Source of the DNA: an uncultured Thermoanaerobaculum sp.
GTDB taxonomy: Bacteria; Acidobacteriota; Thermoanaerobaculia; Thermoanaerobaculales; Thermoanaerobaculaceae
NCBI GenBank assembly: GCA_937934115.1
Contig: CALHAH010000029.1
Coordinates: 1 to 64,000, forward strand
Length of the DNA stretch: 64,000 bases
Reading direction: 5' to 3'
Shown: positions 1 through 64,000 of the stretch, piece by piece
Position numbering within the stretch: position 1 is the stretch's first letter
How the letters are laid out: each line of letters begins with the position of its first letter
The notes under the pieces: model-generated
What the model was told of the DNA's origin: nothing
Database searches by the model: none
What the model saw: only the letters and a program-made list of their open reading frames with translations
Position numbers and translations under genes: made by a program

Positions 1-378
1 CGCGGGTGGGTGGTGGGGGGCGAGCGTGCCCCCCGCGGGAGATAACCGGCGGCCCCACATTTCCTCGCGGCGGCCCCACATTTCTCCGCGCCGCTCACAC
101 AGAGCAAAAACGTAAGAATGTGGGACCCGCGCTCGGCGCGGGTTCTGAAGAAACAAATGTGCAACATCGGGTCCGCGCGAGTTTTCCAGGAATGTGTTTA
201 TTGCCGCCGCGGAGCGGCGGCCCCACATTTCCTCGCGGCGGCCCCACAGCGCAAAAAGTTAAAAACGTGGGACCCGCGCTCCGCGCGGGTTAAAAAGGAA
301 AAACGTTTATAGCCGGCGCAGGAGCGCCGGCCCCACAAACGGAGCGGCGGCCCCACATTTGTCCGCGGTGGCTTCACA
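1..378. repeat. Cluster of REP-like palindromic units (first cluster)
   Basis: This gene-free stretch holds at least three complete hairpin units and several partial ones. Plus-oriented units read TGTGGG or CGTGGG followed by an 8-bp stem ACCCGCGC/GCGCGGGT (stems 125-143 and 272-290). Minus-oriented units have a GC stem followed by CCCACA, which is TGTGGG on the other strand: stem GCCGCCGC/GCGGCGGC at 203-221 and stem GCCGGCGC/GCGCCGGC at 312-331. Partial units keep only the 3' stem arm and GGCCCCACA at 47-59, 62-80, 231-248 and 341-357, with a degenerate one at 360-378. Alternating head-to-head and tail-to-tail order resembles bacterial REP/BIME arrays. No RAYT transposase is visible in the window. 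Confidence 0.75.
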
Positions 379-386
379 GAAGCGAG

Positions 387-710
387 GTCGGAAACGGTTC
401 CGAGTTCGCCAGGGAGTTTTCGAAAGCCCTGCACGCCTGCGGTCTTGAACACTTCTGGACCAACTTTCGGCTTCCCCAAGGAAAACCCTTTCGTGAAGCG
501 TGAAAGCCGCACCCTTCAGGACATGTTCATCAACTACAACCCGGATCTCCTCTTCACCGCCGTGGACCTAGAAACCGCAAGCTGGCCCAGTTTCTCATCC
601 GCGGAGGCACGCAACTCCCCCACCACGCCGGAAAACTCAAAACCGCTATTCAGGTTTTCTCCGACTCCACCAAGGCGTGCCAAAAGTTATGGACGAATAC
701 GCGCGGGTAA
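387..710 (+). pseudogene. Decayed C-terminal remnant of a DDE (IS481/rve-type) transposase
   Basis: Translating from 387 gives VGNGSEFAREFSKAL, followed by GLEHFWTNFRLP. This matches the usual DNGSEF...LGI.H....P core of rve integrase-type transposases. The frame then shifts by one base to read PFVKRESRTLQDMFINYN, equivalent to the VERFNRTLQEEF segment. It shifts back near 582 to read LAQFLIRG, PHHAGKLKTAIQ and CQKLWTNT before a TAA at 708-710; these correspond to the usual WYN.xRPHHSLG and CxMxWTxT tail. The N-terminal two thirds are missing and no start is present. A degenerate REP-like unit abuts the truncation point. The family call rests on recognised motifs only, and the gene is clearly non-functional. 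Confidence 0.7.
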
Positions 711-756
711 GAAAGCCTTTCCTCCTCTGATAAACTCAACGCGGAGGAGAGACTCA

Positions 757-1269
757 ATGAGGTTAGAACAGGCATTAGCAGTGGCTATCGAATACGAAAC
801 CAGAGTACGAGACCACTACGCCCAGGGGGAGGGCCAAATCCTCAGCCCCGAGGGAAAGAAAATCTTCCGCGTTATGGCCGCCGAAGAGCAGCGCCACCTG
901 GAGTACCTGCTTTCGCGCTTGGATGAATGGAAAAAAACCGGTCACATTAAAAGCCCGGAGCTCGCTACTGAAATCCCGCCTTTAGACATTCTCGAGCAAG
1001 CCAAAACGAAGCTCGAAACCGCGCACAAGGGGCACGTGGCGACGCAAGGCGAGCTGGAGCTTTTGAAGACCGCTTTAGAGCTAGAAAGAACCACGTCCGG
1101 CTTTTACCAGGACCTGGTGGCCAAGCTTCCAGCACAGTACCAGCCGCTTTTCTCGCGGTTTCTCGATATAGAACGGGGGCACCTTGCCATCGTGCAAGCG
1201 GAAATAGACGCCATTGCCGGCCACGGCCACTGGTTTGATTTCATGGAGTTTGACCTCGAGGCTGGATAG
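757..1269 (+). CDS. Ferritin-like / rubrerythrin-type protein
   Basis: A 170-residue all-helical protein with four helices bearing diiron-type ligands: E..Y in helix 1 (IEYETRVRDHY), EExxH in helix 2 (AAEEQRHLEYL), an E in helix 3 (ALELERTTSGFY) and ExxH in helix 4 (LDIERGHLAIV). It probably acts in the cytoplasm in peroxide or iron handling; there is no rubredoxin domain. The start at 757 is chosen because GGAGGAG lies just upstream and similarity begins there. The open frame runs further upstream only through transposase debris. A short inverted pair (722-727 with 744-749) could mask the ribosome-binding site. A strong terminator follows at 1296. Confidence 0.85.
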   Translation: MRLEQALAVAIEYETRVRDHYAQGEGQILSPEGKKIFRVMAAEEQRHLEYLLSRLDEWKKTGHIKSPELATEIPPLDILEQAKTKLETAHKGHVATQGELELLKTALELERTTSGFYQDLVAKLPAQYQPLFSRFLDIERGHLAIVQAEIDAIAGHGHWFDFMEFDLEAG

Positions 1270-1295
1270 GAAGCCCCAACCCCGCGACGTACAAG

Positions 1296-1322
1296 AAAGC
1301 CCGCAGCAGGTGCGGGCTTTGT
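1296..1322. terminator. Bidirectional rho-independent terminator
   Basis: A perfect 10-bp stem AAAGCCCGCA/TGCGGGCTTT (1296-1305 with 1311-1320) has a 5-base loop and T-rich sequence beyond it on the plus strand. It lies between the convergent ferritin-like gene and the PLP enzyme gene, so it can serve both. Confidence 0.85.
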
Positions 1323-1342
1323 TTTGCAGAGTTGACTCCGGC

Positions 1343-2731
1343 TCAAGCCCCAGCTAATGCCTGCTCCAAATCAGCAATAATATCGTCCGGGTGCTCGGCC
1401 CCCACCGAAAGGCGGATGAGGTTATCGGGGATGGCAGCCAGCTTGCGCCCCTCCTCCCCCTGTTGCTGGTGGGTAGAAATGGCCGGAATCGTGGCCACCG
1501 ACTTGATGCGCCCCAGGTCCGTGGCACGGTAAATGCGCTGAAGCCCATCCAAAACGCGGCGTGCTGCCTCGTGACCGCCCTTCACACAAAAAGACAACAG
1601 GTGGCCGTAGCGGTTAACCCTCTCGCGGTAGCGCTGGTCGTGTTCGCTGTCCACCAACCACAGGTAGCGGCGTGCCAGGTGATGGAAGGGGTACGAGTGA
1701 AGGCCGGGGTAGCTTACCTTTTCCACCTTGGGGTGGCTTTCCAGAAACTCGGCCACCGTAAGGGCACTCTCCGAAAGCACGTCCATGCGGGTGCGCAACG
1801 TGCGTAGGTCGTTCAAGGTAAGTACCGCTTGCATGGGCGAAAGGTTGGGGCCGTTGTCGCGGTTGGGAAGGAACTTGATGTAGCTGGCGAAGTCCTCGCG
1901 CATTTGCTCGTTGGGAATGGTCGTAACGATTGGCTTTCGAGCAATGACCGCGCCGGCAACGCCGAACCCCGAAGCCGTCATGCTCTTGGTCACGGAGTGC
2001 ACCACGATGTCGGCCCCGTGCTGCAAAGGCCGAAGCAACGCCGGTGTGGCTACGGTGGAGTCCACAATGAGGGGAATGCCATGGCCGTGCGCCAGCTCGG
2101 CTACGGCCGCGATGTCAAAGAAGGCAAGGGTCGGGTTGGAAGGCAGCTCCCCGTACAAAAACCGCGTGTGCTCATCAATGAGGGCTGCCCATTCCTCAAG
2201 TCTTTCCGGGTGCTGTACCCAGCGCACCTCGATCCCCTTTTCTTTTTGTCGCACGGAAAACTGCTGGAAAGTGCCACCGTAAACGTGAGCAGAAGCGACA
2301 AAATTGATGGGTTCCGTTTCTCTTCCTGGCAACCGCACCAAGAACGGCTCAATGGCCGACATGATGGCAGCCATCCCGGAAGAGGTGGCGCAACACGCGG
2401 TTTCAAACTCACACCCGTAGCCTTCCAAAAGCGCCAAAGTCCACTCCAGGTAATAAACGGAGGGGTTGGCAATCCGTGCGTAACACCATGTGGGGATGAG
2501 GTACGCCAGCGCGGCTTCCAACTCGTCGCTATCGCGATACGCTTGCGAGGTGGCAAGGTAAACAGGCTCGACTATTGCCCCCTGGTTGCGCCCGATGGCC
2601 TCGTCCACCGTGTAAAGCCCATGAACCGCCACGGTGTCAAACCGCCACTTTTTTGCCTCTCGCCACGCCTTCTGCCGCGCCGCTTGCTCTTCCTGTGCCA
2701 TCGTCACGTACCGTGCCACACCCTCACGCAT
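1343..2731 (-). CDS. Cys/Met metabolism PLP-dependent enzyme (cystathionine gamma-synthase / methionine gamma-lyase family)
   Basis: A 462-residue fold-type I PLP enzyme of the trans-sulfuration family. The Schiff-base lysine lies in HSVTKSMTASG, and the PLP-phosphate region AFFDIAAVAELAHGHGIPLIVDST precedes it. SSGMAA near residue 120 matches the family's cofactor-binding loop. Length is somewhat above the usual 390-430 residues because of an N-terminal extension. Family members interconvert homocysteine, cystathionine, methionine and acylated homoserines; the exact substrate cannot be fixed from sequence. ATG at 2731 is preferred over an upstream ATG because GGGAGG precedes it. It is divergent from the FmdB gene, and a palindromic operator-like region lies between them. 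Confidence 0.85.
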   Translation of the reverse strand: MREGVARYVTMAQEEQAARQKAWREAKKWRFDTVAVHGLYTVDEAIGRNQGAIVEPVYLATSQAYRDSDELEAALAYLIPTWCYARIANPSVYYLEWTLALLEGYGCEFETACCATSSGMAAIMSAIEPFLVRLPGRETEPINFVASAHVYGGTFQQFSVRQKEKGIEVRWVQHPERLEEWAALIDEHTRFLYGELPSNPTLAFFDIAAVAELAHGHGIPLIVDSTVATPALLRPLQHGADIVVHSVTKSMTASGFGVAGAVIARKPIVTTIPNEQMREDFASYIKFLPNRDNGPNLSPMQAVLTLNDLRTLRTRMDVLSESALTVAEFLESHPKVEKVSYPGLHSYPFHHLARRYLWLVDSEHDQRYRERVNRYGHLLSFCVKGGHEAARRVLDGLQRIYRATDLGRIKSVATIPAISTHQQQGEEGRKLAAIPDNLIRLSVGAEHPDDIIADLEQALAGA

Positions 2732-2848
2732 GGTTCCTGCCCTCCCTGACAACTCTTTTACCTGACTAGCCAATATTACCAGAAGACCAATGCCGTAGCC
2801 ATCGGGGCCGAATCTTTTTCGGGCGGTTCTCAGTACCGCAATTTATTT

Positions 2849-2870
2849 TTCACAATGTGAAGCTGTTCAC
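2849..2870. promoter_or_regulatory. Candidate operator: 13-bp palindrome plus third half-site
   Basis: TTCACA-A-TGTGAA (2849-2861) is a perfect inverted repeat. GTGAA (2857-2861) and TTCAC (2866-2870) form a second inverted pair spaced by four bases. It sits in the 235-bp divergent region between the PLP enzyme and FmdB genes. A regulator-binding role is inference. Confidence 0.5.
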
Positions 2871-2966
2871 GTGCCATGGGCAAAAAATCAACAACTCCCT
2901 GCGGCCGCTCCCTTGCCCTCATCCAGCTAGAATAACCCCGCGTGGCGAAAGCCGGGGAGGTGTGCC

Positions 2967-3455
2967 GTGCCCATTTTTGAGTACCTTTGCGTTCGCTGCA
3001 ACCGAATCTACAGCTTCCTTTCCCTGTCCCCCACCCCCAAGCGCCAGCCCACCTGTCCGCGCTGTGGCAGCCAGGAGCTGAGACGCGTGCCCTCGTCTTT
3101 TGCGGTCGCGGGAATTTCCCGAAAAGGCGAAAAACACGAGAAAACACTTCCGGAAGATAAGCCCACGCTACCAGCGGGTTTGGAAAAAGAACTGGAAAGC
3201 TTGGCAGAAAATCTTGACGAAAAAGACATGGAAGATCCCAAGACCATGGGCCGTCTTATGCGCCGGCTGGCCGAAGTGTCGGGGGAGCCTGTGCCCCCAA
3301 CTCTGGAGGAGATGATCCGTCGCATGGAAGCCGGTGAAGATCCGGAAAAACTGGAAGAAGAATTGGGCGACCAACTGGAAGAAGAGCTGGGGGCGGAGGG
3401 CGGCGGCGAAGAACCTGAAGCCCCCTCCCGGGACCCCGGCCTTTACAGCTTCTAA
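2967..3455 (+). CDS. FmdB-family zinc-ribbon protein
   Basis: A 162-residue protein opening with the FmdB-type zinc ribbon: MPIFEYLCVRC, then CPRCGSQELRR, giving CxxC pairs at residues 8/11 and 30/33. The rest is charged and very rich in glutamate towards the C-terminus, probably disordered or helical. FmdB proteins are named for a putative formamidase regulator, but their biochemical role is unclear. The GTG start at 2967 is supported by GGGGAGG at 2954-2960. The gene is divergent from the Cys/Met PLP enzyme, so the shared upstream region may link their expression. Confidence 0.8.
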   Translation: MPIFEYLCVRCNRIYSFLSLSPTPKRQPTCPRCGSQELRRVPSSFAVAGISRKGEKHEKTLPEDKPTLPAGLEKELESLAENLDEKDMEDPKTMGRLMRRLAEVSGEPVPPTLEEMIRRMEAGEDPEKLEEELGDQLEEELGAEGGGEEPEAPSRDPGLYSF

Positions 3456-3541
3456 TTTCCTGAACGACACTGTTGCTTGCAGCACGCCTTGGTGACTCGC
3501 GGTTGCGCCGGTTTTTCGTCCGTGGTACGGCAGCCGGGGGT

Positions 3542-4417
3542 CTACACCGGGTCGGTATCCACCATAACCTGGGTATCGGGGCCGTGCTTGTCACGGATGC
3601 GCTTGATGGCTTCCTCAGCAATTTCGTGGGAACGCTCAAAGGAAGTTTCACGGTCCACCAAAAGACGAAACTCAAAAAAAGGCACCCGCCCTGCCCTTCG
3701 CGAACGGAAAGCGCGATACCCACGCACCTCAGGTGCTAGGTTGGCAATCATGGCCTTCACCTCGTCTTCTACTTGGCGAGGAAGGCCCCTATCCAGAAGC
3801 TCATCGGCGGCGTCCCTGTAAATCCCCCAAACCCCGCGCAGGATGAAAAAGGCAATGATCACTGTGGCCAAAGGGTCAGCAGCGTGCCATCCGCCAACTT
3901 CGAAAGCCAAAATGCCAAAAGCGGCCACACCGTTGGAGGCGAGGTCAGTGGCGTAGTGGAAGGCATCGGCGCGTAGCGCCACCGAGTGAGTGGCGGCCGC
4001 TTCACGCCGCAGAAAAGCGGTAAGTGCCAGCGAAACCCCTAACGACACCACCATCATGACCAAGGCCACGGCCGTTTTCTCTAAAGGTCGAGGAAGCAGA
4101 AAACGCTCCACTGCCTTCCCAATAAGCCAAAGACCACCCATAGCCACCACCGTGGCTTGAATGACCGCCGAAAGCGCTTCGGCTTTCCCATGGCCAAAAG
4201 CGTGCTTTTCATCCGGTGGGGCCGCCGCCATGCGCAGGTAAATGGCGTTCAGTCCGGAGCAGAAAAGGTCCATCAGCGAATCCACTGCCGCCGCCAGCAC
4301 CGCCAGCGAGTGGGTTTGCCAACCCACAATGGCCTTGGCGATGGCCAGCAAACCGGCCGTGCCGGCCGCCAGACGAGCAGCCCGAACCTTACGCCGATCG
4401 TCGGCTAGCCTCGCCAA
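3542..4417 (-). CDS. Cation diffusion facilitator (CDF) divalent metal transporter
   Basis: A 291-residue inner-membrane CDF protein with about six transmembrane helices and a cytoplasmic C-terminal domain. Metal-site residues of the family are visible in helix II (AVDSLMDLF) and helix V (RADAFHYATDLASN), and HAFGHGKAEAL lies in the II-III loop. The family exports zinc, iron, cobalt or cadmium by proton antiport. The start is a TTG at 4417: similarity begins there, there is no in-frame ATG nearby, and AGGAGG lies six bases upstream. It overlaps the preceding gene (4405-5016) by 13 bases, implying coupled translation. Metal specificity cannot be read from sequence. Confidence 0.88.
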   Translation of the reverse strand: MARLADDRRKVRAARLAAGTAGLLAIAKAIVGWQTHSLAVLAAAVDSLMDLFCSGLNAIYLRMAAAPPDEKHAFGHGKAEALSAVIQATVVAMGGLWLIGKAVERFLLPRPLEKTAVALVMMVVSLGVSLALTAFLRREAAATHSVALRADAFHYATDLASNGVAAFGILAFEVGGWHAADPLATVIIAFFILRGVWGIYRDAADELLDRGLPRQVEDEVKAMIANLAPEVRGYRAFRSRRAGRVPFFEFRLLVDRETSFERSHEIAEEAIKRIRDKHGPDTQVMVDTDPV

Positions 4418-5016
4418 CCCTTCCCTCCTTCTACCATGAGGTTTTCGGAAGCCACAGAAGGCTCCTTCCCCTCCGGGTAAAAGGTCAAACCCACGCGAGC
4501 TTCCAAAAGCTCGCATTCTTCAGGCTTAAGGGATCTTCGCTCGATGCCCTCCACCACATGCGCCACGGCTTGTGCTGCCGCGGGTTCCCGCCGCAGGAGA
4601 CCCTCCTTAACGGTGCGAGCCACGGCCTTCAAACAACGATGGCGAAAGGCGGAAAAGCTCTCGTCAAACGCCGAGCTCACGCCCAACAGGGGTTGGCGGT
4701 ACATCTCCCGAGGCAAAAGCTTCCTCACCTCCGCAACTAAGGTTTCGGCCTCGGCAACGGTGAGGGGGACCAAAGCTACTGCAGCTGGAAGTCCCGAAAA
4801 CGCTGCCCACCGGCCGGGATCAAAACGCCGCCAGGCAAGGCCCGTGGTTTTCCCCTCCCAGGGGGCTGCCCAGTGGAAAAAGGCCACCTCCTCCACGCCC
4901 CAGTCAGGCACCGACACCCGCACCACAAGGGTTACCTCAAGCCATGGTGATAAGGTTGTCCCTACCCCTTCCCTGACAGGGGCAACGGTCCTTGGAGGTA
5001 AAAGCACCACCTTCAC
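4405..5016 (-). CDS. Hypothetical protein upstream of CDF transporter
   Basis: I do not recognise this 203-residue protein. It has no evident signal peptide or membrane helix. The central part is mixed alpha/beta with several tryptophans (DWGVEEVAFFHWAAP, PGRWAAF). The C-terminal half has a helical segment rich in arginine and alanine, ending in SVASENLMVEGG. The GTG at 5016 is the preferred start, because the open frame to 5088 would run far into the promoter zone of the divergent nuclease gene. Its stop overlaps the CDF start, so the two are likely co-transcribed. Function is unknown. Confidence 0.6.
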   Translation of the reverse strand: MKVVLLPPRTVAPVREGVGTTLSPWLEVTLVVRVSVPDWGVEEVAFFHWAAPWEGKTTGLAWRRFDPGRWAAFSGLPAAVALVPLTVAEAETLVAEVRKLLPREMYRQPLLGVSSAFDESFSAFRHRCLKAVARTVKEGLLRREPAAAQAVAHVVEGIERRSLKPEECELLEARVGLTFYPEGKEPSVASENLMVEGGKGWRG

Positions 5017-5055
5017 GGACCTGGATGGTACACTAGCTGGCCAAAGGAGGCGAAA

Positions 5056-5661
5056 TTGCCTGGTACGCAAGACGCGTGGGACGGACAATTAGGGCTTTTT
5101 GAGGACCCCTCCCTTCGGGAAGCCCCTGTGGGCCGAGCCGTTTTGGTCTTCGATCTGGAAACCCAAAAGAGCTTCGAAGAAGTGGCGGGGCGAAACACCC
5201 GACAACTGGGTATGTCAGTGGGCGTGGTGTACTCCTTTGCCGATGACCGCTTCCACGTGTTTTACGAGAGAGAGGTGGATCGCCTCATGGCCACGTTAGC
5301 CAGCGCCGAGTTAGTGGTGGGATTCAACGTTTTGGGTTTTGATTACGAGGTCCTTCGCGGGTACGGCGAGTTCCCGGCGGGAACACCCCAGACCCTGGAC
5401 ATTATGGTGGACCTGCAGCAAAAGCTTTCCTTCCGCCCTAAACTGGATTCCGTGGTCCAGGCGACCTTAGGTGAAGGCAAGACCGGGGATGGCCTGCAAG
5501 CCCTCCGCTGGTACCGGGAGGGGCGTTTGGATGAGATCGCCAGATACTGCCAGGAGGACGTGCGCCTGACCCGCGACCTTTACCTCTACGGCAAGCGCCA
5601 CCGCCACGTTTTGGTAGCCCGCTATGCCGGCTCCCCCATCAAGGTGGAGGTGGATTGGTAA
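5056..5661 (+). CDS. DEDD-type 3'-5' exonuclease / RNase H-like domain protein
   Basis: A 201-residue protein with the ordered motifs of the DEDD exonuclease superfamily: Exo I VFDLET (about residue 33), Exo II VVGFNVLGFDYEVL, and Exo III YCQEDVRLTRDLY with its catalytic aspartate. TLDIMVDLQ lies between II and III. It resembles the YprB-like predicted nucleases, sometimes found attached to DEAD-box helicases, but stands alone here. The substrate is unknown. TTG at 5056 is taken as start because AGGAGG precedes it by five bases. It is divergent from the hypothetical gene at 4405-5016 with a gap of only 39 bases. Confidence 0.75.
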   Translation: MPGTQDAWDGQLGLFEDPSLREAPVGRAVLVFDLETQKSFEEVAGRNTRQLGMSVGVVYSFADDRFHVFYEREVDRLMATLASAELVVGFNVLGFDYEVLRGYGEFPAGTPQTLDIMVDLQQKLSFRPKLDSVVQATLGEGKTGDGLQALRWYREGRLDEIARYCQEDVRLTRDLYLYGKRHRHVLVARYAGSPIKVEVDW

Positions 5662-5695
5662 CTTTTCCCAAGAGCTCACGCCCTAGGCACTGACC

Positions 5696-6700
5696 ATGCA
5701 TGCGCACGCCTTTCCCCTGTTGGTTGGCGACGTAGGCGCCACGAAAACCGTGCTCGCCGTGGTGCTCGCAAGCCCCCACGGGATCGCCATGGACCGGCAA
5801 ACGGTGACGCGGGTGGTAAGCACCGCCTTCCCCCACCTCCGCGATTTGGTGGCAAGCTACTTGACCACGCAACGCGGCCCTCGACCGCGGGCAGCCTGCT
5901 TCGGCGTTCCTGGACCGGTGCTGGCGGGGAGCTGTGTCACCACCAATTTACCTTGGAAGCTGCAAGGCCAAGAACTGGCAGCGTCCCTGGGCTTGGAGCA
6001 AGTGTTGCTCATTAACGACGTAGCAGCACTGGCCTGGGCTTTCGCACACCCACCGTTGCCCGCGCACCGGCTGCTCCATCCGGGAAACCCGAGGGAGAGC
6101 GCGTCTAAGCTGGTGGTAGCCGTGGGTACCGGCCTGGGTGCCGCCGCGGTAGTAGAAACCCCACGCGGCCCCGCGGTTGTCCCTACGGAAGCCGGCCATG
6201 GCGATTTTTGCCCCAAAGCCCCTGAGGACTGGGAGCTTGCCTCCTGGCTTCGCAAGCAGGTGGGCAACGTGACCTATGAGCACGTGGTTTCTGGACCCGG
6301 GCTGGTTCGTCTCTACCGATTTTTTTCGGGGCAAAGCCTGGCTTCAGACTTAGCTGCCGCTCACGACCCCGGGGCATGGGTGGTGGCGCATGCCCATGAC
6401 AACCCCCACTGCGCCAGGGCCGTGGCCCTTGCGGTAACGTACCTGGCTCGCTTCCTGGCCGACCTTTCGCTGGTGACGCTGCCCCTTGCTGGGGTTTTCC
6501 TCGCTGGCTCGGTGACTGCTGGCCTTGTTCCCTGGCTGCGCTGGCCGGAGTTTGCCCGGGCTTTCCAGGACAAAGGCGTACACCAAGAGCTTCTCGCCCA
6601 GATCCCCGTATCCTTGGTGGAGGATCCGTTGGCGGCGCTTTTAGGGTGTGCCTACGCTTGGCTCGCTGGTCAAGAAAGCCTCACTGCAGGAACACGGTAA
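5696..6700 (+). CDS. glk: Glucokinase (Glk family)
   Basis: A 334-residue sugar kinase of the bacterial Glk (PF02685) type rather than ROK. Motifs in order: N-terminal phosphate loop LVGDVGATKT, GVPGPV and TNLPW of the sugar pocket, LINDVAALAW containing the catalytic aspartate, VGTGLGAA of the adenosine loop, and PTEAGHGDFCP. It would phosphorylate glucose to glucose-6-phosphate, feeding glycolysis together with the phosphofructokinase at 15144-16268. It follows the nuclease gene by 34 bases. Its 3' end overlaps the convergent lipoprotein gene by 20 bases. Confidence 0.88.
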   Translation: MHAHAFPLLVGDVGATKTVLAVVLASPHGIAMDRQTVTRVVSTAFPHLRDLVASYLTTQRGPRPRAACFGVPGPVLAGSCVTTNLPWKLQGQELAASLGLEQVLLINDVAALAWAFAHPPLPAHRLLHPGNPRESASKLVVAVGTGLGAAAVVETPRGPAVVPTEAGHGDFCPKAPEDWELASWLRKQVGNVTYEHVVSGPGLVRLYRFFSGQSLASDLAAAHDPGAWVVAHAHDNPHCARAVALAVTYLARFLADLSLVTLPLAGVFLAGSVTAGLVPWLRWPEFARAFQDKGVHQELLAQIPVSLVEDPLAALLGCAYAWLAGQESLTAGTR

Positions 6701-7106
6701 CTTCGAAGCTACCGTCGTTGTTTTCCGCGTCCAAATCGTTGATCCCCAAGTACAGCTCGCCACCTCTCACGATAGTGCCGGAAAACTCCTTGCCCACGAG
6801 GAAAGGATCGCCATCTTCCCCTACCTTGCCGATGAGCGCTAGGTGCGGCCACTCGGGGACCAAGCTGTACCGCGCCCATTCGGGGTGCTCAGAAGTTCCT
6901 TCTGGCCCAAAGCGCCACTGCCCACCCGCAAGCTCGCCCGTGGCCGTGAGGTGCAGCTTTTGCCCTGGTTGGACATGTAGCCCTGTTTTTGTCCAAGTGG
7001 CGGCGCAGGGCACCTTCACGGTCTTGCCCCTCTTCTCAGCGTTCCCACCGCAAAAGCTAAGCACCAGCACCGCCGCCATCACCCCAACTAAAGTTAGCTT
7101 GCTCAT
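6681..7106 (-). CDS. Secreted lipoprotein with LecA (PA-IL)-like lectin domain
   Basis: A 141-residue exported protein. The N-terminus has a short hydrophobic stretch ending in LSFC, a plausible lipobox, so it may be lipid-anchored. The mature part resembles LecA-type jelly-roll lectins: ATWTKTGLHVQPGQKLHLTA at the start, LALIGKVG in the middle and GGELYLGINDLDAENNDGSF at the end. The last carries the N-D..(D/N)N calcium and sugar ligand pattern. Ligand specificity is unknown. Its start overlaps the stop of the upstream gene (ATGA), placing it last in a group behind proS. Confidence 0.65.
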   Translation of the reverse strand: MSKLTLVGVMAAVLVLSFCGGNAEKRGKTVKVPCAATWTKTGLHVQPGQKLHLTATGELAGGQWRFGPEGTSEHPEWARYSLVPEWPHLALIGKVGEDGDPFLVGKEFSGTIVRGGELYLGINDLDAENNDGSFEVTVFLQ

Positions 7107-7654
7107 GGCGCACCTCCTTCCCCAAGTTGCTGCAAAAGCCGGCCGGCCAGTTCCTCGGCCACCTGTCGCAAAAACTGGCTTTTGGGAGGGCCCACCTGCA
7201 AGAAAAGCCCACCCAGATCCTCGAAGCGCTCACGGGCAAACGCTTTGAGCTCCCCCAGCTGGCGCTGGCATTCGGCCTTGGCCTCCTCACACGGGGTGCA
7301 AGCCACCTCGCCAAAAGCGGTTGTGTCTTCGATGATTTCCACTGCCGGCTTTTGGCCCTTCGCTTCCGGTTTCTCAAGCCCTCCCGGCCACTGGGGTGAA
7401 ACCTTAAGCCTTTGGGAAAAGCGAGCTGCCACTGCCCAACCGGTAGAAGCCTTGCCGACGACGATGGGAACTGCCACCACCTCCAGGCAAACCGCCGTTT
7501 CCCTGCAGTTCCAACGGGTTTCCCTACCTAACTTGCTTTGCAAGCCCTCACGCAACACCAAACGCGCTCCTGGGTCGTCCACCGTCAAGATCACCCCTAC
7601 CTGCGAAGTCGGTGTGCTAAGCGTGGCCTGCAGGAGGAGCAACGCCAAAAGCAC
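7103..7654 (-). CDS. Hypothetical secreted protein
   Basis: A 183-residue protein I do not recognise. The N-terminus MLLALLLLQATLS looks like a short signal peptide. A beta-rich region follows with a Cys pair (WNCRETAVCLEV) that could form a disulfide. A CTPCEEAKAEC segment and a helical C-terminus (FARERFEDLGGLF...EELAGRLLQQL) close the protein. It starts with a GTG overlapping the TAG stop of proS by one base, and its stop overlaps the lectin-like gene by ATGA. The three are presumably one transcript, but nothing in the sequence explains the link to proS. Confidence 0.6.
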   Translation of the reverse strand: MLLALLLLQATLSTPTSQVGVILTVDDPGARLVLREGLQSKLGRETRWNCRETAVCLEVVAVPIVVGKASTGWAVAARFSQRLKVSPQWPGGLEKPEAKGQKPAVEIIEDTTAFGEVACTPCEEAKAECQRQLGELKAFARERFEDLGGLFLQVGPPKSQFLRQVAEELAGRLLQQLGEGGAP

Positions 7655-9375
7655 TACCGCACCTCCCCTTGCGCCAAGAGCTCCCGCACCCTCCCCGAGG
7701 CTTCGGCAATGCCCACCGTGCGCCGGCTTTTATCGCGCCGCAGGGAGATCTCCACATGCCCTTGCTCTACACCCTTTTTCCCCACCACCACCCGTAGCGG
7801 AAAACCAATGAGGTCAGCGTCTTTAAACTTTACACCACCGCGTTCATCACGGTCGTCGTAAAGCACGTCCACGCCCGCGGCCACCAACTCCCCGTAAAGC
7901 CTTTCCGACACCTCCGCTACCGCCGGCACGTCTGGGTTCACGTTGAGGAGCTCCACCGCATACGGTGCCAGCGGCAGCGGCCAAATGATGCCTTCCTCAT
8001 CGTGGTTTTGTTCCACTGCTGCCGCTACGGTTCGGCCAATCCCCAGCCCGTAGCAACCCATAATCATGGGTTGCTCCTGCCCCTTCTCATCCAAATACGT
8101 ACACCTCATGGGCTTCGAATACTTGGTTCCCAGCTTGAAGATGTGCCCCACCTCGATACCGCGCTTCATCTCCAAAGGCTTGCCGCAGCGAGGGCAGGGG
8201 TCACCTCCCCGCACCAGCCGGATGTCTGCTATGAGGTCGGGGGTGAAATCACGTCCTGGCACCACGCCCACCCAGTGAAAGTCGTCCCGGTTGGCACCGG
8301 TGGCAGCCAGATTAAGCCTCATGACTTCCGGGTCGGCCACCACCCGCACCCCCGAAAGCCCCAAAGGACCGGCAAAACCCACGGTGGCTTTTGTGACTTT
8401 CTGGACCTTTTCCGCCGAGGCCAGCTGCAAATGGGTGGCTCCCAAGGCGTTCTTGAGCTTCACCTCGTTCAGCTCGTCATCCCCGCGCACTAGGGCAACG
8501 GCAAACTCTTTGTCCGTTTCCACGACCATGGTCTTGATGAAGTGTGCCGGCAAAAGACCAAGAAAAGCTGCCACTTCCGGCACCGAGGTAAGCCCCGGCG
8601 TGTGCACCGCTTGGGGGTTTTCCGGTGCATGTCCCGGCCATTGGGGTGCTCTGGGGAGCGGGCCTGCTTCTGCTTTCTCGACGTTGGCGCCATACCCGCA
8701 CGTGCAGGCCACCACTGCATCCTCACCGGTTTCTGCCAAAACCATGAACTCGTGGGATTCGCTCCCGCCAATGTTTCCCGTGTCGGCCTCTACGGCCGTG
8801 AACGAAAGCCCACAGCGCTCAAAAATCCGGCGGTACGCTTGCTCCATGGCCCGGTACGCTTCGTCTAAGCTCTCGTAGGACCCGTGAAACGAATAGGCGT
8901 CCTTCATGAGAAACTCTCGACCGCGCATGAGGCCAAATCGCGGACGAATTTCGTCTCGGAACTTGGTTTGGATTTGAAACAGGTTCACCGGCAGCTGGCG
9001 GTAGGAGTTGACCCGCCGACGCACCACATCGGTGATGACCTCCTCATGGGTAGGCCCAAAACAAAACTCCCGGTCGTGGCGGTCCTTCAACCGCAGGAGC
9101 TCCTTGCCATAGGCAAACCACCGCCCGGACTCCTGCCAAAGCTCAGCGGGCTGGACGCAAGGCATGGCTAGCTCCACCGAGCCAGCCCGTGCCATTTCTT
9201 CGCGCACTATGGCGCAGAGCTTCTCGATGCTCCTCCAGCCCAAGGGAAGGTAGGTGTAAATGCCCGCCGCCAGCTTGTCTATCATTCCTGCCCGGGCCAT
9301 GAGCTTGTGGGAGATGACCTCCGCGTCCTGGGGGTTTTCCCGCAACGTGTAAATGAAGGCTTGAGAAAAACGCAT
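7654..9375 (-). CDS. proS: Prolyl-tRNA synthetase
   Basis: A full-length 573-residue class II synthetase of the bacterial type. Motif 1 lies in the N-terminal helix (GWRSIEKLCAIVREEM), motif 2 is FRDEIRPRFGLMRGREFLMKD (residues about 138-158), and motif 3 is MGCYGLGIGRTVAAAVEQ. A YbaK-like editing insertion occupies about residues 230-390 (VAAFLGLLPAHFIKTMVV...VRGDDELNEVKLKN), followed by a PRCGKPLEMKRGIEVGHIF segment. The C-terminal anticodon domain begins at APYAVELLNVN. It charges tRNA-Pro and can clear misacylated Ala-tRNA-Pro. It lies three bases downstream of the TPR gene and overlaps the next gene by one base. Confidence 0.96.
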   Translation of the reverse strand: MRFSQAFIYTLRENPQDAEVISHKLMARAGMIDKLAAGIYTYLPLGWRSIEKLCAIVREEMARAGSVELAMPCVQPAELWQESGRWFAYGKELLRLKDRHDREFCFGPTHEEVITDVVRRRVNSYRQLPVNLFQIQTKFRDEIRPRFGLMRGREFLMKDAYSFHGSYESLDEAYRAMEQAYRRIFERCGLSFTAVEADTGNIGGSESHEFMVLAETGEDAVVACTCGYGANVEKAEAGPLPRAPQWPGHAPENPQAVHTPGLTSVPEVAAFLGLLPAHFIKTMVVETDKEFAVALVRGDDELNEVKLKNALGATHLQLASAEKVQKVTKATVGFAGPLGLSGVRVVADPEVMRLNLAATGANRDDFHWVGVVPGRDFTPDLIADIRLVRGGDPCPRCGKPLEMKRGIEVGHIFKLGTKYSKPMRCTYLDEKGQEQPMIMGCYGLGIGRTVAAAVEQNHDEEGIIWPLPLAPYAVELLNVNPDVPAVAEVSERLYGELVAAGVDVLYDDRDERGGVKFKDADLIGFPLRVVVGKKGVEQGHVEISLRRDKSRRTVGIAEASGRVRELLAQGEVR

Positions 9376-9378
9376 GCT

Positions 9379-11268
9379 CTAGTTCCTCCGCGTAGACAAC
9401 CACGCCACCCGCACCAGGTGGTCAAGGACGTCGGTTTTCAAGTCAGCACCCCCCTCGACCCGTGCCCTTTGCAGCACCTGACGCGCTTGCTGCTTTTCCC
9501 CAACACCCAAAAGCGCCAATCCCAACTGCGTGAGGATCTGCGGGGAAGGAGCAGCCGAGGCTGCCGGTTGCAGGTAGTCTAGCGCATCCCGATAGCGCTC
9601 CTGGGCCAGGTAAACCCTTCCTACCGCTGCTTGGGCGTACGGTCGCAGTTCAGACGGGAAAAGAGCCAAGGCTTCGTGGGCCAGTTCTTCCGCCTGCGTG
9701 ATGTCTTGGCCTTGTTCCACAAGCGCCAAAGCCAGCTCGTAGGCGCCAAGCCCCTTTTCTAGATCGCTTTCGCCACCGGCAAACAGCTCCCGGGCTAACG
9801 GTATGAGCAGCCGATACCTCCCCTTGCTGCGCAGGGTTTCCAAAAGGGCGGTCCAAGCGGCTATGCGCGGCGGACCCCCCACCCCTTGTCGCAAAACCTG
9901 GCGGGCCCACCGCACCGCCTCCCTCCCCTTGCCCAGGGCCGAGGCCACCAGGGCGGCCGCGGCCTGCAGGCTGGGGTGAGGGTGGGCGAAACACGCCTGC
10001 GATAGGGCTTCCCAAGCGGCGGTCAGTTCCCCACGCTCCGAAGCGGAAGCAGCTTGATCCAAAGCCCGAGACACTTCCGGGAGCAGCTTGCAAGACGCTT
10101 TGCCTCCCACCAGCAAACGCACCGCCTCCTGGTAACGGAGCCTTTGCGGGTCCATCTCCAGAACCTGGCGAAAGCAGCCGAGAGCTTTGCGCGTGTAGCC
10201 CCTTTCCAGATACGCCAAACCCAAGGTGTAAATGGCCTCCTCCAGGTCCGGTGCCAGCGCTACTGCCCTTTCCAAAAGCTTTATAGCCTTGATGGGCCGT
10301 CCCAGTCGCAGCTCCACCAGGCCCAAGAGAAAAAGTGGTACAGGGGCTTGTTCCCGCTGCAAAGCTCGCAAAAGATGCCTGCGAGCTGCCACCAGATCGT
10401 CTTGTGCCACCTTCAGCGCTCCCAAGGCGAAGGTAGGAAGAAAACTCTCCTTGGCGAGCTGTGCCGCCTTCCGCAACAACTGCTCCGCCTCACGCATTTG
10501 GCCCTCGTCCGCCAGGAGCGTGGCTAAAGAAACCAACCCGTCGGCATCGCTGGGTTCGAGGTTTACGAGAATTTGGAACGCTTCACGCGCCATGCCCAAC
10601 TCACCTTGCCCCATGGCCAGCTCGCCCACCAGCTTCGCCATTTCCGGGTGCTGTGGATAGCGCTTCAAAACCCCAAAAAGCTTGGCGACGCCTTGCCGCA
10701 CTTGGCCTGAGGCAAGAAGGAGCTCCGCCGTGTCCACAGCCCGCTCAAAAGCCCGAGCGGCTTTACTTCCCAGGGTTCGTGCTCGCGCCAAGAGAAGCTC
10801 GCGCCGTGAGTTGAGGTCCTCCACCAGCTCATGGCGGGTTGCTTCCTCCGCGACCTCTCGCTCCCAAGCGGCAAAAAGCTCAGCTTCTCGCACCACCTTT
10901 CGCCGGTCCAAAAGCTGACTTAAGGCCCGCAGCCCCGCATCCACAATGGCTACCGAGCCCTCCAGCTCTCCCACCCGTTCCCGTAGCTCCTGCACCGCTT
11001 CCTTAAGAGTGGCAATCTGCTTTTCCTGGAGCGTGAGGCGCTCCAGCACATCCTCAGAAAAAGCGCCGGCTAATTCTTCCGCCTTTTCCAGTTCCTCCTC
11101 AAGGGTTGCCGCCTCACCCACCTTTGTCAAGCCGGAAACCACCAAAAGGGGCGATCCGCACCGGGTGCACACCTCGCTCCCTTCGGGGTTCACCGCCCCG
11201 CACCACTGGCACAGGACTTTGGCGCCTGGCCCGTTGTTATTGGTTGTATTGGTAGAACCCTCGCCCAC
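9379..11268 (-). CDS. Zinc-ribbon and TPR-repeat protein
   Basis: A roughly 629-residue protein. It opens with a small zinc ribbon ([20 protein letters not shown], two CxxC pairs). A predicted coiled coil ([11 protein letters not shown]... to [23 protein letters not shown]) follows. A long array of tetratricopeptide repeats fills the rest, e.g. [40 protein letters not shown] and [20 protein letters not shown]. No signal peptide or membrane helix is seen, so a cytoplasmic scaffold role is likely. The start is uncertain: GTG at 11268 overlaps the upstream dehydrogenase gene by 32 bases and has a poor ribosome site. No better start precedes the zinc ribbon. Confidence 0.75.
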
Positions 11269-12091
11269 TCTTGCGCCCCAACCACCCGGCGTCCACCATC
11301 TTGATGAGCAGCGGACAAGGCCGGTACTTGGGATCCCCAAACCCCTCATACAGCACCCTCAGGATCGCCAGACACGTGTCGAGTCCAATGAAGTCGGCCA
11401 GTTGCAACGGGCCCATGGGGTGGTTCATCCCCAGTTTCATCACCGAATCCACCGCCTCAGGCGTCGCCACACCTTCATAAACCGCATAGATAGCTTCGTT
11501 AATCATGGGCATGAGCACCCGGTTGGAGACAAAACCTGGGAAATCGTTAACCTCCACGGGTGTTTTACCCATGCTCTTGGCCAAAGCCTCCACGGTTTGG
11601 AACGTTTCCAAAGAAGTAGCAATCCCCCGCACGATTTCCACCAGCTGCATCACCGGCACTGGGTTGAAGAAGTGCATGCCGATCACGCGATCCGGCCGGT
11701 GGGTCACGGCAGCGAGCTTGGTTATGGAAATGGACGAAGTGTTCGAGGCGAGAATGGCCGACGCCGCAAGCAAGCCATCCAGCCTTCGAAACACATCAGC
11801 CTTCACGTGGAAATCCTCGACCACAGCTTCCACCACCAACTGGCAGTCCGCAAAACCATCCAGGCTCGTGGTGGGGGCAATCCTGGCTAAAGCCGCATCC
11901 TTTTCGGCTTGGGTAATGGTGCCCTTGGCTACCTGGCGATCCATGTTTTTGGCAATGATGGCTATGGCCTTTTGCAAAAAGCTTTCCGCCACATCCGAAA
12001 GCACCACCTGAAGGCCGGCCAGAGCGGCCACGTGGGCAATGCCGTTGCCCATTTGTCCCGCACCCACAACGCCAATCTTTGTCACCTCCAT
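11237..12091 (-). CDS. hbd: 3-hydroxybutyryl-CoA dehydrogenase
   Basis: A 284-residue NAD-dependent 3-hydroxyacyl-CoA dehydrogenase. The dinucleotide-binding GxGxxG is [16 protein letters not shown] near the N-terminus. [32 protein letters not shown] and [15 protein letters not shown] follow, the last containing the catalytic histidine. The C-terminal dimerisation domain contains [19 protein letters not shown] and [18 protein letters not shown]. It oxidises (S)-3-hydroxybutyryl-CoA or runs in reverse in fatty acid or butyrate metabolism. ATG at 12091 is preferred because GGGAGG lies upstream. It is the first gene of the hbd-TPR-proS run and is divergent from the prolyl oligopeptidase. Confidence 0.93.
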
Positions 12092-12214
12092 AGGAACCTC
12101 CCATGGGCGCGAGACTAAGGAGAGCAAGCACCGCTGTCAAGGCGCCAGCTCCCCCAAGATGCTGAAGAAAAACCTGAAAGGCCGCCGGTGCGTAGCATAT
12201 CGGCGGAGGGGACC

Positions 12215-14389
12215 ATGAAGCGAGGGCACAGTCTTGGCCTTTTTTGCCTTTTGGTTTTTAGCTTTTCCTGCCGCAGCACCGTAGTTGCCCCGCACAAGGC
12301 GGGGCATCTCCCCTATCCCCAAACCAAGAAAGTGGCGGTGGTGGAGGACTACCACGGGGTAAGGGTAGCCGATCCCTACCGTTGGCTGGAGGACCTGGAT
12401 TCTGCTGAAACCCGGGCTTGGGTAGAGGCGCAAAACCGGGTGACCTTTGGGTTTTTGGAGCAAATCCCAGCGCGACAAAACGTTTACCGCAGGCTGCAGG
12501 AGCTTTGGGACTACGAAAAGTACTCGGTTCCCTTGGCGCGGGGCCAGTATTACTTCTTTTTCCACAACTCAGGTCTTCAGCCTCAAAGCGTGCTTTACGT
12601 CACCACCGATGTGCGCGGCAGCCGGCGTGTGTTGCTGGATCCCAACACCCTTTCCACCGATGGCACGGTGGCACTTTCGGGGCTTTCCCCTTCCCTGGAT
12701 GGTCGTTTCCTGGCGTACTCCCTCTCGGAAGCAGGATCCGATTGGCAAACCTGGCGGGTGAAGAACGTGGAAAGCGGTGAGGACCTGCCGGACACCCTCC
12801 GTTGGAGCAAGTTCACCTCCGCTGCCTGGCTCCCTGACGCTTCTGGCTTTTACTACGGTCGTTACGACGAACCTGCGCCGGGGAAGGAAAAGGTGGCAAC
12901 CAATTACAACCAGAAGCTCTTCTTCCACAAACTGGGCACGCCTCAAGAAGCGGACACTTTGGTTTACGCGCGACCGGACCACCCGGATTGGAGCTTTGCC
13001 CCGGAAGTGACCGATGATGGGGCGTACTTGGTTATTTCCGTGCGCGTGGGAACTGACCGCCGCAACCGGGTTTACTATCAGGATTTGACGAAGCCAGGCA
13101 GCGAGGTGACCCCGCTTTTAGACGCCTTTGACGCTTCTTACGATTTCGTGGACAACGAAGGCGATACCTTCTTCTTCCTCACCGACCAAGATGCCCCCCG
13201 CGGGCGCGTGGTGGCCGTGGACCTGAAAAACCCCTCCCCCGAGCACTGGCAAACCATCATTCCAGAAGCTTCGGAAAGCCTTCAGAACGTCACCAGGGTG
13301 GGGAGTTACTTTTTTGCCCGCTACCTCAAGGACGCCGTCACTCAAGTCAAAGTTTTTGACCTTCGCGGAAACCTCGTAAAGGTCTTACCTTTGCCAGGGC
13401 TAGGTACAGCGCTCGGGTTTAACGGCAGCCGCTTTCACAAGGAAACCTTCTTTTCGTTCACTTCCTTTTTGACACCAGGGACCATTTACCGACTGCACCT
13501 CGCAAGCCTAGAGGTGGAAACGTTATTCACGCCGAAACTCCCTTTCGACGCGTCCCGGTTCGCAGCAGAGCAGGTGTTTGTCACCTCCAAGGATGGCACA
13601 AGGGTGCCCATGTTCTTGGTGCACAAGAAAGACCTTCGTCGCACCGGCGAGAACCCCACCCTGCTCTACGGTTACGGCGGGTTTAACATCGCAGTGACAC
13701 CCAGTTTTTCCCCGCGGACCATTGCTTGGCTCGAGCTCGGTGGTGTGTATGCCGTGGCCAACTTGCGAGGGGGGAGTGAATACGGCGAAGAATGGCACCA
13801 GCAAGGCATGCTGAAAAACAAACAAAACGTCTTTGACGACTTCATTGCGTGCGCCCAGTTCCTCATTGCCCAGCGCTACACCTCCCCCGCAAAGCTTGCC
13901 ATTAACGGCGCTTCCAACGGGGGATTGCTGGTGGGTGCGGCCATGACCCAAAGGCCCGATCTTTTTGCCGCCGCCGTGCCTGCGGTAGGGGTCATGGACA
14001 TGTTGCGCTTCCACAAGTTCACCATTGGCTGGGCGTGGGTCTCAGAGTACGGGAGCGCCGATGATCCGGAAATGTTCCCCGTGCTTTACCGCTACTCGCC
14101 GCTGCACAACATCAAAGACGGCGTCTGCTACCCTGCCACGCTCATCACCACCGCCGATCACGACGATCGGGTGGTGCCTTCCCACTCCTTCAAGTTTGCC
14201 GCGCGCTTGCAGGAAGCCCAAGCTTGTGACAAGCCCGTGCTCATCCGGATTGAAACCCGCGCGGGGCACGGCGCGGGCAAGCCTACCACCAAGCAAATCG
14301 CGGAGGCTGCCGACGTGCTGGCGTTTCTCGTGAAGGTCTTGGGTATGGAGCCGCAGGGGGAACGAACGCCTCCCAAGGGAAAGCCGTAA
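12215..14389 (+). CDS. Prolyl oligopeptidase, exported (peptidase family S9A)
   Basis: A 724-residue protein with an N-terminal signal (LGLFCLLVFSFSC), probably a lipoprotein signal peptide. Next comes the S9A N-terminal entry segment (VADPYRWLEDLDS), a beta-propeller region and a C-terminal alpha/beta hydrolase domain. The triad is visible: Ser567 in NGASNGGLLVG, Asp650 in ADHDDRVVPSHSF and His685 in RAGHGAG. GSEYGEEWHQQGM and YGYGGF are also family hallmarks. It cleaves short peptides after proline in the periplasm or outside the cell. ATG at 12215 has GGAGGGG upstream, preferred over an ATG 27 bases earlier. Confidence 0.93.
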   Translation: MKRGHSLGLFCLLVFSFSCRSTVVAPHKAGHLPYPQTKKVAVVEDYHGVRVADPYRWLEDLDSAETRAWVEAQNRVTFGFLEQIPARQNVYRRLQELWDYEKYSVPLARGQYYFFFHNSGLQPQSVLYVTTDVRGSRRVLLDPNTLSTDGTVALSGLSPSLDGRFLAYSLSEAGSDWQTWRVKNVESGEDLPDTLRWSKFTSAAWLPDASGFYYGRYDEPAPGKEKVATNYNQKLFFHKLGTPQEADTLVYARPDHPDWSFAPEVTDDGAYLVISVRVGTDRRNRVYYQDLTKPGSEVTPLLDAFDASYDFVDNEGDTFFFLTDQDAPRGRVVAVDLKNPSPEHWQTIIPEASESLQNVTRVGSYFFARYLKDAVTQVKVFDLRGNLVKVLPLPGLGTALGFNGSRFHKETFFSFTSFLTPGTIYRLHLASLEVETLFTPKLPFDASRFAAEQVFVTSKDGTRVPMFLVHKKDLRRTGENPTLLYGYGGFNIAVTPSFSPRTIAWLELGGVYAVANLRGGSEYGEEWHQQGMLKNKQNVFDDFIACAQFLIAQRYTSPAKLAINGASNGGLLVGAAMTQRPDLFAAAVPAVGVMDMLRFHKFTIGWAWVSEYGSADDPEMFPVLYRYSPLHNIKDGVCYPATLITTADHDDRVVPSHSFKFAARLQEAQACDKPVLIRIETRAGHGAGKPTTKQIAEAADVLAFLVKVLGMEPQGERTPPKGKP

Positions 14390-14453
14390 AACCCGCGGCG
14401 CAGGGGGTCAGCTCTTCATGCGGCTGTGAAAACAACGCACCCGCCAAAACCCT

Positions 14454-14502
14454 GTAAAAAAACCCCTCATGGCGGCGCCGCCAGGCTTGGCGACGCCGCA
14501 TG
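14454..14502 (-). terminator. Rho-independent terminator of trmB
   Basis: Read on the minus strand, a near-perfect long stem (14468-14502) with a 4-base loop is followed by AGGGG and seven T residues at 14454-14460. It lies just after the trmB stop. The stem has one bulge and one mismatch. Confidence 0.65.
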
Positions 14503-14517
14503 GCAAGGTCTGGCGTG

Positions 14518-15138
14518 TCAGCTCGCGAGAACACGCCAGGCCATGAGGTACACAAGGCGACTTTGCGCTTGGTACTTGAGCTCGAAGTGGGTGGGAGGGA
14601 TTGCGGCAAACGCTTCGCCCGCGGGCACCGGCGCAAACCGACCATCGTCTTCCACCACCCGGCGGATCACCTGGGCATACTCCGGGTGATCGGTTTTTAC
14701 CCGCAGCAAAGCCCCTTCCTCCATGACCTCCGCCAGGCGGGCCACGTTTTCGGGGCGAAAAAAGCGACGCTTGTGGTGGCGTTTTTTGGGCCAAGGATCG
14801 GGGAAATAAACGTGCACGCCTGCCACCGAACCAACCCCCAAACAACGGAAGAGCAAATCCTCGGCAGTGGTGTGCACCAACCGCAAATTGCCCACTCCTG
14901 CGCGCACGGCGCGCAGAGCCGCTAGCTCCAGATACGTACGCGCCCGCTCCACCCCCAAAAGCGCAATTTCCGGGTGCGCCTGCGCCCAGGCAATGGCAAA
15001 ACGTCCTTTTCCCACCCCAAGCTCCAGCTCCAAAGGGCAATGGCGACCGAAAAGGGCTACCGCACTTAAAGGCAACGGTACCTCATCCAGCGCCACGATC
15101 ACGGCTTCGGGACGAGGCTCCGTTAGCAAAACGCTCAC
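14518..15138 (-). CDS. trmB: tRNA (guanine-N7-)-methyltransferase
   Basis: A 206-residue class I SAM methyltransferase. LELELGVGKGRFAI is the SAM-binding motif I. GVHVYFPDPWPKKRHHKRR is the signature of the TrmB family, and KTDHPEYAQVI and PPTHFELKY complete the C-terminal motifs. It forms m7G46 in tRNAs. The start is a GTG at 15138 with GGAGGGG upstream; that site overlaps the phosphofructokinase stop, so translation is probably coupled. It is the last gene of dCMP deaminase-pfkA-trmB. Confidence 0.94.
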   Translation of the reverse strand: MSVLLTEPRPEAVIVALDEVPLPLSAVALFGRHCPLELELGVGKGRFAIAWAQAHPEIALLGVERARTYLELAALRAVRAGVGNLRLVHTTAEDLLFRCLGVGSVAGVHVYFPDPWPKKRHHKRRFFRPENVARLAEVMEEGALLRVKTDHPEYAQVIRRVVEDDGRFAPVPAGEAFAAIPPTHFELKYQAQSRLVYLMAWRVLAS

Positions 15139-15143
15139 GGTGC

Positions 15144-16268
15144 TTACCCCTCCGAGGCTTCCACCATCTCGGGGTCCTCGTCACCAAAGACAATGCCAAT
15201 AGCCCGAGCTGCCTTCACCAGTTGCGAGTTCACCGGTACCTTTTTCACGTGACCCACGGCTTCCGCCAGGGGTACCGAGACGATTTCCCCACACTGCAAC
15301 GCCACCATGGTGCCAAACTGCCCTTCCACAGCCAAACGCGTAGCCTCTACCCCAAAGCGGGTGGCCAAAATGCGATCCACCGGTACGGGGGAGCCGCCCC
15401 TTTGGATGTGCCCCAGCACCGTGACCCTCACCTCGTACCCCGAGCGCTCGGCAATTTCTTGCGCCACCAAGTACGAGACGCCACCCAAGCGCTTCCAGCC
15501 GGTGACTTTGTCCTCCGCCTGAAACACCTGCGACCCACCCTGGGGAGCAGCCCCCTCCGCCACCACCACCAAAGAAAAGGGGCGTCCGCGGCGCTCCCGG
15601 GCCCGAAACTTGGCAATCACCGGCTCAAAGCGGAAAGGAACTTCGGGGATTAAGATCACGTCGGCGCCGCCAGCGAGCCCGGCGTGGAGGGCAATCCAAC
15701 CCGCATCCCGGCCCATGACCTCCAGGAGCATGACCCGGTGGTGGGCCTCGGCCGTGGTGTGCAAGCGGTCCAAGGCATCAGCGGCTGCCTCCATGGCAGT
15801 GGCGAAGCCAAAGGTCACCTCCGTGGCCGAGATATCGTTGTCAATGGTTTTGGGCACACCCACCACCGGTAGCCCCAGCTCCCGGTGCATGCGCTCGGCG
15901 ATGGAAAGCGACCCATCACCACCGATAACCACCAAGGCGTCCAAGCCCAGCTTTTCAAAGTTGCGCACCACCGCTTGCGAGGCATCCACGATTTCCTCTA
16001 CTCCGTCGGGGCGACGAAAGGGATAGCGAAATGGGTTGTGGCGGTTGGTGGTACCCAGGATGGTGCCGCCTCGCGGGAGGATCCCCCAAATGTCATCCAG
16101 CTCCAGCTCCTTGGCCTTGCCTTCCACCAAACCGGAAAAACCATCGTAAATGCCCACCGGTGTCACCCGGTGGCAAAACAAGCAGCTCTTTACCACCGCG
16201 CGGATGACCGCATTAAGCCCCGGAGCGTCTCCCCCGCCGGTTAAAACCCCTAAGCGCCGTACCTTCAC
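15144..16268 (-). CDS. pfkA: 6-phosphofructokinase, ATP-dependent type by active-site residues
   Basis: A 374-residue PfkA-family enzyme phosphorylating fructose-6-phosphate. Phosphate-loop GGGDAPGLNAVIR is at the N-terminus. GGDGS (Gly at the position that is Asp in PPi-dependent enzymes) suggests ATP use. PKTIDNDI carries the catalytic aspartate and the lysine typical of the longer group III enzymes. MGRDAGWIALHAGLAGGAD follows. With glycine and lysine at the two diagnostic sites, ATP use as in actinobacterial group III enzymes is the best call, but PPi use is not excluded. The GTG start at 16268 overlaps the dCMP deaminase stop (GTGA) and has GGAGG upstream. Confidence 0.9.
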   Translation of the reverse strand: MKVRRLGVLTGGGDAPGLNAVIRAVVKSCLFCHRVTPVGIYDGFSGLVEGKAKELELDDIWGILPRGGTILGTTNRHNPFRYPFRRPDGVEEIVDASQAVVRNFEKLGLDALVVIGGDGSLSIAERMHRELGLPVVGVPKTIDNDISATEVTFGFATAMEAAADALDRLHTTAEAHHRVMLLEVMGRDAGWIALHAGLAGGADVILIPEVPFRFEPVIAKFRARERRGRPFSLVVVAEGAAPQGGSQVFQAEDKVTGWKRLGGVSYLVAQEIAERSGYEVRVTVLGHIQRGGSPVPVDRILATRFGVEATRLAVEGQFGTMVALQCGEIVSVPLAEAVGHVKKVPVNSQLVKAARAIGIVFGDEDPEMVEASEG

Positions 16269-16696
16269 CTTGCGTCCTCCCAACCCAGCTCCACGAGCGC
16301 AATACCCGCTTGCCGGGCAAACTCCCAAATTCTCTCATCCCGATAAAACTCGGCAAAAACGATGCGACGAACACCGGCGTTTGCCAAAAGCTTGAAGCAC
16401 TCCCAGCAGGGGGACGCGGTCACGTAGCAGTCAGCCCCTTCGATGCGCACCCCGTGCCGAGCAGCTTGGATGAGCGCGTTCGCCTCTGCATGGACCGTGC
16501 GCACGCAGTGCCCATTTTCGATCATGCACCCCTCTTCCGTGCAGTGGGCAAGGCCACGAATAGATCCGTTGTAGCCGGTGGCCAACACCGCTTTATCCCG
16601 CACCAACACCGCCCCCACTGCCTTCCGCGGACAGGTGGAACGCGTTGCCGCTTCCCGCGCCAAGTTCATGAAGTAGCGATCCCAAGAAACCCTCAT
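16265..16696 (-). CDS. dCMP / cytidine deaminase family protein (ComEB-like)
   Basis: A 143-residue zinc deaminase of the dCMP deaminase family. The zinc and catalytic motif is TVHAEANAL (HAE) followed by SPCWECFK (PCxxC). The typical N-terminal MRVSWDRYFMNLAREAATRS and GYNGSIRGLAHC also match. It converts dCMP to dUMP for thymidylate synthesis. ATG at 16696 is chosen because family similarity begins there. No Shine-Dalgarno is present, but a TATACT box lies eight bases upstream, so the message may be leaderless. It is the first gene of the pfkA-trmB operon and divergent from ispG. Confidence 0.9.
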   Translation of the reverse strand: MRVSWDRYFMNLAREAATRSTCPRKAVGAVLVRDKAVLATGYNGSIRGLAHCTEEGCMIENGHCVRTVHAEANALIQAARHGVRIEGADCYVTASPCWECFKLLANAGVRRIVFAEFYRDERIWEFARQAGIALVELGWEDAR

Positions 16697-16704
16697 GGGC
16701 AACG

Positions 16705-16710
16705 AGTATA
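16705..16710 (-). promoter_or_regulatory. -10 box directly before dCMP deaminase start
   Basis: TATACT on the minus strand ends eight bases before the ATG at 16696. No convincing -35 or Shine-Dalgarno is seen. The spacing suggests transcription begins at or next to the start codon. Confidence 0.5.
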
Positions 16711-16791
16711 AACCCCAGTCACAATGCTGTACCCTTGGGGTAGGCGGGCATAGGCCGCCTGGTGGGGGTGTTTTGGTTTACGGAGGTTACG

Positions 16792-18045
16792 GTGGCAGCA
16801 TCTCAGAGGAAAACCACAGTTGCCGTCAGGGTTGGCTCACTCACCATTGGCGGGGGGGCACCCATCGTGGTGCAAGCCATGACCAACACCGACACCGCTG
16901 ATGCCGCAGCCACAGCGCAACAAATCTTCGAACTCTGGCAAGCTGGTGCTGAGCTGGTGCGGATTACGGTCAACAACGAAGAAGCCGCGAAGGCAGTACC
17001 AGAGATCCGCGCCCGTCTGGACGATCTGGGTTGTTCGGTGCCGCTGGTGGGTGACTTTCACTTTAACGGCCACCTTCTCCTCACCCGTTACCCTCAATGC
17101 GCAAAGCTTCTAGACAAGTACCGCATCAACCCCGGAAACGTGGGACGCGGGCAAAAAAAAGACGAGAACTTCCTTATCTTTTGCCGCCTGGCGCGGGATT
17201 TGGGCAAAGCCATCCGCATTGGCGTCAACGCTGGTTCCCTGGACCCTGAGCAGGTCACGACCCAGATGCAGGAAAACACCATAAAAAACCTGGGCCTTTC
17301 TTCCGAAGAAGTCATCTCCCAATGCATGGTAACGTCTGCCCTGCAATCGTTGGACCTGGCTTTAAACGCAGGACTGGGCGAAGACCACATCGTTCTTTCC
17401 TGCAAGATATCCCGCCCCCCCGAACTCATTAGGGTGTACCGTCAGCTGGCGCAACGGACCCGCCAGCCACTGCACGTGGGCCTTACGGAGGCGGGGATGG
17501 GTCGCCGCGGGATCGTTTGGTCCACCGCCGCCATGGCGGTGCTTCTGGCGGAAGGCATTGGCGACACCATCCGCGTTTCCCTCACCCCCGCTCCGGGGGG
17601 AGATCGCCGGGAAGAGGTGTGGGTGGCGTGTGAAATGCTGCAAGCTTTAGGGCTTCGCGCTTTTGCCCCGTCAGTGACGGCCTGCCCGGGATGCGGCCGC
17701 ACCACCTCCACGACCTTTCAGGAGCTGGCCCAACGCGTGGATACCTACCTTAAGAGGCAGTTACCTCGCTGGCGCAAGGATTTTCCTGGCGTGGAGGAGC
17801 TCAAGGTAGCGGTGATGGGGTGCGTGGTGAACGGGCCGGGGGAATCGAAGGCTGCCCATATAGGCATTTCTCTTCCCGGAACTGGTGAAGCCCCCGCCTG
17901 CCCCGTGTACATGGACGGTGTGCAGGTCGCCACCCTCAAAGGGACGACCCAGGAGCTGGCTGAGGCCTTCCTGTCCCTGGTAGAGCAGTATGTGGTGACT
18001 CACTTTGGCAAGAAAGAAAAGAAGCTAACCCCGCCCAGCCCGTAA
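16792..18045 (+). CDS. ispG: 4-hydroxy-3-methylbut-2-enyl diphosphate synthase (flavodoxin/ferredoxin type)
   Basis: A 417-residue enzyme of the MEP isoprenoid pathway converting MEcPP to HMBPP with a 4Fe-4S cluster. N-terminal [19 protein letters not shown] and [10 protein letters not shown], central RINPGNVG and [11 protein letters not shown] match IspG. Cluster cysteines are in ACPGCGRT and GCVVNGPGE near the C-terminus. The start is GTG at 16792 because GGAGG precedes it by five bases; an earlier in-frame ATG at 16762 lacks support. Its last 21 bases overlap the convergent GGDEF/EAL gene. Confidence 0.95.
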
Positions 18046-20229
18046 CTGCTGCCAGCGCACGTCCTCCTGAGGCAAAGCAGGAGAAAACTTGAAACCCTGC
18101 ACAAAGTCGCAACCTATTTGCCGCACCAACTCAAACTCGTTGTGGTTTTCCACGCCTTCGGCCACCACCTTCACACCCAAGCGATGGGCCAGGTCCACGA
18201 TTCCCCGTAAGAGCACTTCCCCCCTCTGGTCTCCCACCGCCACGCGTACAAAGGACGAATCCAGCTTCACAAGCTCCGCCGGGACATCCCGTAACAGCGC
18301 CAGGGAGGAATAGCCCGTGCCAAAATCATCGAGAGCCACGTGCACCCCCAAGGCGCGAGCTTGATGCAGCTTGGCGGCTGCCACTTCTACCTCGGGGAGC
18401 AGGGCCGATTCGGTAATTTCCAACCAGAGGGAGTGGGGCGCAAGGTCGTGCTCGTACAAAACCGCCTCCAAGCGCTCCACAAAGGAAGCCATTTGCAACG
18501 TAGGACCGGCCACGTTAACGCTCACCGGAACCCCTAAATGACGAACAGCGCGTGCTGCCACCTTCAACGCCAAGGCGTCCAGCTCCGGCAACCGCCCCAT
18601 CTCCTGGAGCAGGGGCACAAAGTGGCTAGCGGGGATGACCTGATCACGATCCACAAGCCTAGCCAAGGCTTCCACCAGCTCCAGTCGGCCGCTTTTCGCA
18701 GCCAGGATGGGCTGAAAGTGAAAGGCCAGCCCTTCCTCTTGCAGGGCGCGCTTGAGCTGCTCCAGGAAAGCTAAACGCGAGCGCGAGTAACGGTCCATTT
18801 CCGGGGAATAAAAAGCAAAACCTGAGCGTGCTGCCTTCGCTCGGTACATGGCCACGTCGGCTGCCCGCATCAGCTCTTCCAAGCTCTCGCCATCACCGGG
18901 AAAAACCGCAATGCCCAGGGAGGCCTCCACCGACAGGACTTCCTGCCGCACCGCAAACGGTAACTGAAAGCATTCCAAAACCCTGGTAGCGGCCACGCGG
19001 GCACCTTCATGACCCGTTTGCGGCCACAAGATGGCAAATTCATCGCCACCCAAGCGCGCCACGGTGTCGGTTTCTCGCGCCACCCGAGCCAGCCTCATGG
19101 CGACAGCCTGTAACAGCTCATCCCCGGCATCGTGGCCCAGGGTGTCATTCACTTCCTTGAAACGGTCCAAGTCCAGGTAGCCCAGGGCCACGGGGAACTT
19201 ATGGCGTCGCGCCAGTGCCAAGAGTTGCTCCGCCCGCTCCCGCAGGAGCCGGCGGTTGGGGAGATCCGTAAGACCGTCGTGGTACGCCAGGTGCTGGATC
19301 TGCTCCAACCACCGCTTGCGTTCCCCTAAGTCCCGAAGCACGGAAATGATGACCTTGCGTTTGCCCAACTGCATGGGGACCGAACGGGTCTCGGCCAAAA
19401 AAACGGAACCATCGGCACGGCTGTAGGCCAGCTCCATGGTTGGAGCTGGTTCTTCTTTTTCCAGCATGGTGGTCACCCTTTGTTGCACCAGGGACCACAC
19501 ACTGGCGTGCACCAGTTCTCTGCCCGACTTGCCTAAAAGCCCTTGCGCTGTGGTCACACCAAAAAGGGCATGGGCTGCCGGGTTGGCGTAAAGGACTTCG
19601 CGACCGTTGTGGACCAAAATGGCATCGGGCAAGTGTTCCAAAAAAAGCCGCCACCGTTTTTCCGCCTGTGCCAACTGCTCCCGGTGCTCTTGCTGGGCCA
19701 GCTGCTCACCAATAGCCCTAGCCACCGTTTGCAGCACTTCCTGCTCGGTCGGCTGCCAGCAACGAAGTTCCCTTACCGAATCGAAGCCCACAAAACCCCA
19801 AAGCGTGTCATCGCGAAAGATCGGCGCCACAAGGATGGACTGGATGCCCTGAGATTGGAGGAGGAACCTCTCGCTTTCCGGGAACGCAGCCACTGCACCA
19901 ACGATGGGCTTGCCTGCCGAAAGCTCGGTAAGCCAACGCCCAAAGCCTGCCTTTTCCAGCTGCAGGTTTTGCAGTTCGGGGTTGTCTATCTGTGGTGCAA
20001 CCCCCGGACGGCACCACTCCCAAAGCTGGCTGCAGGCGGGAACGCCACTTTGGGGATGAGGATGCACCGAAAAAACGTACACTCGGTCTACCCCGGTGGC
20101 CTCTCCCAAAAGCCTCAAGGTCTCACCCATGGAGGCTCCGGCCAAAAAACGTGAGAGAGCCTGGAGGACCCCGTTCCAATCCAAAGCACCACAAACCTTC
20201 CCTGGAACCTTGCGGGAATGCGGCGCCAC
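18025..20229 (-). CDS. GAF-PAS-GGDEF-EAL cyclic-di-GMP signalling protein
   Basis: A 734-residue cytoplasmic protein with no evident membrane helices. A GAF-like sensor spans about residues 20-190, a PAS domain about 195-310 ([20 protein letters not shown]), GGDEF about 320-480 and EAL about 490-730. The cyclase motif [10 protein letters not shown] is intact, with an RETD inhibitory site five residues upstream. EAL motifs also look intact: [33 protein letters not shown] and AEGVE. Both synthesis and breakdown of c-di-GMP are therefore possible. GTG at 20229 has GAGGGG upstream and lies eight bases after the deoxyhypusine synthase homologue. Confidence 0.9.
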
Positions 20230-20237
20230 CTTACCCC

Positions 20238-21218
20238 TCAGCCTAAAACGTACGCAAAGATGAGAGGGGCCACGATGGTGGCGTCCGACTCAATGATGAA
20301 GCGAGGCGTGTCAGGCCCCAGTTTTTCCCAAGTGATTTTCTCGTTAGGCACCGCCCCTGAGTAGGACCCGTAGCTTGTGGTTGCGTCAGAAATTTGGCAG
20401 AAATAGCCCCAAAGCGGGATCTCTTTCCACTGCAAATCCTGCCGCATCATGGGCACCGCGCAAATGGCAAAATCACCAGCAATCCCCCCACCAATTTGGA
20501 AAAACCCAATCTTGGAGCCGTCCTCCGTTTGCTTTTTGTACCACTCTGCCAGGGCCATCATGTACTGGATGCCACCTTTTACCGTGTGCACGTTCTTGAT
20601 GTCCCCGGCAATGCAGTGGGCTGCGTAAATGTTGCCGGAGGTAGAGTCCTCCCACCCGGGAACAAAAATCGGCAGGTTGGCTTCCATGGCCGCATACACC
20701 CAGCTATCCTTGGGATCAATTTGGAAGTAGCTGTCCAGTTTCCCAGAGCGCAAGATTCGGTAGAAAAACTCGTGAGGGAAATACGACTCCCCCTTGCGGT
20801 CAGCCAAAAGCCACTCCTCCAACACGGCACCTTCAATTCGGCGGATGGCCTGCTCCTCCGGAATGCAAGTATCCGTGACGCGGTTGAGGTGCCGCTTCCA
20901 AAGGTCCACCTCATCGTCGGCGGTGAGGGAGCGCCAATGCGGCACACGCACGTAAAAATCATGGGCCACCAAGTTGTAAATATCCTCCTCCAAGTTGGCA
21001 CCGGTACAGCTGATGGCATGCACCTTGCCTTGACGAATCATTGCAGCAAGGGAAATCCCCAGCTCGGCAGTGCTCATGGCTCCGGCCATAGCCACCAACA
21101 TCTTGTTGCCCGAATCCACGAACTGTCGGAAAGCTTCTGCGGCATCTACCACGACGGCAGCGTTGAAATGACGAAAATGATGACGGATAAATTCCCGCAC
21201 CTCACGGGCGTACTGCAT
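20238..21218 (-). CDS. Deoxyhypusine synthase family protein (possible homospermidine synthase)
   Basis: A 326-residue NAD-binding protein homologous to eukaryotic and archaeal deoxyhypusine synthase. AMAGAMSTAELGISLAAMI, SCTGANLEEDIYNLV, GNIYAAHCIAGDIKN and IGFFQIGGGIAGDFAI match family blocks. ITWEKL near the C-terminus places Lys299 where the enzyme-imine lysine lies in the eukaryotic WGK motif. Bacteria lack eIF5A, so this cannot be simple hypusination. Some bacterial members have been proposed to transfer aminobutyl groups to polyamines, giving homospermidine; that role here is inference. It lies 21 bases after lipA and 8 before the GGDEF/EAL gene. Confidence 0.85.
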   Translation of the reverse strand: MQYAREVREFIRHHFRHFNAAVVVDAAEAFRQFVDSGNKMLVAMAGAMSTAELGISLAAMIRQGKVHAISCTGANLEEDIYNLVAHDFYVRVPHWRSLTADDEVDLWKRHLNRVTDTCIPEEQAIRRIEGAVLEEWLLADRKGESYFPHEFFYRILRSGKLDSYFQIDPKDSWVYAAMEANLPIFVPGWEDSTSGNIYAAHCIAGDIKNVHTVKGGIQYMMALAEWYKKQTEDGSKIGFFQIGGGIAGDFAICAVPMMRQDLQWKEIPLWGYFCQISDATTSYGSYSGAVPNEKITWEKLGPDTPRFIIESDATIVAPLIFAYVLG

Positions 21219-21239
21219 AGCTCCCTCCCGTCCGGGATT

Positions 21240-22124
21240 TTACCGCAAAACCGCGCGTTTTTCTTCGCCTCTTCGCGCAACCGCAAAGGCTTCTTCCGCG
21301 TGGTAGGAGGAGCGGACGAAGGGCCCGGCAATAACTTCCAGTCCCAAAGACCTACCGTACGCCGCAATTTCCGCGAACTCCGCCGGGTGCCAATACCGCA
21401 CTACCGGTACTTGCTTGGTTGTGGGCTGCAGGTATTGACCCACGGTCACCACCTGGCAGTGGACAGCTCGCAAATCCCGCAGTACCTGAAACACTTCCTC
21501 TTTGGTTTCCCCAAGTCCGACCATAAGACCCGACTTCCGTACCATACCCGGGGCCTTCTCAGCTACCCGTGCCAGCACCGAAAGCGCCCACTGGTAGCGT
21601 CCCTGACGGCGCACGTGCGGGTAAAGCCGGGGCACGGTTTCCACGTTGTGGTTGTACACATCAGGGCCGGCGGCTAGCACCGTATCCACCGCCGAGACCA
21701 AGCCGCGGAAATCGGGGGTCAAGACTTCCACCGTCACGGGAGGTGAGAGCTTTCGCAAAGCAGCAATTACCCGTGCAAAGTGAGCGGCCCCCCCATCAGG
21801 CAAATCATCGCGGTCGACGGAGGTTACCACCACGTGGCGCAGGCCCAGTTCCCGTGCGGCCTGCGCCAATCGCTCGGGCTCTTCCGCATCTACAGGCCGG
21901 GGCTTACCGTGGGCGATGGAGCAGTACCGGCAATAGCGAGTGCAGGTATCCCCCATAATTAAAAATGTTGCCGTACGGCGGGAAAAGCACTCGCTGCGGT
22001 TGGGGCAACGCGCTTCGTCACACACCGTGTGTAACCCCCCCGCGCGCATGACCTTCCGGACGTCCCGCAAGCTCCCTAAGGACAACTTGCGCTCGGCAAT
22101 CCATGTGGGTAGCCGCCCGCTCAT
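21240..22124 (-). CDS. lipA: Lipoyl synthase
   Basis: A 294-residue radical SAM enzyme inserting two sulfurs into octanoyl-protein to form the lipoyl cofactor. The auxiliary cluster motif is CDEARCPNRSEC near residue 35, and the radical SAM cluster CTRYCRYC is near residue 62. VVTSVDRDDLPDGGA, YNHNVETVPRLYP and KSGLMVGLGE are all characteristic. ATG at 22124 overlaps the stop of the SPOR gene by ATGA. An upstream extension of the frame runs through the SPOR gene and is not coding. Lipoate is needed by 2-oxoacid dehydrogenases, linking it to the TCA genes nearby. Confidence 0.95.
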   Translation of the reverse strand: MSGRLPTWIAERKLSLGSLRDVRKVMRAGGLHTVCDEARCPNRSECFSRRTATFLIMGDTCTRYCRYCSIAHGKPRPVDAEEPERLAQAARELGLRHVVVTSVDRDDLPDGGAAHFARVIAALRKLSPPVTVEVLTPDFRGLVSAVDTVLAAGPDVYNHNVETVPRLYPHVRRQGRYQWALSVLARVAEKAPGMVRKSGLMVGLGETKEEVFQVLRDLRAVHCQVVTVGQYLQPTTKQVPVVRYWHPAEFAEIAAYGRSLGLEVIAGPFVRSSYHAEEAFAVARRGEEKRAVLR

Positions 22125-22699
22125 TCGCTCACCATAAAGGCTTCCCGAAAGCCTCCCTCTCGCAAACGGGCCACCACCCGCGACCCGCTTTCCTTGTCTG
22201 GAAACGGTCCCACCCGCACTCGGTATTTCCCGGAAGCCAGGGCTAGCACCTTCACCTGTTCGGGGCGAAAGCCTAAGGCCACCACTCGCAGGCGAACCCC
22301 TTCGGCATCCGCCTTGCTTTTGAACGCTCCCACCTGCACCCAAACCCCGAGGGGCACTGATCTCTCTACCGGTGACGGCCGCGGTGCGGGCCCAGGTGTA
22401 ACCATGAGCATCGGTGTCGGCGTAACTTCAGGCGTAAGCACAGCCGCAGGCTCCGGTGGCGGCAGCTGCGGGGTAGGGTTGACAAGAGGTGTAGGGGTCG
22501 TTGGTGGGGGCTCTACCACCGTTGGCGTTTCTGACGCTACCACTTTTGTGGCCACGGGCGCCGCGCTCTTCAACCGTTCCTGCTTTTCCGCCAAACCCAA
22601 GCTCAAGCCCACAAAAAAGGACAGCAGAAGCAGCCCCGCCACCGCAACCACAAAAAGGGCAAGCTGGCGCCCCGAGGCCACCAGCTGGTAGTACCGCAC
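22121..22699 (-). CDS. SPOR-domain membrane protein
   Basis: A 192-residue bitopic protein. One transmembrane helix spans about residues 13-35 (LALFVVAVAGLLLLSFFVGL). A proline, threonine and valine-rich linker runs from about 50 to 115. A C-terminal SPOR domain (VWVQVGAFKSKADAEGVRLR...YRVRVGPFPDKESGSRVVARL) closes the protein. SPOR domains bind denuded glycan strands at division septa, so a periplasmic cell-division or wall role is likely. The GTG start at 22699 has GGAGGG upstream. It lies ten bases after the slipin gene and overlaps lipA by four bases. Confidence 0.85.
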   Translation of the reverse strand: MRYYQLVASGRQLALFVVAVAGLLLLSFFVGLSLGLAEKQERLKSAAPVATKVVASETPTVVEPPPTTPTPLVNPTPQLPPPEPAAVLTPEVTPTPMLMVTPGPAPRPSPVERSVPLGVWVQVGAFKSKADAEGVRLRVVALGFRPEQVKVLALASGKYRVRVGPFPDKESGSRVVARLREGGFREAFMVSE

Positions 22700-22709
22700 C
22701 CCCTCCCTC

Positions 22710-23480
22710 CTACCCCTTCTTCCCGCCCAAATCCAGGAACGGCTTTATGGTGTCAATGGGCAGTGGGAAAACGATGGTGGAGTTCTTTTCGGTGGCAATT
22801 TCCGTAAGCGTCTGCAAATATCGAAGCTGCAATGCCGCCGGTTCCTTTTGCATGACGGCTGCGGCATCCGCCAAGCGTTGCGCCGCTTGGAACTCGCCTT
22901 CGGCATGGATGATCTTGGCGCGCTTTTCCCGCTCCGCCTCCGCTTGCCGTGCCATGGCCCGTTGCATCTCCTGCGGCAGGTCCACGTGTTTGACCTCCAC
23001 CAACGAAACCTTCACGCCCCAAGGATCGGTATGCCGGTCAATGATTTCCTGTAGTTTCTGGTTGAGCTTTTCGCGCTCCGCTAACAGCTCATCCAACTCC
23101 ACTTCGCCCAAGATCGACCGCAGCGTGGTCTGCGCCAACTGCGAAGTGGCGTACACGTAGTTTTCCACCTCCACAATGGCTTTCACCGGGTGCAACGCGC
23201 GAAAGTACACCACGGCGTTAACCTTTACCGAAACGTTGTCGCGGGTGATCACGTCTTGCGGCGGAATGTCCAAAACCACCGTGCGCAGGCTCACTACCAC
23301 CATTTTTTGCACCGGCCAAAACACGAACACCAAACCCGGCCCGCGGGGGGTGGGATCCACCCGGCCCAGGGTGAAAATCACGCCACGCTCGTACTCATTG
23401 AGAATATTGATCCAGCGGAAAACAATGATAAGCAGGATAATGCCGGCCAAAATCCAGCCAAACGACACTTGCGGACTCAT
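22710..23480 (-). CDS. Slipin / SPFH (band 7) membrane protein
   Basis: A 256-residue stomatin-like protein. An N-terminal membrane segment ([19 protein letters not shown]) is followed by the SPFH domain ([13 protein letters not shown]...[10 protein letters not shown]...[20 protein letters not shown]) and a helical region with [18 protein letters not shown] and [20 protein letters not shown]. Slipins form oligomeric membrane scaffolds and are classically paired with NfeD proteases. Here the NfeD gene ends two bases upstream, supporting that partnership. Confidence 0.92.
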
Positions 23481-23482
23481 AC

Positions 23483-24787
23483 TTACGCTCCTTTCTCCCC
23501 TCCCGGGGAAACCGGTTCCACCTCCAGCCTACTGCCCTTCACCGCCACCACACGCACAGGCGTGCCTTGGGGTACCGGATGCGCGGCCACCGCGTCCCAG
23601 TACTCACCGTGCACAAAAACCTTGCCTTGGGGAGAAAGATCACTCACCGCTGTACCTTGCTCCCCCAGCATCCCCTCCACACCCGTCACGGGTTTGACGC
23701 GGTGGGCGGATAGTACCCGCGACAAAAGGAAGATAACCACCGCCGCCACCACCAAGGTCGTGGGCAAAATGACCCCCCAACCCACCCGCAAGGAAGGAAT
23801 AGGGGCGTCAATGAGCATGGCAGAACCCAGGATGAAACACACCAACCCTGCCACGGTTAACAGGCCGTAGCTGGTCACCTTCACCTCCGCAATGAAAAAA
23901 CCGATGGCCAAGAGGATGAGCAATACCCCCACGTAATTGACGGGCAAAACCGACAATGCAAAAAACGCCAACAGCAAACTGATTGCCCCCAACACACCAG
24001 GGAAAATGGCGCCGGGGTGAGAAAGCTCAAAGTAAATGCCAAGAATGCCTAAAAGCAAAAGCAGGTACGCGATGTTGGGGTGGGCAATGGCGGAAAGCAG
24101 CTTGTCGCCCGGGGATGGGGTCACAAATTTGATTTGCGGATTAGTCAAGGAAAGCTTTTCCACCGCTCCCGAAAAGCGCTTCACCTCCATGCCGTTGAGT
24201 TTTTTGAGGAGCTCGCTGCGGTCCGTAGCCACCAGCTCAATAAGCCGGTGCTCCAACGCCTCCCGCTCAGTAAAGGACACCGACTCCCGCACCGCCTTTT
24301 CCGCCCACTCCACCGGTCTCCCCCGTTGGGCCGCCAAGGAGCGGATGAGCGCCGCGGCATCGTTGGTGACCTTTTCAGCAATGGTTTTTTCCAGGTCCTC
24401 CCCTTGCCCACCCACGGGGTGTGCCGCACCGGCGTTGGTACCCGGGGCCATGGCCGCCACATCGGCAGCCATAAGCAAGAAAAAGCCAGCAGAGGCGGCC
24501 TGTGCCCCGGCGGGGGTTACGTACACCACCACCGGCCGTGACGACGTGGTGATGGCGGTGGTCATCTGTCGCAAAGAGGTCAAAAGCCCCCCCGGCGTAT
24601 TGAGCTCCAGGATCACCACCTGCGCGTTTTCCGCTGAGGCCAAGCGCAGGCCCCGTTGCAGGTAGCGCAGGGAAGCGGGTTGAATGGTATCTTCAAGGCG
24701 CATGACCACCACCGTTTCCGCCCAGGTGGAAACGGGGAAGGCAAAACAAAGGCAGGAGAAAACGATGCGCGAAAGCACCACCTCCAT
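23483..24787 (-). CDS. NfeD-family membrane serine protease (NfeD1b, ClpP-like)
   Basis: A 434-residue protein. Signal peptide ([17 protein letters not shown]), a ClpP-like protease domain ([19 protein letters not shown]...[20 protein letters not shown]), four or five membrane helices from about residue 230 and a C-terminal OB-fold NfeD domain ([20 protein letters not shown]) appear in that order. Ser99 in AASAG and Lys139 in EKVTNDAAA match the catalytic dyad of the archaeal 1510-N protease. It cleaves hydrophobic stretches of partner slipins. The start chosen is ATG at 24787, giving an intact signal peptide. This start lies inside the divergent PAP2 gene, and its ribosome site is poor. Confidence 0.88.
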
Positions 24788-25670
24788 GATAGAAGCTTTA
24801 CCCGCGGCGGGCAAGGGTCGGCTGCGGGTAGGGGAAAAAGCCCTTGCCATCGCCCTTTTTCTCATGGTTTTCATAGCTTGGTTACATCCCCAGGAGCTTG
24901 CCCTTTCCATACGCGCTTCTCTTGCCACGGTCGCCGTGCTTTACCTGGTAGCGGTTGTGGCCCTTTCTCGGGCAGCCCAGCCCACCTTGGCCCTGGTGCG
25001 GGAGTTCCTGCCGGTGCCGGTGGTGCCTTTTATTTTCCTTCACCTGGGCGTTTTGATTCCCCTGGTGCACGCCGCCCATTACGATCCGCAGTTGCAAGCC
25101 CTCGACCGCCTCATCCTCGGGGCGGAAGCACAAGCCGCCCTTTACAGCTTACGCATTCCTGCGTGGCTGGCGGATGTGCTGACGCTGGCCTATTCCACCT
25201 TTTTCTTCTTACCTATCGTGCTGTTGGTGGCGCTTGTTCGCGCGCGCGACCCTTACGTGCCGCGGGTAACTTCCACGGTCATTCTCACCTTTTTGGTTTC
25301 CTACGCCGGCTATTTCCTTGTACCCGCCTACGGCCCTCGCGCCGGTGTGGCCAAAGAAAGGTACGCCTCCCTCCCCCCCGGTCTCGTGGGCGCACCCATC
25401 CGTGACCTCCTGGATCACTGGGAAAAAACCAAAACCGATGCCTTTCCCTCCGGCCACACCATGGTCACCCTGGCGGTTCTGCACTGCGCCCGGCGGCGCG
25501 CGCCACGCCTGTACAACGCTCTCCTCCCCATTGGTGTCTTGCTCATTGCCGCCACCGTGCTCCTCACGTACCATTACTTGGTAGACGTGCTTGCCGCCGT
25601 GCCCTTTTTGCTTGTGAGTTTGGGCCTCGCCCGTTGGTGGTGCGGCCCACTTCCCCGCAAGCCTTCCTGA
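24765..25670 (+). CDS. PAP2-superfamily membrane phosphatase / phosphotransferase
   Basis: A 301-residue integral membrane protein with about six helices. The PAP2 catalytic motifs C2 and C3 are DAFPSGHTMVTLAVLH and TYHYLVDVLAAV, closest to the inositol-phosphotransferase-like PAP2_3 branch (FPSxH, HYxxD). It probably acts on a lipid phosphate or transfers a lipid head group at the membrane; the substrate is unknown. ATG at 24765 has AGGAG six bases upstream. This places its start 23 bases inside the divergent NfeD gene. Its last 107 bases overlap the convergent transglutaminase gene. Confidence 0.8.
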   Translation: MRESTTSMIEALPAAGKGRLRVGEKALAIALFLMVFIAWLHPQELALSIRASLATVAVLYLVAVVALSRAAQPTLALVREFLPVPVVPFIFLHLGVLIPLVHAAHYDPQLQALDRLILGAEAQAALYSLRIPAWLADVLTLAYSTFFFLPIVLLVALVRARDPYVPRVTSTVILTFLVSYAGYFLVPAYGPRAGVAKERYASLPPGLVGAPIRDLLDHWEKTKTDAFPSGHTMVTLAVLHCARRRAPRLYNALLPIGVLLIAATVLLTYHYLVDVLAAVPFLLVSLGLARWWCGPLPRKPS

Positions 25671-27573
25671 GTTCTGCCAGCACCTTTCTAAAGTTTGCCA
25701 TCACCCGTCGGCGGGGGGGTTGCGAGCCAAGAGCGTAAACCACACGCTCGTGGGCGTGAAAGAGCCAAAGGCACGCTTCCCGCGAGCTGGAAAGCCTAGG
25801 CAAGAGCGAAGCCAGGACCTGCGCGGGCGTCGCCCGCATGAGGCACTCTCTGCCCCATCCTGCCTCCTCCGCCAGGCGCCAGAGGATGCCACCCAGTTCG
25901 GAAGGGGTGAGGGTTTGCCTTGGCCGTCTTCTGCGTGGCCACAAAAACCAGATCAACGCCGCCACCAGCAACACCCCGGCTCCCATCGCCAACCACCGCC
26001 CCACCCTCCGTGCGAAGTCCCAAAGACGTAGCAAAACCTCCAGTTGGTCAGTCAAGGAAAAAGTGATGATCCAGCGGTCCCAAAAGCCTTCCAGCTTTGC
26101 CCAGAAGGCACGAACGCTGATAGCTTCGGTGCCTGCATCCGCACCCGGTCTCCCTTCGGGCGGGGTAGGGTCAAAAATTTGCCACTGACCATCTACGTAT
26201 GCCAACACCCACGCGTGAGCGTTGGCGTCCCGAAGCAAGTACTCGCCTCCACCAACGTCCTGACCCCCGGCAAAGCCAGTTTGCAACCGTGCGGGGATCC
26301 CCAGGGCGCGCAAAAGCAAAACCATGGCCGAAGCAAAAAACTCGCAATGCCCCTGGCGTGCAGTGAACAAAAACCATTCCACAGGATCAGCGCGCAGCGG
26401 TGCAGCTGTGGTGGTGGTATATCGGTAGCGGGTTTGAAGGTACTCCTCCAAGGCTTGGGCTTGACGCCGAGGGCTGGAGGCATGACCCACCGCTTCCCGG
26501 GCTAGGCGGCGCAGGGCTTCTAGGTTTACGCTTACCGCCAAATCCTCCGCCGCTGGGGGCCTCGTATTCACGGCTTCCGGGTCAAAGTACACCCTAAACG
26601 TTGTGGGCGGTTCCAGGGAGCGGGGGATTCGCACCGCCTCCGCACCGTCCACCCACACGTGCACGTCCGGCGGCAGCAATCGGCGGGTTCCAGGGGGCAA
26701 AAACAAGCGGTCGCTGGATTGCTCCAAGGTGATCTCGGCTTCCACCGCCCCCCCTTCTGCCGTGAAAAGCTTCAGCTCCTCTTCCGGTCGCTGTTTGCGA
26801 CTCTCCAGCCACCGCCCCGCCCGGTAGTGCGTAAGGGTGGCACCGGCAAAACGCAACCAATGGGGTTGCACCTTTCCAGCTTTCCCAAAGCGTACCCGCA
26901 GCATGGGTCGGCGAGACGTCTTAATGTCTCCCAGCTGGTGCAAGCTCACAGCTTCGCGAAAGCCGCTCACCGGTCGGGTTCCTAGCCCCGACGCCGCAAA
27001 AGGCGAGCGTAGGCGTGGGAAGAGCACAAACAAAGGGGTGCCAACCAGAAAAGCTAGAAGCGCTGTTGCTATCACCATCCTCGCCGGCGGCCAGCCCCGT
27101 GGTACACCGCTTCCGTAGCGCTGAGCCATTTCCAAGGGGATGAGGTGGCCAAAAGCCACCACCACGCCCACCAGCAAAGCCACGAGGTAAACCGCCAACG
27201 CGGGGTGCGTGGCGGAGGCAACACCGGCAGCGTTCAGCGCCGCCAACAGCAAGATGACCGTGGAGCGACGCTGCCGTTCCGCCCCACCCCACAGGCGCAC
27301 GGCCGCCACCAGCACCAGAAGGTTCGCCACCGGCCGCATGACCCCAAAGGGCAGGCCCCCGGCTGCCGCTACGGAAACCAAAATGACTACGGCGACAACG
27401 TTTTCCAGCCAAGAAGGCAGAGGCCTAAGCGGGCGCCCTCTAGTTACTAAAACCAGGGCCACCACCACTAAGGGCAGAAGGAAAGGCAAAGCGACAGTGC
27501 CGGCCAAGCCCAAGAGCAGAGCCACCATCAAGGCCCCGGCACCAAACCAACGCTGCCAAACCACCTGGGGCAT
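25564..27573 (-). CDS. Transglutaminase-like membrane protein (TgpA / DUF3488 type)
   Basis: A 669-residue protein. About six or seven membrane helices occupy residues 1-195. A periplasmic region carries a transglutaminase-like core at about 385-475, another helix lies near 540, and a cytoplasmic tail of about 120 residues follows. The Cys-His-Asp triad is visible in ARQGHCEFFASAMVLLLRAL, DANAHAWVLAYV and IFDPTPP. Its start overlaps the DUF58 stop by one base (TAATG). MoxR-DUF58-transglutaminase trios are common and poorly understood; one model is envelope protein modification or proteolysis. The final 36 codons overlap the PAP2 gene on the other strand. Confidence 0.88.
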   Translation of the reverse strand: MPQVVWQRWFGAGALMVALLLGLAGTVALPFLLPLVVVALVLVTRGRPLRPLPSWLENVVAVVILVSVAAAGGLPFGVMRPVANLLVLVAAVRLWGGAERQRRSTVILLLAALNAAGVASATHPALAVYLVALLVGVVVAFGHLIPLEMAQRYGSGVPRGWPPARMVIATALLAFLVGTPLFVLFPRLRSPFAASGLGTRPVSGFREAVSLHQLGDIKTSRRPMLRVRFGKAGKVQPHWLRFAGATLTHYRAGRWLESRKQRPEEELKLFTAEGGAVEAEITLEQSSDRLFLPPGTRRLLPPDVHVWVDGAEAVRIPRSLEPPTTFRVYFDPEAVNTRPPAAEDLAVSVNLEALRRLAREAVGHASSPRRQAQALEEYLQTRYRYTTTTAAPLRADPVEWFLFTARQGHCEFFASAMVLLLRALGIPARLQTGFAGGQDVGGGEYLLRDANAHAWVLAYVDGQWQIFDPTPPEGRPGADAGTEAISVRAFWAKLEGFWDRWIITFSLTDQLEVLLRLWDFARRVGRWLAMGAGVLLVAALIWFLWPRRRRPRQTLTPSELGGILWRLAEEAGWGRECLMRATPAQVLASLLPRLSSSREACLWLFHAHERVVYALGSQPPRRRVMANFRKVLAELRKACGEVGRTTNGRGPNSQAKRARRQARLPSNGT

Positions 27574-28583
27574 TAGGAATCCCGCGCCAGGCGGTACACC
27601 GCCTGCTGCCCACGAATCGCAAAGACGGTACCGGCAGCTCCATGCGTCGGCTGCACCAGAGCCAAAAGGGTCAAGATCCGACGCAAGTGCTCAGGTCCCC
27701 AGGCGGGGGGCAGGACTCGTTCCCCCACCACCAACCCCACTGCTTGGCCCGCGTGCACCAATTTACGCGCCACCGACGCAACCTCCGCCACCAAGTCCTC
27801 AAAGCGGCGACGGGTATCGGGGTCCTCGGGATCGCGCACGTGGGGATCGAGTACCAGAAAACGCAAGCTCCGTTCCTGCTCCCGCCGCTCCATGACGATA
27901 ACCCTTCCCTGCCTGGCGGTTTGTTTCCAGTGCACGTCGCGGAGGTCATCGCCCGGGCGAAACTCCCGCAGGAGCTCCACCTCCCCCCCGCGCTGCAGGC
28001 GACGGTCCCCCCGTTCTTCCTTACCCTGAGGCAGGCCTGAAAAGCGGGGCAACGCTGCCGCCACCAGCCGCGGGTACACCAAAAGCTCACCGCTTTGGGG
28101 AAGCCGCAACGATTTGACAAAAAAACCCAGCGGCAGCCGCACCTCCAAGAGAAGCTCGGGTCTAGGGAGGCGCCCCCTTTCGGGACAGCGGGTCAATAGC
28201 GACACCCCAACCTTGCCCCCAGGGGGAACAGGGGGCAAGACCACCCCACCGGGGAGTCCTTGCAATCGGCACACCACACCCCAGGCCGGAAGCCAGCGGG
28301 ACGTGTTGTGTACCACCACCTGCACGCGGGTGGCGGCGCACGCCCACACCTCGCTGGGCCAGACGGTTTCGCCCCGCATATGGCCAAGGGTGTGGCGGGA
28401 AAGCACACCCGAAGCCACAAACGCCCCGAGGCTTGTGGCCAGCAACATGTACAGCGCGTTGTTGCCGGTATTAAGGGCAGAAACCCCCAGCACCGCAACC
28501 CAAACCAAAAACCACCAGAAGACTCGCGTGGGGGCTAAGGAAAAACCGGGAAAGCGCCATTCCAACGCCGAAATCCAGCCCAT
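27573..28583 (-). CDS. DUF58 protein (MoxR-associated)
   Basis: A 336-residue protein with two N-terminal membrane helices (FWWFLVWVAVLGVSAL and ALYMLLATSLGAFVASG), a beta-rich domain and a C-terminal DUF58 domain. The DUF58 hallmark is LREFRPGDDLRDVHWKQTAR with the following GRVIVMERREQERS. The C-terminal part resembles a von Willebrand A fold. It lies three bases after the MoxR gene and overlaps the transglutaminase gene by one base, so these three act together. Its biochemical function is unknown. Confidence 0.88.
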   Translation of the reverse strand: MGWISALEWRFPGFSLAPTRVFWWFLVWVAVLGVSALNTGNNALYMLLATSLGAFVASGVLSRHTLGHMRGETVWPSEVWACAATRVQVVVHNTSRWLPAWGVVCRLQGLPGGVVLPPVPPGGKVGVSLLTRCPERGRLPRPELLLEVRLPLGFFVKSLRLPQSGELLVYPRLVAAALPRFSGLPQGKEERGDRRLQRGGEVELLREFRPGDDLRDVHWKQTARQGRVIVMERREQERSLRFLVLDPHVRDPEDPDTRRRFEDLVAEVASVARKLVHAGQAVGLVVGERVLPPAWGPEHLRRILTLLALVQPTHGAAGTVFAIRGQQAVYRLARDS

Positions 28584-28586
28584 GGT

Positions 28587-29531
28587 CTACCAGGGCACCG
28601 GGGTGGTGGCAACGATTTCCTGGATGATGGCCCTCTCCGTTTCGCTTTGCGACACCCCTGAGCCGTCGGAGCCGGAAAGGATGACCCGGTGCGCCATAAC
28701 CGGCACCGCCGCCCGTACCACGTCGTCGGGAATGACGTAGTCCCTTCCCTCCAGCAAAGCCAGGGCTTGCACCGCCCGTTGCAAGCTCAGGGCACCGCGG
28801 GTGGAAACCCCCAGCGCCAGCGACGGGTGCTTGCGGGTGCGCTGCACCAGCTCCAGGAGGTAACGCAAAAGCGGCTCCGCCACCTTTACGCGCCGTACCT
28901 CGCCCTGCAGGTCCACCACGTCATCGGCTCCCAACACCGGCCGTACCGCTTCTAGTTCTTCCTCCACCCCGCCCCTCGCCAAAAGGGCCAGCTCCTCCTC
29001 CGGAGATGGGTAACCCAAGTGCAGCCGCATCAAAAAGCGGTCCAACTGCGATTCGGGGAGCTGATAGGTTCCCAGGTACTCCACCGGGTTTTGCGTGGCC
29101 ATGACCAAGAAAGGCTCACGCAGCCGGTACCGGGTTTTATCCACGGTGACCGTGCGCTCGTTCATGGCCTCAAGGAGGGCCGCCTGAGTTTTAGGCGTGG
29201 CACGGTTGATCTCGTCTGCCAAGAGCACGTTGGTGAAAATTGGTCCGGGCAGAAACTCGAACTCCCCTTTTTCCGCTCGCCACAGGGAAACACCAATGAC
29301 ATCCGAGGGCAAGGTGTCAGAGGTGAACTGAATGCGGGAAAAGGTAAGGTTTAACGAGCGGGCCAGAGCTTGCGCCAAAGTGGTTTTGCCCACCCCTGGC
29401 ACGTCTTCCAAGAGCACATGGCCGCGGGCCAGTAAGGCCGCAATCACGAAGTCAATGACGTCCGCCTTACCCCGGATAACCCGGCTCACCGATTGCCGCA
29501 GGGCCTGAAGCTTTTCACGCGTATCCGCCAT
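28587..29531 (-). CDS. MoxR-family AAA+ ATPase
   Basis: A 314-residue AAA+ chaperone-type ATPase. Walker A is EDVPGVGKTTLAQALA, Walker B LLADEINRA, and sensor 1 MATQNPVEY. QLPESQLDRFLMRL and a lid domain with GVSTRGALSLQRAVQA complete it. MoxR proteins remodel or mature partner proteins, usually with a VWA or DUF58 partner encoded next door, as here. The start is ATG at 29531 with GAGGGG upstream; a GTG at 29543, overlapping the previous stop as GTGA, is an alternative adding four residues. Confidence 0.93.
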   Translation of the reverse strand: MADTREKLQALRQSVSRVIRGKADVIDFVIAALLARGHVLLEDVPGVGKTTLAQALARSLNLTFSRIQFTSDTLPSDVIGVSLWRAEKGEFEFLPGPIFTNVLLADEINRATPKTQAALLEAMNERTVTVDKTRYRLREPFLVMATQNPVEYLGTYQLPESQLDRFLMRLHLGYPSPEEELALLARGGVEEELEAVRPVLGADDVVDLQGEVRRVKVAEPLLRYLLELVQRTRKHPSLALGVSTRGALSLQRAVQALALLEGRDYVIPDDVVRAAVPVMAHRVILSGSDGSGVSQSETERAIIQEIVATTPVPW

Positions 29532-29539
29532 GGGCCCCC

Positions 29540-29950
29540 TCACCCGGAAAGGCGATGAGCGGCATCGGGATCCAAAAGTCCTACCAGTTGTCTTTTTGCC
29601 GCCAAAGCTGCCCGTAAGAGCTCCCCTAGCCGCGCCGCATCGGTTGCCGACACCAACAGCTCCACGTTAGCCAAAAAAGCCCGCCATCCATCGCCGGTCT
29701 GCGCGCCGGGGCTAATCAAAACCACGAGACACCCCCGGCGCAGGGACGCGGGCATGGTCAAAAGCGGCTGGGAGTCAGGGCCACCCCAGGCCGGGGCTTC
29801 CGGGCATACCACCACCGCTACGGCTCCCGCTTCCACCTCCATGCGGGCCTGACGATAGGAGGAAGCTATCACCGCTTCAAAGCCCGAAGCTGCCAAAGCC
29901 CCTTGGTACGCTTGGGCTTGATTGCCACTCACCAACACCACCCGTCGCAT
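29540..29950 (-). CDS. Receiver-like protein lacking the phosphoacceptor
   Basis: A 136-residue protein with the strand pattern of a response-regulator receiver: VVLVSGN, FEAVIAS, VAVVVCPE, CLVVLISP and VELLVSATD. The usual phosphoacceptor Asp after strand 3 is replaced (VVVCPEAP), no acidic pair follows strand 1, and the conserved lysine after strand 5 is absent. If the fold call is right, it is a pseudo-receiver that cannot be phosphorylated in the normal way. Its stop overlaps the possible MoxR GTG start, and it begins three bases after the PilT-like gene. Family assignment is tentative. Confidence 0.55.
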   Translation of the reverse strand: MRRVVLVSGNQAQAYQGALAASGFEAVIASSYRQARMEVEAGAVAVVVCPEAPAWGGPDSQPLLTMPASLRRGCLVVLISPGAQTGDGWRAFLANVELLVSATDAARLGELLRAALAAKRQLVGLLDPDAAHRLSG

Positions 29951-29953
29951 CCC

Positions 29954-31057
29954 TTAAGTCCCTTTGAGGTCTAAAAGCCTCAGCTCCAGCTGTCGCAACA
30001 ACATCGCAAACTCCAAAGCCACGTCCGTATCCAGCTCCCCCCGCCGTACCTTCCGCTCCAGCTCCCGATCGAACGCCACCTGCCCCTCCTTTTCGCCGTC
30101 GCGCAAGAAGTCGCTCACGGTTGCCGAATCGAGCCTTCCCTGGACCAGAAACTCACTAGCCGCCACGCTTTGGCGGAATACCTCCAAAACTGGGCGTCGC
30201 TTGCCATCGCGGTGGGGCACGAGCCGCTGGGTAAAGGAAAAACGCAACACCCGCGAAAGCCGCAGCCGTGCCTCTGGCCGCTCTTCTTTTGAGAACAGCG
30301 ACAAAAACCGAGAAAGGGCCGAGGCCGTGTCGTACCCACGAAGGGACGTAAGTACCAGGTGCCCCGTTTCCGAAAGCTCCAGCACTGCCCGGGCTTCCTC
30401 GGCGTTCCGCACCTCCGAAGCCATGATGACCTCGGCTCCGGCGGCGGCAGCATCCAGCAACCCATGGCTTAAGGAAGGGGTGTCAATACCCACTTCCCGT
30501 TGAAAAATGGCTGCCTTCTCATGCTTGTGCAAGAACTCGATGGGTTCTTCCACGGTCATAACGTGACACGCGCGGGTGCGGTTGATCTCACCCACCAGCG
30601 CCGCCAGCGTGGTGGTGCGACCAGAACCGGCGGGACCGTTGACCAGCACCACCCCCGTACGCTCCCCTGTGGCTTCCGCCACCGCCGGCGCCAGCTCCAG
30701 CTCAGCCAAGCTGGGGACCCCATCGGGAATGGAACGGAGGGTCACGCCGAAGCTCCCCCTTTGCTGGAAAACCGCCACCCGGTAGCGGTTAACCCCGGGA
30801 ATGGAGTACGCAAAAGCAGCGGCGCCCTTCTTTTGCACCTTTTCCGCCGCCGCTGCCGGCGCGGAGGCCAACAGGTTCAAAACCACGGCCTCCGTTTGGT
30901 ACGGCGAAAGCCGCGTAAGCCCCGCAAGCTCCACCCGTTGCAGCTCGCCGTTGGTGAGCACGCACGGCGGCAACCCCACGCCCAAGAGCACATCGCCCCC
31001 TCGGCCTGCCCGCCGCCCCACTTCCGCCAAAAAAGCTGGCAAGTCGAAATTCAGCAC
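29954..31057 (-). CDS. PilT-like secretion ATPase with altered Walker A
   Basis: A 367-residue protein aligning with the PilT/PilB ATPase family: an N-terminal PAS-like domain to about residue 110, then the RecA-like domain. Walker A reads GPAGSGRTTT (141-150), with Arg147 in place of the invariant lysine. VMTVEEPIEFLHKHEKAAIFQREVG and TGHLVLTSL are recognisable. Walker B is weak (EVIMASEVRN), and the usual histidine of the TLHT motif is missing (TSLRGYD). ATP hydrolysis is therefore doubtful. No pilus genes are nearby. The start is GTG at 31057 with TATACT six bases upstream and no Shine-Dalgarno. Confidence 0.8.
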   Translation of the reverse strand: MLNFDLPAFLAEVGRRAGRGGDVLLGVGLPPCVLTNGELQRVELAGLTRLSPYQTEAVVLNLLASAPAAAAEKVQKKGAAAFAYSIPGVNRYRVAVFQQRGSFGVTLRSIPDGVPSLAELELAPAVAEATGERTGVVLVNGPAGSGRTTTLAALVGEINRTRACHVMTVEEPIEFLHKHEKAAIFQREVGIDTPSLSHGLLDAAAAGAEVIMASEVRNAEEARAVLELSETGHLVLTSLRGYDTASALSRFLSLFSKEERPEARLRLSRVLRFSFTQRLVPHRDGKRRPVLEVFRQSVAASEFLVQGRLDSATVSDFLRDGEKEGQVAFDRELERKVRRGELDTDVALEFAMLLRQLELRLLDLKGT

Positions 31058-31063
31058 GGCATC

Positions 31064-31069
31064 AGTATA
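31064..31069 (-). promoter_or_regulatory. -10 box directly before the PilT-like gene
   Basis: TATACT on the minus strand ends six bases before the GTG start at 31057, with no Shine-Dalgarno between. It lies just beyond the rsmD stop. A leaderless transcript is inferred. Confidence 0.5.
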
Positions 31070-31084
31070 GCTGCCTGGGGGCCG

Positions 31085-31675
31085 TCACTGGCTGGCGGCC
31101 GAGGCATCCACGGCGATGCCAGCGTTTCCCCTTCCCGTAAACTGCAAAAGCACCGCTCCTCGCAGCTCCCGCACGGGGGAGAAACCCGGCATTTCCCAGT
31201 GGGCTTTTGGGGGGTGTTCCAAAACCACCAGTGCCTCAGGAACCAAAACCCCGCATTCAGCAGCCGCCGCCACCGTCGGAATATGCTCGGCAAACTGAGC
31301 AAAGGGCGGGTCGGCCCAGAGGACGTGAACCCTCTCTCCTTTTGCGGCCAACCACGCGACGGCTTCCGCCGCTGGCTTGGGAACAAGGAGGTAGCGGTTG
31401 GGCTCCACGCGGAAAGCCTCCAGGTTCCGGCGCAGCAGCGCCAGGGCTTGCGGGTGCGACTCCACCACGATGGTCCGGGCTACACCCCGGGAGAGGGCCT
31501 CCAGGGAAACCACGCCGGTTCCAGCGAAGAGGTCCAAAAAAACCGCCCCCGCAAGCCGCGGCGCAAGCACGGCAAAGGCTTGCTCCCGTAACGCGTCAGG
31601 GGTGGGCCTTAAAGGCCAACCGGCGGGCGGCGCAAAGACTTTGCGTGAGGCCCACACCCCCCCGGTAATTCTCAT
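31085..31675 (-). CDS. rsmD: 16S rRNA (guanine966-N2)-methyltransferase
   Basis: A 196-residue SAM methyltransferase. MRITGGVWASRKV at the start and RPTPDALREQAFAVL are typical of RsmD. FLDLFAGTGVVSLEALSRG is the SAM motif, and VLWADPPFAQF supplies the (D/N)PP(F/Y) catalytic motif of N2-guanine methylases. It modifies G966 of 16S rRNA during 30S assembly. ATG at 31675 overlaps the stop of the upstream gene as ATGA, so translation is probably coupled. Confidence 0.9.
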   Translation of the reverse strand: MRITGGVWASRKVFAPPAGWPLRPTPDALREQAFAVLAPRLAGAVFLDLFAGTGVVSLEALSRGVARTIVVESHPQALALLRRNLEAFRVEPNRYLLVPKPAAEAVAWLAAKGERVHVLWADPPFAQFAEHIPTVAAAAECGVLVPEALVVLEHPPKAHWEMPGFSPVRELRGAVLLQFTGRGNAGIAVDASAASQ

Positions 31676-34299
31676 TGCCCCCCCCGCCCACGGGCACAAA
31701 GTTCCAAAGCGTAGGCCAACGCTTGCTCGGGCACAATTTCGCCATCCAAAACCGCCGCCCGCGTGGCACGAACTGCACAGCCAATCCAGGGGCCCTCGGG
31801 AACGCCCCGCGCCACCAACTCACCACCACGAACCGGCAAAGGTCGGCGCATCCAGTCCGTGAGAGCTTGGCGCAAAACCTGCCTTTGGGAGGGCGAGGCC
31901 AAAACCATGGCTAGCACCCACCACACCTGCGACGTGCGCTCCAGACTCTCCACCAGTTGGCTGGGCTTGCGTCCAGTGGCCGCTTGCGCTAAGAGCTTTT
32001 CTACCCCCTCCCGCGCCCTGGCTACCGCCTCCCGCGCCTCCCCTGCCAAGCTCAAACGGGAAGCCAACACCTCCCCCGCCCTCTCCCCTCCGCGCAGAGC
32101 CAAGCCCGCCAAGTACACCAACGGTTTGGGCCCTTCAAACACCTTTTCCACCGCCGCCCACACCAACATAGCCTCCACCTGCCGTAAGAAGCGGCCGGTG
32201 GCAGGTCCCCAGGCCAGCTCCGGGAAAACCGCAGCTGAAACCCCCAAACGGTCCAACTCCAAAAGCCCCTCTACGGGGTGTTCCTCGGAAAGGAGAAGGA
32301 AAACCTCATCCCGCAAGCGTTCACCGGAAAGGTGGGCCAACACCCCTTCCTCCACGGCCACCCGGGCCAAGCGCTCCGTGTCCGGTGCTAAGGTGAAGCC
32401 CAGGCGGGTGGCAAAGCGCACCCCGCGTACCAGGCGCGTGGGGTCCTCAATGAAGGACAGCGAATGGAGAACGCGGATGAGCTTTTGCTCCAGGTCCCTT
32501 TGGCCGCCGAAAAAGTCCACGAGCTGGCCCAAGGTCTCGGGGTTTAAAGCGATGGCCATGGCATTGATCGTAAAGTCCCGGCGGTAAAGATCCTGCCGTA
32601 AGGCCGAACGTTCCACTTCGGGTAAAGCCGCCGGGTGAGGGTAAAACTCGGTGCGGGCGGTGGCCACGTCCAAGCGAAAACCATCGGCAAAGGTAACCAC
32701 TGCCGTGAGGAACGGCTCGTGCACGTGTAGGCGAGCCCCCACTCCATGCGCCAAGGCTTGCGCCACCTCCACGCCGTTACCTTCCACCACCACGTCCATG
32801 TCTTCCGGGGGTCGTCCCAGGAGCACATCTCGCACCGCTCCGCCCACCAAGTACGCCCGCATCCCCATGCGGGAAGCCACCTCTCCCACCTGACGCAAAA
32901 GCCCCCAGCGCCCTTCCCCCACCTGCTCCTTAAGGCGCGTCAAAACGTTCACCACCACCGGCCGGCCGCCCGCCAAGCGGTGGCTCACCACCGTGGTTTG
33001 CCGAGTTTGCCTTTCGTAAAGGCGGCGGAAGAGGTCCATGCGCGTTATAACCCCGTACCCGGAGGGGCGCTCCACCAGCACCAAGCGCTCCCTTTCCTCC
33101 ACGAAAAGGCGCTCCAGCTCCTCCAACGACGTGTCTGGCGGCAACACCGGCACCGAGGGGCGCATCACCGTGACCACCGCTCGCTCGCCCCAGCCGTGAC
33201 TTTGAGCGTTGTCCAGAATTTGCCTGCTAACCAGGCCCACCGGTCGTCCATCCTTCAAAACCGGCATGGCGTTGATGCGCAGGCGCACGAGCTTTTCCTT
33301 GGCCTCCCGCACCGTGGTGCTGGCGTCCACCGCAAAAACCGTGGGCACAGCCAAATCCGCAGCCCTGGGCCCACCCCCCAATTGCCGGCGTACCGCGCTC
33401 AACAGCTCCTCTGTCACTTCCACCGCTGAGCGCCCTTTAATCCTGGCGGCGGCCGCCGTGGCGTGCCCCCCGCCCCCCAGAGGGGTGAGAAGCTGGCCCG
33501 CGTGCAGCCGTGGGTGCGAGGAGCGGGCAATGACCACCAGTTGCGGCGGCACCTCTAAGACCGCCAGCACCACCGGCAAGGCAAAGATTTCCGCGTAGCG
33601 ATGCACCACGTAAGCGGCTTCTTCCACACGCTCCGAAGGGCGCGCCACGCTCACCACCACCCGCACACCCGCCACCGTGTGCTCCACCGCCCCGGCCACC
33701 AGCGTATTCAAAAGCTCCAGCTGCTCCGGCTCCAACGGCCGCAAGACGTAGGACCTCACCCATTCCAGGCGGCCGCCGCAAGCGAGGAGCCACGCCACGA
33801 TTTCCGCATCGGCTGGACGGGTGTCCGCGTAGGTGAGACCGCCAGTGTCCTCGTAGATGCCTAAAAGCAGGAGCGACGCCGTGAGGGCGTCGGGCCGGAT
33901 GCCTCTGCGCCTCAGCTCCCAACCTACCACGGTGCAGGTAGCACCCGCGCCGCCAGGCGGTAACGGCAGCACCTGGGCGTTGGGGATGGGGTCTTCCGGC
34001 TCGGGGTGGTGGTCCACCACCGTGACGGGGCAGCCGGCAGCCACAAGCAACTCCCCCACCTCTCCCAACCTTCGCAGCGACGAGCAATCCGCCACCCAAG
34101 CGGCATCAATTCGCGTGCGTCGCAGCTCCTTAAGACGCAACTCAGCAAGGGGCGGCTTCTCCTGCTCTAAAAAGCGACGTACCCCTGCTTCCTGCGAGCC
34201 TGAAAAAATGAGCTTTGCATCCGGATCCAAAAGCACCACCCCGGCCATGGCCCCCAGGGCATCAAAGTCCGCACCCAGATGCGTAGTCACAATACGCAC
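31672..34299 (-). CDS. Multidomain DHH-CBS-poly(A) polymerase/CCA-adding-type nucleotidyltransferase
   Basis: An 875-residue fusion. Residues about 1-310 form a DHH/DHHA1 phosphoesterase (THLGADFDALGA, VVDHHPEPE, LTPLGGGGHATAA). Residues about 320-440 carry two CBS domains (VDASTTVREAKEKLVRLRIN, LPPDTSLEELERLFVEE). Residues about 470-870 are a class II nucleotidyltransferase of the CCA-adding/PcnB family (YLVGGAVRDVLLGRPPEDMD, RRDFTINAMAI). The same architecture occurs in thermophiles and deltaproteobacteria, where related enzymes add A or CCA to tRNA. The DHH part may degrade oligonucleotides, and the CBS pair may sense adenylates. The GTG start at 34299 has TACACT six bases upstream and no ribosome site. 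Confidence 0.9.
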   Translation of the reverse strand: MRIVTTHLGADFDALGAMAGVVLLDPDAKLIFSGSQEAGVRRFLEQEKPPLAELRLKELRRTRIDAAWVADCSSLRRLGEVGELLVAAGCPVTVVDHHPEPEDPIPNAQVLPLPPGGAGATCTVVGWELRRRGIRPDALTASLLLLGIYEDTGGLTYADTRPADAEIVAWLLACGGRLEWVRSYVLRPLEPEQLELLNTLVAGAVEHTVAGVRVVVSVARPSERVEEAAYVVHRYAEIFALPVVLAVLEVPPQLVVIARSSHPRLHAGQLLTPLGGGGHATAAAARIKGRSAVEVTEELLSAVRRQLGGGPRAADLAVPTVFAVDASTTVREAKEKLVRLRINAMPVLKDGRPVGLVSRQILDNAQSHGWGERAVVTVMRPSVPVLPPDTSLEELERLFVEERERLVLVERPSGYGVITRMDLFRRLYERQTRQTTVVSHRLAGGRPVVVNVLTRLKEQVGEGRWGLLRQVGEVASRMGMRAYLVGGAVRDVLLGRPPEDMDVVVEGNGVEVAQALAHGVGARLHVHEPFLTAVVTFADGFRLDVATARTEFYPHPAALPEVERSALRQDLYRRDFTINAMAIALNPETLGQLVDFFGGQRDLEQKLIRVLHSLSFIEDPTRLVRGVRFATRLGFTLAPDTERLARVAVEEGVLAHLSGERLRDEVFLLLSEEHPVEGLLELDRLGVSAAVFPELAWGPATGRFLRQVEAMLVWAAVEKVFEGPKPLVYLAGLALRGGERAGEVLASRLSLAGEAREAVARAREGVEKLLAQAATGRKPSQLVESLERTSQVWWVLAMVLASPSQRQVLRQALTDWMRRPLPVRGGELVARGVPEGPWIGCAVRATRAAVLDGEIVPEQALAYALELCARGRGGQ

Positions 34300-34305
34300 G
34301 GCTTC

Positions 34306-34311
34306 AGTGTA
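34306..34311 (-). promoter_or_regulatory. -10-like box directly before the DHH-CBS-PAP gene
   Basis: TACACT on the minus strand is separated from the GTG at 34299 by GAAGCC, six bases. The layout matches that before the PilT-like gene (TATACT, GATGCC, GTG). A 12-base palindrome, GGGAATTTTCCC, lies at 34325-34336. Confidence 0.45.
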
Positions 34312-34360
34312 GCGCCGGCTTTTTGGGAATTTTCCCTTGTGCTATGTTTTTGGTAAGTCC

Positions 34361-34397
34361 AGGGGTGGCAAGTCCCCACCGAGGGCTGGCCCTCGGC
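34361..34397 (+). other. Hairpins in the leader of the cytochrome gene
   Basis: A perfect 7-bp stem CCGAGGG/CCCTCGG (34379-34396) with loop CTGG lies 18 bases before the start at 34415, preceded by a shorter GGTGG/CCACC pairing. They could protect or pause the leader. They match no riboswitch class I know. Confidence 0.35.
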
Positions 34398-34414
34398 ACA
34401 CATAGGGAGGCACG

Positions 34415-34798
34415 ATGCGCACACTTGTTTGCGTTTTCATGGTAATTTTCTTTGCGGCCTTTGTAACTTCCCAAGGCCTTCGCTCCTACAAAGCCGATGT
34501 GGAGCCAATTTTCGTGAAGGAGTGCGGTGACTGCCACGGCGGCCAGCGCCCAAAGAAGGGCCTAGACCTTTCCGCAGATAAAGGCTATGCCAACCTGGTG
34601 GGCAAGAAGTCAGCCCAGGTTCCCGAGCTTTTGCTGGTGGCCCCGGGCGACCCGGACAACTCCTACCTGTGGCACAAGCTCCAGCACACCGCCAAGGAAG
34701 GCAAGGGCATGCCGCGGGGGATTTTTTCCTCCAAGAAGCTCCCGGAAAAGGAGTTGCAAGTGATTCGTGAATGGATTGAACAGGGAGCACAACCGTAA
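34415..34798 (+). CDS. Exported Planctomycete-type cytochrome c domain protein
   Basis: A 127-residue protein with a signal peptide (LVCVFMVIFFAAFVTS) and one haem-binding motif CGDCH near residue 37. KADVEPIFVKECGDCHGGQRPKKGLDLS and LVAPGDPDNSYLWHKL are typical of the PF07635 domain, and GMPRGIFSSKKLPEKELQVIREWI supplies a candidate distal methionine. It should sit in the periplasm and carry one electron or sense redox state. The hybrid kinase gene begins two bases after its stop, suggesting co-transcription. An SD-like GGGAGG lies just upstream of the ATG. Confidence 0.87.
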   Translation: MRTLVCVFMVIFFAAFVTSQGLRSYKADVEPIFVKECGDCHGGQRPKKGLDLSADKGYANLVGKKSAQVPELLLVAPGDPDNSYLWHKLQHTAKEGKGMPRGIFSSKKLPEKELQVIREWIEQGAQP

Positions 34799-34800
34799 CC

Positions 34801-37215
34801 GTGCGCATTTCCGGTGAACTCCCCCCGCTGCCGGCGGTTCCCCTTTTCCCGGGGAAGCAGGCCCCGCCCTTGCTGTGGCCGGGCCTGGCAGTGCTCGGCG
34901 CTTTGGGTTTTTTGCTCGCGGTGGGGGGCACCATATCCCTACCCGTTGGGGGTGCGGTGTCCAAGCTGTGGCCGGCGGTGGCCGTGCAGTTTCTCTTGGC
35001 GTTGTGGTTCGGGTGGGTAGGGGTGGCGGTAGGCGTGCTTTTTCCCCTGCTGTCGAACCTGCTGGTGGCAGATCCCCTCACGGCTCTAGCTTTTACTCCC
35101 GCCAATGGGGTGCAGTGCGCCATCCCTCTGCTCATTTTCCGCACCGGCTACGGCAGTGTGTTTTTGCAAAGCAAAAAGGACACCGTTCTCCTGGCCACAG
35201 CGTCGGTGTTGGCCTCGGTTTCTGCGGCGCTGGTGGGGGTTGGCCTGCAACAGCAGCTGGGCGCCGGAGGCGGGAGCGATCCCCAATCCCTCGCCATCAC
35301 CTGGGCCGCCACCAACTCTTTAAGCGGTTTTGCCCTGAGCTGGCCCATGTTGCGGTGGGTGTCGCCTGTGCTTTGGGAAGCGAGCCTCGTAGCTCAAAAG
35401 GGCCGGGGCACCCCCTTTGGCTTTCACCTCGTGGGTGCGGTTTTCACCTTGACCGCTGGGGCCGTGGCGGTAGCCATTTTCTTTCATGCTTTGAAGGCAA
35501 AAGGTATTCCCCTGCCGGAGTCAAGCTTGGCTGGCATCTTGGGCACTTTCCTTTTGCCTGCGGCGGCTTTGGGTGTGCGCCTGTTGTGGCATTTCATGGC
35601 TGTCCCCTTGGAGGGCCTCCTGCGGGATACGGATCAGGCGTCCCAGAAAGGGTTGTCGGCTGTTGCTCAAGGTTATGCCATTTCCGAGTTCTCCCTGCTC
35701 CGTGAGCGCTTTGCGCAGGTGGTGGCCAGCATAAAAGAGAAAGAACAGCTTTTCCGCAGCGTATTCGAAACCGTGGGGGAACCTATCCTGCTGGTAGATC
35801 CTCAGGGCCGTTTGCTCGATGCCAACCCTGCTTTCCAACGGGTCTTTGGTGTTTCCGTTGACCGTGCGCGGGGCAGAAACCTCTTGTTGTTCAACGACCG
35901 TGAGGCCAGAAAGCGGCTCAAAGAGGTTCTCGACGGCAAACCGCCCTCCGTGCCGATACGTTTGCGCGCGCGGGTTCGCCTTGCCGGAAAAGGGTATCGC
36001 CAAATTCTTATCACCGCCGCCCCGTGGTGGGATGCCCAGAGGAAGTTTGCCGGTTACTGCGTGGTCACCGCTGATATCACGCGCGAGGAGGAGCACGAGC
36101 AACGGCTGCAGCTGGTCAGCCGCTTGGCTTCCTTGCAAAACCTTTTGGCCGGCTTAGCTCACGAGGGGAACAACATCCTCCAGGCCCAGGTGAGCGTGGT
36201 GGAAACCCTGGTGGGGGAACATCCCGAGCTCGCCCCCCAACTTCAGCCACTCATGGCGGCGCAAGAGCGCCAGCGCGCCCTAATCCAGCGGGTAGCGCTT
36301 TTGGCTGGTATAAAGCGGCATATTCACAGCGAGAGTTTCTCTGCCGCGGAACTGGTGGCTGGGGTATTCGCTGCTTGCCGCCAGTACCCTCATCATGCTT
36401 TGCGTTTGGAAGAACCTACTCGCTATCCCCTCCTCCGTGGCAACCGAGCCACCCTGCAACAGGCAGTGGAAGCCATCGTGCGTAACGCCTTTGAAGCCAG
36501 CAGCCACGAGCAAACGGTGGAAGTTCGCTTTTACGAAGCTGCAATTTCCGGTGCCGCCCACGCCCCGGAACTGCCTCCCGATACGTACTTTGTGGTAGAG
36601 GTGAACGACAGAGGCCACGGCATCAAGCGCGATCACCTCCCGTTTGTTTTTGACCCGTTTTTCACCACCCGCGATCGCACGTCCCATCAGGGGGTGGGAC
36701 TTAGCCTCGCCAAGGCGGCCGCTTCCCACGCCGGCGGCACAGTAACGGTGGAAAGTACAGCCGGAGCCGGAACCAAGGTGCGGTTGTGGCTGCCGGTGTC
36801 TTCGGAGCAAGCCCCTGGACCCCAACCTGCTGCAAAACCGGCGCGCGTCTTGTTGGTGGACGATGACGCCCAAGTGCGCACCGGTTTGGAACGGGCCCTT
36901 GCTGCTGTGGGTATCGAGGCGGTTACCGCTTCCGGGGGAGTAGAGGCCATACAAGCCCTTGAGGATTGTGAAAACGTGGATGCCGTGATCCTCGACCTGC
37001 TCATGCCCGAGGTCTCAGGGTTTGAGGTGCTGGAAGCCATTCGCCAAATCCGCCCCCACATGCCTGTGATTCTTTCCTCTGGCTTCGCCCCCGATGCGCG
37101 GGTGAACGAGGCTTTGCAGCATCCCCGGACGTTTTACTTGCAAAAGCCCTACACTCTTGCCCAGCTCCAAGAAACTCTGGCCAAAGCCCTGGGCGAGGCC
37201 AAGCTCAACCCTTAA
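34801..37215 (+). CDS. Membrane hybrid sensor histidine kinase with PAS and receiver domains
   Basis: An 804-residue protein. About seven to eight membrane helices (residues 20-270) resemble a MASE-type sensor. A PAS domain spans about 315-425. A dimerisation/histidine box with the phosphorylatable His follows (LASLQNLLAGLAHEGNNIL, about 440-458). The ATPase domain has N box VRNAFEASSH, VNDRGHGI, DPFFTTRD and GVGLSLAKA. The C-terminal receiver (about 680-800) has LLVDDDAQ, phosphoacceptor in ILDLLMPE and lysine in LQKPY, all intact. No output domain is attached. The GTG start at 34801 lies two bases after the cytochrome gene, so redox sensing is a reasonable guess. Confidence 0.88.
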   Translation: MRISGELPPLPAVPLFPGKQAPPLLWPGLAVLGALGFLLAVGGTISLPVGGAVSKLWPAVAVQFLLALWFGWVGVAVGVLFPLLSNLLVADPLTALAFTPANGVQCAIPLLIFRTGYGSVFLQSKKDTVLLATASVLASVSAALVGVGLQQQLGAGGGSDPQSLAITWAATNSLSGFALSWPMLRWVSPVLWEASLVAQKGRGTPFGFHLVGAVFTLTAGAVAVAIFFHALKAKGIPLPESSLAGILGTFLLPAAALGVRLLWHFMAVPLEGLLRDTDQASQKGLSAVAQGYAISEFSLLRERFAQVVASIKEKEQLFRSVFETVGEPILLVDPQGRLLDANPAFQRVFGVSVDRARGRNLLLFNDREARKRLKEVLDGKPPSVPIRLRARVRLAGKGYRQILITAAPWWDAQRKFAGYCVVTADITREEEHEQRLQLVSRLASLQNLLAGLAHEGNNILQAQVSVVETLVGEHPELAPQLQPLMAAQERQRALIQRVALLAGIKRHIHSESFSAAELVAGVFAACRQYPHHALRLEEPTRYPLLRGNRATLQQAVEAIVRNAFEASSHEQTVEVRFYEAAISGAAHAPELPPDTYFVVEVNDRGHGIKRDHLPFVFDPFFTTRDRTSHQGVGLSLAKAAASHAGGTVTVESTAGAGTKVRLWLPVSSEQAPGPQPAAKPARVLLVDDDAQVRTGLERALAAVGIEAVTASGGVEAIQALEDCENVDAVILDLLMPEVSGFEVLEAIRQIRPHMPVILSSGFAPDARVNEALQHPRTFYLQKPYTLAQLQETLAKALGEAKLNP

Positions 37216-37288
37216 GGGAATAGCACACCCCAGGGAGCTTGTCCAAAACCTTGGTGGTGAGAGTTTCGCGTACCATGGGGGCGTGACG

Positions 37289-39829
37289 ATGCATGACCTT
37301 CGCGCCAAGCTGGAGCAGATTTTGCCGCGCGTGACCAAGCCGGGGCGCTACTTGGGGTTGGAGAAAAACCTCGTGCGCAAAGATTGGAATAGCGTGGCGA
37401 TCCGTCTCCTCCTGGCCTTTCCCGACACCTACGAAATCGGCATGTCCCATCAAGGGACCCGCATCCTGTACCACATTGCCAACCGCCGAGACGACACCCT
37501 GTGCGAGCGCACCTTTGCCCCTTGGCCCGACATGGCGCAAGCCATGCGGGAAGCGGGCATCCCTTTGTACTCCCTGGAGTCCTACCGCCCAGTCCAGGAG
37601 TTTGACATCGTTGGCATTACGCTGCAAACCGAGCTTAATTACGTGAACCTGCCCTACCTTTTGGACTTAGCCGGGATCCCCCGTTTTGCGGAAGAGCGCC
37701 ACGGACGGCACCCGCTCATCGTGGGCGGTGGGCCGTGCATGGCTAACCCCGAGCCGGTGGCGGAGTTCTTCGACGCTTTGGCCATTGGGGATGGTGAGGT
37801 TTTGCTTCCTGCCCTCCTGGACCTGGTCAAAAAAGGCAAGGAAAAAGCTTGGAACCGGCAGGAACTGCTCTCGCGTCTGGCCCAGGTGGAAGGCTGGTAC
37901 GTTCCCCGCTTTTACCGTTGGCACGCGGCTGCACATCCTGCCCAGGGCGGACATTGGGAAACCCTGGAAGACGTGCCCTTTCCCGTAAAGCGCGTTTTTG
38001 TTTCCAAGCTTTCCCCGGCGGACGTCCCCAACCCACCCCTTGTCCCAGCAGTGGAGGTGGTCCAAGACCGTTTGGGCATGGAAGTGGTGCGGGGCTGTAC
38101 CCAGGGGTGCCGTTTTTGCCAAGCCGGTTACTGGTACCGACCGGTGCGGGAACACGACCCCGCCACCGTGCTCGCTACCTTGGAAGCGCACGTCAACGCC
38201 ACGGGTTATCCGGAAGTGGGGCTTCTGTCGCTTTCAACTGCCGATTACTCGCAAATTGAGCCTTTGGCTTGGCATTTAGCGGAGCGTTTAAAACACCGCC
38301 GGGTGGGGGTTTCCCTCCCCTCTTTGCGCGCCGAGTCGTTTTCCGTGGCGTTGGCCGACGCCGTCAGCCGGGTACGCAAATCGGGGTTTACCTTTGCCCC
38401 CGAAACCGGATCCGACCGCTTGCGGCGGGTCATCAACAAGACCTTTACCAACGCCGACATGGTTGCCGCCGCCGAGGTGGCCTTTGCCAAGGGTTGGAAC
38501 CTCATCAAGGTGTACGCCATGATTGGACTACCCACGGAAACTGATGAAGACGTTCGGGAGCTTGCCCGGCTGGCGCAAGACCTTTTGCGTGCGGCACACA
38601 GGGTGGGTAACCACCACGCCGAGGTCAAGGTTTCCGTGGGACCCTTTGTCCCTAAGGCCGTAACGCCCTTTCAGTGGGAACCCTTTGGTCCCATGGATGT
38701 CCTGAAGCGGCGCATAGAGCTCCTCAAGAAGGCCTTCCGACCCATCCGCTGGGCCAAGCTCACCTGGGTGGAACCGGAAGAAGCTGCCTTGGAAGCCCTT
38801 TTGTCCCGGGGTGATCGGAGGCTTTCGCGCGTCATTGCCCGCGCCCACGACCTGGGGGCGGTTTTCGACGGCTGGGGGGAGTGGCTAAACCTCGAAGCGT
38901 GGCACCAAGCGCTGGCGGAAGCTGGGATTTCCTGGGAAGAGGAGTTGGGAGCCCGGGATTTGGGCGCCACGCTCCCGTGGGATGTGATTGACCCTCTGGT
39001 GCGCAAAGGCTACCTGAAAGCCGAGCGGCGGCGAGCCTACCTTGAAGCTGCCACCCCCGACTGCCGCTGGGGCGATTGCATGCACTGCGGGGTGCCCGGT
39101 GATGGGGTAGATACTCAGTTGGCAGCACCCACGTTGCCGGTGGTGGGGGAAGAAGCCCCAGCTCTCGCGCGCGCCCGCAACGCGGCCTACCGCCTGCGCC
39201 CGGCCCCCCGTATCCCACCACCATCCGAACTTCTCCAGCAGCCGGAAAAAACCGCCCGCTACCGCTTCACCTTCCAAAAGCTTGGTGATGCCCGCTGGCT
39301 TTCCCACCGCCAGGTCATGGACCTCTTGGAACGCGCCCTGCGAGCTTCCGGTGCCCCCGTACGCTTCACCGAGGGGTTCAACCCCCATATTCGCCTGTCC
39401 ATGGGCCCCGCTCTTCCCGTGGGCGTGGAAGGTGTGGCTGAGCTTTTCGACGTGGATGGCACCGGTCCTCTTACTTGCGAGCTGATGCAAAACATCAACC
39501 AAACGCTGCCTGATGGCTTGCGAGTTGTCCACGTGGAACCCATCGCTCCCTACGCCCCCTCTCTTGGGAAATCGGTGCACGCGTGCACATACAAAGTAAC
39601 GTTTCCCCGCCGACTCCCAAGGCCAGATCACCCTGGGATCTTGGCTTGGGAGCAGGAGGGCACGGCCATCCGCGTTGTTCTGGTAGCGGAAGGCAAGCCC
39701 CACAGTCTTACCCTTCGTCAAGCGCTGGCCTTGGCTGGGGCTTCGGAGGAGGAGATCCTGCAAAGCCGTTGTCTCCGCGAAGCGGTGCTTTTGGAAATCC
39801 CACAACCGCGCCCTCCTGTCTTTTCCTAA
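37289..39829 (+). CDS. B12-binding-type radical SAM protein fused to a DUF2344 domain (TIGR03960 + TIGR03936)
   Basis: An 846-residue protein. The N-terminal half has a B12-binding-like region (FPDTYEIGMSHQGTRILYHI, LIVGGGPCMANPEP) and a radical SAM domain with the cluster CTQGCRFCQAG near residue 270. FTFAPETGSDRLRRVINKT and YAMIGLPTETDEDV continue it. About residues 650-846 form a separate domain (RFTFQKLGDARWLSHRQVMD, RFTEGFNPHIRLSMGPALP) elsewhere encoded by its own gene. In many bacteria these flank ribonuclease G and ribosomal protein L21 genes, hinting at RNA or ribosome modification; neither is here. The substrate is unknown. ATG at 37289 is the best start; GTG at 37283 is also possible. 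Confidence 0.88.
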   Translation: MHDLRAKLEQILPRVTKPGRYLGLEKNLVRKDWNSVAIRLLLAFPDTYEIGMSHQGTRILYHIANRRDDTLCERTFAPWPDMAQAMREAGIPLYSLESYRPVQEFDIVGITLQTELNYVNLPYLLDLAGIPRFAEERHGRHPLIVGGGPCMANPEPVAEFFDALAIGDGEVLLPALLDLVKKGKEKAWNRQELLSRLAQVEGWYVPRFYRWHAAAHPAQGGHWETLEDVPFPVKRVFVSKLSPADVPNPPLVPAVEVVQDRLGMEVVRGCTQGCRFCQAGYWYRPVREHDPATVLATLEAHVNATGYPEVGLLSLSTADYSQIEPLAWHLAERLKHRRVGVSLPSLRAESFSVALADAVSRVRKSGFTFAPETGSDRLRRVINKTFTNADMVAAAEVAFAKGWNLIKVYAMIGLPTETDEDVRELARLAQDLLRAAHRVGNHHAEVKVSVGPFVPKAVTPFQWEPFGPMDVLKRRIELLKKAFRPIRWAKLTWVEPEEAALEALLSRGDRRLSRVIARAHDLGAVFDGWGEWLNLEAWHQALAEAGISWEEELGARDLGATLPWDVIDPLVRKGYLKAERRRAYLEAATPDCRWGDCMHCGVPGDGVDTQLAAPTLPVVGEEAPALARARNAAYRLRPAPRIPPPSELLQQPEKTARYRFTFQKLGDARWLSHRQVMDLLERALRASGAPVRFTEGFNPHIRLSMGPALPVGVEGVAELFDVDGTGPLTCELMQNINQTLPDGLRVVHVEPIAPYAPSLGKSVHACTYKVTFPRRLPRPDHPGILAWEQEGTAIRVVLVAEGKPHSLTLRQALALAGASEEEILQSRCLREAVLLEIPQPRPPVFS

Positions 39830-39853
39830 AAAAAACGCGCCCCGAAGGGCGCG
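39828..39853 (-). terminator. Rho-independent terminator of citrate synthase
   Basis: On the minus strand a 7-bp stem CGCGCCC/GGGCGCG (39836-39853) with a four-base loop is followed by eight T residues. The T tract overlaps the stop codon of the convergent radical SAM gene. Confidence 0.9.
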
Positions 39854-39877
39854 CTTCGCAAGGAAAAAGGAGGACAG

Positions 39878-41209
39878 CTACTCAGAACCCAGGTCTTCAG
39901 GCTTAATCTTGCCCGAAGCCACATCTTCCAGCATTTGCGTGGTCACCGACTTGGGCCGCTCAATGGGGTAACCCAAGGCCCTGTCCCAAGTGATGTTGGC
40001 CAGCACGCCCACGGCCCGGCCCACACCAAAAAGCACCGTGTAGAAGTCCCACTCCCGCAGGCCGTAATGCCACTGGATCACGCCGGAGTGAGCATCCACG
40101 TTGGGCCAGGGGTTCTTGGCCTTGCCATGCTCCATGAGCACTTGCGGCGCCACCTTGTAAATGAGCTTCACAAGCTTGAATAGCGGGTCGTCCGGCATGT
40201 GTTTGTCAGCAAACTCCATCTGCGCCGTAAAGCGCGGATCGGTCTTGCGCAACACCGCGTGGCCGTACCCGGGGATGACCTGGCCGGAACGAAGGGTTTC
40301 CCACAGAGCTTCGCGCACGGTTTCCTCAGTGGGCTCTTGGCCCCCAAATTTCGCCTGGAAGTTCTGAATCCAGCGCAAAACCTCTTGGTTGGCCAGGCCG
40401 TGAAGGGGACCAGCCAGGCCGTTGATGCCGGCGGAAAGCGCGTAAAACGCGTCGGAGAGGGCCGAGGCCACCAAGTGCACCGTATGCGCGGACACGTTCC
40501 CCGACTCGTGGTCGGAATGCAGGATGAAGTACATCCTGGCCACGTCGTCGTAGGGCTTGGCAAAGCCCATTTGATGCGCGAAGTTGCCAGCCCAATCCAG
40601 GTTCGGATCGGCGGGAATATGCTCATCGCCCTTGTACTTCATGCGGTAAATGTAGGCGGCAATGGACGGCAGCTTGGCCAAGAGGTTGGTACAGTCCTCA
40701 AACATGGGCTCCCAGTACTCGTCCTTCTTCATGCCCTGGGCGTAGCGCTTAGCAAAAACCGACTCCCGCTGCATGGAAAGAATGGCCGCGGAAAACATGG
40801 TCATGGGATGGGTGTCCCGCGGCATAGCCCGCAGCAGGTCAATCACGTACTGGGGGATGGTGCGGCGGGCCTGCCAGTCCTTCACCACCTCCATGACCTC
40901 GTCGTAGGTGGGCACCTCACCGGTGAGCAAAAACCACCAGTGAGCTTCCACAAACGGGTACTCGCACCCCTCAGGCTTGGGGAGAGCGGCCAACGTCTCC
41001 GGGATGGTCTTGCCGCGAAAACGGATGCCCTCAAAGGGGTCCAAGTACGAAATATCGGTGACCAAGCAACGCACACCGCGGGCCCCACCAATGGCCTGGG
41101 CGATGGTCACCTCGCCGATTTTCACGTCCCCGTGCTCCTTCAAGAGTTTCTGCGTCCGGGGCCGATGCTCGGCGATCTTTTGGGCGAGAAGCTCCTTCAG
41201 TTTAGCCAT
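39878..41209 (-). CDS. gltA: Citrate synthase, mitochondrial (eukaryote-like) type
   Basis: A 443-residue enzyme condensing acetyl-CoA and oxaloacetate, the entry step of the TCA cycle. It is far closer to mitochondrial citrate synthase than to E. coli GltA. HSDHESGNVSAHTVHLVASA and NGLAGPLHGLANQEVL contain catalytic histidines, and VIPGYGHAVLRKTDPR and KNPWPNVDAHSGV contain the third histidine and the catalytic aspartate. Such enzymes are known from Geobacteraceae. ATG at 41209 is chosen because GGAGGTGATC lies directly before it. A good promoter lies at 41288-41316, and a terminator follows at 39828. Confidence 0.95.
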   Translation of the reverse strand: MAKLKELLAQKIAEHRPRTQKLLKEHGDVKIGEVTIAQAIGGARGVRCLVTDISYLDPFEGIRFRGKTIPETLAALPKPEGCEYPFVEAHWWFLLTGEVPTYDEVMEVVKDWQARRTIPQYVIDLLRAMPRDTHPMTMFSAAILSMQRESVFAKRYAQGMKKDEYWEPMFEDCTNLLAKLPSIAAYIYRMKYKGDEHIPADPNLDWAGNFAHQMGFAKPYDDVARMYFILHSDHESGNVSAHTVHLVASALSDAFYALSAGINGLAGPLHGLANQEVLRWIQNFQAKFGGQEPTEETVREALWETLRSGQVIPGYGHAVLRKTDPRFTAQMEFADKHMPDDPLFKLVKLIYKVAPQVLMEHGKAKNPWPNVDAHSGVIQWHYGLREWDFYTVLFGVGRAVGVLANITWDRALGYPIERPKSVTTQMLEDVASGKIKPEDLGSE

Positions 41210-41287
41210 GATCACCTCCCTCTTTGCCGGTTTGCCGGCACCTTGTCGAGATTAGGTGAAAAGGAAAACCCAGTTCCCACATTCACA

Positions 41288-41316
41288 AGCATAACGTCAC
41301 GAAATCGTGTTGGCAA
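41288..41316 (-). promoter_or_regulatory. Citrate synthase promoter with palindrome in the spacer
   Basis: On the minus strand TTGCCA (-35, 41311-41316) is followed 17 bases later by TATGCT (-10, 41288-41293). The spacer contains the inverted repeat CACGA-TT-TCGTG (41298-41309), well placed for a repressor. The leader would be about 70 bases. Confidence 0.6.
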
Positions 41317-41420
41317 GGCCTTGGCCCGCTTAAGCTCACGGGAGGCGGTACACCGCGTCCACGGGATTGTGAACGTGTACTAAAAGTGCAGAGTACTGCC
41401 CCGGGGCCACCCCCAAGAAC

Positions 41421-41690
41421 AAACATAGGACCCGCGCTCCCCGCGGGTTTTGCGGGAAAGTGTCGACAGGACCGGAGCGAGGCCCGGCTTTGCTGGGCCG
41501 AGGGTGGAGGTGCGGGGGGCTAAGCCGGCCACGGGGGGGTGGGAGGAGCGTGGCCGTGCCCCCCGCGTCAGATAACCGGCGGCCCCACAAAAAACAAAGT
41601 GTGGGACCCGCGCTCCGCGCGGGTTTAAAAAGGCGTCCGCAATGGATAGCTGCGCTGGGCCAGCCAGGGGCGGGGGGCGGAGCCCCCGCT
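41421..41690. repeat. Second cluster of REP-like palindromic units
   Basis: This gene-free stretch repeats the units seen at 1-378. A complete plus-oriented unit TGTGGG with stem ACCCGCGC/GCGCGGGT lies at 41600-41624, and a degenerate one (stem 41430-41448) lies at the left. A partial minus unit GGCGGCCCCACA lies at 41578-41589. Positions 41555-41589 match positions 25-59 of the first cluster at 33 of 35 bases, including GATAACCGGCGGCCCCACA. Another GC hairpin with GGA loop sits near 41671-41688. The cluster separates the citrate synthase promoter from the 3' end of the BNR protein gene; I see no gene in 41317-41793. Confidence 0.75.
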
Positions 41691-41793
41691 GCCACCGCCC
41701 CGCGCCCTACGTTTTCCTCGTCCTCCATGCAAAGCAACGAAACCTTTACCCCTCATACGCCCTTCACCTTGCAGCCAGGAAAGCGCGCTCAGC

Positions 41794-44700
41794 TCATGGC
41801 GCAGCCGGCAGGCTTGGAACCTTGGTTTCAGGGAGCAGCGAGATCCCCTCATCGCTCACCGCTTGGCGGAAGGGTGCGATTTCCTGCGCCACAAACGTTT
41901 CCAGCTCCGCCAAAGCTTTCGCTAGCTTGCTGCGTCCCTCCGCCAACGTTGCCATTTGCGCCGGGGTTGGTGCCTCCCATGAGGACTGCAGGCCGCCCAT
42001 CGCCTCCCGGATGGTGGTAAGGGCATCGTCAAGCTCCACAATGCCCTTGGTCCCAGGGGGAACCCGGAAAAGCTTTTCCAGCTCTTCAGTGCGGCGCACC
42101 AGCTCCTCGGCTCGCTTCTTAAGACCAGCGGCGACGCTCTCGCCTTTGCCTTGGCTCCTTTGCTCTTTCTCCTTTTCCAGGCGACGGGCTAGCTTGCCAG
42201 AAACCGTCTTCAAATCCTCCCGCAAGTCCAGAAGGTTTCCCACAGCTTCAGCCAAGCATTCTTGCAATGCTCCAGCTTCCAGAATGGCCCGCCATTTAGC
42301 CGCCCGCGCCTCAGCGCTTACGGAAAGGCGGGGGTCTGCCACCACCTCCACCGCTCCCTGCGCTTTCAGCTCCTTATAGGCCACCGTCACCGTGTACAAA
42401 CCCGGGGGCACCTCGGGTCCTCCCCTTTCCCGCCACCACTGCTCCTCGGTGCGAGGGGGGTCTTTAAAAGCGTCGCGCCGCAGGTCCCAGACTACGCGGT
42501 TGAGACCTCGAAAGACACGAGCTTTGAAGGTACGGACAGGGCGACCCTCAGCGTCAGTCACCGTGATGGTGGCTTCCGGCTTTTTCTCCCCTGCCTCCAC
42601 CTGTTCTTCCCGCTGGGGCCCGCGCTGTCGCCCTTGGGCTTCGGCTTCCCCCGGATCGTACTCCGCAAGCTCCGGGGCGGCAACGCTAAAGGTAATGAAC
42701 GCCCCGTAAGGACGGTTTTCGCCCATAAACTCTGTATCCCCAGGAAACCTCGGTCCCGGTCCTTGACTTCGCCGGTACTGCTGAGCATGGGGGATGGGGA
42801 AAAGGTGCAGCGGCTCAGTCAGCACTGCATCCGAAAGCCCACGCAAAGGCGAAATGTCATCCACGATGAAGATGCCACGCCCATGGGTGGCGATGACGAG
42901 GTCGTGGTGGCGGGGGTGCACCACGAGGTCCATTACGGAAACCGTGGGTAAGCCGTTTTCAAACCGCCAGAATTGCTTGCCCCGGTTCTGGGATACGTAA
43001 AGCCCAAACTCAGTACCCACAAATAAGAGGTTTTCATCCAGTGGGTCTTCCTCCACCACCAGGCAATAGCCCCAAAGCTCGGACGTGTTCAAAGGGGTCC
43101 AAGTGGCCCCAAAGTCTTCGGTAACAAAGACGTACGGTGTCCAGTTGCCACGGCGGTGGTCATCAAAAACCACGTAGGCTCGACCCGCCCTGTGCTTGGA
43201 GGCTTCGATATGGGGAATCCAGGTGTTGGCGGGTACGCCTTTAACGTTTTTTTCCACCGATACCCAGCTTTGCCCACCATCGCGGGTCACGTGAATGCGC
43301 CCGTCATCGCTACCCACCCAAATGACCCCCCGCTCAACAGGGGAAGGGGCAATGGTGAGGATGGTTGTGTAGTTTTCCGCGCCGGTAACATCGGGAGTCA
43401 AACCGCCGCTTTCGGTTTGTTTTTGCCACTGGGGGTTGTTGGTGGTGAGGTCGGGGGAGATGATCTCCCACGTGTCCCCCCGGTCACGGGAGCGATGCAC
43501 AAACTGCGATCCGAAGTAAATGGTGGCGGGATCAAAGGGATCTTGCGCAAAGCCGGCGTTCCAGTTGAAGCGCAACTTGACCCCGGGGGGTCCGGCGGGG
43601 CGAATGTCCTTTTGCTCGCCGGTGCGCAGGTTCCAGCGGCGCAAGAAGCCCCCCTGACTCATGGAGTAGCCACGCATGGAGTCCTCAGGATCCGGCGACA
43701 CGTCAAAGCCATCGCCAAACCCCACCTCCTGCCAGTGGTGGTTGCGAATGCCACCGGTTTCCCATACCGAGGACGGCCCACGCCACGAGCCGTTGTCCTG
43801 CAGGCCGCCGTAAACGTGGTAAGGGAGATCCATGTCCACGTTCACGTGGTAGTACTGGGCCAAGGGCAGGTTGGTCACATATCGCCAACTTTCACCGCGA
43901 TTTTCGGAAACCGCCACACCTCCGTCGTTACCCACAATCAAATGCTCCGGGTTTTGCGGGTTGATCCACATGGCGTGGAAATCGGGGTGGATGCCGGTGG
44001 GCCCAGTAGCTAAAGGCCGAAACGTTCTACCCCCGTCATCGGAAACCGATAGCCGCGTAGCCAAATCGTAAATCCGGTTGGGCCAAACGGGGTCGGCGTA
44101 AATGTCGGCGTAGTAAAAGGGCCGATTGCCCACCCGCGAGCCTTCGTTGACCTTGACAAAGGTTTCCCCTCCATTTTCTGAGCGCAAAAGCACGTTGTTT
44201 TTGGCCTCCACAAGGGCATAAACCACCTGTGGTTTCGTTGCGCAAATCGCCAAGCCAATGCGTCCCAGTTCGCCTTCGGGAAGCCCCTCTTTCGGGGAAA
44301 GCTTCTTCCACGAAGCCCCGCCGTCGTAGGTAAGGAACAACCCGGATCCGGGGCCACCGGATTTGAAAAAGTACGGCCACCGCCGGTAGGTCCAAAAAGC
44401 CGCCAAGAGCTTGTCGGGGTTTTGCGGGTCTGCTACCAAATCGGCGCAGCCGGTTTTCTCATCCACATAAAGCACTTTCCTCCAGGTTTGCCCACCGTCC
44501 GTGGTTTTAAACACTCCCCGCTCGGCGTTTTCACCCCACATTTGGCCCAGGGCACACACGTACGCCACGTTGGGGTCCTGAGGGTGCGGAATGATGCGGT
44601 GGATGCGTTCTGTTTTCTCCAAACCCATGTGCTTCCACGTCCGGCCACCGTCTCGGGAAAGCCAAACACCGTACCCCACCGAAGCCGAGTTGCGGGGGTT

Positions 44701-45024
44701 GCCCTCACCCGTGCCCACCCACACCATTTCGCGATTGACCGGGGATACCGCCACAGCGCCAATGGCCGCCACTTTCTCCTGATCGAAGATGGGCTTAAAG
44801 GTGAGCCCGCCATCGGTGGATTTCCAAACGCCACCCGTGGCCGCGCCCACGTACATGGTCACCGGGTTCCCAGGTACGGCGTCAATGGCGGCAATGCGAC
44901 CGCTCATGGCCGCCGGTCCAATGCTTCGAGCCTTAAGGCCAAATACCTGCCGTGAGCTTAAGGCCTCCACACCCTCTCCCAGGATAAAAAAAACCGCCCA
45001 CAAAACCGCAAGCCGCTTTTTCAT
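41794..45024 (-). CDS. Large secreted BNR / sortilin (VPS10)-like beta-propeller protein
   Basis: A 1076-residue protein with a signal peptide (LAVLWAVFFILGEGVEA). About ten Asp-box/BNR repeats are visible: STDGGLTF, SRDGGRTW, TTDGGQTW, TYDGGASW, SENGGETF, SDDGGRTF, SENRGESW, SRDRGDTW, TRDGGQSW and TEDFGATW. Together they form two beta-propellers to about residue 720. The C-terminal 300 residues include a linker with TITVTDAEGRPVRTFKARVF and a helical, charged end. Such proteins are abundant in Acidobacteriota and are often labelled glycosyl hydrolase, but no catalytic residues are identifiable. It may bind or process external polymers. ATG at 45024 has GGGAGGGGG upstream. It lies 70 bases after fumC. 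Confidence 0.85.
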   Translation of the reverse strand: MKKRLAVLWAVFFILGEGVEALSSRQVFGLKARSIGPAAMSGRIAAIDAVPGNPVTMYVGAATGGVWKSTDGGLTFKPIFDQEKVAAIGAVAVSPVNREMVWVGTGEGNPRNSASVGYGVWLSRDGGRTWKHMGLEKTERIHRIIPHPQDPNVAYVCALGQMWGENAERGVFKTTDGGQTWRKVLYVDEKTGCADLVADPQNPDKLLAAFWTYRRWPYFFKSGGPGSGLFLTYDGGASWKKLSPKEGLPEGELGRIGLAICATKPQVVYALVEAKNNVLLRSENGGETFVKVNEGSRVGNRPFYYADIYADPVWPNRIYDLATRLSVSDDGGRTFRPLATGPTGIHPDFHAMWINPQNPEHLIVGNDGGVAVSENRGESWRYVTNLPLAQYYHVNVDMDLPYHVYGGLQDNGSWRGPSSVWETGGIRNHHWQEVGFGDGFDVSPDPEDSMRGYSMSQGGFLRRWNLRTGEQKDIRPAGPPGVKLRFNWNAGFAQDPFDPATIYFGSQFVHRSRDRGDTWEIISPDLTTNNPQWQKQTESGGLTPDVTGAENYTTILTIAPSPVERGVIWVGSDDGRIHVTRDGGQSWVSVEKNVKGVPANTWIPHIEASKHRAGRAYVVFDDHRRGNWTPYVFVTEDFGATWTPLNTSELWGYCLVVEEDPLDENLLFVGTEFGLYVSQNRGKQFWRFENGLPTVSVMDLVVHPRHHDLVIATHGRGIFIVDDISPLRGLSDAVLTEPLHLFPIPHAQQYRRSQGPGPRFPGDTEFMGENRPYGAFITFSVAAPELAEYDPGEAEAQGRQRGPQREEQVEAGEKKPEATITVTDAEGRPVRTFKARVFRGLNRVVWDLRRDAFKDPPRTEEQWWRERGGPEVPPGLYTVTVAYKELKAQGAVEVVADPRLSVSAEARAAKWRAILEAGALQECLAEAVGNLLDLREDLKTVSGKLARRLEKEKEQRSQGKGESVAAGLKKRAEELVRRTEELEKLFRVPPGTKGIVELDDALTTIREAMGGLQSSWEAPTPAQMATLAEGRSKLAKALAELETFVAQEIAPFRQAVSDEGISLLPETKVPSLPAAP

Positions 45025-45094
45025 GGTGCCCCCTCCCCATGGCATGCCCTCTTGTACGCAACGGGCGGGAGCTGGTTTTGCGACCGGGTTACCG

Positions 45095-46480
45095 CTAGCT
45101 TTTCACGACGCCCGCAAGGCGCTCCAAGTCCAGCACGCGCTGCAGCACCTCATTGGGTATCCGCAAGCGTCTACCGGCTTCCCACACCGATAAAGACTGG
45201 GCTTGCGCAAGCTTTGCCACTTCTGCCGCCTTTTCGTACCCCACCTCGCGGGCCAAAACGGTGGCCAGAGCCGGCGAGCCGGCGGCCAATTCTCGGCAGC
45301 GCCTCTCGTTGACCACAAGCCCGCAAAGACAGCGGCCTACCAGTACGCGGCAAGAGGAGGCCAAGAGGTGTGCGGCTGTGTCCAAATTCCAAATTAAAAG
45401 CGGCGCCGCATGGAAGAGGTCCAACTGCGAGAGGGCTTGGCTTTCCACCACTGCCTGCACCAAACCTCGAACCTCCAGCGCCGCTTGCGCCACCGCTTCC
45501 GGAATCACTGGGTTGACCTTTCCGGGCATCAGCGAGGAGCCTGGCTGTACGGGCGGTAGCCGCAACTCTCCCAACCCCCCGTACGGTCCCGAACTGCGCA
45601 AGCGCAGATCCTGGGCCAGGGCAAAAAGTACCCCGGCTACGTGCGCGTAGCTTTGCCCCAAGGCCTGGAGATCGTCCCAGCCGGCAATGCCCACCGCCGG
45701 GTTCGGCATCAGCCGCCACCGTCCCCCTGTCCAGCCTCGAAGAAGCTCCACCGCCCGTTTCGTGGCTTCCGGGCTTGCGTTCAATCCCGAACCCAAGGCC
45801 GTGCCTCCTAGGGGAAGCTCGGCCAGAGGCCCCAAGTCCCGCTGCAGCCTCTCACACGCCCGCTTAAGGCGGCTCGCCCAAGCGTCGAAGATGCGGCCAT
45901 AGGTGGTGGGGACCGCATCCACCAGGTGCGTGCGCCCTAAGGTGACGGTGGTGCGGTAGCGCCTCGCCAGCTGGCGAAGCGCTTCCACCACCTTCAAGGC
46001 TTCGGGAATGACCGTTTGGCTTGCCGCCTCCCAAGCGGCCATGCGGGCAGCCGTAGGGACCACGTCGTTGGAAGATTGACCCAGGTTCACGTGGTCGTTG
46101 GGGTGCACGTAACCCTGGCCTTGCCCCAACTGCTGGCTAGCCAAAAAGGCCAGCACCTCGTTGGCGTTCATGTTGGTGGAGGTAGCAGAGCCGGTCTGGA
46201 ATACGTCCACGGGAAAGTGCTGCCAAAGCCCGTTGTCCAGTACGGTGTCGGCAGCCGCAGCAATGGCACGAGCCAGGGAAGGGGGCAGCAACCCCACCTC
46301 CCCATGGGCAACCGCCATGGCCTTCTTGACCAAGACCAACATTTTGAGAAACGGTACGGGCATAGTCCAGCCAGAAATCGGAAAGTTGGTCACTGCCCTT
46401 GCCGTTTGCGCGCCATACAACGCCTCCTCCGGCACCATCACCTCGCCTTGGGTGTCCTTTTCGCGGCGATGCTTGCTCAT
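45095..46480 (-). CDS. fumC: Class II fumarase (fumarase/aspartase superfamily)
   Basis: A 461-residue superfamily member. TGSATSTNMNANEVLA, HPNDHVNLGQSSND and GSSLMPGKVNPVIPE are the three conserved regions; the last carries the catalytic serine loop. GRTHLVDAVPTTYGR has the histidine typical of fumarases, where aspartases usually have glutamine (GRTQLQD). Hydration of fumarate to malate is therefore the preferred reaction, although aspartate ammonia-lyase activity is not formally excluded. ATG at 46480 is supported by GGGGAGGGG upstream. It is divergent from tsaB. Confidence 0.85.
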   Translation of the reverse strand: MSKHRREKDTQGEVMVPEEALYGAQTARAVTNFPISGWTMPVPFLKMLVLVKKAMAVAHGEVGLLPPSLARAIAAAADTVLDNGLWQHFPVDVFQTGSATSTNMNANEVLAFLASQQLGQGQGYVHPNDHVNLGQSSNDVVPTAARMAAWEAASQTVIPEALKVVEALRQLARRYRTTVTLGRTHLVDAVPTTYGRIFDAWASRLKRACERLQRDLGPLAELPLGGTALGSGLNASPEATKRAVELLRGWTGGRWRLMPNPAVGIAGWDDLQALGQSYAHVAGVLFALAQDLRLRSSGPYGGLGELRLPPVQPGSSLMPGKVNPVIPEAVAQAALEVRGLVQAVVESQALSQLDLFHAAPLLIWNLDTAAHLLASSCRVLVGRCLCGLVVNERRCRELAAGSPALATVLAREVGYEKAAEVAKLAQAQSLSVWEAGRRLRIPNEVLQRVLDLERLAGVVKS

Positions 46481-46511
46481 GGCCCCTCCCCCGCTTAAAA
46501 CCATGAATCTT

Positions 46512-46529
46512 CTGTGGATTTTCCCACAG
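46512..46529. promoter_or_regulatory. Palindrome in the fumC-tsaB divergent region
   Basis: CTGTGG and CCACAG (46512-46517 and 46524-46529) form an inverted repeat with six bases between. It may be an operator acting on either divergent gene. Similarity to a DnaA box is partial and not convincing. Confidence 0.35.
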
Positions 46530-46538
46530 CCGAAGCAC

Positions 46539-46566
46539 TTGCCGCCACCAGCTTGCGTGGCACAAT
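46539..46566 (+). promoter_or_regulatory. tsaB promoter, possibly leaderless
   Basis: TTGCCG (46539-46544), a 16-base spacer, and CACAAT (46561-46566) precede the GTG start at 46573 by only six bases. No Shine-Dalgarno is present. Confidence 0.4.
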
Positions 46567-46572
46567 GAGCTT

Positions 46573-47196
46573 GTGAGGACTGTGTTAGCGCTGTTGGGGT
46601 GTGCCGGACGAGCGGAGGTAGCTCTCGCCTCCCCGTCTTTGCCTAGCACTTCTTTGGTGGCACTAGCAAGCCCCGAGCCCCGAGCCAACTTGCTGCTTGT
46701 GGCGGTGCATCAGGTGCTTAAGGCAGCAAAGGTCCGGGTTGCCGATGTGGATGTGGTGGTGGCTACCACCGGCCCCGGCTCCTTTACCGGCATCCGTAAC
46801 ACCTTGGCTTGCGCTTGGGGGCTTGCGCAAGCGTGTCAGCTACCGGTACACGGTTTTTCCTCGCTGGCGGTGCAAGCAGCCCGCGCGCAAGTGGGGGAAG
46901 TTTTAGCTGTGCAACCGGCACGTAAAGGCTGGGTTTACGCGCAACCATTTACTTGGCACCAAAGCTGGGCACCAACCGCCCCCATCCGGGTGCTTCCCGT
47001 GGAAGAGCTTGCGAACCAACATCTTCCGGTGGTGTCCCCGCCCGGGCTTAAGCTTCCCAACGACGTGACGTTGGCCCCGACCTGGCGCACACCGGTGGAA
47101 GCCCTTTTGGATTTGGGCGTGCTTTTGGAAAACCCCGATAGCAGCACGCTGGTGCCGTGCTACGTGGAGACATTCCCCACCTCGGGGGTGCCCTAA
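46573..47196 (+). CDS. tsaB: tRNA threonylcarbamoyladenosine biosynthesis protein TsaB
   Basis: A 207-residue ASKHA-fold protein. TGPGSFTGIRNTLACAWGLA and HGFSSLAVQA are TsaB (YeaZ) hallmarks. It supports TsaD in t6A37 synthesis on ANN-decoding tRNAs. The N-terminus is slightly atypical: LALLGCAGRAEVALA replaces the usual LAIDTS start, so the metal or ATP site is probably non-functional, as is normal for TsaB. The start is a GTG at 46573 without a ribosome site. Its stop overlaps rimI as TAATG, a common pairing. Confidence 0.88.
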   Translation: MRTVLALLGCAGRAEVALASPSLPSTSLVALASPEPRANLLLVAVHQVLKAAKVRVADVDVVVATTGPGSFTGIRNTLACAWGLAQACQLPVHGFSSLAVQAARAQVGEVLAVQPARKGWVYAQPFTWHQSWAPTAPIRVLPVEELANQHLPVVSPPGLKLPNDVTLAPTWRTPVEALLDLGVLLENPDSSTLVPCYVETFPTSGVP

Positions 47197-47684
47197 TGGC
47201 TGCCTTACCGGAGCCGTTCTTCTGGCGGGAACCGCACTTCTCAGATGTAACAGCGGTGGCGGAGCTGGAGGCTCTGGTCTTTCCGGATCCCTGGCCGCCG
47301 GCACTGTTTGCCACTGAAGTAGGCCAGCCCGAGCGGTTTCAGCGGCTGGTTCTTGCGCCTTCCGGAGAGTTGGCCGCTTACCTTTTTGCCTGCTGGCAGG
47401 TGGACGAGCTCCACATTCTGAAGGTGGCCACCCACCCACGTTTTCAAGGCATGGGCCTGGCCACAGCCCTGCTCACAGCGGCGCAGGAAGAAGCCGAGCG
47501 GCGGCACGGCGCTGGTCTTATTTTGGAAGTGAGGGTTTCCAACCGCAGGGCCATCGAGCTTTACCGCCACCTGGGTTACCACGTGGTGGGGCGGCGGCCG
47601 CGCTACTACCAAAACGGGGAAGACGCGCTGGTCATGTACCGTAAGGTGCGGCCAACCATCCTGCAGCGGTTGGGGTTGACGTGA
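47196..47684 (+). CDS. rimI: Ribosomal-protein-alanine N-acetyltransferase family (GNAT)
   Basis: A 162-residue GNAT acetyltransferase. Its acetyl-CoA-binding motif A is LHILKVATHPRFQGMGLATA, followed by LEVRVSNRRAIELYRHLGY and RPRYYQNGEDALVMYRK, which match RimI. It acetylates protein N-termini, classically ribosomal S18. ATG at 47196 overlaps the tsaB stop by one base. An earlier in-frame ATG at 47157 would extend into tsaB and is less likely. Confidence 0.87.
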   Translation: MAALPEPFFWREPHFSDVTAVAELEALVFPDPWPPALFATEVGQPERFQRLVLAPSGELAAYLFACWQVDELHILKVATHPRFQGMGLATALLTAAQEEAERRHGAGLILEVRVSNRRAIELYRHLGYHVVGRRPRYYQNGEDALVMYRKVRPTILQRLGLT

Positions 47685-47710
47685 CCTTTGCCACAAAACG
47701 TGGCTATACT
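47681..47710 (+). promoter_or_regulatory. Promoter of the MshEN-domain gene
   Basis: GTGACC (47681-47686), an 18-base spacer and TATACT (47705-47710) precede an AAAGGAG ribosome site and the GTG start at 47728. The -35 overlaps the rimI stop codon. Confidence 0.5.
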
Positions 47711-47727
47711 TGCAAAGGAGTAAAAAC

Positions 47728-48864
47728 GTGCGGCGGCTTGGCGAGATTTTGCTAGAGAAGGGCTTCGTTTCGCCCGATGGCTTGCGCTCGGCGCTGGAGG
47801 CATGCCGGCGGCAAGGGGGCAGCCTGGGCGGCTGGCTGATGCGCTTGGGACTTTTGAGCGAGTCAAAGCTCTTGGAGGCCCTGGCCGAGCAGACCGGCTG
47901 CCCACCGGTGAGTGCGTTGGAGCTGGCGGCCGCTCCGCGGGAAATCCGCACCCTCATCCCTTTGAGCTTTGCCAAACGCCACATGGTCGTTGCCTTTGGT
48001 CGCCAAGGGCGAAACTTGGACGTGGCCATGCTCAACCCCAACGACCTGGTGGTTCTGGACGAGCTGGCCAGCATGACGGGCATGGTGGTACGTCCGCACG
48101 TGGCCACGGAAGCAGCTCTTTCCGTAGCCTTAGCCCTTCCCACGGTTCCCCATGCCGAGGCGGGCCCTGCCCCTCCCGGCCCACCCCGCGGCCGCGAGCG
48201 GCAATGGCGACAGTTTTGGCAGGTGGAAGCCAGCGGACCGGAGCTTTTTCGAGCTCTCGATGCCCCCCCTTGGGAGGCGCCCCCTGTGGTCGCCGCCACC
48301 TTCCCCGCCCTCGCCCCAGTGGGTTTGGACGAGGGGCCCTCACGTCCACACATCCCGCACTTGGGAGAAGCTCTTGCCAGCTGTACGCACCGCGATCAAG
48401 TGGGCAAGCTCATCCTTGCCGCCCTGGCGGAGGAAGGCAGGCGCGTGGCCTTGTTCTCACTGCACCACGGCAAGGTGATGGGTTGGATGGGACGGGGGCT
48501 CGATCTCGTGGACGAAGACCTGCACACCTTCATCCTGCCCCTAGACCGTCCGTCGGTATTTTTGAACTTAAGCCGCGGGATGGAGCTGCACGTGGGCCCA
48601 CTGGTGGGTGGGGAGGGCAACGAGGCGCTCCTAGAGGCCCTGGGACCACCCCATCCTTCTGCCGCAGCGGTGGTGCCCATTCGCGTTCGTGGCAAGACCG
48701 TGGCTTTCCTGTGGATGGATCGTGGTGAAGAGGGGGTAGCTGACGTTTCGGTGCCGCAACTTCAGGAAGTGGCACGTCTGGCTGGGCTTGCCCTGGAAAT
48801 GCTGGTGGTGCGACGAAAACTCAAGGCGGTTTCCAGCTTGACAGCAGGGGAAGTGGAGCACTAG
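47728..48864 (+). CDS. MshEN (GspE N-terminal)-domain protein without an ATPase domain
   Basis: A 378-residue protein. Residues about 1-140 resemble the N-terminal domain of type II secretion/type IV pilus ATPases, known to bind c-di-GMP: LGEILLEKGFVSPDGLRSAL, GGWLMRLGLLSESKLLEALA and LIPLSFAKRHMVVAFGRQGR. A proline-rich linker (140-200) leads to a GAF-like C-terminal domain (QVGKLILAALAEEGRRVALFS...AAAVVPIRVRGKTVAFLWMD). No Walker motifs are present. It may be a c-di-GMP-responsive adaptor, which is inference. The GTG at 47728 is chosen for its AAAGGAG site. It is followed by the HU gene. Confidence 0.75.
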   Translation: MRRLGEILLEKGFVSPDGLRSALEACRRQGGSLGGWLMRLGLLSESKLLEALAEQTGCPPVSALELAAAPREIRTLIPLSFAKRHMVVAFGRQGRNLDVAMLNPNDLVVLDELASMTGMVVRPHVATEAALSVALALPTVPHAEAGPAPPGPPRGRERQWRQFWQVEASGPELFRALDAPPWEAPPVVAATFPALAPVGLDEGPSRPHIPHLGEALASCTHRDQVGKLILAALAEEGRRVALFSLHHGKVMGWMGRGLDLVDEDLHTFILPLDRPSVFLNLSRGMELHVGPLVGGEGNEALLEALGPPHPSAAAVVPIRVRGKTVAFLWMDRGEEGVADVSVPQLQEVARLAGLALEMLVVRRKLKAVSSLTAGEVEH

Positions 48865-48903
48865 GCTTTTCCGCCCGCAGTTGGCGGAGGAGGTTTGGCG
48901 GCC

Positions 48904-49173
48904 ATGATCAAAGCGGACCTCGTGAAGGCAGTGAGGGAAACCGTGGACTTGCCCCAGGGCAAAGCGTCAGAAGTCGTTGACGCGATTTTTGAAAGCATGA
49001 GGCAAGCGTTGGTGCGGGGAGAACGCATTGAGCTGCGCGGCTTCGGCGTTTTCTTGGTTAAGGAGCGCAAGCGCGGGATTGGGCGCAACCCGCGCACCGG
49101 CCAGGAGGTGCCGATTCCCCCAGGAAAAACCGTTCGCTTCAAACCTGGGAAAGCCCTCCGCGAGTTAGGCTAG
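48904..49173 (+). CDS. HU/IHF-family DNA-binding protein
   Basis: An 89-residue nucleoid protein. Helical N-terminus (IKADLVKAVRETVDLPQGKA), saddle strand ERIELRGFGVFLVKERK, and the DNA-intercalating arm RNPRTGQEVPIPPGKTVRFKPG with the conserved proline are all present. It bends DNA as a dimer. It resembles IHF as much as HU, so no subunit name is given. ATG at 48904 sits ten bases from GGAGGAGG; a TTG at 48895 is too close to that site. Confidence 0.93.
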   Translation: MIKADLVKAVRETVDLPQGKASEVVDAIFESMRQALVRGERIELRGFGVFLVKERKRGIGRNPRTGQEVPIPPGKTVRFKPGKALRELG

Positions 49174-49178
49174 TTCCT

Positions 49179-50147
49179 GTGGCTGAGCACCACGTGGAGA
49201 TTTTGGCACCTGACGGTGCCTTGCTCAGGGTGTTAAGGCCGCAGCCCCCACGCCAACCCCTGGGTCGCTTGCTGGTACATTTCTTGCTGTTTGTCGCGAC
49301 GCTGGCCACCACTTCCATCGTTGGCGGTTTGATGTTTGCTTCGCCCGAGCTGGACCTTCGCTGGGCACGCTCGGGTTCTTCGGGTTTAGCGTTGTTTTGG
49401 CAGCTGGTAACAAACCGCGAGGTACTCTCTGCTGGCCTTGCCTTTTCCATGCCCCTCATGGCCATCCTCTTGGCCCATGAAATGGGGCATTACGTGGCGT
49501 GCCGCCGACACCATTTAGATGCCACGCTGCCGTTTTTCATTCCTGTGCCCTTTGGCATTGGCACCATGGGGGCGTTCATCCGCATTCGCTCCCCGCTCTT
49601 GACAAAGAGGGAGCTCGTGGACGTGGGGGCTTCCGGGCCTATCGCTGGTTTTCTTTTGAGCTTGCCGGTGCTGGTTTGGGGGATCCTGCAGTCCCAGGTG
49701 GTCCACGAGCTGCCCAAAGGTGGGTACTTGGTTTTTGGGGAGCCGATCCTGTTTAAGATCGTGTCCCGGGTCATCCATCCAGAACTGGCAGCGGGTGCGG
49801 ATCTACTCCTCCACCCCACTGCCTATGCAGCGTGGATTGGCCTTTTGGTCACAGCCCTGAACCTCTTACCCTTTGGGCAACTGGACGGTGGCCATATTAC
49901 GTATGCGGCTTTGGGGAGAATTCACCGGCTCGTAGCGTGGCCGCTGCTTTTCTTTTTGGTGGTCTTGGGCTTTAAGTGGACAGGGTGGTGGATTTGGGCC
50001 ATCGTGGCGCTGGTCATGGGCGTTCGCCACCCCTGGGTCCCGGGAGAGGATGACCCGTTCCCTCCTGACCGCCGCTGGGTGGTGGCCGCCAGCTGGGTCA
50101 TTTTCCTCTTGAGCTTTACGCCGGAACCCATCAAGGTAGTCCCCTAG
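49179..50147 (+). CDS. Site-2 protease-like membrane metalloprotease (peptidase M50)
   Basis: A 322-residue protein with about seven to eight membrane helices. The zinc motif is LLAHEMGHYVACRRH, and the third ligand lies in LNLLPFGQLDGGH. VGASGPIAGFLLSLPVL matches the family's GxxxN/S/PxxG helix. There is no PDZ domain, unlike RseP. It would cleave membrane-embedded regulators. The start is a GTG at 49179, five bases after the HU stop and without a clear ribosome site, so translational coupling is likely. Its stop overlaps the convergent dtd stop by four bases. Confidence 0.88.
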   Translation: MAEHHVEILAPDGALLRVLRPQPPRQPLGRLLVHFLLFVATLATTSIVGGLMFASPELDLRWARSGSSGLALFWQLVTNREVLSAGLAFSMPLMAILLAHEMGHYVACRRHHLDATLPFFIPVPFGIGTMGAFIRIRSPLLTKRELVDVGASGPIAGFLLSLPVLVWGILQSQVVHELPKGGYLVFGEPILFKIVSRVIHPELAAGADLLLHPTAYAAWIGLLVTALNLLPFGQLDGGHITYAALGRIHRLVAWPLLFFLVVLGFKWTGWWIWAIVALVMGVRHPWVPGEDDPFPPDRRWVVAASWVIFLLSFTPEPIKVVP

Positions 50148-50596
50148 CTGGCCGTGGGTTTGCTTTCCCAAAGGAGCGTGACCGGCCCGTCGTTAACCAG
50201 CTCCACCTCCATGTGCGCGCCGAAAATTCCGGTACGCACCGGCACCCCGTGACCTCGAATAGCATTTGCTAAAGCTTCAAAAAGCGGTCGTGCCACCTCC
50301 GGCGGCGCCGCACCATCGAATGACGGACGGCGACCCCTGGTAATCGAACCCGCCAACGTGAACTGCGAAACCAAAAGCACACTGCCCCCCACTGCCGCCA
50401 GGGGGAGGTTCATCTTTCCCTCCTCGTCTTCGAAAACCCGCAAGGTTGCAAAGCGCTCAGCAGCTTTCCTTACCTCGGCAACGCCGTCTCCCTTTTCCAC
50501 TGCCACGAAAATCAACAGACCCTTGCCAATCCCCGCAACCCTTTCCCCGTCAACGCGAACCTCTGCCCGCGACACCCTTTGAATTAAGGCTTTCAT
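50144..50596 (-). CDS. dtd: D-aminoacyl-tRNA deacylase
   Basis: A 150-residue homodimeric proofreading enzyme releasing D-amino acids from tRNA. MKALIQRVSRAEVRVDGERV at the start, SQFTLAGSITRGRRPSF (the SQxTL motif) and ELVNDGPVTLLWES (the NxGPVT motif with its cross-subunit proline) are diagnostic. ATG at 50596 overlaps the murJ stop as ATGA. Confidence 0.95.
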   Translation of the reverse strand: MKALIQRVSRAEVRVDGERVAGIGKGLLIFVAVEKGDGVAEVRKAAERFATLRVFEDEEGKMNLPLAAVGGSVLLVSQFTLAGSITRGRRPSFDGAAPPEVARPLFEALANAIRGHGVPVRTGIFGAHMEVELVNDGPVTLLWESKPTAS

Positions 50597-52134
50597 GGCA
50601 TTCTCCGTGGCAAAAGCTTTCTAATTTCCGAAAGTTCCGGGGCCCGGGTGAGCCACAGTCCCAAAACGTATAAAACCAAGCCCAAAAGGCCAAAGCTACC
50701 TACCAAAAGGGCACCGCGTACGCTGGTCACCATGGGAAATGCAACCTCTTCGGCTACGAGCTTCAACACCACTGCCATTGCCCCGGCACTTACCCCGTGC
50801 CGCCAAGCCGAGGCAAGCACGTCCCGTCGGGGCGCTCGTCCTTGGTTCCACAACCGCCACCCCAAGTACCACCCGGCCACGTACTGGGAGAAACTGGTGG
50901 CGGCGGCAACTCCGGGTGCCCCCCAACGCGGCGTCAACAGAAAGCCCATAGCTGCAAAAACCACCACCCCCAGCATCGACGCCTTTACGGGTGAGCGCGT
51001 ATCGTGGATCGCGTAAAAGCGTCCCGATGCCAACTTCACCCAAGCCAAAGCCGGCATCCCAAGGGCAAAAGCTACCAACGCATTGCCAGTGGTTGCCACC
51101 GCCCAGGGGCCGAAGCGGCCGCCCCCAAAAAGCAAACCCGCCACGGCTTTCGCTAAAACCATGAGAAACGCCATGGCCGGAAACACCACCAACGACTGTA
51201 AGCGCAGGGCAAAGGTGAAAGTTTCGTCAGCCCTTTCGTCCCGAGCCAAGGTGGGCAAAAGCGCGGTAAAAAGCTGCACCACCACCACCCCGTACACCAA
51301 CTCGTTAATGCGCGAAGCCGCGTATACGCAAAACAGCACTCCATCGCCCGCCGAGGACGCTAAGTAGGTGGCCAAGAAAACCGTGATGGGGTAAATGCCA
51401 GAAGACAACAGTAGGGGCAACGCCTTTCGCAGCACCGCTCGCACCTGAGGGTGGAGGAAAGCCCCACCACCAGGCAGGGCGGGGACCCCAGCCCTGGCAG
51501 CGGCGACCCACTGCGTTGCCAACTGCAGAAAACCACCTAAAAGCACGCCAAACACCAGCCAGGGGGCTAAAGCCAAGCCCTGCCAAGCGGCAAACAAGAC
51601 GCTTAAGGCTATGGAGGCGTTGAGGAAAATCGGGGTTGCCGCAGAAAGCAGAAACTTCCCCTTTACGTTGAGCACGCCTTGCACCAACGCCGCCAGGGCA
51701 ATGAAACCCAAATACGGGAACAACCAGCGGGTGAAGTACACGGTGAGGGCATGCTTTTGCGGAATGGCGCGGTAGTCGGGGGCCAAAAGGTTGGCAAAAG
51801 GCTCCGCTTGCCACATCCCCAAAACCACCACCAAACCCGCCAAAATGAGCAGCGTGCTGGTCATCGCTGCCACAAAGCGGTGAACCTCCCGCCTTTGGCC
51901 CTCCGTGTCAATCTCCGCCAACGTAGGCACAAAAGTGGCGTGCAAAGCGCCTTCGGCCAAAAGCTGACGGAAAAGGTTGGGAGCGCGAAAGCCAGCGACA
52001 AAAGCGTCGCCGATTCCCTGCGCACCCAAATAGGAAGCCACCACCTTGTCCCGCAGCCACCCGGAGATTCGGGAAACTGCCGTCACCAAGGCCATACCGG
52101 TGGTGGCGGTCACTAACGTACGCTGTGTTCCCAT
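50593..52134 (-). CDS. murJ: Lipid II flippase MurJ
   Basis: A 513-residue MOP-family protein with about 14 membrane helices. SRISGWLRDKVVASYLGAQG, AFVAGFRAPNLFRQLLAEGALHATFVPT and PYLGFIALAALVQGVLNVKGKF are MurJ blocks; arginines in the first two match functional cavity residues. It exports lipid II for peptidoglycan synthesis. ATG at 52134 has a TAGATT box six bases upstream and no Shine-Dalgarno. It is co-transcribed with dtd. Confidence 0.93.
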   Translation of the reverse strand: MGTQRTLVTATTGMALVTAVSRISGWLRDKVVASYLGAQGIGDAFVAGFRAPNLFRQLLAEGALHATFVPTLAEIDTEGQRREVHRFVAAMTSTLLILAGLVVVLGMWQAEPFANLLAPDYRAIPQKHALTVYFTRWLFPYLGFIALAALVQGVLNVKGKFLLSAATPIFLNASIALSVLFAAWQGLALAPWLVFGVLLGGFLQLATQWVAAARAGVPALPGGGAFLHPQVRAVLRKALPLLLSSGIYPITVFLATYLASSAGDGVLFCVYAASRINELVYGVVVVQLFTALLPTLARDERADETFTFALRLQSLVVFPAMAFLMVLAKAVAGLLFGGGRFGPWAVATTGNALVAFALGMPALAWVKLASGRFYAIHDTRSPVKASMLGVVVFAAMGFLLTPRWGAPGVAAATSFSQYVAGWYLGWRLWNQGRAPRRDVLASAWRHGVSAGAMAVVLKLVAEEVAFPMVTSVRGALLVGSFGLLGLVLYVLGLWLTRAPELSEIRKLLPRRMP

Positions 52135-52140
52135 AGGCGC

Positions 52141-52146
52141 AATCTA
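52141..52146 (-). promoter_or_regulatory. -10-like box directly before murJ
   Basis: TAGATT on the minus strand ends six bases before the ATG at 52134. No ribosome site or clear -35 is seen. This supports a leaderless start. Confidence 0.35.
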
Positions 52147-52190
52147 CCATGCCTTGTCGCACCGGCTGTCCCACCGCTCCAGGTGGGGCT

Positions 52191-52219
52191 TTGACCGGGG
52201 TGAGTTTTTTTGCTACTTT
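52191..52219 (+). promoter_or_regulatory. ssb promoter
   Basis: TTGACC (52191-52196), a 17-base spacer ending in TGC, and TACTTT (52214-52219) form a plausible extended -10 promoter. GGGAGGAG then precedes the ssb ATG at 52249. Confidence 0.6.
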
Positions 52220-52248
52220 CAAGCTGCCGTCCGCGCCGGGAGGAGACC

Positions 52249-52650
52249 ATGAGCGTGAACAAGGTCATCATCGTGGGGAACGTAGGCCGCGAGGTGGAGC
52301 TTCGCCACACCCCTTCAGGAGTAGCCGTGGCTAGGTTTTCGGTGGCCACCAACGAACGCTGGAAGGACAAGGACGGTAACCGCCAAGAACACACCGAATG
52401 GCATACCGTGGTGGCTTGGGGCAAGCTCGCCGAGTTTTGCCAGCAGTACGTGAGCAAAGGTCGGCAAGTTTACGTGGAAGGCTCCCTGCGAACCCGCACC
52501 TACGACGACGACAAGGGCAACCGCCGGTACTTCACGGAAATCCGAGCGCAAACGATTCAACTTCTGGGTCGCCGGGAAGGCGCCGCCGAAGGGGGCGCAG
52601 AAGAAGCACCCGAAGTGCCACCGGAAATGGAAGACGACGTCCCCTTCTAA
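52249..52650 (+). CDS. ssb: Single-stranded DNA-binding protein
   Basis: A 133-residue OB-fold protein. SVNKVIIVGNVGREVELRHT, FSVATNERWKDKDGN and TEWHTVVAWGKLAEFCQQYV are SSB blocks, followed by GSLRTRTYDDDKGNRRYFTEI. The acidic C-terminal tail ends DDVPF, the protein-interaction tip. It binds single-stranded DNA as a tetramer in replication and repair. ATG at 52249 follows GGGAGGAG. Confidence 0.96.
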   Translation: MSVNKVIIVGNVGREVELRHTPSGVAVARFSVATNERWKDKDGNRQEHTEWHTVVAWGKLAEFCQQYVSKGRQVYVEGSLRTRTYDDDKGNRRYFTEIRAQTIQLLGRREGAAEGGAEEAPEVPPEMEDDVPF

Positions 52651-52880
52651 GCGAAAGGGCGCAGCCGGGCGGTTGGGAAAAGGCGCGCGAGCCTGAGGCC
52701 AACGGATGCAGCGGCCTTTTCTACCCCTTTGTGCCTCGTGCAAACGTACGCCCCGAAACTTACGAAAGCGGTGAGACCGAGCCACACCCGCAGTTGGCCG
52801 AGCAGCGAACGTGGAAAAAGCGCACCCGCCAGCGAGGCCAGCAACGCCAACGAAGCCACAACCAGCAAAGGCCAGTTCAT
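52647..52880 (-). CDS. Small two-helix membrane protein
   Basis: A 77-residue protein I do not recognise. It has two predicted hydrophobic helices (WPLLVVASLALLASLAGALF and VWLGLTAFVSFGAYVC) and a basic C-terminus. ATG at 52880 is preceded by GAGG at a reasonable distance. Its stop overlaps the ssb stop tail to tail. Evidence is only the signal-like composition and the otherwise empty 300-bp gap it fills. Confidence 0.5.
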   Translation of the reverse strand: MNWPLLVVASLALLASLAGALFPRSLLGQLRVWLGLTAFVSFGAYVCTRHKGVEKAAASVGLRLARLFPTARLRPFA

Positions 52881-52950
52881 GGTGCATGCCTCGCCCAAAG
52901 ATTGTAGCCTTTTGCTAAGCTTTTGTCGGCCAAAGGGGCCGGAGGAAACT

Positions 52951-53169
52951 ATGAGCGGACCGGTTTGGAGATGGGAAAAGGATCGGCAAGCGGTTTGCCA
53001 CTGGTGTCTTAAGCAAGCCACGGCCGTTTTCGTGGAAGGCGAGGTGGTAAACGGTGAGCTGATGGACGGGCGCATGGTGTGTGAGGACTGCTACCGGAAT
53101 TTCCACCAGTTCCTGGTGGTGGGAGAGCATGAAAACAAAGCCCCAGCCCCCGCGTACGCTCACCGCTAA
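52951..53169 (+). CDS. Small zinc-finger-like protein
   Basis: A 72-residue protein with two CxxC pairs, VCHWCLK (Cys16/Cys19) and VCEDCYR (Cys44/Cys47), spaced like a treble-clef or zinc-ribbon site. It begins at ATG 52951 directly after GGAGG. It lies 20 bases before the flavin-dependent halogenase-like gene, so it may be co-transcribed with it. Function is unknown. Confidence 0.65.
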   Translation: MSGPVWRWEKDRQAVCHWCLKQATAVFVEGEVVNGELMDGRMVCEDCYRNFHQFLVVGEHENKAPAPAYAHR

Positions 53170-53189
53170 CGGCACGACTGGTTACCTAG

Positions 53190-54494
53190 ATGGGTGAGCA
53201 AAGCTGTGATGTTTTGATCCTCGGCGGCGGACCCGCAGGGAGCACCGCCGCCACGCTTCTTGCCGAATCTGGCTTGGCGGTCACGGTGCTGGAGCGCGAC
53301 AGCTTCCCACGCTTTCACGTGGGGGAGTCGCTTTTGCCGCATTCTCTCCCGCTTTTTGAACGCTTGGGGGTCCACGAGGACATCAGGGCTCTCCCCCACA
53401 CCCGCCTCAAGCCCGGGGCCTTTTTTGCTACTGCCGACGGGAGCCGGCTGGTAGAGTACCGCTTCGCCCAGGCTTTGCCACCGGTCATTCCCCACGCGTA
53501 CCAGGTTCGCCGCGACGAGTTCGACGCGCTGTTGCTGGCCCGAGCCCAGCGGGCCGGAGCCCAGATCCTCCACGGTTGGGAAGCCCTGACCCCGCAGTGG
53601 GAAGGCAAGCGCCTCCATGCCCTGCGGGTCCGTGATCCCCAAGGACAGGAGCACCTCTTCCGCTTTCGCGCTTTTTTGGATGCCTCCGGGCAAAAGGCCT
53701 TCCTCGCCACCCGCATGGGTTGGCGCTTCCCTTACCCCAAGCACAAAAAGGTGGCCGCGGTAAGCCACTTTCGAGGCGTTTGGCTGCCCCCCGGGGAAGG
53801 AAGTGGAAACATTACCATCGTTCTCACCAAGGCCGGGTGGTTTTGGTTTATCCCCTTTGCCGACAACACGGTGTCGGTGGGCGCGGTGCTGGACGTGGGC
53901 TTTTGGCAAGCACAGGGGAAGACGCCATCCGAGGTTTTCCAGCGTGCCGTGGAACAAACGCCAGAAGCGGCGAAAAGACTGGCAAAGGCCTCCCCGGTGC
54001 TTCCGTTTTCAGCCATCCAGAACTTTTCCTATAGGGTTACCAAACTAGCGGGTGACGGATTTGCTTTAATCGGTGATGCTGCAGGCTTTTTGGACCCCAT
54101 CTTTTCCACCGGAGTTTTCATTGCCACCACTACCGCGGCGTCGGCTGCCGAAGACGTGGTTGAAGCACTGCACCGCCACGGGCGCGTAGATGCCGCGGAC
54201 TTCGCCCCCACCGTAACGCTTACCCGCACCCTCCAGCGCACCTTTTTTTCCTTCATTCGCTCCTACTACGATCAGGACTTTCTGCCTTTTTTCTTCGACC
54301 CGCGACCGGTTCTGCAAATCCCCGCGGCCATTGTTTCCCTGCTGGCGGCCGATGTCCTGCGTCCTGGCCGTTTCCTTCTCTCAGCTCGGTTTCGCCTCCT
54401 CAAGCTTTTGGCGGCGGGGCAAAAGCTTGGCCGCCTGCTCGGCAAGCCCTTGGTGCCGCCTCTGGATGCTACGCCAGCAGACTTCAAGGCATGA
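53190..54494 (+). CDS. Flavin-dependent halogenase-like oxidoreductase
   Basis: A 434-residue FAD enzyme of the geranylgeranyl reductase/halogenase superfamily. VLILGGGPAGSTAATLLAES binds ADP, ERDSFPRFHVGESLLP follows it, and FALIGDAAGFLDPIFSTGV is the second FAD motif. GWFWFIPF (residues 216-223) fits the WxWxIP motif of flavin-dependent halogenases, and Lys74 in RLKPGAFF may correspond to their catalytic lysine. The substrate is unknown, and a non-halogenating hydroxylase or reductase remains possible. Its stop overlaps the ABC exporter start as ATGA, suggesting a product that is exported. Confidence 0.75.
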   Translation: MGEQSCDVLILGGGPAGSTAATLLAESGLAVTVLERDSFPRFHVGESLLPHSLPLFERLGVHEDIRALPHTRLKPGAFFATADGSRLVEYRFAQALPPVIPHAYQVRRDEFDALLLARAQRAGAQILHGWEALTPQWEGKRLHALRVRDPQGQEHLFRFRAFLDASGQKAFLATRMGWRFPYPKHKKVAAVSHFRGVWLPPGEGSGNITIVLTKAGWFWFIPFADNTVSVGAVLDVGFWQAQGKTPSEVFQRAVEQTPEAAKRLAKASPVLPFSAIQNFSYRVTKLAGDGFALIGDAAGFLDPIFSTGVFIATTTAASAAEDVVEALHRHGRVDAADFAPTVTLTRTLQRTFFSFIRSYYDQDFLPFFFDPRPVLQIPAAIVSLLAADVLRPGRFLLSARFRLLKLLAAGQKLGRLLGKPLVPPLDATPADFKA

Positions 54495-56314
54495 ACACCA
54501 GCCGCAAGCCTCCCTCAGCAAAAGCCGAAGGCTCGGCTCTGCGGTGGCTCTTGGGTTGGGCCTACCCGTACCGCTACCGCATGCTGGCCTCCACCATGCT
54601 GGTAACCGTAGGTGCTCTCCTGCAGGTAGTTGGCCCGCTTTTAACGGCTGCCGCGGTAGACCTGTACGTAAAGCCCGAGCCCTCCGCCACTTCCCTGAGG
54701 GTGGCAGCGGTAATGCAATGGCTGAGGTTGCCCCAAACCGGAAGTTGGGGCTTGGTCAGTTTGGCTTTCCTTTACTTTTTGGCCTTAGGCTTAGGCGCAG
54801 GGCTGCTGGTGGTGCAAGCTCGCACCATGCTCACCACGGGCCAGTTGGTAATGCGCGATTTGCGCGACCGGCTTTTTGCTCACCTTCAAACGCTGGACCT
54901 CAGCTACTTTCACCGCACCCCCGCCGGTCGCATCATCACCCGCCTAACTTCCGACGTGGACGCCGTCAACGAGCTTTTCACCTCCGGGCTGGTGGAAATC
55001 TTGGCTGATACGCTACTGCTTTTGGGTATCGTGGTGGTACTTTTTTCCCTTTCCCCTCGCCTGGCCTTAGTTTCCTTTGCCGTTTTGCCGCTATTGGTGC
55101 TTTTGGCCATTTGGTTTCGCCGCCACGCGCGCGCGGTGTACCTGGAGGTCCGCACCAGGCTGGCGGCTGTGAACACCCACATTCAAGAGCACTTGGCGGG
55201 AATCGCTGTGGTGCAAGTGCTGCGGGCCCAGGGGGCAAGCGCCCGGCGCTTTTCGAAACTGGACGCCCAGCACCGCGACGCCAACATCCGCGGCATCTTT
55301 TATTACGCGGTTTTTTACCCCACGGTAGAGGTGCTCACGGCCTTGGGTATCGGCGGGATTATTTACTTCGGTGCTGGGTGGAGTCAAAAGGGTGTTGTTT
55401 CCTTTGGGGTATTGGTGGCGTTCTTGCAATACGTGCAGCGGTTTTATCGCCCCATCGGTGACCTGGCGGAAAGCTACAACGTCCTCCAGGCTGCGGCTGC
55501 CGCTTCCGTCCGTCTTCGGGAGCTTTTGGCCACGCAGCCGGAGCTCCACGACCCTCCCCACCCTTTGACGCCCCCGCGGGAAGGCACTCTGGAATTTCGC
55601 CACGTGACCTTTGCTTACGGATCAGATGAGCCCCCCGCCCTGCGCGAGGTGAGCTTTGCCCTCAAGGCCGGGGAGCGGGTGGCGGTGGTGGGCCACACCG
55701 GTGCCGGAAAAAGTACGCTGGTGAACCTGCTTTTGCGCTTTTACGACCCACAGCAAGGCGAGGTGCTGGTGGACGGCGTAGACGTTCGCCATTGGCGGCG
55801 GGTCGCCCTGCGCTCGCGCTTTGCCGTGGTTCTCCAGGACGTGGACTGCTTTGCCGGAACCATTCGTGACAACGTTTCTTTGGGTCGTCCGGGGATTTCG
55901 GATCAGCGCATCCTCTGGGCTTTGGAACAGGTGCAGGCCCAGCAGCTTTTAGCCCGCTTGCCCCTGGGTCTGGACACGGTGTTGGGGGAAAGGGGAAGTG
56001 GGCTGTCGGTGGGGGAAAGGCAACTGGTGGCCTTTGCCCGCGCCTTGGTGGGTGATCCCGAGTTTGTGATCCTGGATGAAGCCACCGCTTCCGTGGACCC
56101 CCTCACCGAGGCCCGCATTCAGAAGGCGCTGGAGCGTTTGCTTTCTGGCCGCACGGCTCTGGTCATCGCTCACCGCCTAGCCACCACCCAGCTTTGCCCC
56201 CGAGTCTTGGTTTTTCACCGTGGCCGTTTGGTGGAAGAAGGGAGCCATAGCCAGCTTTTTTCTCGAGGGGGGGTGTTTTTCTCGCTTTTCACCAGGCAAG
56301 AGTTGGCCTCCTGA
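54491..56314 (+). CDS. ABC exporter, fused membrane and ATPase domains
   Basis: A 607-residue half-transporter of the MsbA/multidrug type. Six membrane helices span about residues 20-330, and the nucleotide-binding domain follows. Walker A is VVGHTGAGKSTLVNLLL, the Q-loop VLQDVDCF, the signature GLSVGERQLV (LSVGE rather than LSGGQ), Walker B FVILDEATASVD, and the switch histidine is in VIAHRLATT. It should act as a dimer exporting a lipid or small molecule. Overlap with the halogenase-like gene argues for a functional link. The ATG at 54491 is fixed by the ATGA overlap. Confidence 0.9.
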   Translation: MNTSRKPPSAKAEGSALRWLLGWAYPYRYRMLASTMLVTVGALLQVVGPLLTAAAVDLYVKPEPSATSLRVAAVMQWLRLPQTGSWGLVSLAFLYFLALGLGAGLLVVQARTMLTTGQLVMRDLRDRLFAHLQTLDLSYFHRTPAGRIITRLTSDVDAVNELFTSGLVEILADTLLLLGIVVVLFSLSPRLALVSFAVLPLLVLLAIWFRRHARAVYLEVRTRLAAVNTHIQEHLAGIAVVQVLRAQGASARRFSKLDAQHRDANIRGIFYYAVFYPTVEVLTALGIGGIIYFGAGWSQKGVVSFGVLVAFLQYVQRFYRPIGDLAESYNVLQAAAAASVRLRELLATQPELHDPPHPLTPPREGTLEFRHVTFAYGSDEPPALREVSFALKAGERVAVVGHTGAGKSTLVNLLLRFYDPQQGEVLVDGVDVRHWRRVALRSRFAVVLQDVDCFAGTIRDNVSLGRPGISDQRILWALEQVQAQQLLARLPLGLDTVLGERGSGLSVGERQLVAFARALVGDPEFVILDEATASVDPLTEARIQKALERLLSGRTALVIAHRLATTQLCPRVLVFHRGRLVEEGSHSQLFSRGGVFFSLFTRQELAS

Positions 56315-56359
56315 ACGTCCTGCGCCCCTAGGTATACTTGTCGCCGCGGGAGGTCGTGC

Positions 56360-56782
56360 ATGGGGGAACAGACCAAGGCAATCCTACGCTGGCAAGAAGG
56401 TTTGCGGTTCGAAGCGGAGAGCGGCTCAGGCCACAGGATCGTGGCGGACTCCCCTTCTCGACCCGACCACGCCGGTCCCTCACCCATGGAGCTCGTCCTC
56501 ATGGGCGTGGCCGGCTGTACGGCGATGGACGTGGTAGCCATCCTGGAAAAGATGCGCCAGCCGCTGGCGCGCTTGGAAGTGGAAATTGTGGGCTCCCGTG
56601 CTGAAACCCACCCTAAGTACTTCACGGGTGTTTCTCTCGTCTACCGCCTTTGGGGTGAGGGGTTGACGCTGGAGAAAGTCCAGCGGGCGGTGGAGCTTTC
56701 TCACACGACGTACTGCTCAGCCCTAGCCTCCCTGCGCCCCGATTGCCAGGTGGAAAGCCGCATCGAGATGTACGCCCCGTAA
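56360..56782 (+). CDS. OsmC-family protein
   Basis: A 140-residue OsmC/YhfA-type protein. The two reactive cysteines are Cys53 in VAGCTAMDVVAIL and Cys119 in HTTYCSALASL. Family members reduce organic hydroperoxides or have unknown roles. ATG at 56360 follows GGGAGG. A TATACT box at 56333-56338 may be its -10. It ends three bases before the convergent deacetylase gene. Confidence 0.88.
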   Translation: MGEQTKAILRWQEGLRFEAESGSGHRIVADSPSRPDHAGPSPMELVLMGVAGCTAMDVVAILEKMRQPLARLEVEIVGSRAETHPKYFTGVSLVYRLWGEGLTLEKVQRAVELSHTTYCSALASLRPDCQVESRIEMYAP

Positions 56783-56785
56783 ATC

Positions 56786-57943
56786 CTAGTGCGCCAACGC
56801 CGAAGGTTTCACCAGCATCACATCGGAAAGCCGAGGGAGCTCTTCCTGCAGGACACGCAGCGTGAGGGGGTGCACGTGGCCTATGGCCACCGCTTGCCCC
56901 TTGCTGCGGGCCAACGATGCGGCAGTAGCGAGGGCGGAGCGCACGGCCCCCTCATCTTCGACCGCATCCAAGAAAACGTCGCGGCGTAGGGTGCGAATCC
57001 CGGCTTCCCGGGCTACGGTAGCCGCCACCGTAGCGGGCGTGGTGCGGGAATCGAGGAAGTACAAGCCACGCCCCGAAAGCGCCCTCATGAAGTGCTCCAT
57101 GAGCTCCCGGTTGCTGGTGGCGCGGGAGCCCATGTGATTGTTCACTCCCGCCACCGGACCCACCACCGCCAGCGCTTTTTCCAACCTCGTACGTACTTGC
57201 TCCGGCCCCAGTCCCACCAGCAAAGCATCCTCCCCAGGATCCGCCTCCCCGTTGCTCTCGGGTTCCATGGGCATGTGCAGGAGAAGCTCCCTCCCCTGGA
57301 CCCGCAAAGCCGCCGCTACCGCCGCCGAAGCAGGAGCGTTTGGGAGAACAGCCACCGCCACCGGCAAAGGCAAAAGCGAAACCGAAGCCACCACCGCCTC
57401 CGAGTAGCCAGCATCATCTAACACAATGGCGAGCTTCCCTGGTTCACCCTTGTTTACTACGCGCTTTGGCGCCGGCGTCGCCACCGCCTCCTGCAAAACC
57501 ACCAATCGCAACTGGGCCTTCCCTAAAACACCCCGGAAACCAGCCCGGCCGTACCCCCCGGCCTCCAAAACGGGCAGCTCTTTGAGCTCACCCCCCAGGT
57601 TATGGAGGGCCGCTTCCAACTCCAGGGCCAATCGCCGCGCCGAGAACCTACCTTCAGGGGTAACGTGAACTACCAGCGTGGGCAACCCGTCCCGTGAGGT
57701 TTCCCAAAACAGCGAAGCGTGCTCCGCCCCCACCCGGGAAAGCACGTGACGGACCGCATGTTCGAGCCTGCGGGCATCGTCGCCTTGGCGCAAGCTCCTG
57801 CCGGAGGCGAACCACCAAAGGCCCCACCCAACCCCCACCAGCAGCAAAAGCGCCAAGAGCGTGCGCCACACGCTGCCGGTTTTGATCCTACTTTTGGGCT
57901 GTCGGGAGCGAGCTTTAGGCGGCCTTGGCCTTTTCCTCGCCAC
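56786..57943 (-). CDS. Divergent polysaccharide deacetylase (YibQ / DUF610)
   Basis: A 385-residue membrane-anchored protein. A basic N-terminus and one helix (TLLALLLLVGVGWGLWWFA) lead to a periplasmic domain. The NodB-like C-terminal domain has AIVLDDAGYSEAVV, LLHMPMEPESN, GVNNHMGSRAT, YFLDSRTTPATVA and AIGHVHPLTLRVL, all typical of the family. Metal-binding Asp and His residues seem retained. In E. coli the homologue follows envC, and here the EnvC-like and S41 genes precede it. GTG at 57943 has GGAG upstream and overlaps the S41 gene by 29 bases. Confidence 0.88.
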   Translation of the reverse strand: MARKRPRPPKARSRQPKSRIKTGSVWRTLLALLLLVGVGWGLWWFASGRSLRQGDDARRLEHAVRHVLSRVGAEHASLFWETSRDGLPTLVVHVTPEGRFSARRLALELEAALHNLGGELKELPVLEAGGYGRAGFRGVLGKAQLRLVVLQEAVATPAPKRVVNKGEPGKLAIVLDDAGYSEAVVASVSLLPLPVAVAVLPNAPASAAVAAALRVQGRELLLHMPMEPESNGEADPGEDALLVGLGPEQVRTRLEKALAVVGPVAGVNNHMGSRATSNRELMEHFMRALSGRGLYFLDSRTTPATVAATVAREAGIRTLRRDVFLDAVEDEGAVRSALATAASLARSKGQAVAIGHVHPLTLRVLQEELPRLSDVMLVKPSALAH

Positions 57944-59045
57944 GGGCTAGCTCCAGGGCTTTGTCCAAGATCGGGTCCCCTTCAACGCTCGGCCGCACCG
58001 TTGTGGTGGGTTTCAACCCACGCCCGAGGATTGGCTTTTGCTCTTGGTTCAGCAAGAAATGGCGCGCCACCCAAAGCTCGCCGTCGGCCACCGCCGTGGC
58101 TGCCCGCAAGCCCGTATCCCCAAAGGTTTCCACGCCCACCGTGGGCACACCGTTTTGGCTCAAAACAAACGCCAACCACTCCCCAGCCCGGGCCGTGGTG
58201 TGGTCCACGCACACCACCACCTTGCGACCGGTGGGTGGCTTGGAAGCACGTACCGGCTTTGCAGGAAGACCCCGTGCCGCCAGGGGCAACTGCAGCTGAC
58301 CCCCTACGAGCACGCTTGCGGCCTCCACAGCCCCCTCTGGGCTTCCCAGGACCGTGCCGCGGAGATCCACCACCACAGGGTACTGGGCCGACGGCAAGAG
58401 GTTTGCCAAACGCGCCACGTAAAACGGGTCGATCACGGGTACGCGGACCACCGCCACCCCATCCCGCACGGTGACCTGGGGTGAAGGGTCACCCAACTTT
58501 CCGGCTTGTAAGCGGACCGGGCGTTTTCCTGAAAGGTCATGGGCAATCACATCCACCGCCACCGCCTCCCCCTGCTGCTCGGCCAACTCCAAGGCGGTAA
58601 AAGCCCGCCACAGGGGGCGAGCCCGCACCGGCTGAGCGCCAATGCGTTCGATGAGCTCCCCAGGCCGCAACCCCGCCTCCGCCGCTGCCGAACCGGGAAG
58701 CACCTCCAACACCACTGGGTAGGAGCTCCTCATCCCCAGCACCAGCCCAAAGGGGGGCAAGGTTCGCTGGTGATACGCACGAAAAAGCTCGGCATGGGAC
58801 GCTGGAACCCAGGTCCCCTGGGGATCGGCACTGCTCACCAAACCGTTGATGGCACCTTCCTCCAGCTTCTCCAGCGGCACCTCCTCCACATAGGAGGACC
58901 GGACCAACGACACCACTTGCGAGAAAAGCCCCACCGCCTTGTACCGCCCTTCCGTGAGCTTTCCGGAAAGCGCTGCCACGGTTCCCAAACCCAAAATCAC
59001 CGTCAAAGAGGTTGCTAAGAAGACCGTGCGATGCTTCGTGCTCAT
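57915..59045 (-). CDS. S41 (CtpA-like) protein lacking catalytic residues
   Basis: A 376-residue protein. Signal/anchor (VFLATSLTVILGLGTVAAL), a helical region with VRSSYVEEVPLEKLEEGAI, a PDZ domain (about 98-185) and the S41 core follow. YPVVVDLRGTVLG matches the oxyanion-side strand. The usual SASASE motif is TARAGE, with Arg286 at the nucleophile position. The usual TFGKGxxQ is TFGDTGLR, with Asp310 at the general-base lysine. It is therefore probably an inactive scaffold or adaptor. ATG at 59045 overlaps the EnvC-like stop as ATGA. Confidence 0.85.
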   Translation of the reverse strand: MSTKHRTVFLATSLTVILGLGTVAALSGKLTEGRYKAVGLFSQVVSLVRSSYVEEVPLEKLEEGAINGLVSSADPQGTWVPASHAELFRAYHQRTLPPFGLVLGMRSSYPVVLEVLPGSAAAEAGLRPGELIERIGAQPVRARPLWRAFTALELAEQQGEAVAVDVIAHDLSGKRPVRLQAGKLGDPSPQVTVRDGVAVVRVPVIDPFYVARLANLLPSAQYPVVVDLRGTVLGSPEGAVEAASVLVGGQLQLPLAARGLPAKPVRASKPPTGRKVVVCVDHTTARAGEWLAFVLSQNGVPTVGVETFGDTGLRAATAVADGELWVARHFLLNQEQKPILGRGLKPTTTVRPSVEGDPILDKALELARGEEKAKAA

Positions 59046-60190
59046 GGCTGTCCTTTCGGCCGCAGCCAGAGGGCCGGGTCTTGGGCCACCCGGCCGTTGC
59101 GAACCTCAAAGTAAAGGTTGCCTTCGTTGCCTTTGGGGCCCGCAAGGCCCAACGGCTCGCCCATGGCTACCCGCTGGCCGCCGCTCACAAACATGGTAGC
59201 AAGCCGGCCGTAAAGCGTATAGACATCCTCGCCGTGGGCCACGATGACCAAGTTCCCAACAAACTTGAAGAACTGGGCGTAAACCACCCGGCCGGCTGCC
59301 ACCGCCCTTACCTCGGACCCCGGGGGAACTTCCAGGTCCCACCCCGGGTGAAGCACCACCGTGGCGTAGCGAGGATCCCGGAAACGCCCAAAGGCACGCA
59401 CAACCTTTCCCCCCTCCACCGGCCACGGCAACCCTCCTCGCAAAAGACGCACGCCCGTTGGCAGCGGGTTTTGCGCTTCCGTGACCCGCCCCCACAGGCG
59501 TTCCAAGCGGGCTTGCGCCTCCTGGAGCTCTGAAAGAGCGGTTGCTTGCTGACGCCGCTCCCCCTCCAGCCGGGAAAGCTCGGCTAAAACCTGCATTCTT
59601 GTGGAAGCCAGCTCCCGCCTGCGCATCTTAAGCTCCTCGAGCTTGCCGCGAACCTGTTCCTGCTTTTGCGAAAGCACAGCCAAAGCGCGGTTTTGTTCCC
59701 CGGCCAGCGTCTCCAGCTGTTGCAGCTCCTTTTTCTGGTAAGCCACAACTGCCAAAAGGAGGGTAAGCTTTTCCGCAAATCTCTGCGGGTCTGCCCATAA
59801 AGCGGCCGCGAGGTACGGCTCTAAGGTGGTTTTCACCGCCGCCAGCGTCCCCAAGCGCATTCGGAAGCGACGTTTTTTTTCCGCCACCTGTACTTGCAGC
59901 GATGCCAGTTTCTCTTGCGCTTGTTTGAGTTGTGCGGCCACCACCTGCAGCTCGGCCTCCGCTTGCCGCACCCGCAGGGAGGCAACCGCCAGCTGGTTTT
60001 CCAGTTGTTCCCTGCGCGTTACCAACGCATCGGCGCGGCTGGAAAGCTCAGTAAGCCTTTGGGCGATGGTTGCAGCTTGCCGTTCCAACTCGGCAAGCTC
60101 CCCTTCCGGTACGTTGCCCTCAGCCGCGCTCGCCACCGGCACAACAAACACAAGACACGCAAAGGCCCGGAGGTTTTTAGAGAAACGCAT
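59042..60190 (-). CDS. EnvC-like LytM (M23) factor with coiled coil
   Basis: A 382-residue exported protein. Signal peptide (LRAFACLVFVVPVASA), long coiled coil (about residues 30-240) and a C-terminal LytM domain (about 265-380) are in the EnvC order. In the LytM domain HPGWDLE keeps two possible zinc ligands, but the HxH motif is NLYFEVR and the preceding histidine is also gone (YTLYGRL). Like E. coli EnvC, it likely activates amidases instead of cutting wall itself. ATG at 60190 overlaps the upstream phosphodiesterase gene by 14 bases; the frame further upstream is spurious. Confidence 0.88.
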   Translation of the reverse strand: MRFSKNLRAFACLVFVVPVASAAEGNVPEGELAELERQAATIAQRLTELSSRADALVTRREQLENQLAVASLRVRQAEAELQVVAAQLKQAQEKLASLQVQVAEKKRRFRMRLGTLAAVKTTLEPYLAAALWADPQRFAEKLTLLLAVVAYQKKELQQLETLAGEQNRALAVLSQKQEQVRGKLEELKMRRRELASTRMQVLAELSRLEGERRQQATALSELQEAQARLERLWGRVTEAQNPLPTGVRLLRGGLPWPVEGGKVVRAFGRFRDPRYATVVLHPGWDLEVPPGSEVRAVAAGRVVYAQFFKFVGNLVIVAHGEDVYTLYGRLATMFVSGGQRVAMGEPLGLAGPKGNEGNLYFEVRNGRVAQDPALWLRPKGQP

Positions 60191-62294
60191 GGCCAGACAA
60201 CGGCTCCGAGGACTTAACGCCCAAGAGCTTGAGCAACGTGGGGTAAACATCCAGCATGGAAAGATCCCGCCGGAGCAGTGGCCGATTGACGAAAAGCACC
60301 CCCGGTACCACCGCCGGATCCAAAGTGCAGTGGTCCCCCGACCACACCCTGGCGTTGTCCTCAAAAAGGCGATCAGGCATGCCGCCCAAGGCGCTTTGCC
60401 AGGAGATGCGGTAGCCCTGGGACGTGGTGACGATGAGATCGGGGATGAGCTTGGGGTCAAAGGTCTTGTACACCTGCTCGCGGAGAAAAACGCGCGACAC
60501 CGGATGGGCTCCCGTGGCCGGGTCCACTAGGGCCTCCAGCCTAGCCGCCAGCTCCCGCCGCAGCGCCTCGTACTCTTCGCCGGGGGCAACGGTGCCGTAC
60601 CTCTCCCGGCCAGCCAAGTTGATGTAAAGACCGCCCAAGCCCAAATGGTAGGCGCGGGTGCGCCCCCAATCCACGTTGGGCCAAAACTGGCCGCGGTTGA
60701 AAAGGTTTTCCAGGTTTTCCACCTGCCCCGCGGGGGCGGTAAGCGCCAAGTACCCTTCCCGCGCCAGCCACGTATTGATGTGGAAAGACCGACGCCAGGT
60801 GGAAAAACCGTGGTCGGAAAGCACCAACAGCACGTCTTGAGGACCCAGCTTCTCCTGCACCTCCCCCACAATTTCGTCCATGAGCTGGTACGCCTGCTCC
60901 ACGTACTTTGCAAGCTTTGAAGCCTCGCTCCCTGGGTACGCCGGGTGTTGCGGGTCCAAAGCACGCCACAAGATGTGCCCCACCCGATCCGTGAACTCAA
61001 AGTAGTGCACGAGGAGTTTGTCCTCGCTGCCGAGAAAGCGGCGCAAGAGGCGGCGGAACTCTTCGCCTTCGGTGCGCTGAATGTCCTCCATGAAGGTTTG
61101 CTCGTCCACTACCTTTTCCGAAGGAGCCCAGGTGTCAATAGCCCAACCCACGGTTTTGAAGGGACCCAACTCACGAAACAGCTCGGCCGCCCAAGGACGC
61201 GGTGCCGAGAGGTCAAAACCTGGGGGTGTGCGCAGCGGATCCGGGTTGATGGGTTGCAAGTAAAGCCGCAAGTGGGGCTTAAGGCTCAAGAGCTTAAAAC
61301 GGCTCCACCCGCTCACCCGCACCAACGGGTTGAACTGGAAGCAAAGCTTTAACCACGGGCTCCAATCCCCTGGCTTTAGGGTAACCCGCTGCCTGCAGGT
61401 TTCCAGCTCCAACCTCTGGCCACTGTCTAAAAGCGTCAAGGTGAGCGAACTTTCCAAATAAGAGCCGCTGCCAAAAAGCCGGTCCTGGGGCCCCAAGATC
61501 TTGGTCACCCAACGCTTCTCCCCCGCCGGCAGCTTAAAGACCTCAATGGAAAACTCGTTGTCATACCCCGGAACAAAGCTGGGGTCGGTGGTGTAGTAGG
61601 CCGGGGAACCGATGCGGCCGCGGAGGTCGGGGACCCCTAGGCCGGCCAGCAGGTGACCGTGGGGGAAAGGTGTGGCCGGAAAGGTGACCGGCACGCGTAC
61701 CACCGTAGCGGCAATACCCCCCTCCCCCGCCAGCTGCCAAAAGGGGGTGCCGCTGCGCCGGCTTTCCACCTGGGGAATCACCGGGGGGAGCCAACCGCCT
61801 ACCGTCCACCCCACAGCTCCCGCCAGGAATGCCACCGGCAAAGCGTGCAGCCAAGGGCGTCGCCGCCGAAGCCTTCTTGCCACGAGCAAAGCCAAACCCA
61901 AGAACAAAAGGCCGAACGTAGCGGTAATCACCGGTCGGTTGGCGGTCCCCAGCCAGAATTTGGCTTTCTTTTCTTCCGCCACGGCAAACGTGGGCATGTA
62001 GGTTTGCGGGTCGCGCCGCAAAAAATCAAAGATTTGCGTGCCACCTGGGTCTCTTCCCGTGGTGAAGGTTGCCCAGGAGACCGGGGTTTGGGCGGGAACC
62101 GTTGGCGTGAGCCGCGCGTAGCCCCCTTCTTGGGCCAAGGCCGCCAAATGCGGGAGCTTTCCTTCGGCCAAAAGCTTTTCCGTGAGATGGTCATCGGCAC
62201 CGTCAAACCCCAGCACGAGGACACGCCCTAAAGGCGCCGAAAAAGCAGCACAGGCAACACACAGCAGGCCGGAAAATGCGAGCGAGACCTTCAT
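60177..62294 (-). CDS. Alkaline phosphatase superfamily / type I phosphodiesterase, exported
   Basis: A 705-residue protein with a signal peptide (SLAFSGLLCVACAAFSA) and two further membrane helices at about 120-170 (ITATFGLLFLGLALLVA, ALPVAFLAGAVGWTVGGWL). Metal and nucleophile motifs are VLVLGFDGADDHL, TPTVPAQTPVSWATFTTG (nucleophile probably a Thr or Ser here), YFEFTDRVGH and LVLSDHGFSTWRRSFHIN. The C-terminus has DVYPTLLKLLGV. Substrates could be nucleotides, lipids or glycan phosphates. ATG at 62294 overlaps the serine hydrolase stop as ATGA. Confidence 0.87.
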   Translation of the reverse strand: MKVSLAFSGLLCVACAAFSAPLGRVLVLGFDGADDHLTEKLLAEGKLPHLAALAQEGGYARLTPTVPAQTPVSWATFTTGRDPGGTQIFDFLRRDPQTYMPTFAVAEEKKAKFWLGTANRPVITATFGLLFLGLALLVARRLRRRRPWLHALPVAFLAGAVGWTVGGWLPPVIPQVESRRSGTPFWQLAGEGGIAATVVRVPVTFPATPFPHGHLLAGLGVPDLRGRIGSPAYYTTDPSFVPGYDNEFSIEVFKLPAGEKRWVTKILGPQDRLFGSGSYLESSLTLTLLDSGQRLELETCRQRVTLKPGDWSPWLKLCFQFNPLVRVSGWSRFKLLSLKPHLRLYLQPINPDPLRTPPGFDLSAPRPWAAELFRELGPFKTVGWAIDTWAPSEKVVDEQTFMEDIQRTEGEEFRRLLRRFLGSEDKLLVHYFEFTDRVGHILWRALDPQHPAYPGSEASKLAKYVEQAYQLMDEIVGEVQEKLGPQDVLLVLSDHGFSTWRRSFHINTWLAREGYLALTAPAGQVENLENLFNRGQFWPNVDWGRTRAYHLGLGGLYINLAGRERYGTVAPGEEYEALRRELAARLEALVDPATGAHPVSRVFLREQVYKTFDPKLIPDLIVTTSQGYRISWQSALGGMPDRLFEDNARVWSGDHCTLDPAVVPGVLFVNRPLLRRDLSMLDVYPTLLKLLGVKSSEPLSGHAFL

Positions 62295-63412
62295 AAGAGC
62301 AAGATGCTAGGGCGGGACGGGTTGCGCCGCAAGCCCCTAGCCGCCAGGATGTGGAACCGCCGGCGCAAGGGGTGAAGGTCAGGGGTACGCCCCCCCGGGT
62401 GCAAGCGGTTCCCCAGGAGCACGAAAACCGCTTGTGGTTCCGGGTCCACCCACACTGAGGGGCCGGTGAAGCCGGTATGACCAAAGGATGCCGGCGATAA
62501 AGCCGGACCCGCCGAGCAACCTGGTGTGGCCGCCAACTGCCAACCCAACCCCCGAGCTTGCGCCATGTTCGGCGTGTGGTTGCTCGTGGCTAAAGCCACC
62601 TCTTCAGCCTTCAGCAAGCGGCCAAAACCAGGGAGGTACTCCTGCGCTAGCTGCAGGACCCCCAAAGCGGTGCCAAAAAGCCCGGCGTTTCCAGCCACGC
62701 CCCCCAACCCCCTGGCGTTCCCGTCGTCGCACGACCACGCGCCGGCGAGACGACGCGGCGGCCGGGCAGATACGCCGTGCTCGCGACAAAGCCTTTCTTC
62801 CACAAAAAAGCGTTTTTCCCCCAAGGCCACCGGGCGCGAGATCGGGGGGCAAAAGTCCAGCTCTTCGGTAAGACCCAAGGGCAAAAGCACCTCGCGCTGG
62901 AAAAGCTTCTGCAGCGGCGCGTTTCCAACCCTCTCCACAGCTAAACCCAAAGCCACAAACCCCAAACAGGAGTACACCACAGCGGTCCCCGCTGCGTGCA
63001 CGGGAGCTATTCCGACAAGCGCGCGCAGGTAGCTTCCCGGGGAGGGCTCCCCGTAGGCGTAAAGCGGGGCCCAAGCGGGAAAACCAGCTGTGTGAGTGAG
63101 GCACTGAAACACCGTAACGCTGGCCCACACGCTCCCCGCAAGCTCGGGGAGGAAACGCCCCAGGGGGTCGTGCAAGCCCATGCCATGGCGACGGGCCAGG
63201 AGCACCAGAGTGCTCGTTACTAGAGGCTTAGTGAGCGAAGCCAGGTCGTACCATACCCTGGACGTCACCTCACCGGCGCCAAGCCCTCGCCACCCCCAAG
63301 CCGCGCCTTGGTGTGTATCAGGGCCTCCCCAGAGGGCCACAAAGCCCGGCGCCAAGCCGCTCCTTACGGCAGCCGCCAAGAGTGGGGTGATGGCGTCCTC
63401 GTTTTCCAGCAC
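62291..63412 (-). CDS. Beta-lactamase-family serine hydrolase (class C / esterase type)
   Basis: A 373-residue protein of the serine beta-lactamase/penicillin-binding superfamily. The nucleophile motif is SLTK (Ser59-Lys62) in DLASLTKPLVTS, the second motif YSC in VVYSCLGFVALG, and the third is probably HTGFTG near the C-terminus. Members include esterases and peptidases; a true beta-lactamase is unlikely. GTG at 63412 has GAGGGGGG about ten bases upstream and lies five bases after the queE stop. No signal peptide is seen with this start, so it may be cytoplasmic. Confidence 0.82.
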   Translation of the reverse strand: MLENEDAITPLLAAAVRSGLAPGFVALWGGPDTHQGAAWGWRGLGAGEVTSRVWYDLASLTKPLVTSTLVLLARRHGMGLHDPLGRFLPELAGSVWASVTVFQCLTHTAGFPAWAPLYAYGEPSPGSYLRALVGIAPVHAAGTAVVYSCLGFVALGLAVERVGNAPLQKLFQREVLLPLGLTEELDFCPPISRPVALGEKRFFVEERLCREHGVSARPPRRLAGAWSCDDGNARGLGGVAGNAGLFGTALGVLQLAQEYLPGFGRLLKAEEVALATSNHTPNMAQARGLGWQLAATPGCSAGPALSPASFGHTGFTGPSVWVDPEPQAVFVLLGNRLHPGGRTPDLHPLRRRFHILAARGLRRNPSRPSILLL

Positions 63413-63417
63413 CGACT

Positions 63418-64000
63418 CTATACCCCCCTCACCGCACCGAACAGCTCCAGGTGCAAACGCGGGGAAAAGCGAAAGCCGTAGCGCAAACAAAGCCGGGCCA
63501 CCTTCGGGGCCACCTTTGCCACGTCCTCGGCGCTTTTGCCTTCGGGCATGAGCAAGACGTGCTTTCCGGCAACCCCCAAGGCTTTCACTAAAGCTAGCAC
63601 CTCGGGCATATCCTCCTCACCCTGAACCACGAACTTCAGCTGGAAATGGGGGTGCCGCTGCAGCAAAAGCTGCAAGGGAGCCAGGTTCTCCCTGAGCTTG
63701 CGGTGCCGCTGCCGCCAAGGGCCGGAGGGGTCGGAGTTGCTGGTCTTGGGCGACACCGAAAGCAAATCGCACACAAACTCCGGAGCGAGCGTGCCGGCGG
63801 TCTCCACGGTCACATGGTGCCCCTGGGTCTTGAGGGCCGAGCACAGAGCCGGGAGCTCCCGTTGCAGCAGCGGTTCCCCACCGGTTATGACCACGTGCCG
63901 AAGCCCTGAGTGGCCAGCCTCCGCCACCAGCTCAGCCACGGAAACCCTGCGCCCTTCAGGTTGCCAGGAGGTGTAGGGTGTATCGCACCAACGGCAGCGC
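63418..64000 (-). CDS. queE: 7-carboxy-7-deazaguanine synthase, 5' end outside the window
   Basis: This fragment runs off the right edge and lacks its N-terminus. CRWCDTPYTSW at the edge carries the last two cysteines of the radical SAM cluster. HVVITGGEPLLQRELPALCS, HHVTVETAGTL and SVSPKTSNSD follow, with FQLKFVVQGEEDMPEV and LMPEGKS near the end. It makes the 7-deazaguanine core for queuosine or archaeosine-type bases. It heads the minus-strand run through the serine hydrolase, phosphodiesterase and EnvC-like genes. Confidence 0.9.
   Translation of the reverse strand, partial: RCRWCDTPYTSWQPEGRRVSVAELVAEAGHSGLRHVVITGGEPLLQRELPALCSALKTQGHHVTVETAGTLAPEFVCDLLSVSPKTSNSDPSGPWRQRHRKLRENLAPLQLLLQRHPHFQLKFVVQGEEDMPEVLALVKALGVAGKHVLLMPEGKSAEDVAKVAPKVARLCLRYGFRFSPRLHLELFGAVRGV

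Follow-up and report, generated by a model that had tools for sequence, protein, structure and literature searches.

Introduction

The first 378 nucleotides of the DNA analysed here (a stretch of 64,000 nucleotides, referred to below as the window) coincide with the start of contig C29 in the genome of a Thermoanaerobaculaceae bacterium (G000; 2.42-Mb, 52 contigs, 96.7% complete) and hold a series of short hairpins that share a 5' head but differ in their stems. The question raised by this locus is whether these hairpins form a family of REP elements and, if so, which transposase serves them. Canonical short-hairpin REPs are defined by a GTAG or GTGG no more than 2 nt 5' of a hairpin whose stem is paired throughout its 7-20 bp, with a GC-rich foot and a loop of 2-5 nt, and the 66 described families behind these rules carry one or the other tetranucleotide (PMC6006769). 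The first-pass annotation held that the head TGTGGG lies outside the usual REP heads and that the family may for this reason be undescribed. This argument fails, since the published consensus reads GT[AG]G: the GI REPs of P. fluorescens start with GTGGGAG (PMC3116915), and the GTAG-20 elements of O. terrae mostly carry GTGG (PMC3733652). Among the matches listed for a literature query combining REPIN, RAYT and Acidobacteria, on the other hand, none describes this exact family of Thermoanaerobaculaceae. Taken as a whole, the locus is very probably best explained by a RAYT-linked REP/BIME (REPIN) family; the family is new, whereas the kind of element to which it belongs is well known.

REP units of the window

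Three stem types are found in 1-378, namely A (ACCCGCGC pairing with GCGCGGGT), B (GCCGCCGC with GCGGCGGC) and C (GCCGGCGC with GCGCCGGC), with TCC, TCG or TCCT as loops and mostly TGTGGG as heads. They make up four full hairpin units, in agreement with the first reading of the locus as hairpins with three stems: an A-type unit on the plus strand at 119..143 (TGTGGG-ACCCGCGC-TCG-GCGCGGGT), a B-type unit on the minus strand at 203..227 (TGTGGG-GCCGCCGC-TCC-GCGGCGGC), a second A-type unit on the plus strand at 266..290 and a C-type unit on the minus strand at 312..337 (TGTGGG-GCCGGCGC-TCCT-GCGCCGGC). The head had been described as the same throughout, which is true of most units, but the unit at 266-290 has CGTGGG, with one mismatch. 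This unit and the C-type unit form a tail-to-tail REPIN with a 21-bp spacer and a predicted clover fold.

About half of the units previously taken for hairpins are in fact half units, in which the head and the 5' arm are present without the hairpin. B half units are located on the minus strand at 67..80, at 235..248 (21 bp 5' of the head of the full B unit) and at 344..357 (20 bp 5' of the head of the C unit). Positions 1..59 (minus strand) turned out not to be a REP hairpin but a longer, repeated spacer element truncated at the contig start: the head TGTGGG and GCCGCCGG are followed by TTATCTCCCGCGGGGGGCAC..., the arm of the half unit at 51-59 (minus strand) passing into different sequence, and the same junction is found again at more than ten further sites of G000. 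A second cluster of the window (41576-41624) consists of a B half unit running into the long spacer element (41576..41589, minus strand) and an A-type unit (41600..41624, plus strand).

Copy number and genomic position

Chance GC-rich inverted repeats within GC-rich intergenic DNA might be suspected, given that the genome is GC-rich and that the head followed by CC is by itself not enriched in 1-378 (9 occurrences vs 5.5 expected). The 16-base pattern of head, arm and loop, however, matches six times in the same interval where 0.06 matches are expected, and a strict pattern that admits the three stems finds 50 exact copies in G000 (26 on the plus and 24 on the minus strand), far beyond the handful below which the family would have been doubtful, while its reversed version does not match once in all 60 genomes. 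Chance, which we regard as next to impossible, is thus already refuted by the copy number. The congener G001 contains 46 exact copies and the congener G002 none; within the same family, six are present in G013 and one in G010, and the remaining genomes searched have none. G000 contains 87 exact 14-mers of head and arm and G001 contains 84, with 0-1 in the reversed control.

Scoring of the sequence that surrounds almost every listed cluster of G000 gave 68 full units (38 A, 19 B and 11 C). As was anticipated for REPs, all 68 are extragenic, i.e., outside the coding sequences called with a home-made hexamer model, at a coding density of 0.88-0.89. Their distribution is also strongly biased towards contig ends, with 28 of the 68 located 400 bp or less from an end vs 1.7% by chance. 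REP clusters occupy at least 15 contig ends of G000, and the fragmentation of this genome is therefore partly caused by the REPs themselves.

Stem pairing and orientation

The pairing of the stems is preserved despite the changes in their sequence, as first proposed from the window. Among 74 hairpin-bearing units, chosen by their 5' half only, the two arms of the same unit pair at 8/8 positions in 65, whereas re-dealing the arms leaves a mean of 26 and a maximum of 40. Types A, B and C differ by two-sided changes at stem pairs 1, 4 and 5. An additional change of this sort (ACCTGCGC/GCGCAGGT) occurs in a single copy. Such changes represent few evolutionary events passed down to many copies. The three standard arms are perfectly paired in 54/68 full units, and some units have unpaired stem changes. 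The units conform to the canonical rules (PMC6006769) in that GTGG stands one base from the stem (TGTGG-G-stem), all 8 bp are paired and the loop is TCC or TCCT; the high copy number, the extragenic position and the inverted pairs at set spacing expected of BIMEs and REPINs are likewise present.

Alternation of orientation, noticed at the outset as BIME-like, follows a strict rule. Neighbours of type A and type B or C (150 bp or less apart) have opposite orientation in 26/26 cases in G000 and in 10/10 in G001, and A-A neighbours have the same orientation (3/3 and 2/2, respectively). The tail-to-tail spacer is 20-21 bp long in 14/17 pairs of G000 and 9-14 bp long in G001. This is the BIME/REPIN layout built from two unlike halves, like the Y and Z units of E. 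coli. For the pair at 263-340, folding of the single strand predicts a DNA clover in which the heads are paired and two hairpins project (-27.8 kcal/mol, z -4.9).

GC-rich stems outside genes could also be bidirectional transcription terminators or stabilisers of mRNA 3' ends that do not move at all. TTTT often follows A units, and 17/20 REP-bearing intergenic regions lie between tandem or convergent genes. Yet the other three regions are divergent, a terminator scan returned no such site in 1-378, and a terminator needs neither a conserved single-stranded head nor fixed pairing of types and spacing, let alone tandem half units and linkage to a RAYT. We consider it highly improbable that the hairpins are of this kind, but a terminator or stabiliser role may exist on the side.

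RAYT transposase

Pfam profile and protein searches found no cognate RAYT in the G000 assembly. At its default threshold the Pfam Y1_Tnp profile also missed the RAYT of G001, for which a protein search was used instead. This RAYT, P0001, is encoded by an intact gene for 151 aa (C13:156-608) that lies between REP units, so that the REP-flanked RAYT gene which the first-pass annotation had led one to look for is absent from the source assembly and present in the congener; at genus level the arrangement is that of a REPtron. P0001 matches NCBIfam REP_Tyr_transpos with E 1.9e-22 and 79.7 bits, just under the cut-off of 80, and its Pfam score of 21.2 is just under the cut-off of 23. Its best match among solved structures is TnpArep 4ER8 (E 1.7e-6), and the alignment to 4ER8 places the HUH motif in PDHIH and the catalytic tyrosine in RYI..NP; PDH.H and the tyrosine of YI..NP are conserved in three RAYT orthologues. 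Together with copy number, extragenic position and the phase of the unit types, the REP-flanked gene bears out the proposed link between these REPs and a RAYT.

Two other genes belong to this account. A Y1-like gene at C30:33030-33203, the sole one of the G000 assembly, was considered as the cognate RAYT of G000 and rejected, as no such REPs occur within a 14-kb stretch. A second, unrelated RAYT-like gene is located at 6923-7546 (minus strand) of stretch L064, also on C30 of G000, and has the hairpin TAGGGGCAGACCTACGTGTCTGCCCC within its coding sequence.

Known REP/RAYT systems conserve the head and exchange the stem, each system having its own RAYT. By sequence, the same pattern is seen here. 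The RAYT of G011, a member of another genus, is 53% identical to P0001 and has inverted arrays on both sides, whose units share the head with the REPs of G000 and have different stems (TGTGGGGCGCGACCGCCGGGCGCGC); copies of this unit number 40 in G011 and six in G013, with none in G000 or G001.

Where the RAYT of G000 would be expected is indicated by gene order. In G001, a trmL-like gene is the downstream neighbour of the RAYT; contig C10 runs out in REPs behind a histidine-kinase gene, and C13 opens with the RAYT and the trmL-like gene, which places the RAYT in the interval between kinase and trmL-like gene. In G000, contig C3 likewise runs out in REPs behind the kinase gene, and C10 opens with REPs followed by the trmL-like gene; the expected RAYT site is therefore a break of the assembly within a REP array. 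G002 has the two genes on one contiguous sequence, about 50 bp apart, with neither REP nor RAYT. The first bases of C10 in G000, checked for the 3' end of a RAYT, belong to the terminal part of a long spacer element, so the gene, if present, must lie further left. Most likely, the RAYT of G000 is situated in this kinase-trmL gap.

Alternatively, the REPs of G000 may be orphans, the RAYT that spread them having since been lost and the copies decaying or being kept for other uses. An assembly that is 96.7% complete and has no RAYT would be in keeping with such a loss, as would the units with unpaired stem changes, and REPtrons can be deleted, as reported in PMC3733652. But the assembly breaks exactly at the RAYT locus of G001, within a REP array, and the great majority of the full units have kept perfectly paired standard stems. 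We regard orphan REPs as unlikely, though to be reckoned with, and continue with a RAYT-served family.

Probable mobility and proposed mechanism

Nine G000 clusters have both flanks syntenic in G001 stretches. At six of these, a head and an arm or more are present in G001, and three (C3:43670, C7:90172 and C39:16472) have REPs in G000 and none in G001. From this pattern of presence and absence we infer that the elements have moved, the comparison being one of whole sites: the intergenic DNA of the two genomes is too diverged and aligns too poorly for exact junctions and base-level empty sites to be visible.

The active form is probably the inverted tail-to-tail pair, in which about 20 bp separate an A unit from a B or C unit; the two TGTGGG heads would pair and the two stems would project as a clover. 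By analogy with known systems, the RAYT, an HUH/Y1 tyrosine transposase, would recognise the head and hairpin on single-stranded DNA, take GTGG as a guide for the cut and paste copies into extragenic sites. A GTGG guide permitted cuts at CC and, less efficiently, at CA (PMC8266576), and the same cuts would be predicted for the present family.

Half units, long variant and transposase remnant

Half units also occur in tandem arrays with a period of 19-22 bp, in most cases on the 5' side of a full unit that shares their type; examples, with a period of 20-21 bp, are the half units of the window at 67-80, 235-248 and 344-357 and those of G000 at C27:103-179 and C14:84292-84358. In a long REPIN-like variant, a B head and an inverted A unit are separated by about 115 bp or more of conserved spacer (TTATCTGCCGCGGGGGGCACGGCCACG...), within which two inverted repeats are found. 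It is represented in the window at 1-59 and 41500-41589 and in the stretches L083, L082, L081, L132 and others. The long spacer element has no match in Rfam, the nearby Rfam hits being tRNAs only.

The cluster at the start of the window is joined, through a constant junction, to a degenerate transposase-like sequence of about 330 bp (373..702, plus strand). It is a frameshifted remnant of a transposase C-terminus, reading ...NGSEFA...NPFVER..., of which G000 contains 11 copies and G001 one, 79-89% identical; besides that of the window, copies are in L076, L130, L071, L133, L120, L125, L128, L082, L118 and L121. In G000 the remnant adjoins 11 clusters, always on their B/C side and with CCCCACAGGAGCGAGG as the near-constant junction, and its far side stops at an IS-like right end, TGTCAAGGGGCC. 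An IS-type MITE with both IS ends was rejected as its identity, as the right end alone was found. Half-unit arrays, long variant and remnant suggest that larger composites were copied, by whichever agent. One could imagine that the RAYT cuts at the hairpin loop and rejoins the ends, multiplying half units and carrying adjacent DNA, such as the 330-bp remnant with its 11 copies, as cargo, but we find this rather improbable.

Comparison with known systems

Among the closest parallels is the REP/BIME system of E. coli (Y, Z1/Z2 and TnpA-REP), which likewise has two opposite unit types per cluster, an extragenic position and a unit-flanked RAYT (PMC6006769), and whose TnpA-REP structure, 4ER8, is matched by P0001. 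The present family differs in the head (GTGG, not GTAG), in perfect 8-bp stems with a 3-4 nt loop and no bulge, in a tail-to-tail spacer of 20-21 bp and in the half-unit arrays. The GI REPINs of P. fluorescens (GTGGGAGGGGGCTTGC) share the head GTGGG, the short hairpin, the inverted doublets and a nearby RAYT (PMC3116915), but their stem and loop are different, and here the halves of a doublet bear different stems. The GTAG superfamily, including O. terrae GTAG-20, resembles the family in the terminal GT[AG]G, stems of 6-9 bp, dimers and clusters, whereas sequence and host are different, and the G000 family is not found among the families in the available part of that source (PMC3733652). Within the same phylum, the TIRYT of Koribacter and Terriglobus and class 3 of Solibacter are also repeats linked to Y1 transposases, but they have long TIRs or a CnGA foot in place of GT[AG]G hairpins (PMC3733652, PMC6006769).

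At the RAYT locus, REP arrays are where a draft assembly comes apart, so that calls of 'orphan REPs' in drafts can be false. With the REPs described here, the known range of GTGG-headed REP/RAYT systems comes to include a family of Acidobacteriota, and the series of three genomes, one with RAYT and REPs (G001), one with REPs and a gap at the RAYT site (G000) and one with neither (G002), constitutes a natural test of the dependence of REPs on their RAYT.

Follow-up and report, generated by a model that had tools for sequence, protein, structure and literature searches.

CtpA-type proteases set the amount of peptidoglycan hydrolase in the cell, and the envC-ctpA-sddA operon links one protease of this type to daughter-cell separation. 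The locus described here raises the question of what a CtpA-like protein does in such an operon when the residues that would make it a protease are gone. The window (the whole stretch of DNA that was analysed) is 64,000 nucleotides long and comes from an uncultured Thermoanaerobaculum species of the Acidobacteriota. In it, four genes with overlapping ends form a compact operon on the minus strand:

60177..62294, minus strand: type I phosphodiesterase/AP-superfamily protein, the first of the overlapping gene set and also present in part of the relatives
59042..60190, minus strand: EnvC-like LytM/M23 protein with most metal-ligand motifs lost (start taken as the ATG at 60190)
57915..59045, minus strand: S41/CtpA-fold protein of 376 aa, a real open reading frame with an ATG start and a well-supported pseudoprotease
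56786..57943, minus strand: divergent polysaccharide deacetylase (PF04748, SddA/YibQ type) with intact motifs

The S41 protein has the S41 core fold and the PDZ domain of the S41A C-terminal processing proteases (CTPs). Its Pfam Peptidase_S41 match scores 27.8 bits, above the cut-off of 24, and the PDZ_6 match (25.9 against 27) and the CtpB_N-like match listed below fall slightly short of their cut-offs; no NCBIfam model matched the protein above its curated cut-off. P. aeruginosa CtpA and B. subtilis CtpB are its top matches in a PDB sequence search. An AF2 model, computed from the window protein together with ten family relatives, reached a mean pLDDT of 84.2 and a pTM of 0.81, with residues 21-55 below 50; its best PDB fold matches are P. 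aeruginosa CtpA, H. pylori CtpA and CtpB, and PDZ chains are among the fold matches over residues 94-186. A hydrophobic N-terminal helix, modelled with low confidence at residues 3-26, suggests a membrane anchor or a signal peptide. A scan of genome contigs with the single S41 protein as query yielded no lead. The domains and residues on which the argument turns are the following:

58767..58928, minus strand: residues 40-93, matching the N-terminal dimerisation region of CtpA/CtpB (PF22694, 24.4 bits against a cut-off of 27)
58491..58766, minus strand: residues 94-185, PDZ domain (Pfam and PDB fold matches)
58608-58610, minus strand: codon of Trp146, a class-wide Trp in the PDZ domain
58542-58544, minus strand: codon of Ala168, at the position of the PDZ ligand Arg
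57996..58490, minus strand: residues 186-350, S41 core (Pfam)
58347-58349, minus strand: codon of Leu233, at the position of the P1-pocket Gly
58188..58190, minus strand: codon of Arg286, at the nucleophile position (Ser302 of P. aeruginosa CtpA), by alignment
58116..58118, minus strand: codon of Asp310, at the general-base position (Lys327), by alignment
58104..58106, minus strand: codon of Arg314, at the third triad position (Gln331), by alignment
57942..57974, minus strand: residues 358-368, C-terminal helix with Leu360 and Leu364, a possible counterpart of CtpA helix H6
57918..57923, minus strand: C-terminal Ala-Ala, an ending found in 48/85 operon-type S41 proteins

The Ser-Lys dyad of active S41A CTPs is absent, and Arg286 and Asp310 stand in its place. 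In pairwise alignments to P. aeruginosa CtpA, for which the PDB chains 7rpq (wild type) and 7rqh (S302A) served as references, Arg286 aligns with Ser302, the residue that differs between the two chains, Asp310 faces the Lys of GKG (Lys327) and Arg314 faces Gln331 (CtpA numbering from PMC8764530). In vivo, CtpA is inactivated by S302A or by K327A on its own (PMC11021448); given this and the alignment, the first-pass annotation was correct in reading Arg for the nucleophile Ser and Asp for the Lys base, and its description of a dead CtpA that retains the fold and the PDZ domain agrees with the Pfam matches, the PDB fold matches and the residue losses. It had proposed conservation in orthologues as a check, and the nearest relative (same genus, 86% identity) carries the identical R/D/R; in family f1 Asp310 and Arg314 are fixed in 13/13 members and position 286 varies (G in 9, R in 3, Q in 1). 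It had also named two observations that would count against it, a nucleophile displaced to a nearby serine and orthologues with intact dyads. The first was looked for and not found. As to the second, the dyad is lost in 30/30 sequences of families f1 and f2, but four distant members of the class are intact. We therefore consider the pseudoprotease status of the S41 protein, as judged from its sequence, to be well supported.

More trivial explanations of the altered residues were ruled out. No displaced nucleophile was found: Thr284 occupies a position that is Ser or Thr already in active CTPs (TTASAAE in the canonical paralogue L001), and no invariant Ser, Lys or His lies near the old site in f1. 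Sequencing or assembly error is countered by the same residues in a separate genome of the same genus and by related losses throughout the phylum, and an alignment artefact by the same profile, which returns S/K/Q in 21/21 paralogues and in 4/4 alphaproteobacterial relatives.

The old site is altered beyond the dyad, with Leu233 at P1-pocket Gly246, Leu96 at the hinge Phe and Ala168 at the PDZ ligand Arg (Arg168 of CtpB; Arg162 in H. pylori CtpA, PMC12749690). The ligand Arg is replaced by Asp or Ala in 13/13 f1 members and by Asp, Gly or Ala in 17/17 f2 members, neither family has the hinge Phe, and both carry Leu, Val or Trp in place of the P1 Gly; outside f1 and f2 the ligand Arg is retained in 29/53 dead sequences. 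Fold residues such as D227, E289 and G304 are 100% conserved within the class, and in the dead clades the former catalytic loops are more conserved than the whole core (0.66 and 0.70 against 0.53 in f1). Eight polar residues in the two loops are invariant in f1 (C279, D281, T284, E289, E306, D310, T311 and R314), and the old active site is apparently fixed in new forms rather than merely abandoned. These invariant residues would suit a hydrolase that still acts through a rebuilt active site, which we nevertheless judge highly improbable, since none of them is an invariant Ser, Lys or His, the replacements vary by clade, and the P1 and PDZ determinants are gone as well. They would also suit a cleft that has come to accommodate a hydrophobic or glycan ligand, by analogy with vertebrate IRBP/RBP3, a carrier of retinoids and fatty acids that descends from a protease and has lost the catalytic residues (PMC11750400). 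IRBP is indeed among the fold matches of the S41 model, but its Z is lower than those of CtpA and CtpB and the resemblance is one of fold, so that such a carrier seems very unlikely. The old Lys loop of the f2 family (L066-L073 and other loci) has the sequence GHAPHM in most cases; two His in it are fixed in the majority of members and could conceivably form a metal or ligand site.

The gene is under purifying selection. For S41, comparison of the window with its same-genus relative gives a dN/dS of 0.145 (EnvC 0.174, deacetylase 0.177, phosphodiesterase 0.075, canonical CtpA 0.062), and the S41 identity of 86% exceeds that of EnvC (78%) and the deacetylase (77%). With its catalytic residues gone and the gene still under purifying selection, the protein fits the description of a pseudoenzyme at the level of sequence. 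Within the gene, dN/dS is higher in the core (0.207) and in the catalytic segment (0.30, a noisy value from 41 codons) than in the PDZ domain (0.099), as might be expected of a decaying pseudogene without function; this reading is scarcely credible, however, in view of the whole-gene value and of a frame and synteny that are kept phylum-wide.

The neighbouring genes point to a pathway. In the window EnvC-like protein, YGRL and LYFEV stand at the metal-binding motif sites, where metal-binding LytM enzymes carry HxH-type motifs, and the protein looks non-catalytic by this measure; its LytM domain is degenerate at the metal ligands, as in many relatives of the class. In the class most metal-ligand motifs of the EnvC-like proteins are gone and the deacetylase motifs are intact. 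With degenerate metal ligands in the EnvC-like protein and a dead S41 protein, two of the three genes thus look like pseudoenzymes. A phosphodiesterase/AP-superfamily gene lies upstream of EnvC in the window and in part of the relatives; in E. coli and Ruegeria its place is occupied by gpmM/gpmI, likewise a member of the AP superfamily. E. coli SddA/YibQ, which deacetylates denuded glycan strands and is genetically linked to EnvC, is a PF04748 protein (PMC12440217), and the gene order in P. aeruginosa is envC-ctpA-PA5135 (PMC12569750). EnvC, S41 and deacetylase follow each other in the same order in a Sinorhizobium meliloti record, and the arrangement is therefore either old or transferred between phyla. 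By gene order as well as by tree, the S41 protein belongs with the EnvC-operon CtpA group, and from this synteny it probably takes part in the EnvC/deacetylase/amidase pathway. The genome of the window holds two Amidase_3 genes and three other S41 genes, one of them a canonical S/K/Q CtpA (G000:C14); the other two (L002 and L003) are open frames of 1064 and 1105 aa, far longer than CtpA. No FtsX_ECD match was found in this genome, so that the E. coli route of EnvC recruitment is not supported there, and a tRNA/tmRNA scan of the 64-kb window yielded no lead.

The dead S41 protein is not peculiar to this genome. The protein was matched in 57/59 genomes, some of the matches being to a paralogue only, and 87 S41 proteins of the operon clade were compared, 51 from the class Thermoanaerobaculia and 36 from outside it. 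The dyad is lost in 83 of the 87, including three (L121, L122 and L124) with a gap in the Lys column, and is intact in four, all of the class family f6 (L035, L040, L046 and L048). It is intact in all 21 CtpA paralogues fetched from class genomes (20 and L001) and in all four alphaproteobacterial operon relatives. Position 286 is mostly Gly across the operon clade. The Lys position is occupied by Asp in f1 and in most cases by His in f2; elsewhere it holds Leu, Met, Trp, Tyr, Phe or other residues. PF04748 is present in 55/149 Acidobacteriota genomes. Among the 46 such genomes outside the class, 40 regions were fetched: an operon-type S41 gene adjoins the deacetylase in 36, and in the other four (L104, L111, L112 and L126) EnvC is followed directly by the deacetylase, as in E. 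coli, so that S41 is dispensable there. The EnvC-S41-deacetylase order occurs across the Acidobacteriota and, in a survey of a few plasmid-collection records from beyond that phylum, in Alphaproteobacteria. Eight genomes without a clear operon-type S41 gene were searched for the deacetylase, which was found in two, near a contig start, and not in the other six; five of these six are less than 90% complete, and the absence is therefore not firm. In the genus of the window, one genome (G002, 94% complete) has neither an operon-type S41 gene nor PF04748, by loss or by a draft gap. A dead S41 gene persists in 5/5 fetched f7 loci (L051-L055) with neither EnvC nor PF04748 beside it, and PF04748 was not found in those genomes; the partner of the S41 protein may therefore be something else.

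The history of the loss can be read in part from the tree. All 87 operon S41 proteins form one clade against the paralogues (SH-aLRT 100), at the base of which stand four alphaproteobacterial operon-type S41 proteins and one clostridial S41 protein, all S/K/Q; three of these five genes have EnvC and a deacetylase as neighbours (L151-L153), one has EnvC only (L155) and one neither (L154). The ancestor is thus most simply taken to have been active. A minimum of two changes, one loss and one regain, accounts for the distribution of the dyad, or seven losses if regain is disallowed. Placing all intact-dyad sequences in one clade of the 108-row tree was rejected by the AU test (p-AU 0.022, a single p-value from a quick tree, to be read with care), and the dyad may have been lost once, long ago, or several times. 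Among the dead sequences, S is retained in two and K in three, which suggests decay along different routes. Together, a CtpA orthologue that turned into a pseudoenzyme and is widespread in the Acidobacteriota is well supported by sequence.

What has been kept bears on what the protein may do. Y52 and V53 of the N-terminal region are fixed in the operon S41 proteins of the class, and R141 and W146 in the PDZ domain and D357, L360 and L364 in the C-terminal helix also mark these proteins class-wide against the paralogues, in which Y52, V53, W146, D357, L360 and L364 are rare or absent. Trp146, at the start of a PDZ helix, is present in all operon S41 proteins of the class and in no paralogue, and may occupy the peptide groove or change its shape. 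The dimer of P. aeruginosa CtpA is built by its N-terminal region, which is also the part that binds the activator LbcA; the hexamer is formed through a C-terminal helix carrying Leu426 and Leu430 (PMC8764530, PMC11021448). The C-terminal region of the window protein is shorter than that of CtpA, and its helix is possibly the counterpart of CtpA helix H6, by comparison with the published structure (PMC8764530).

The first-pass annotation had proposed an adaptor, as EnvC is for amidases. Work with the EnvC-like neighbour is plausible from the conserved operon, but binding of peptide ends by the PDZ domain is weakened in the order to which the window belongs. An adaptor that captures EnvC or cell-wall hydrolases by their C-termini with its PDZ domain, to deliver or protect them, draws on a PDZ fold that is kept and well conserved (f1 identity 0.67, with the low dN/dS given above) and on the ligand Arg of many dead sequences outside f1 and f2; it is nonetheless unlikely, given the loss of that Arg in 30/30 f1 and f2 sequences, of the hinge Phe and of the P1 Gly. 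With the P1 Gly and the ligand Arg replaced and the regions that match the dimerisation elements of CtpA kept, a scaffold is likelier than such an adaptor in this order. We thus give an even chance to a model in which a dead envC-ctpA-sddA CtpA orthologue has been kept as a non-cutting, membrane-tethered, oligomeric scaffold for septal peptidoglycan processing. With its N-terminal region and C-terminal helix as interfaces, the S41 protein would form a CtpA-like dimer or hexamer, would hold the EnvC-like protein and/or the deacetylase close to the septum, and would regulate amidase activation and glycan deacetylation by binding, without cleavage; cutting would remain the task of the canonical CtpA paralogue, whose gene lies elsewhere in the genome. 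The EnvC/amidase/deacetylase system as its partner is what we infer from the surroundings of the gene.

The C-terminus adds a further feature. The Ala-Ala ending is found inside and outside the class, in 44/81 dead and 4/4 intact operon-type S41 proteins, and in none of 172 controls (paralogues 0/21, EnvC 0/72, deacetylases 0/79); of the 44 ORFs in the window, one ends in Ala-Ala, and this may be the S41 gene itself. Among the operon-type S41 proteins L008-L127 the tail is often Lys/Gln/Glu-Ala-Ala. A by-product of overlap with the next gene is unlikely, since the Ala-Ala codons and the stop codons vary among these genes and EnvC, whose gene also runs into the next one in the window, has this ending in 0/72 loci. 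The SsrA tag ends in Leu-Ala-Ala. SsrA-tagged proteins are degraded by the E. coli CTP Prc (PMC6686036), and by analogy the tail might, purely as a hypothesis, be linked to an active CTP. The S41 protein could then be a decoy, a docking partner or a regulated substrate of the active CtpA paralogue in its own genome. This agrees with the frequency of the tail, its varied codons and the related behaviour of Prc, but we think it distinctly unlikely, because the four intact members carry the tail too, 37/85 lack it, and tag-like recognition is a matter of resemblance. More specific, and quite improbable in our estimate, is an Acidobacteriota pseudoprotease family, its dyad lost several times and its former active site reshaped, that forms an Ala-Ala-tailed, tethered decoy or docking platform joining an active tail-specific protease to the EnvC/amidase/deacetylase machinery; if this were true, a protease-shaped regulator would be controlled by, or would control, its own active paralogue.

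With the scaffold as the preferred reading, the locus suggests that a protease has been converted into a component of the division machinery that does not cut but has a structural or regulatory role. A phylum that usually keeps the place, the fold and the dimerisation regions but not the chemistry suggests a structural, non-proteolytic job of the operon CtpA. The literature searched, which cannot prove absence, yielded no report of a CtpA pseudoprotease in an envC operon.

Known systems resemble the locus in different respects. BipP is likewise a predicted inactive peptidase, and it is reported to regulate the CTP system NlpI-Prc (PMC12569750), but it belongs to the unrelated family M16 and NlpI-Prc is its target. 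IRBP/RBP3 is a non-proteolytic S41-fold protein too; it is, however, a vertebrate retinoid carrier outside any such operon, and it is described as having lost its catalytic residues after transfer to vertebrates (PMC11750400). B. subtilis CtpB and H. pylori CtpA share the fold and the domain order of the window protein, whereas their dyads are active, and the window protein lacks both the hinge Phe and the PDZ ligand Arg that H. pylori CtpA has (PMC12749690). In the E. coli EnvC/SddA(YibQ) operon an EnvC-like activator adjoins a PF04748 deacetylase (PMC12440217), as in the window but without an S41 gene in between. P. aeruginosa CtpA, known from the LbcA-CtpA complex, has both the EnvC-S41-deacetylase order and the S41 fold with N-terminal region, PDZ domain and core; it is an active Ser302-Lys327 protease with Gln331 as third residue, in contrast to the Arg, Asp and Arg of the window protein. 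In P. aeruginosa and in rhizobia, too, CtpA may have a non-proteolytic job that its proteolytic activity hides.
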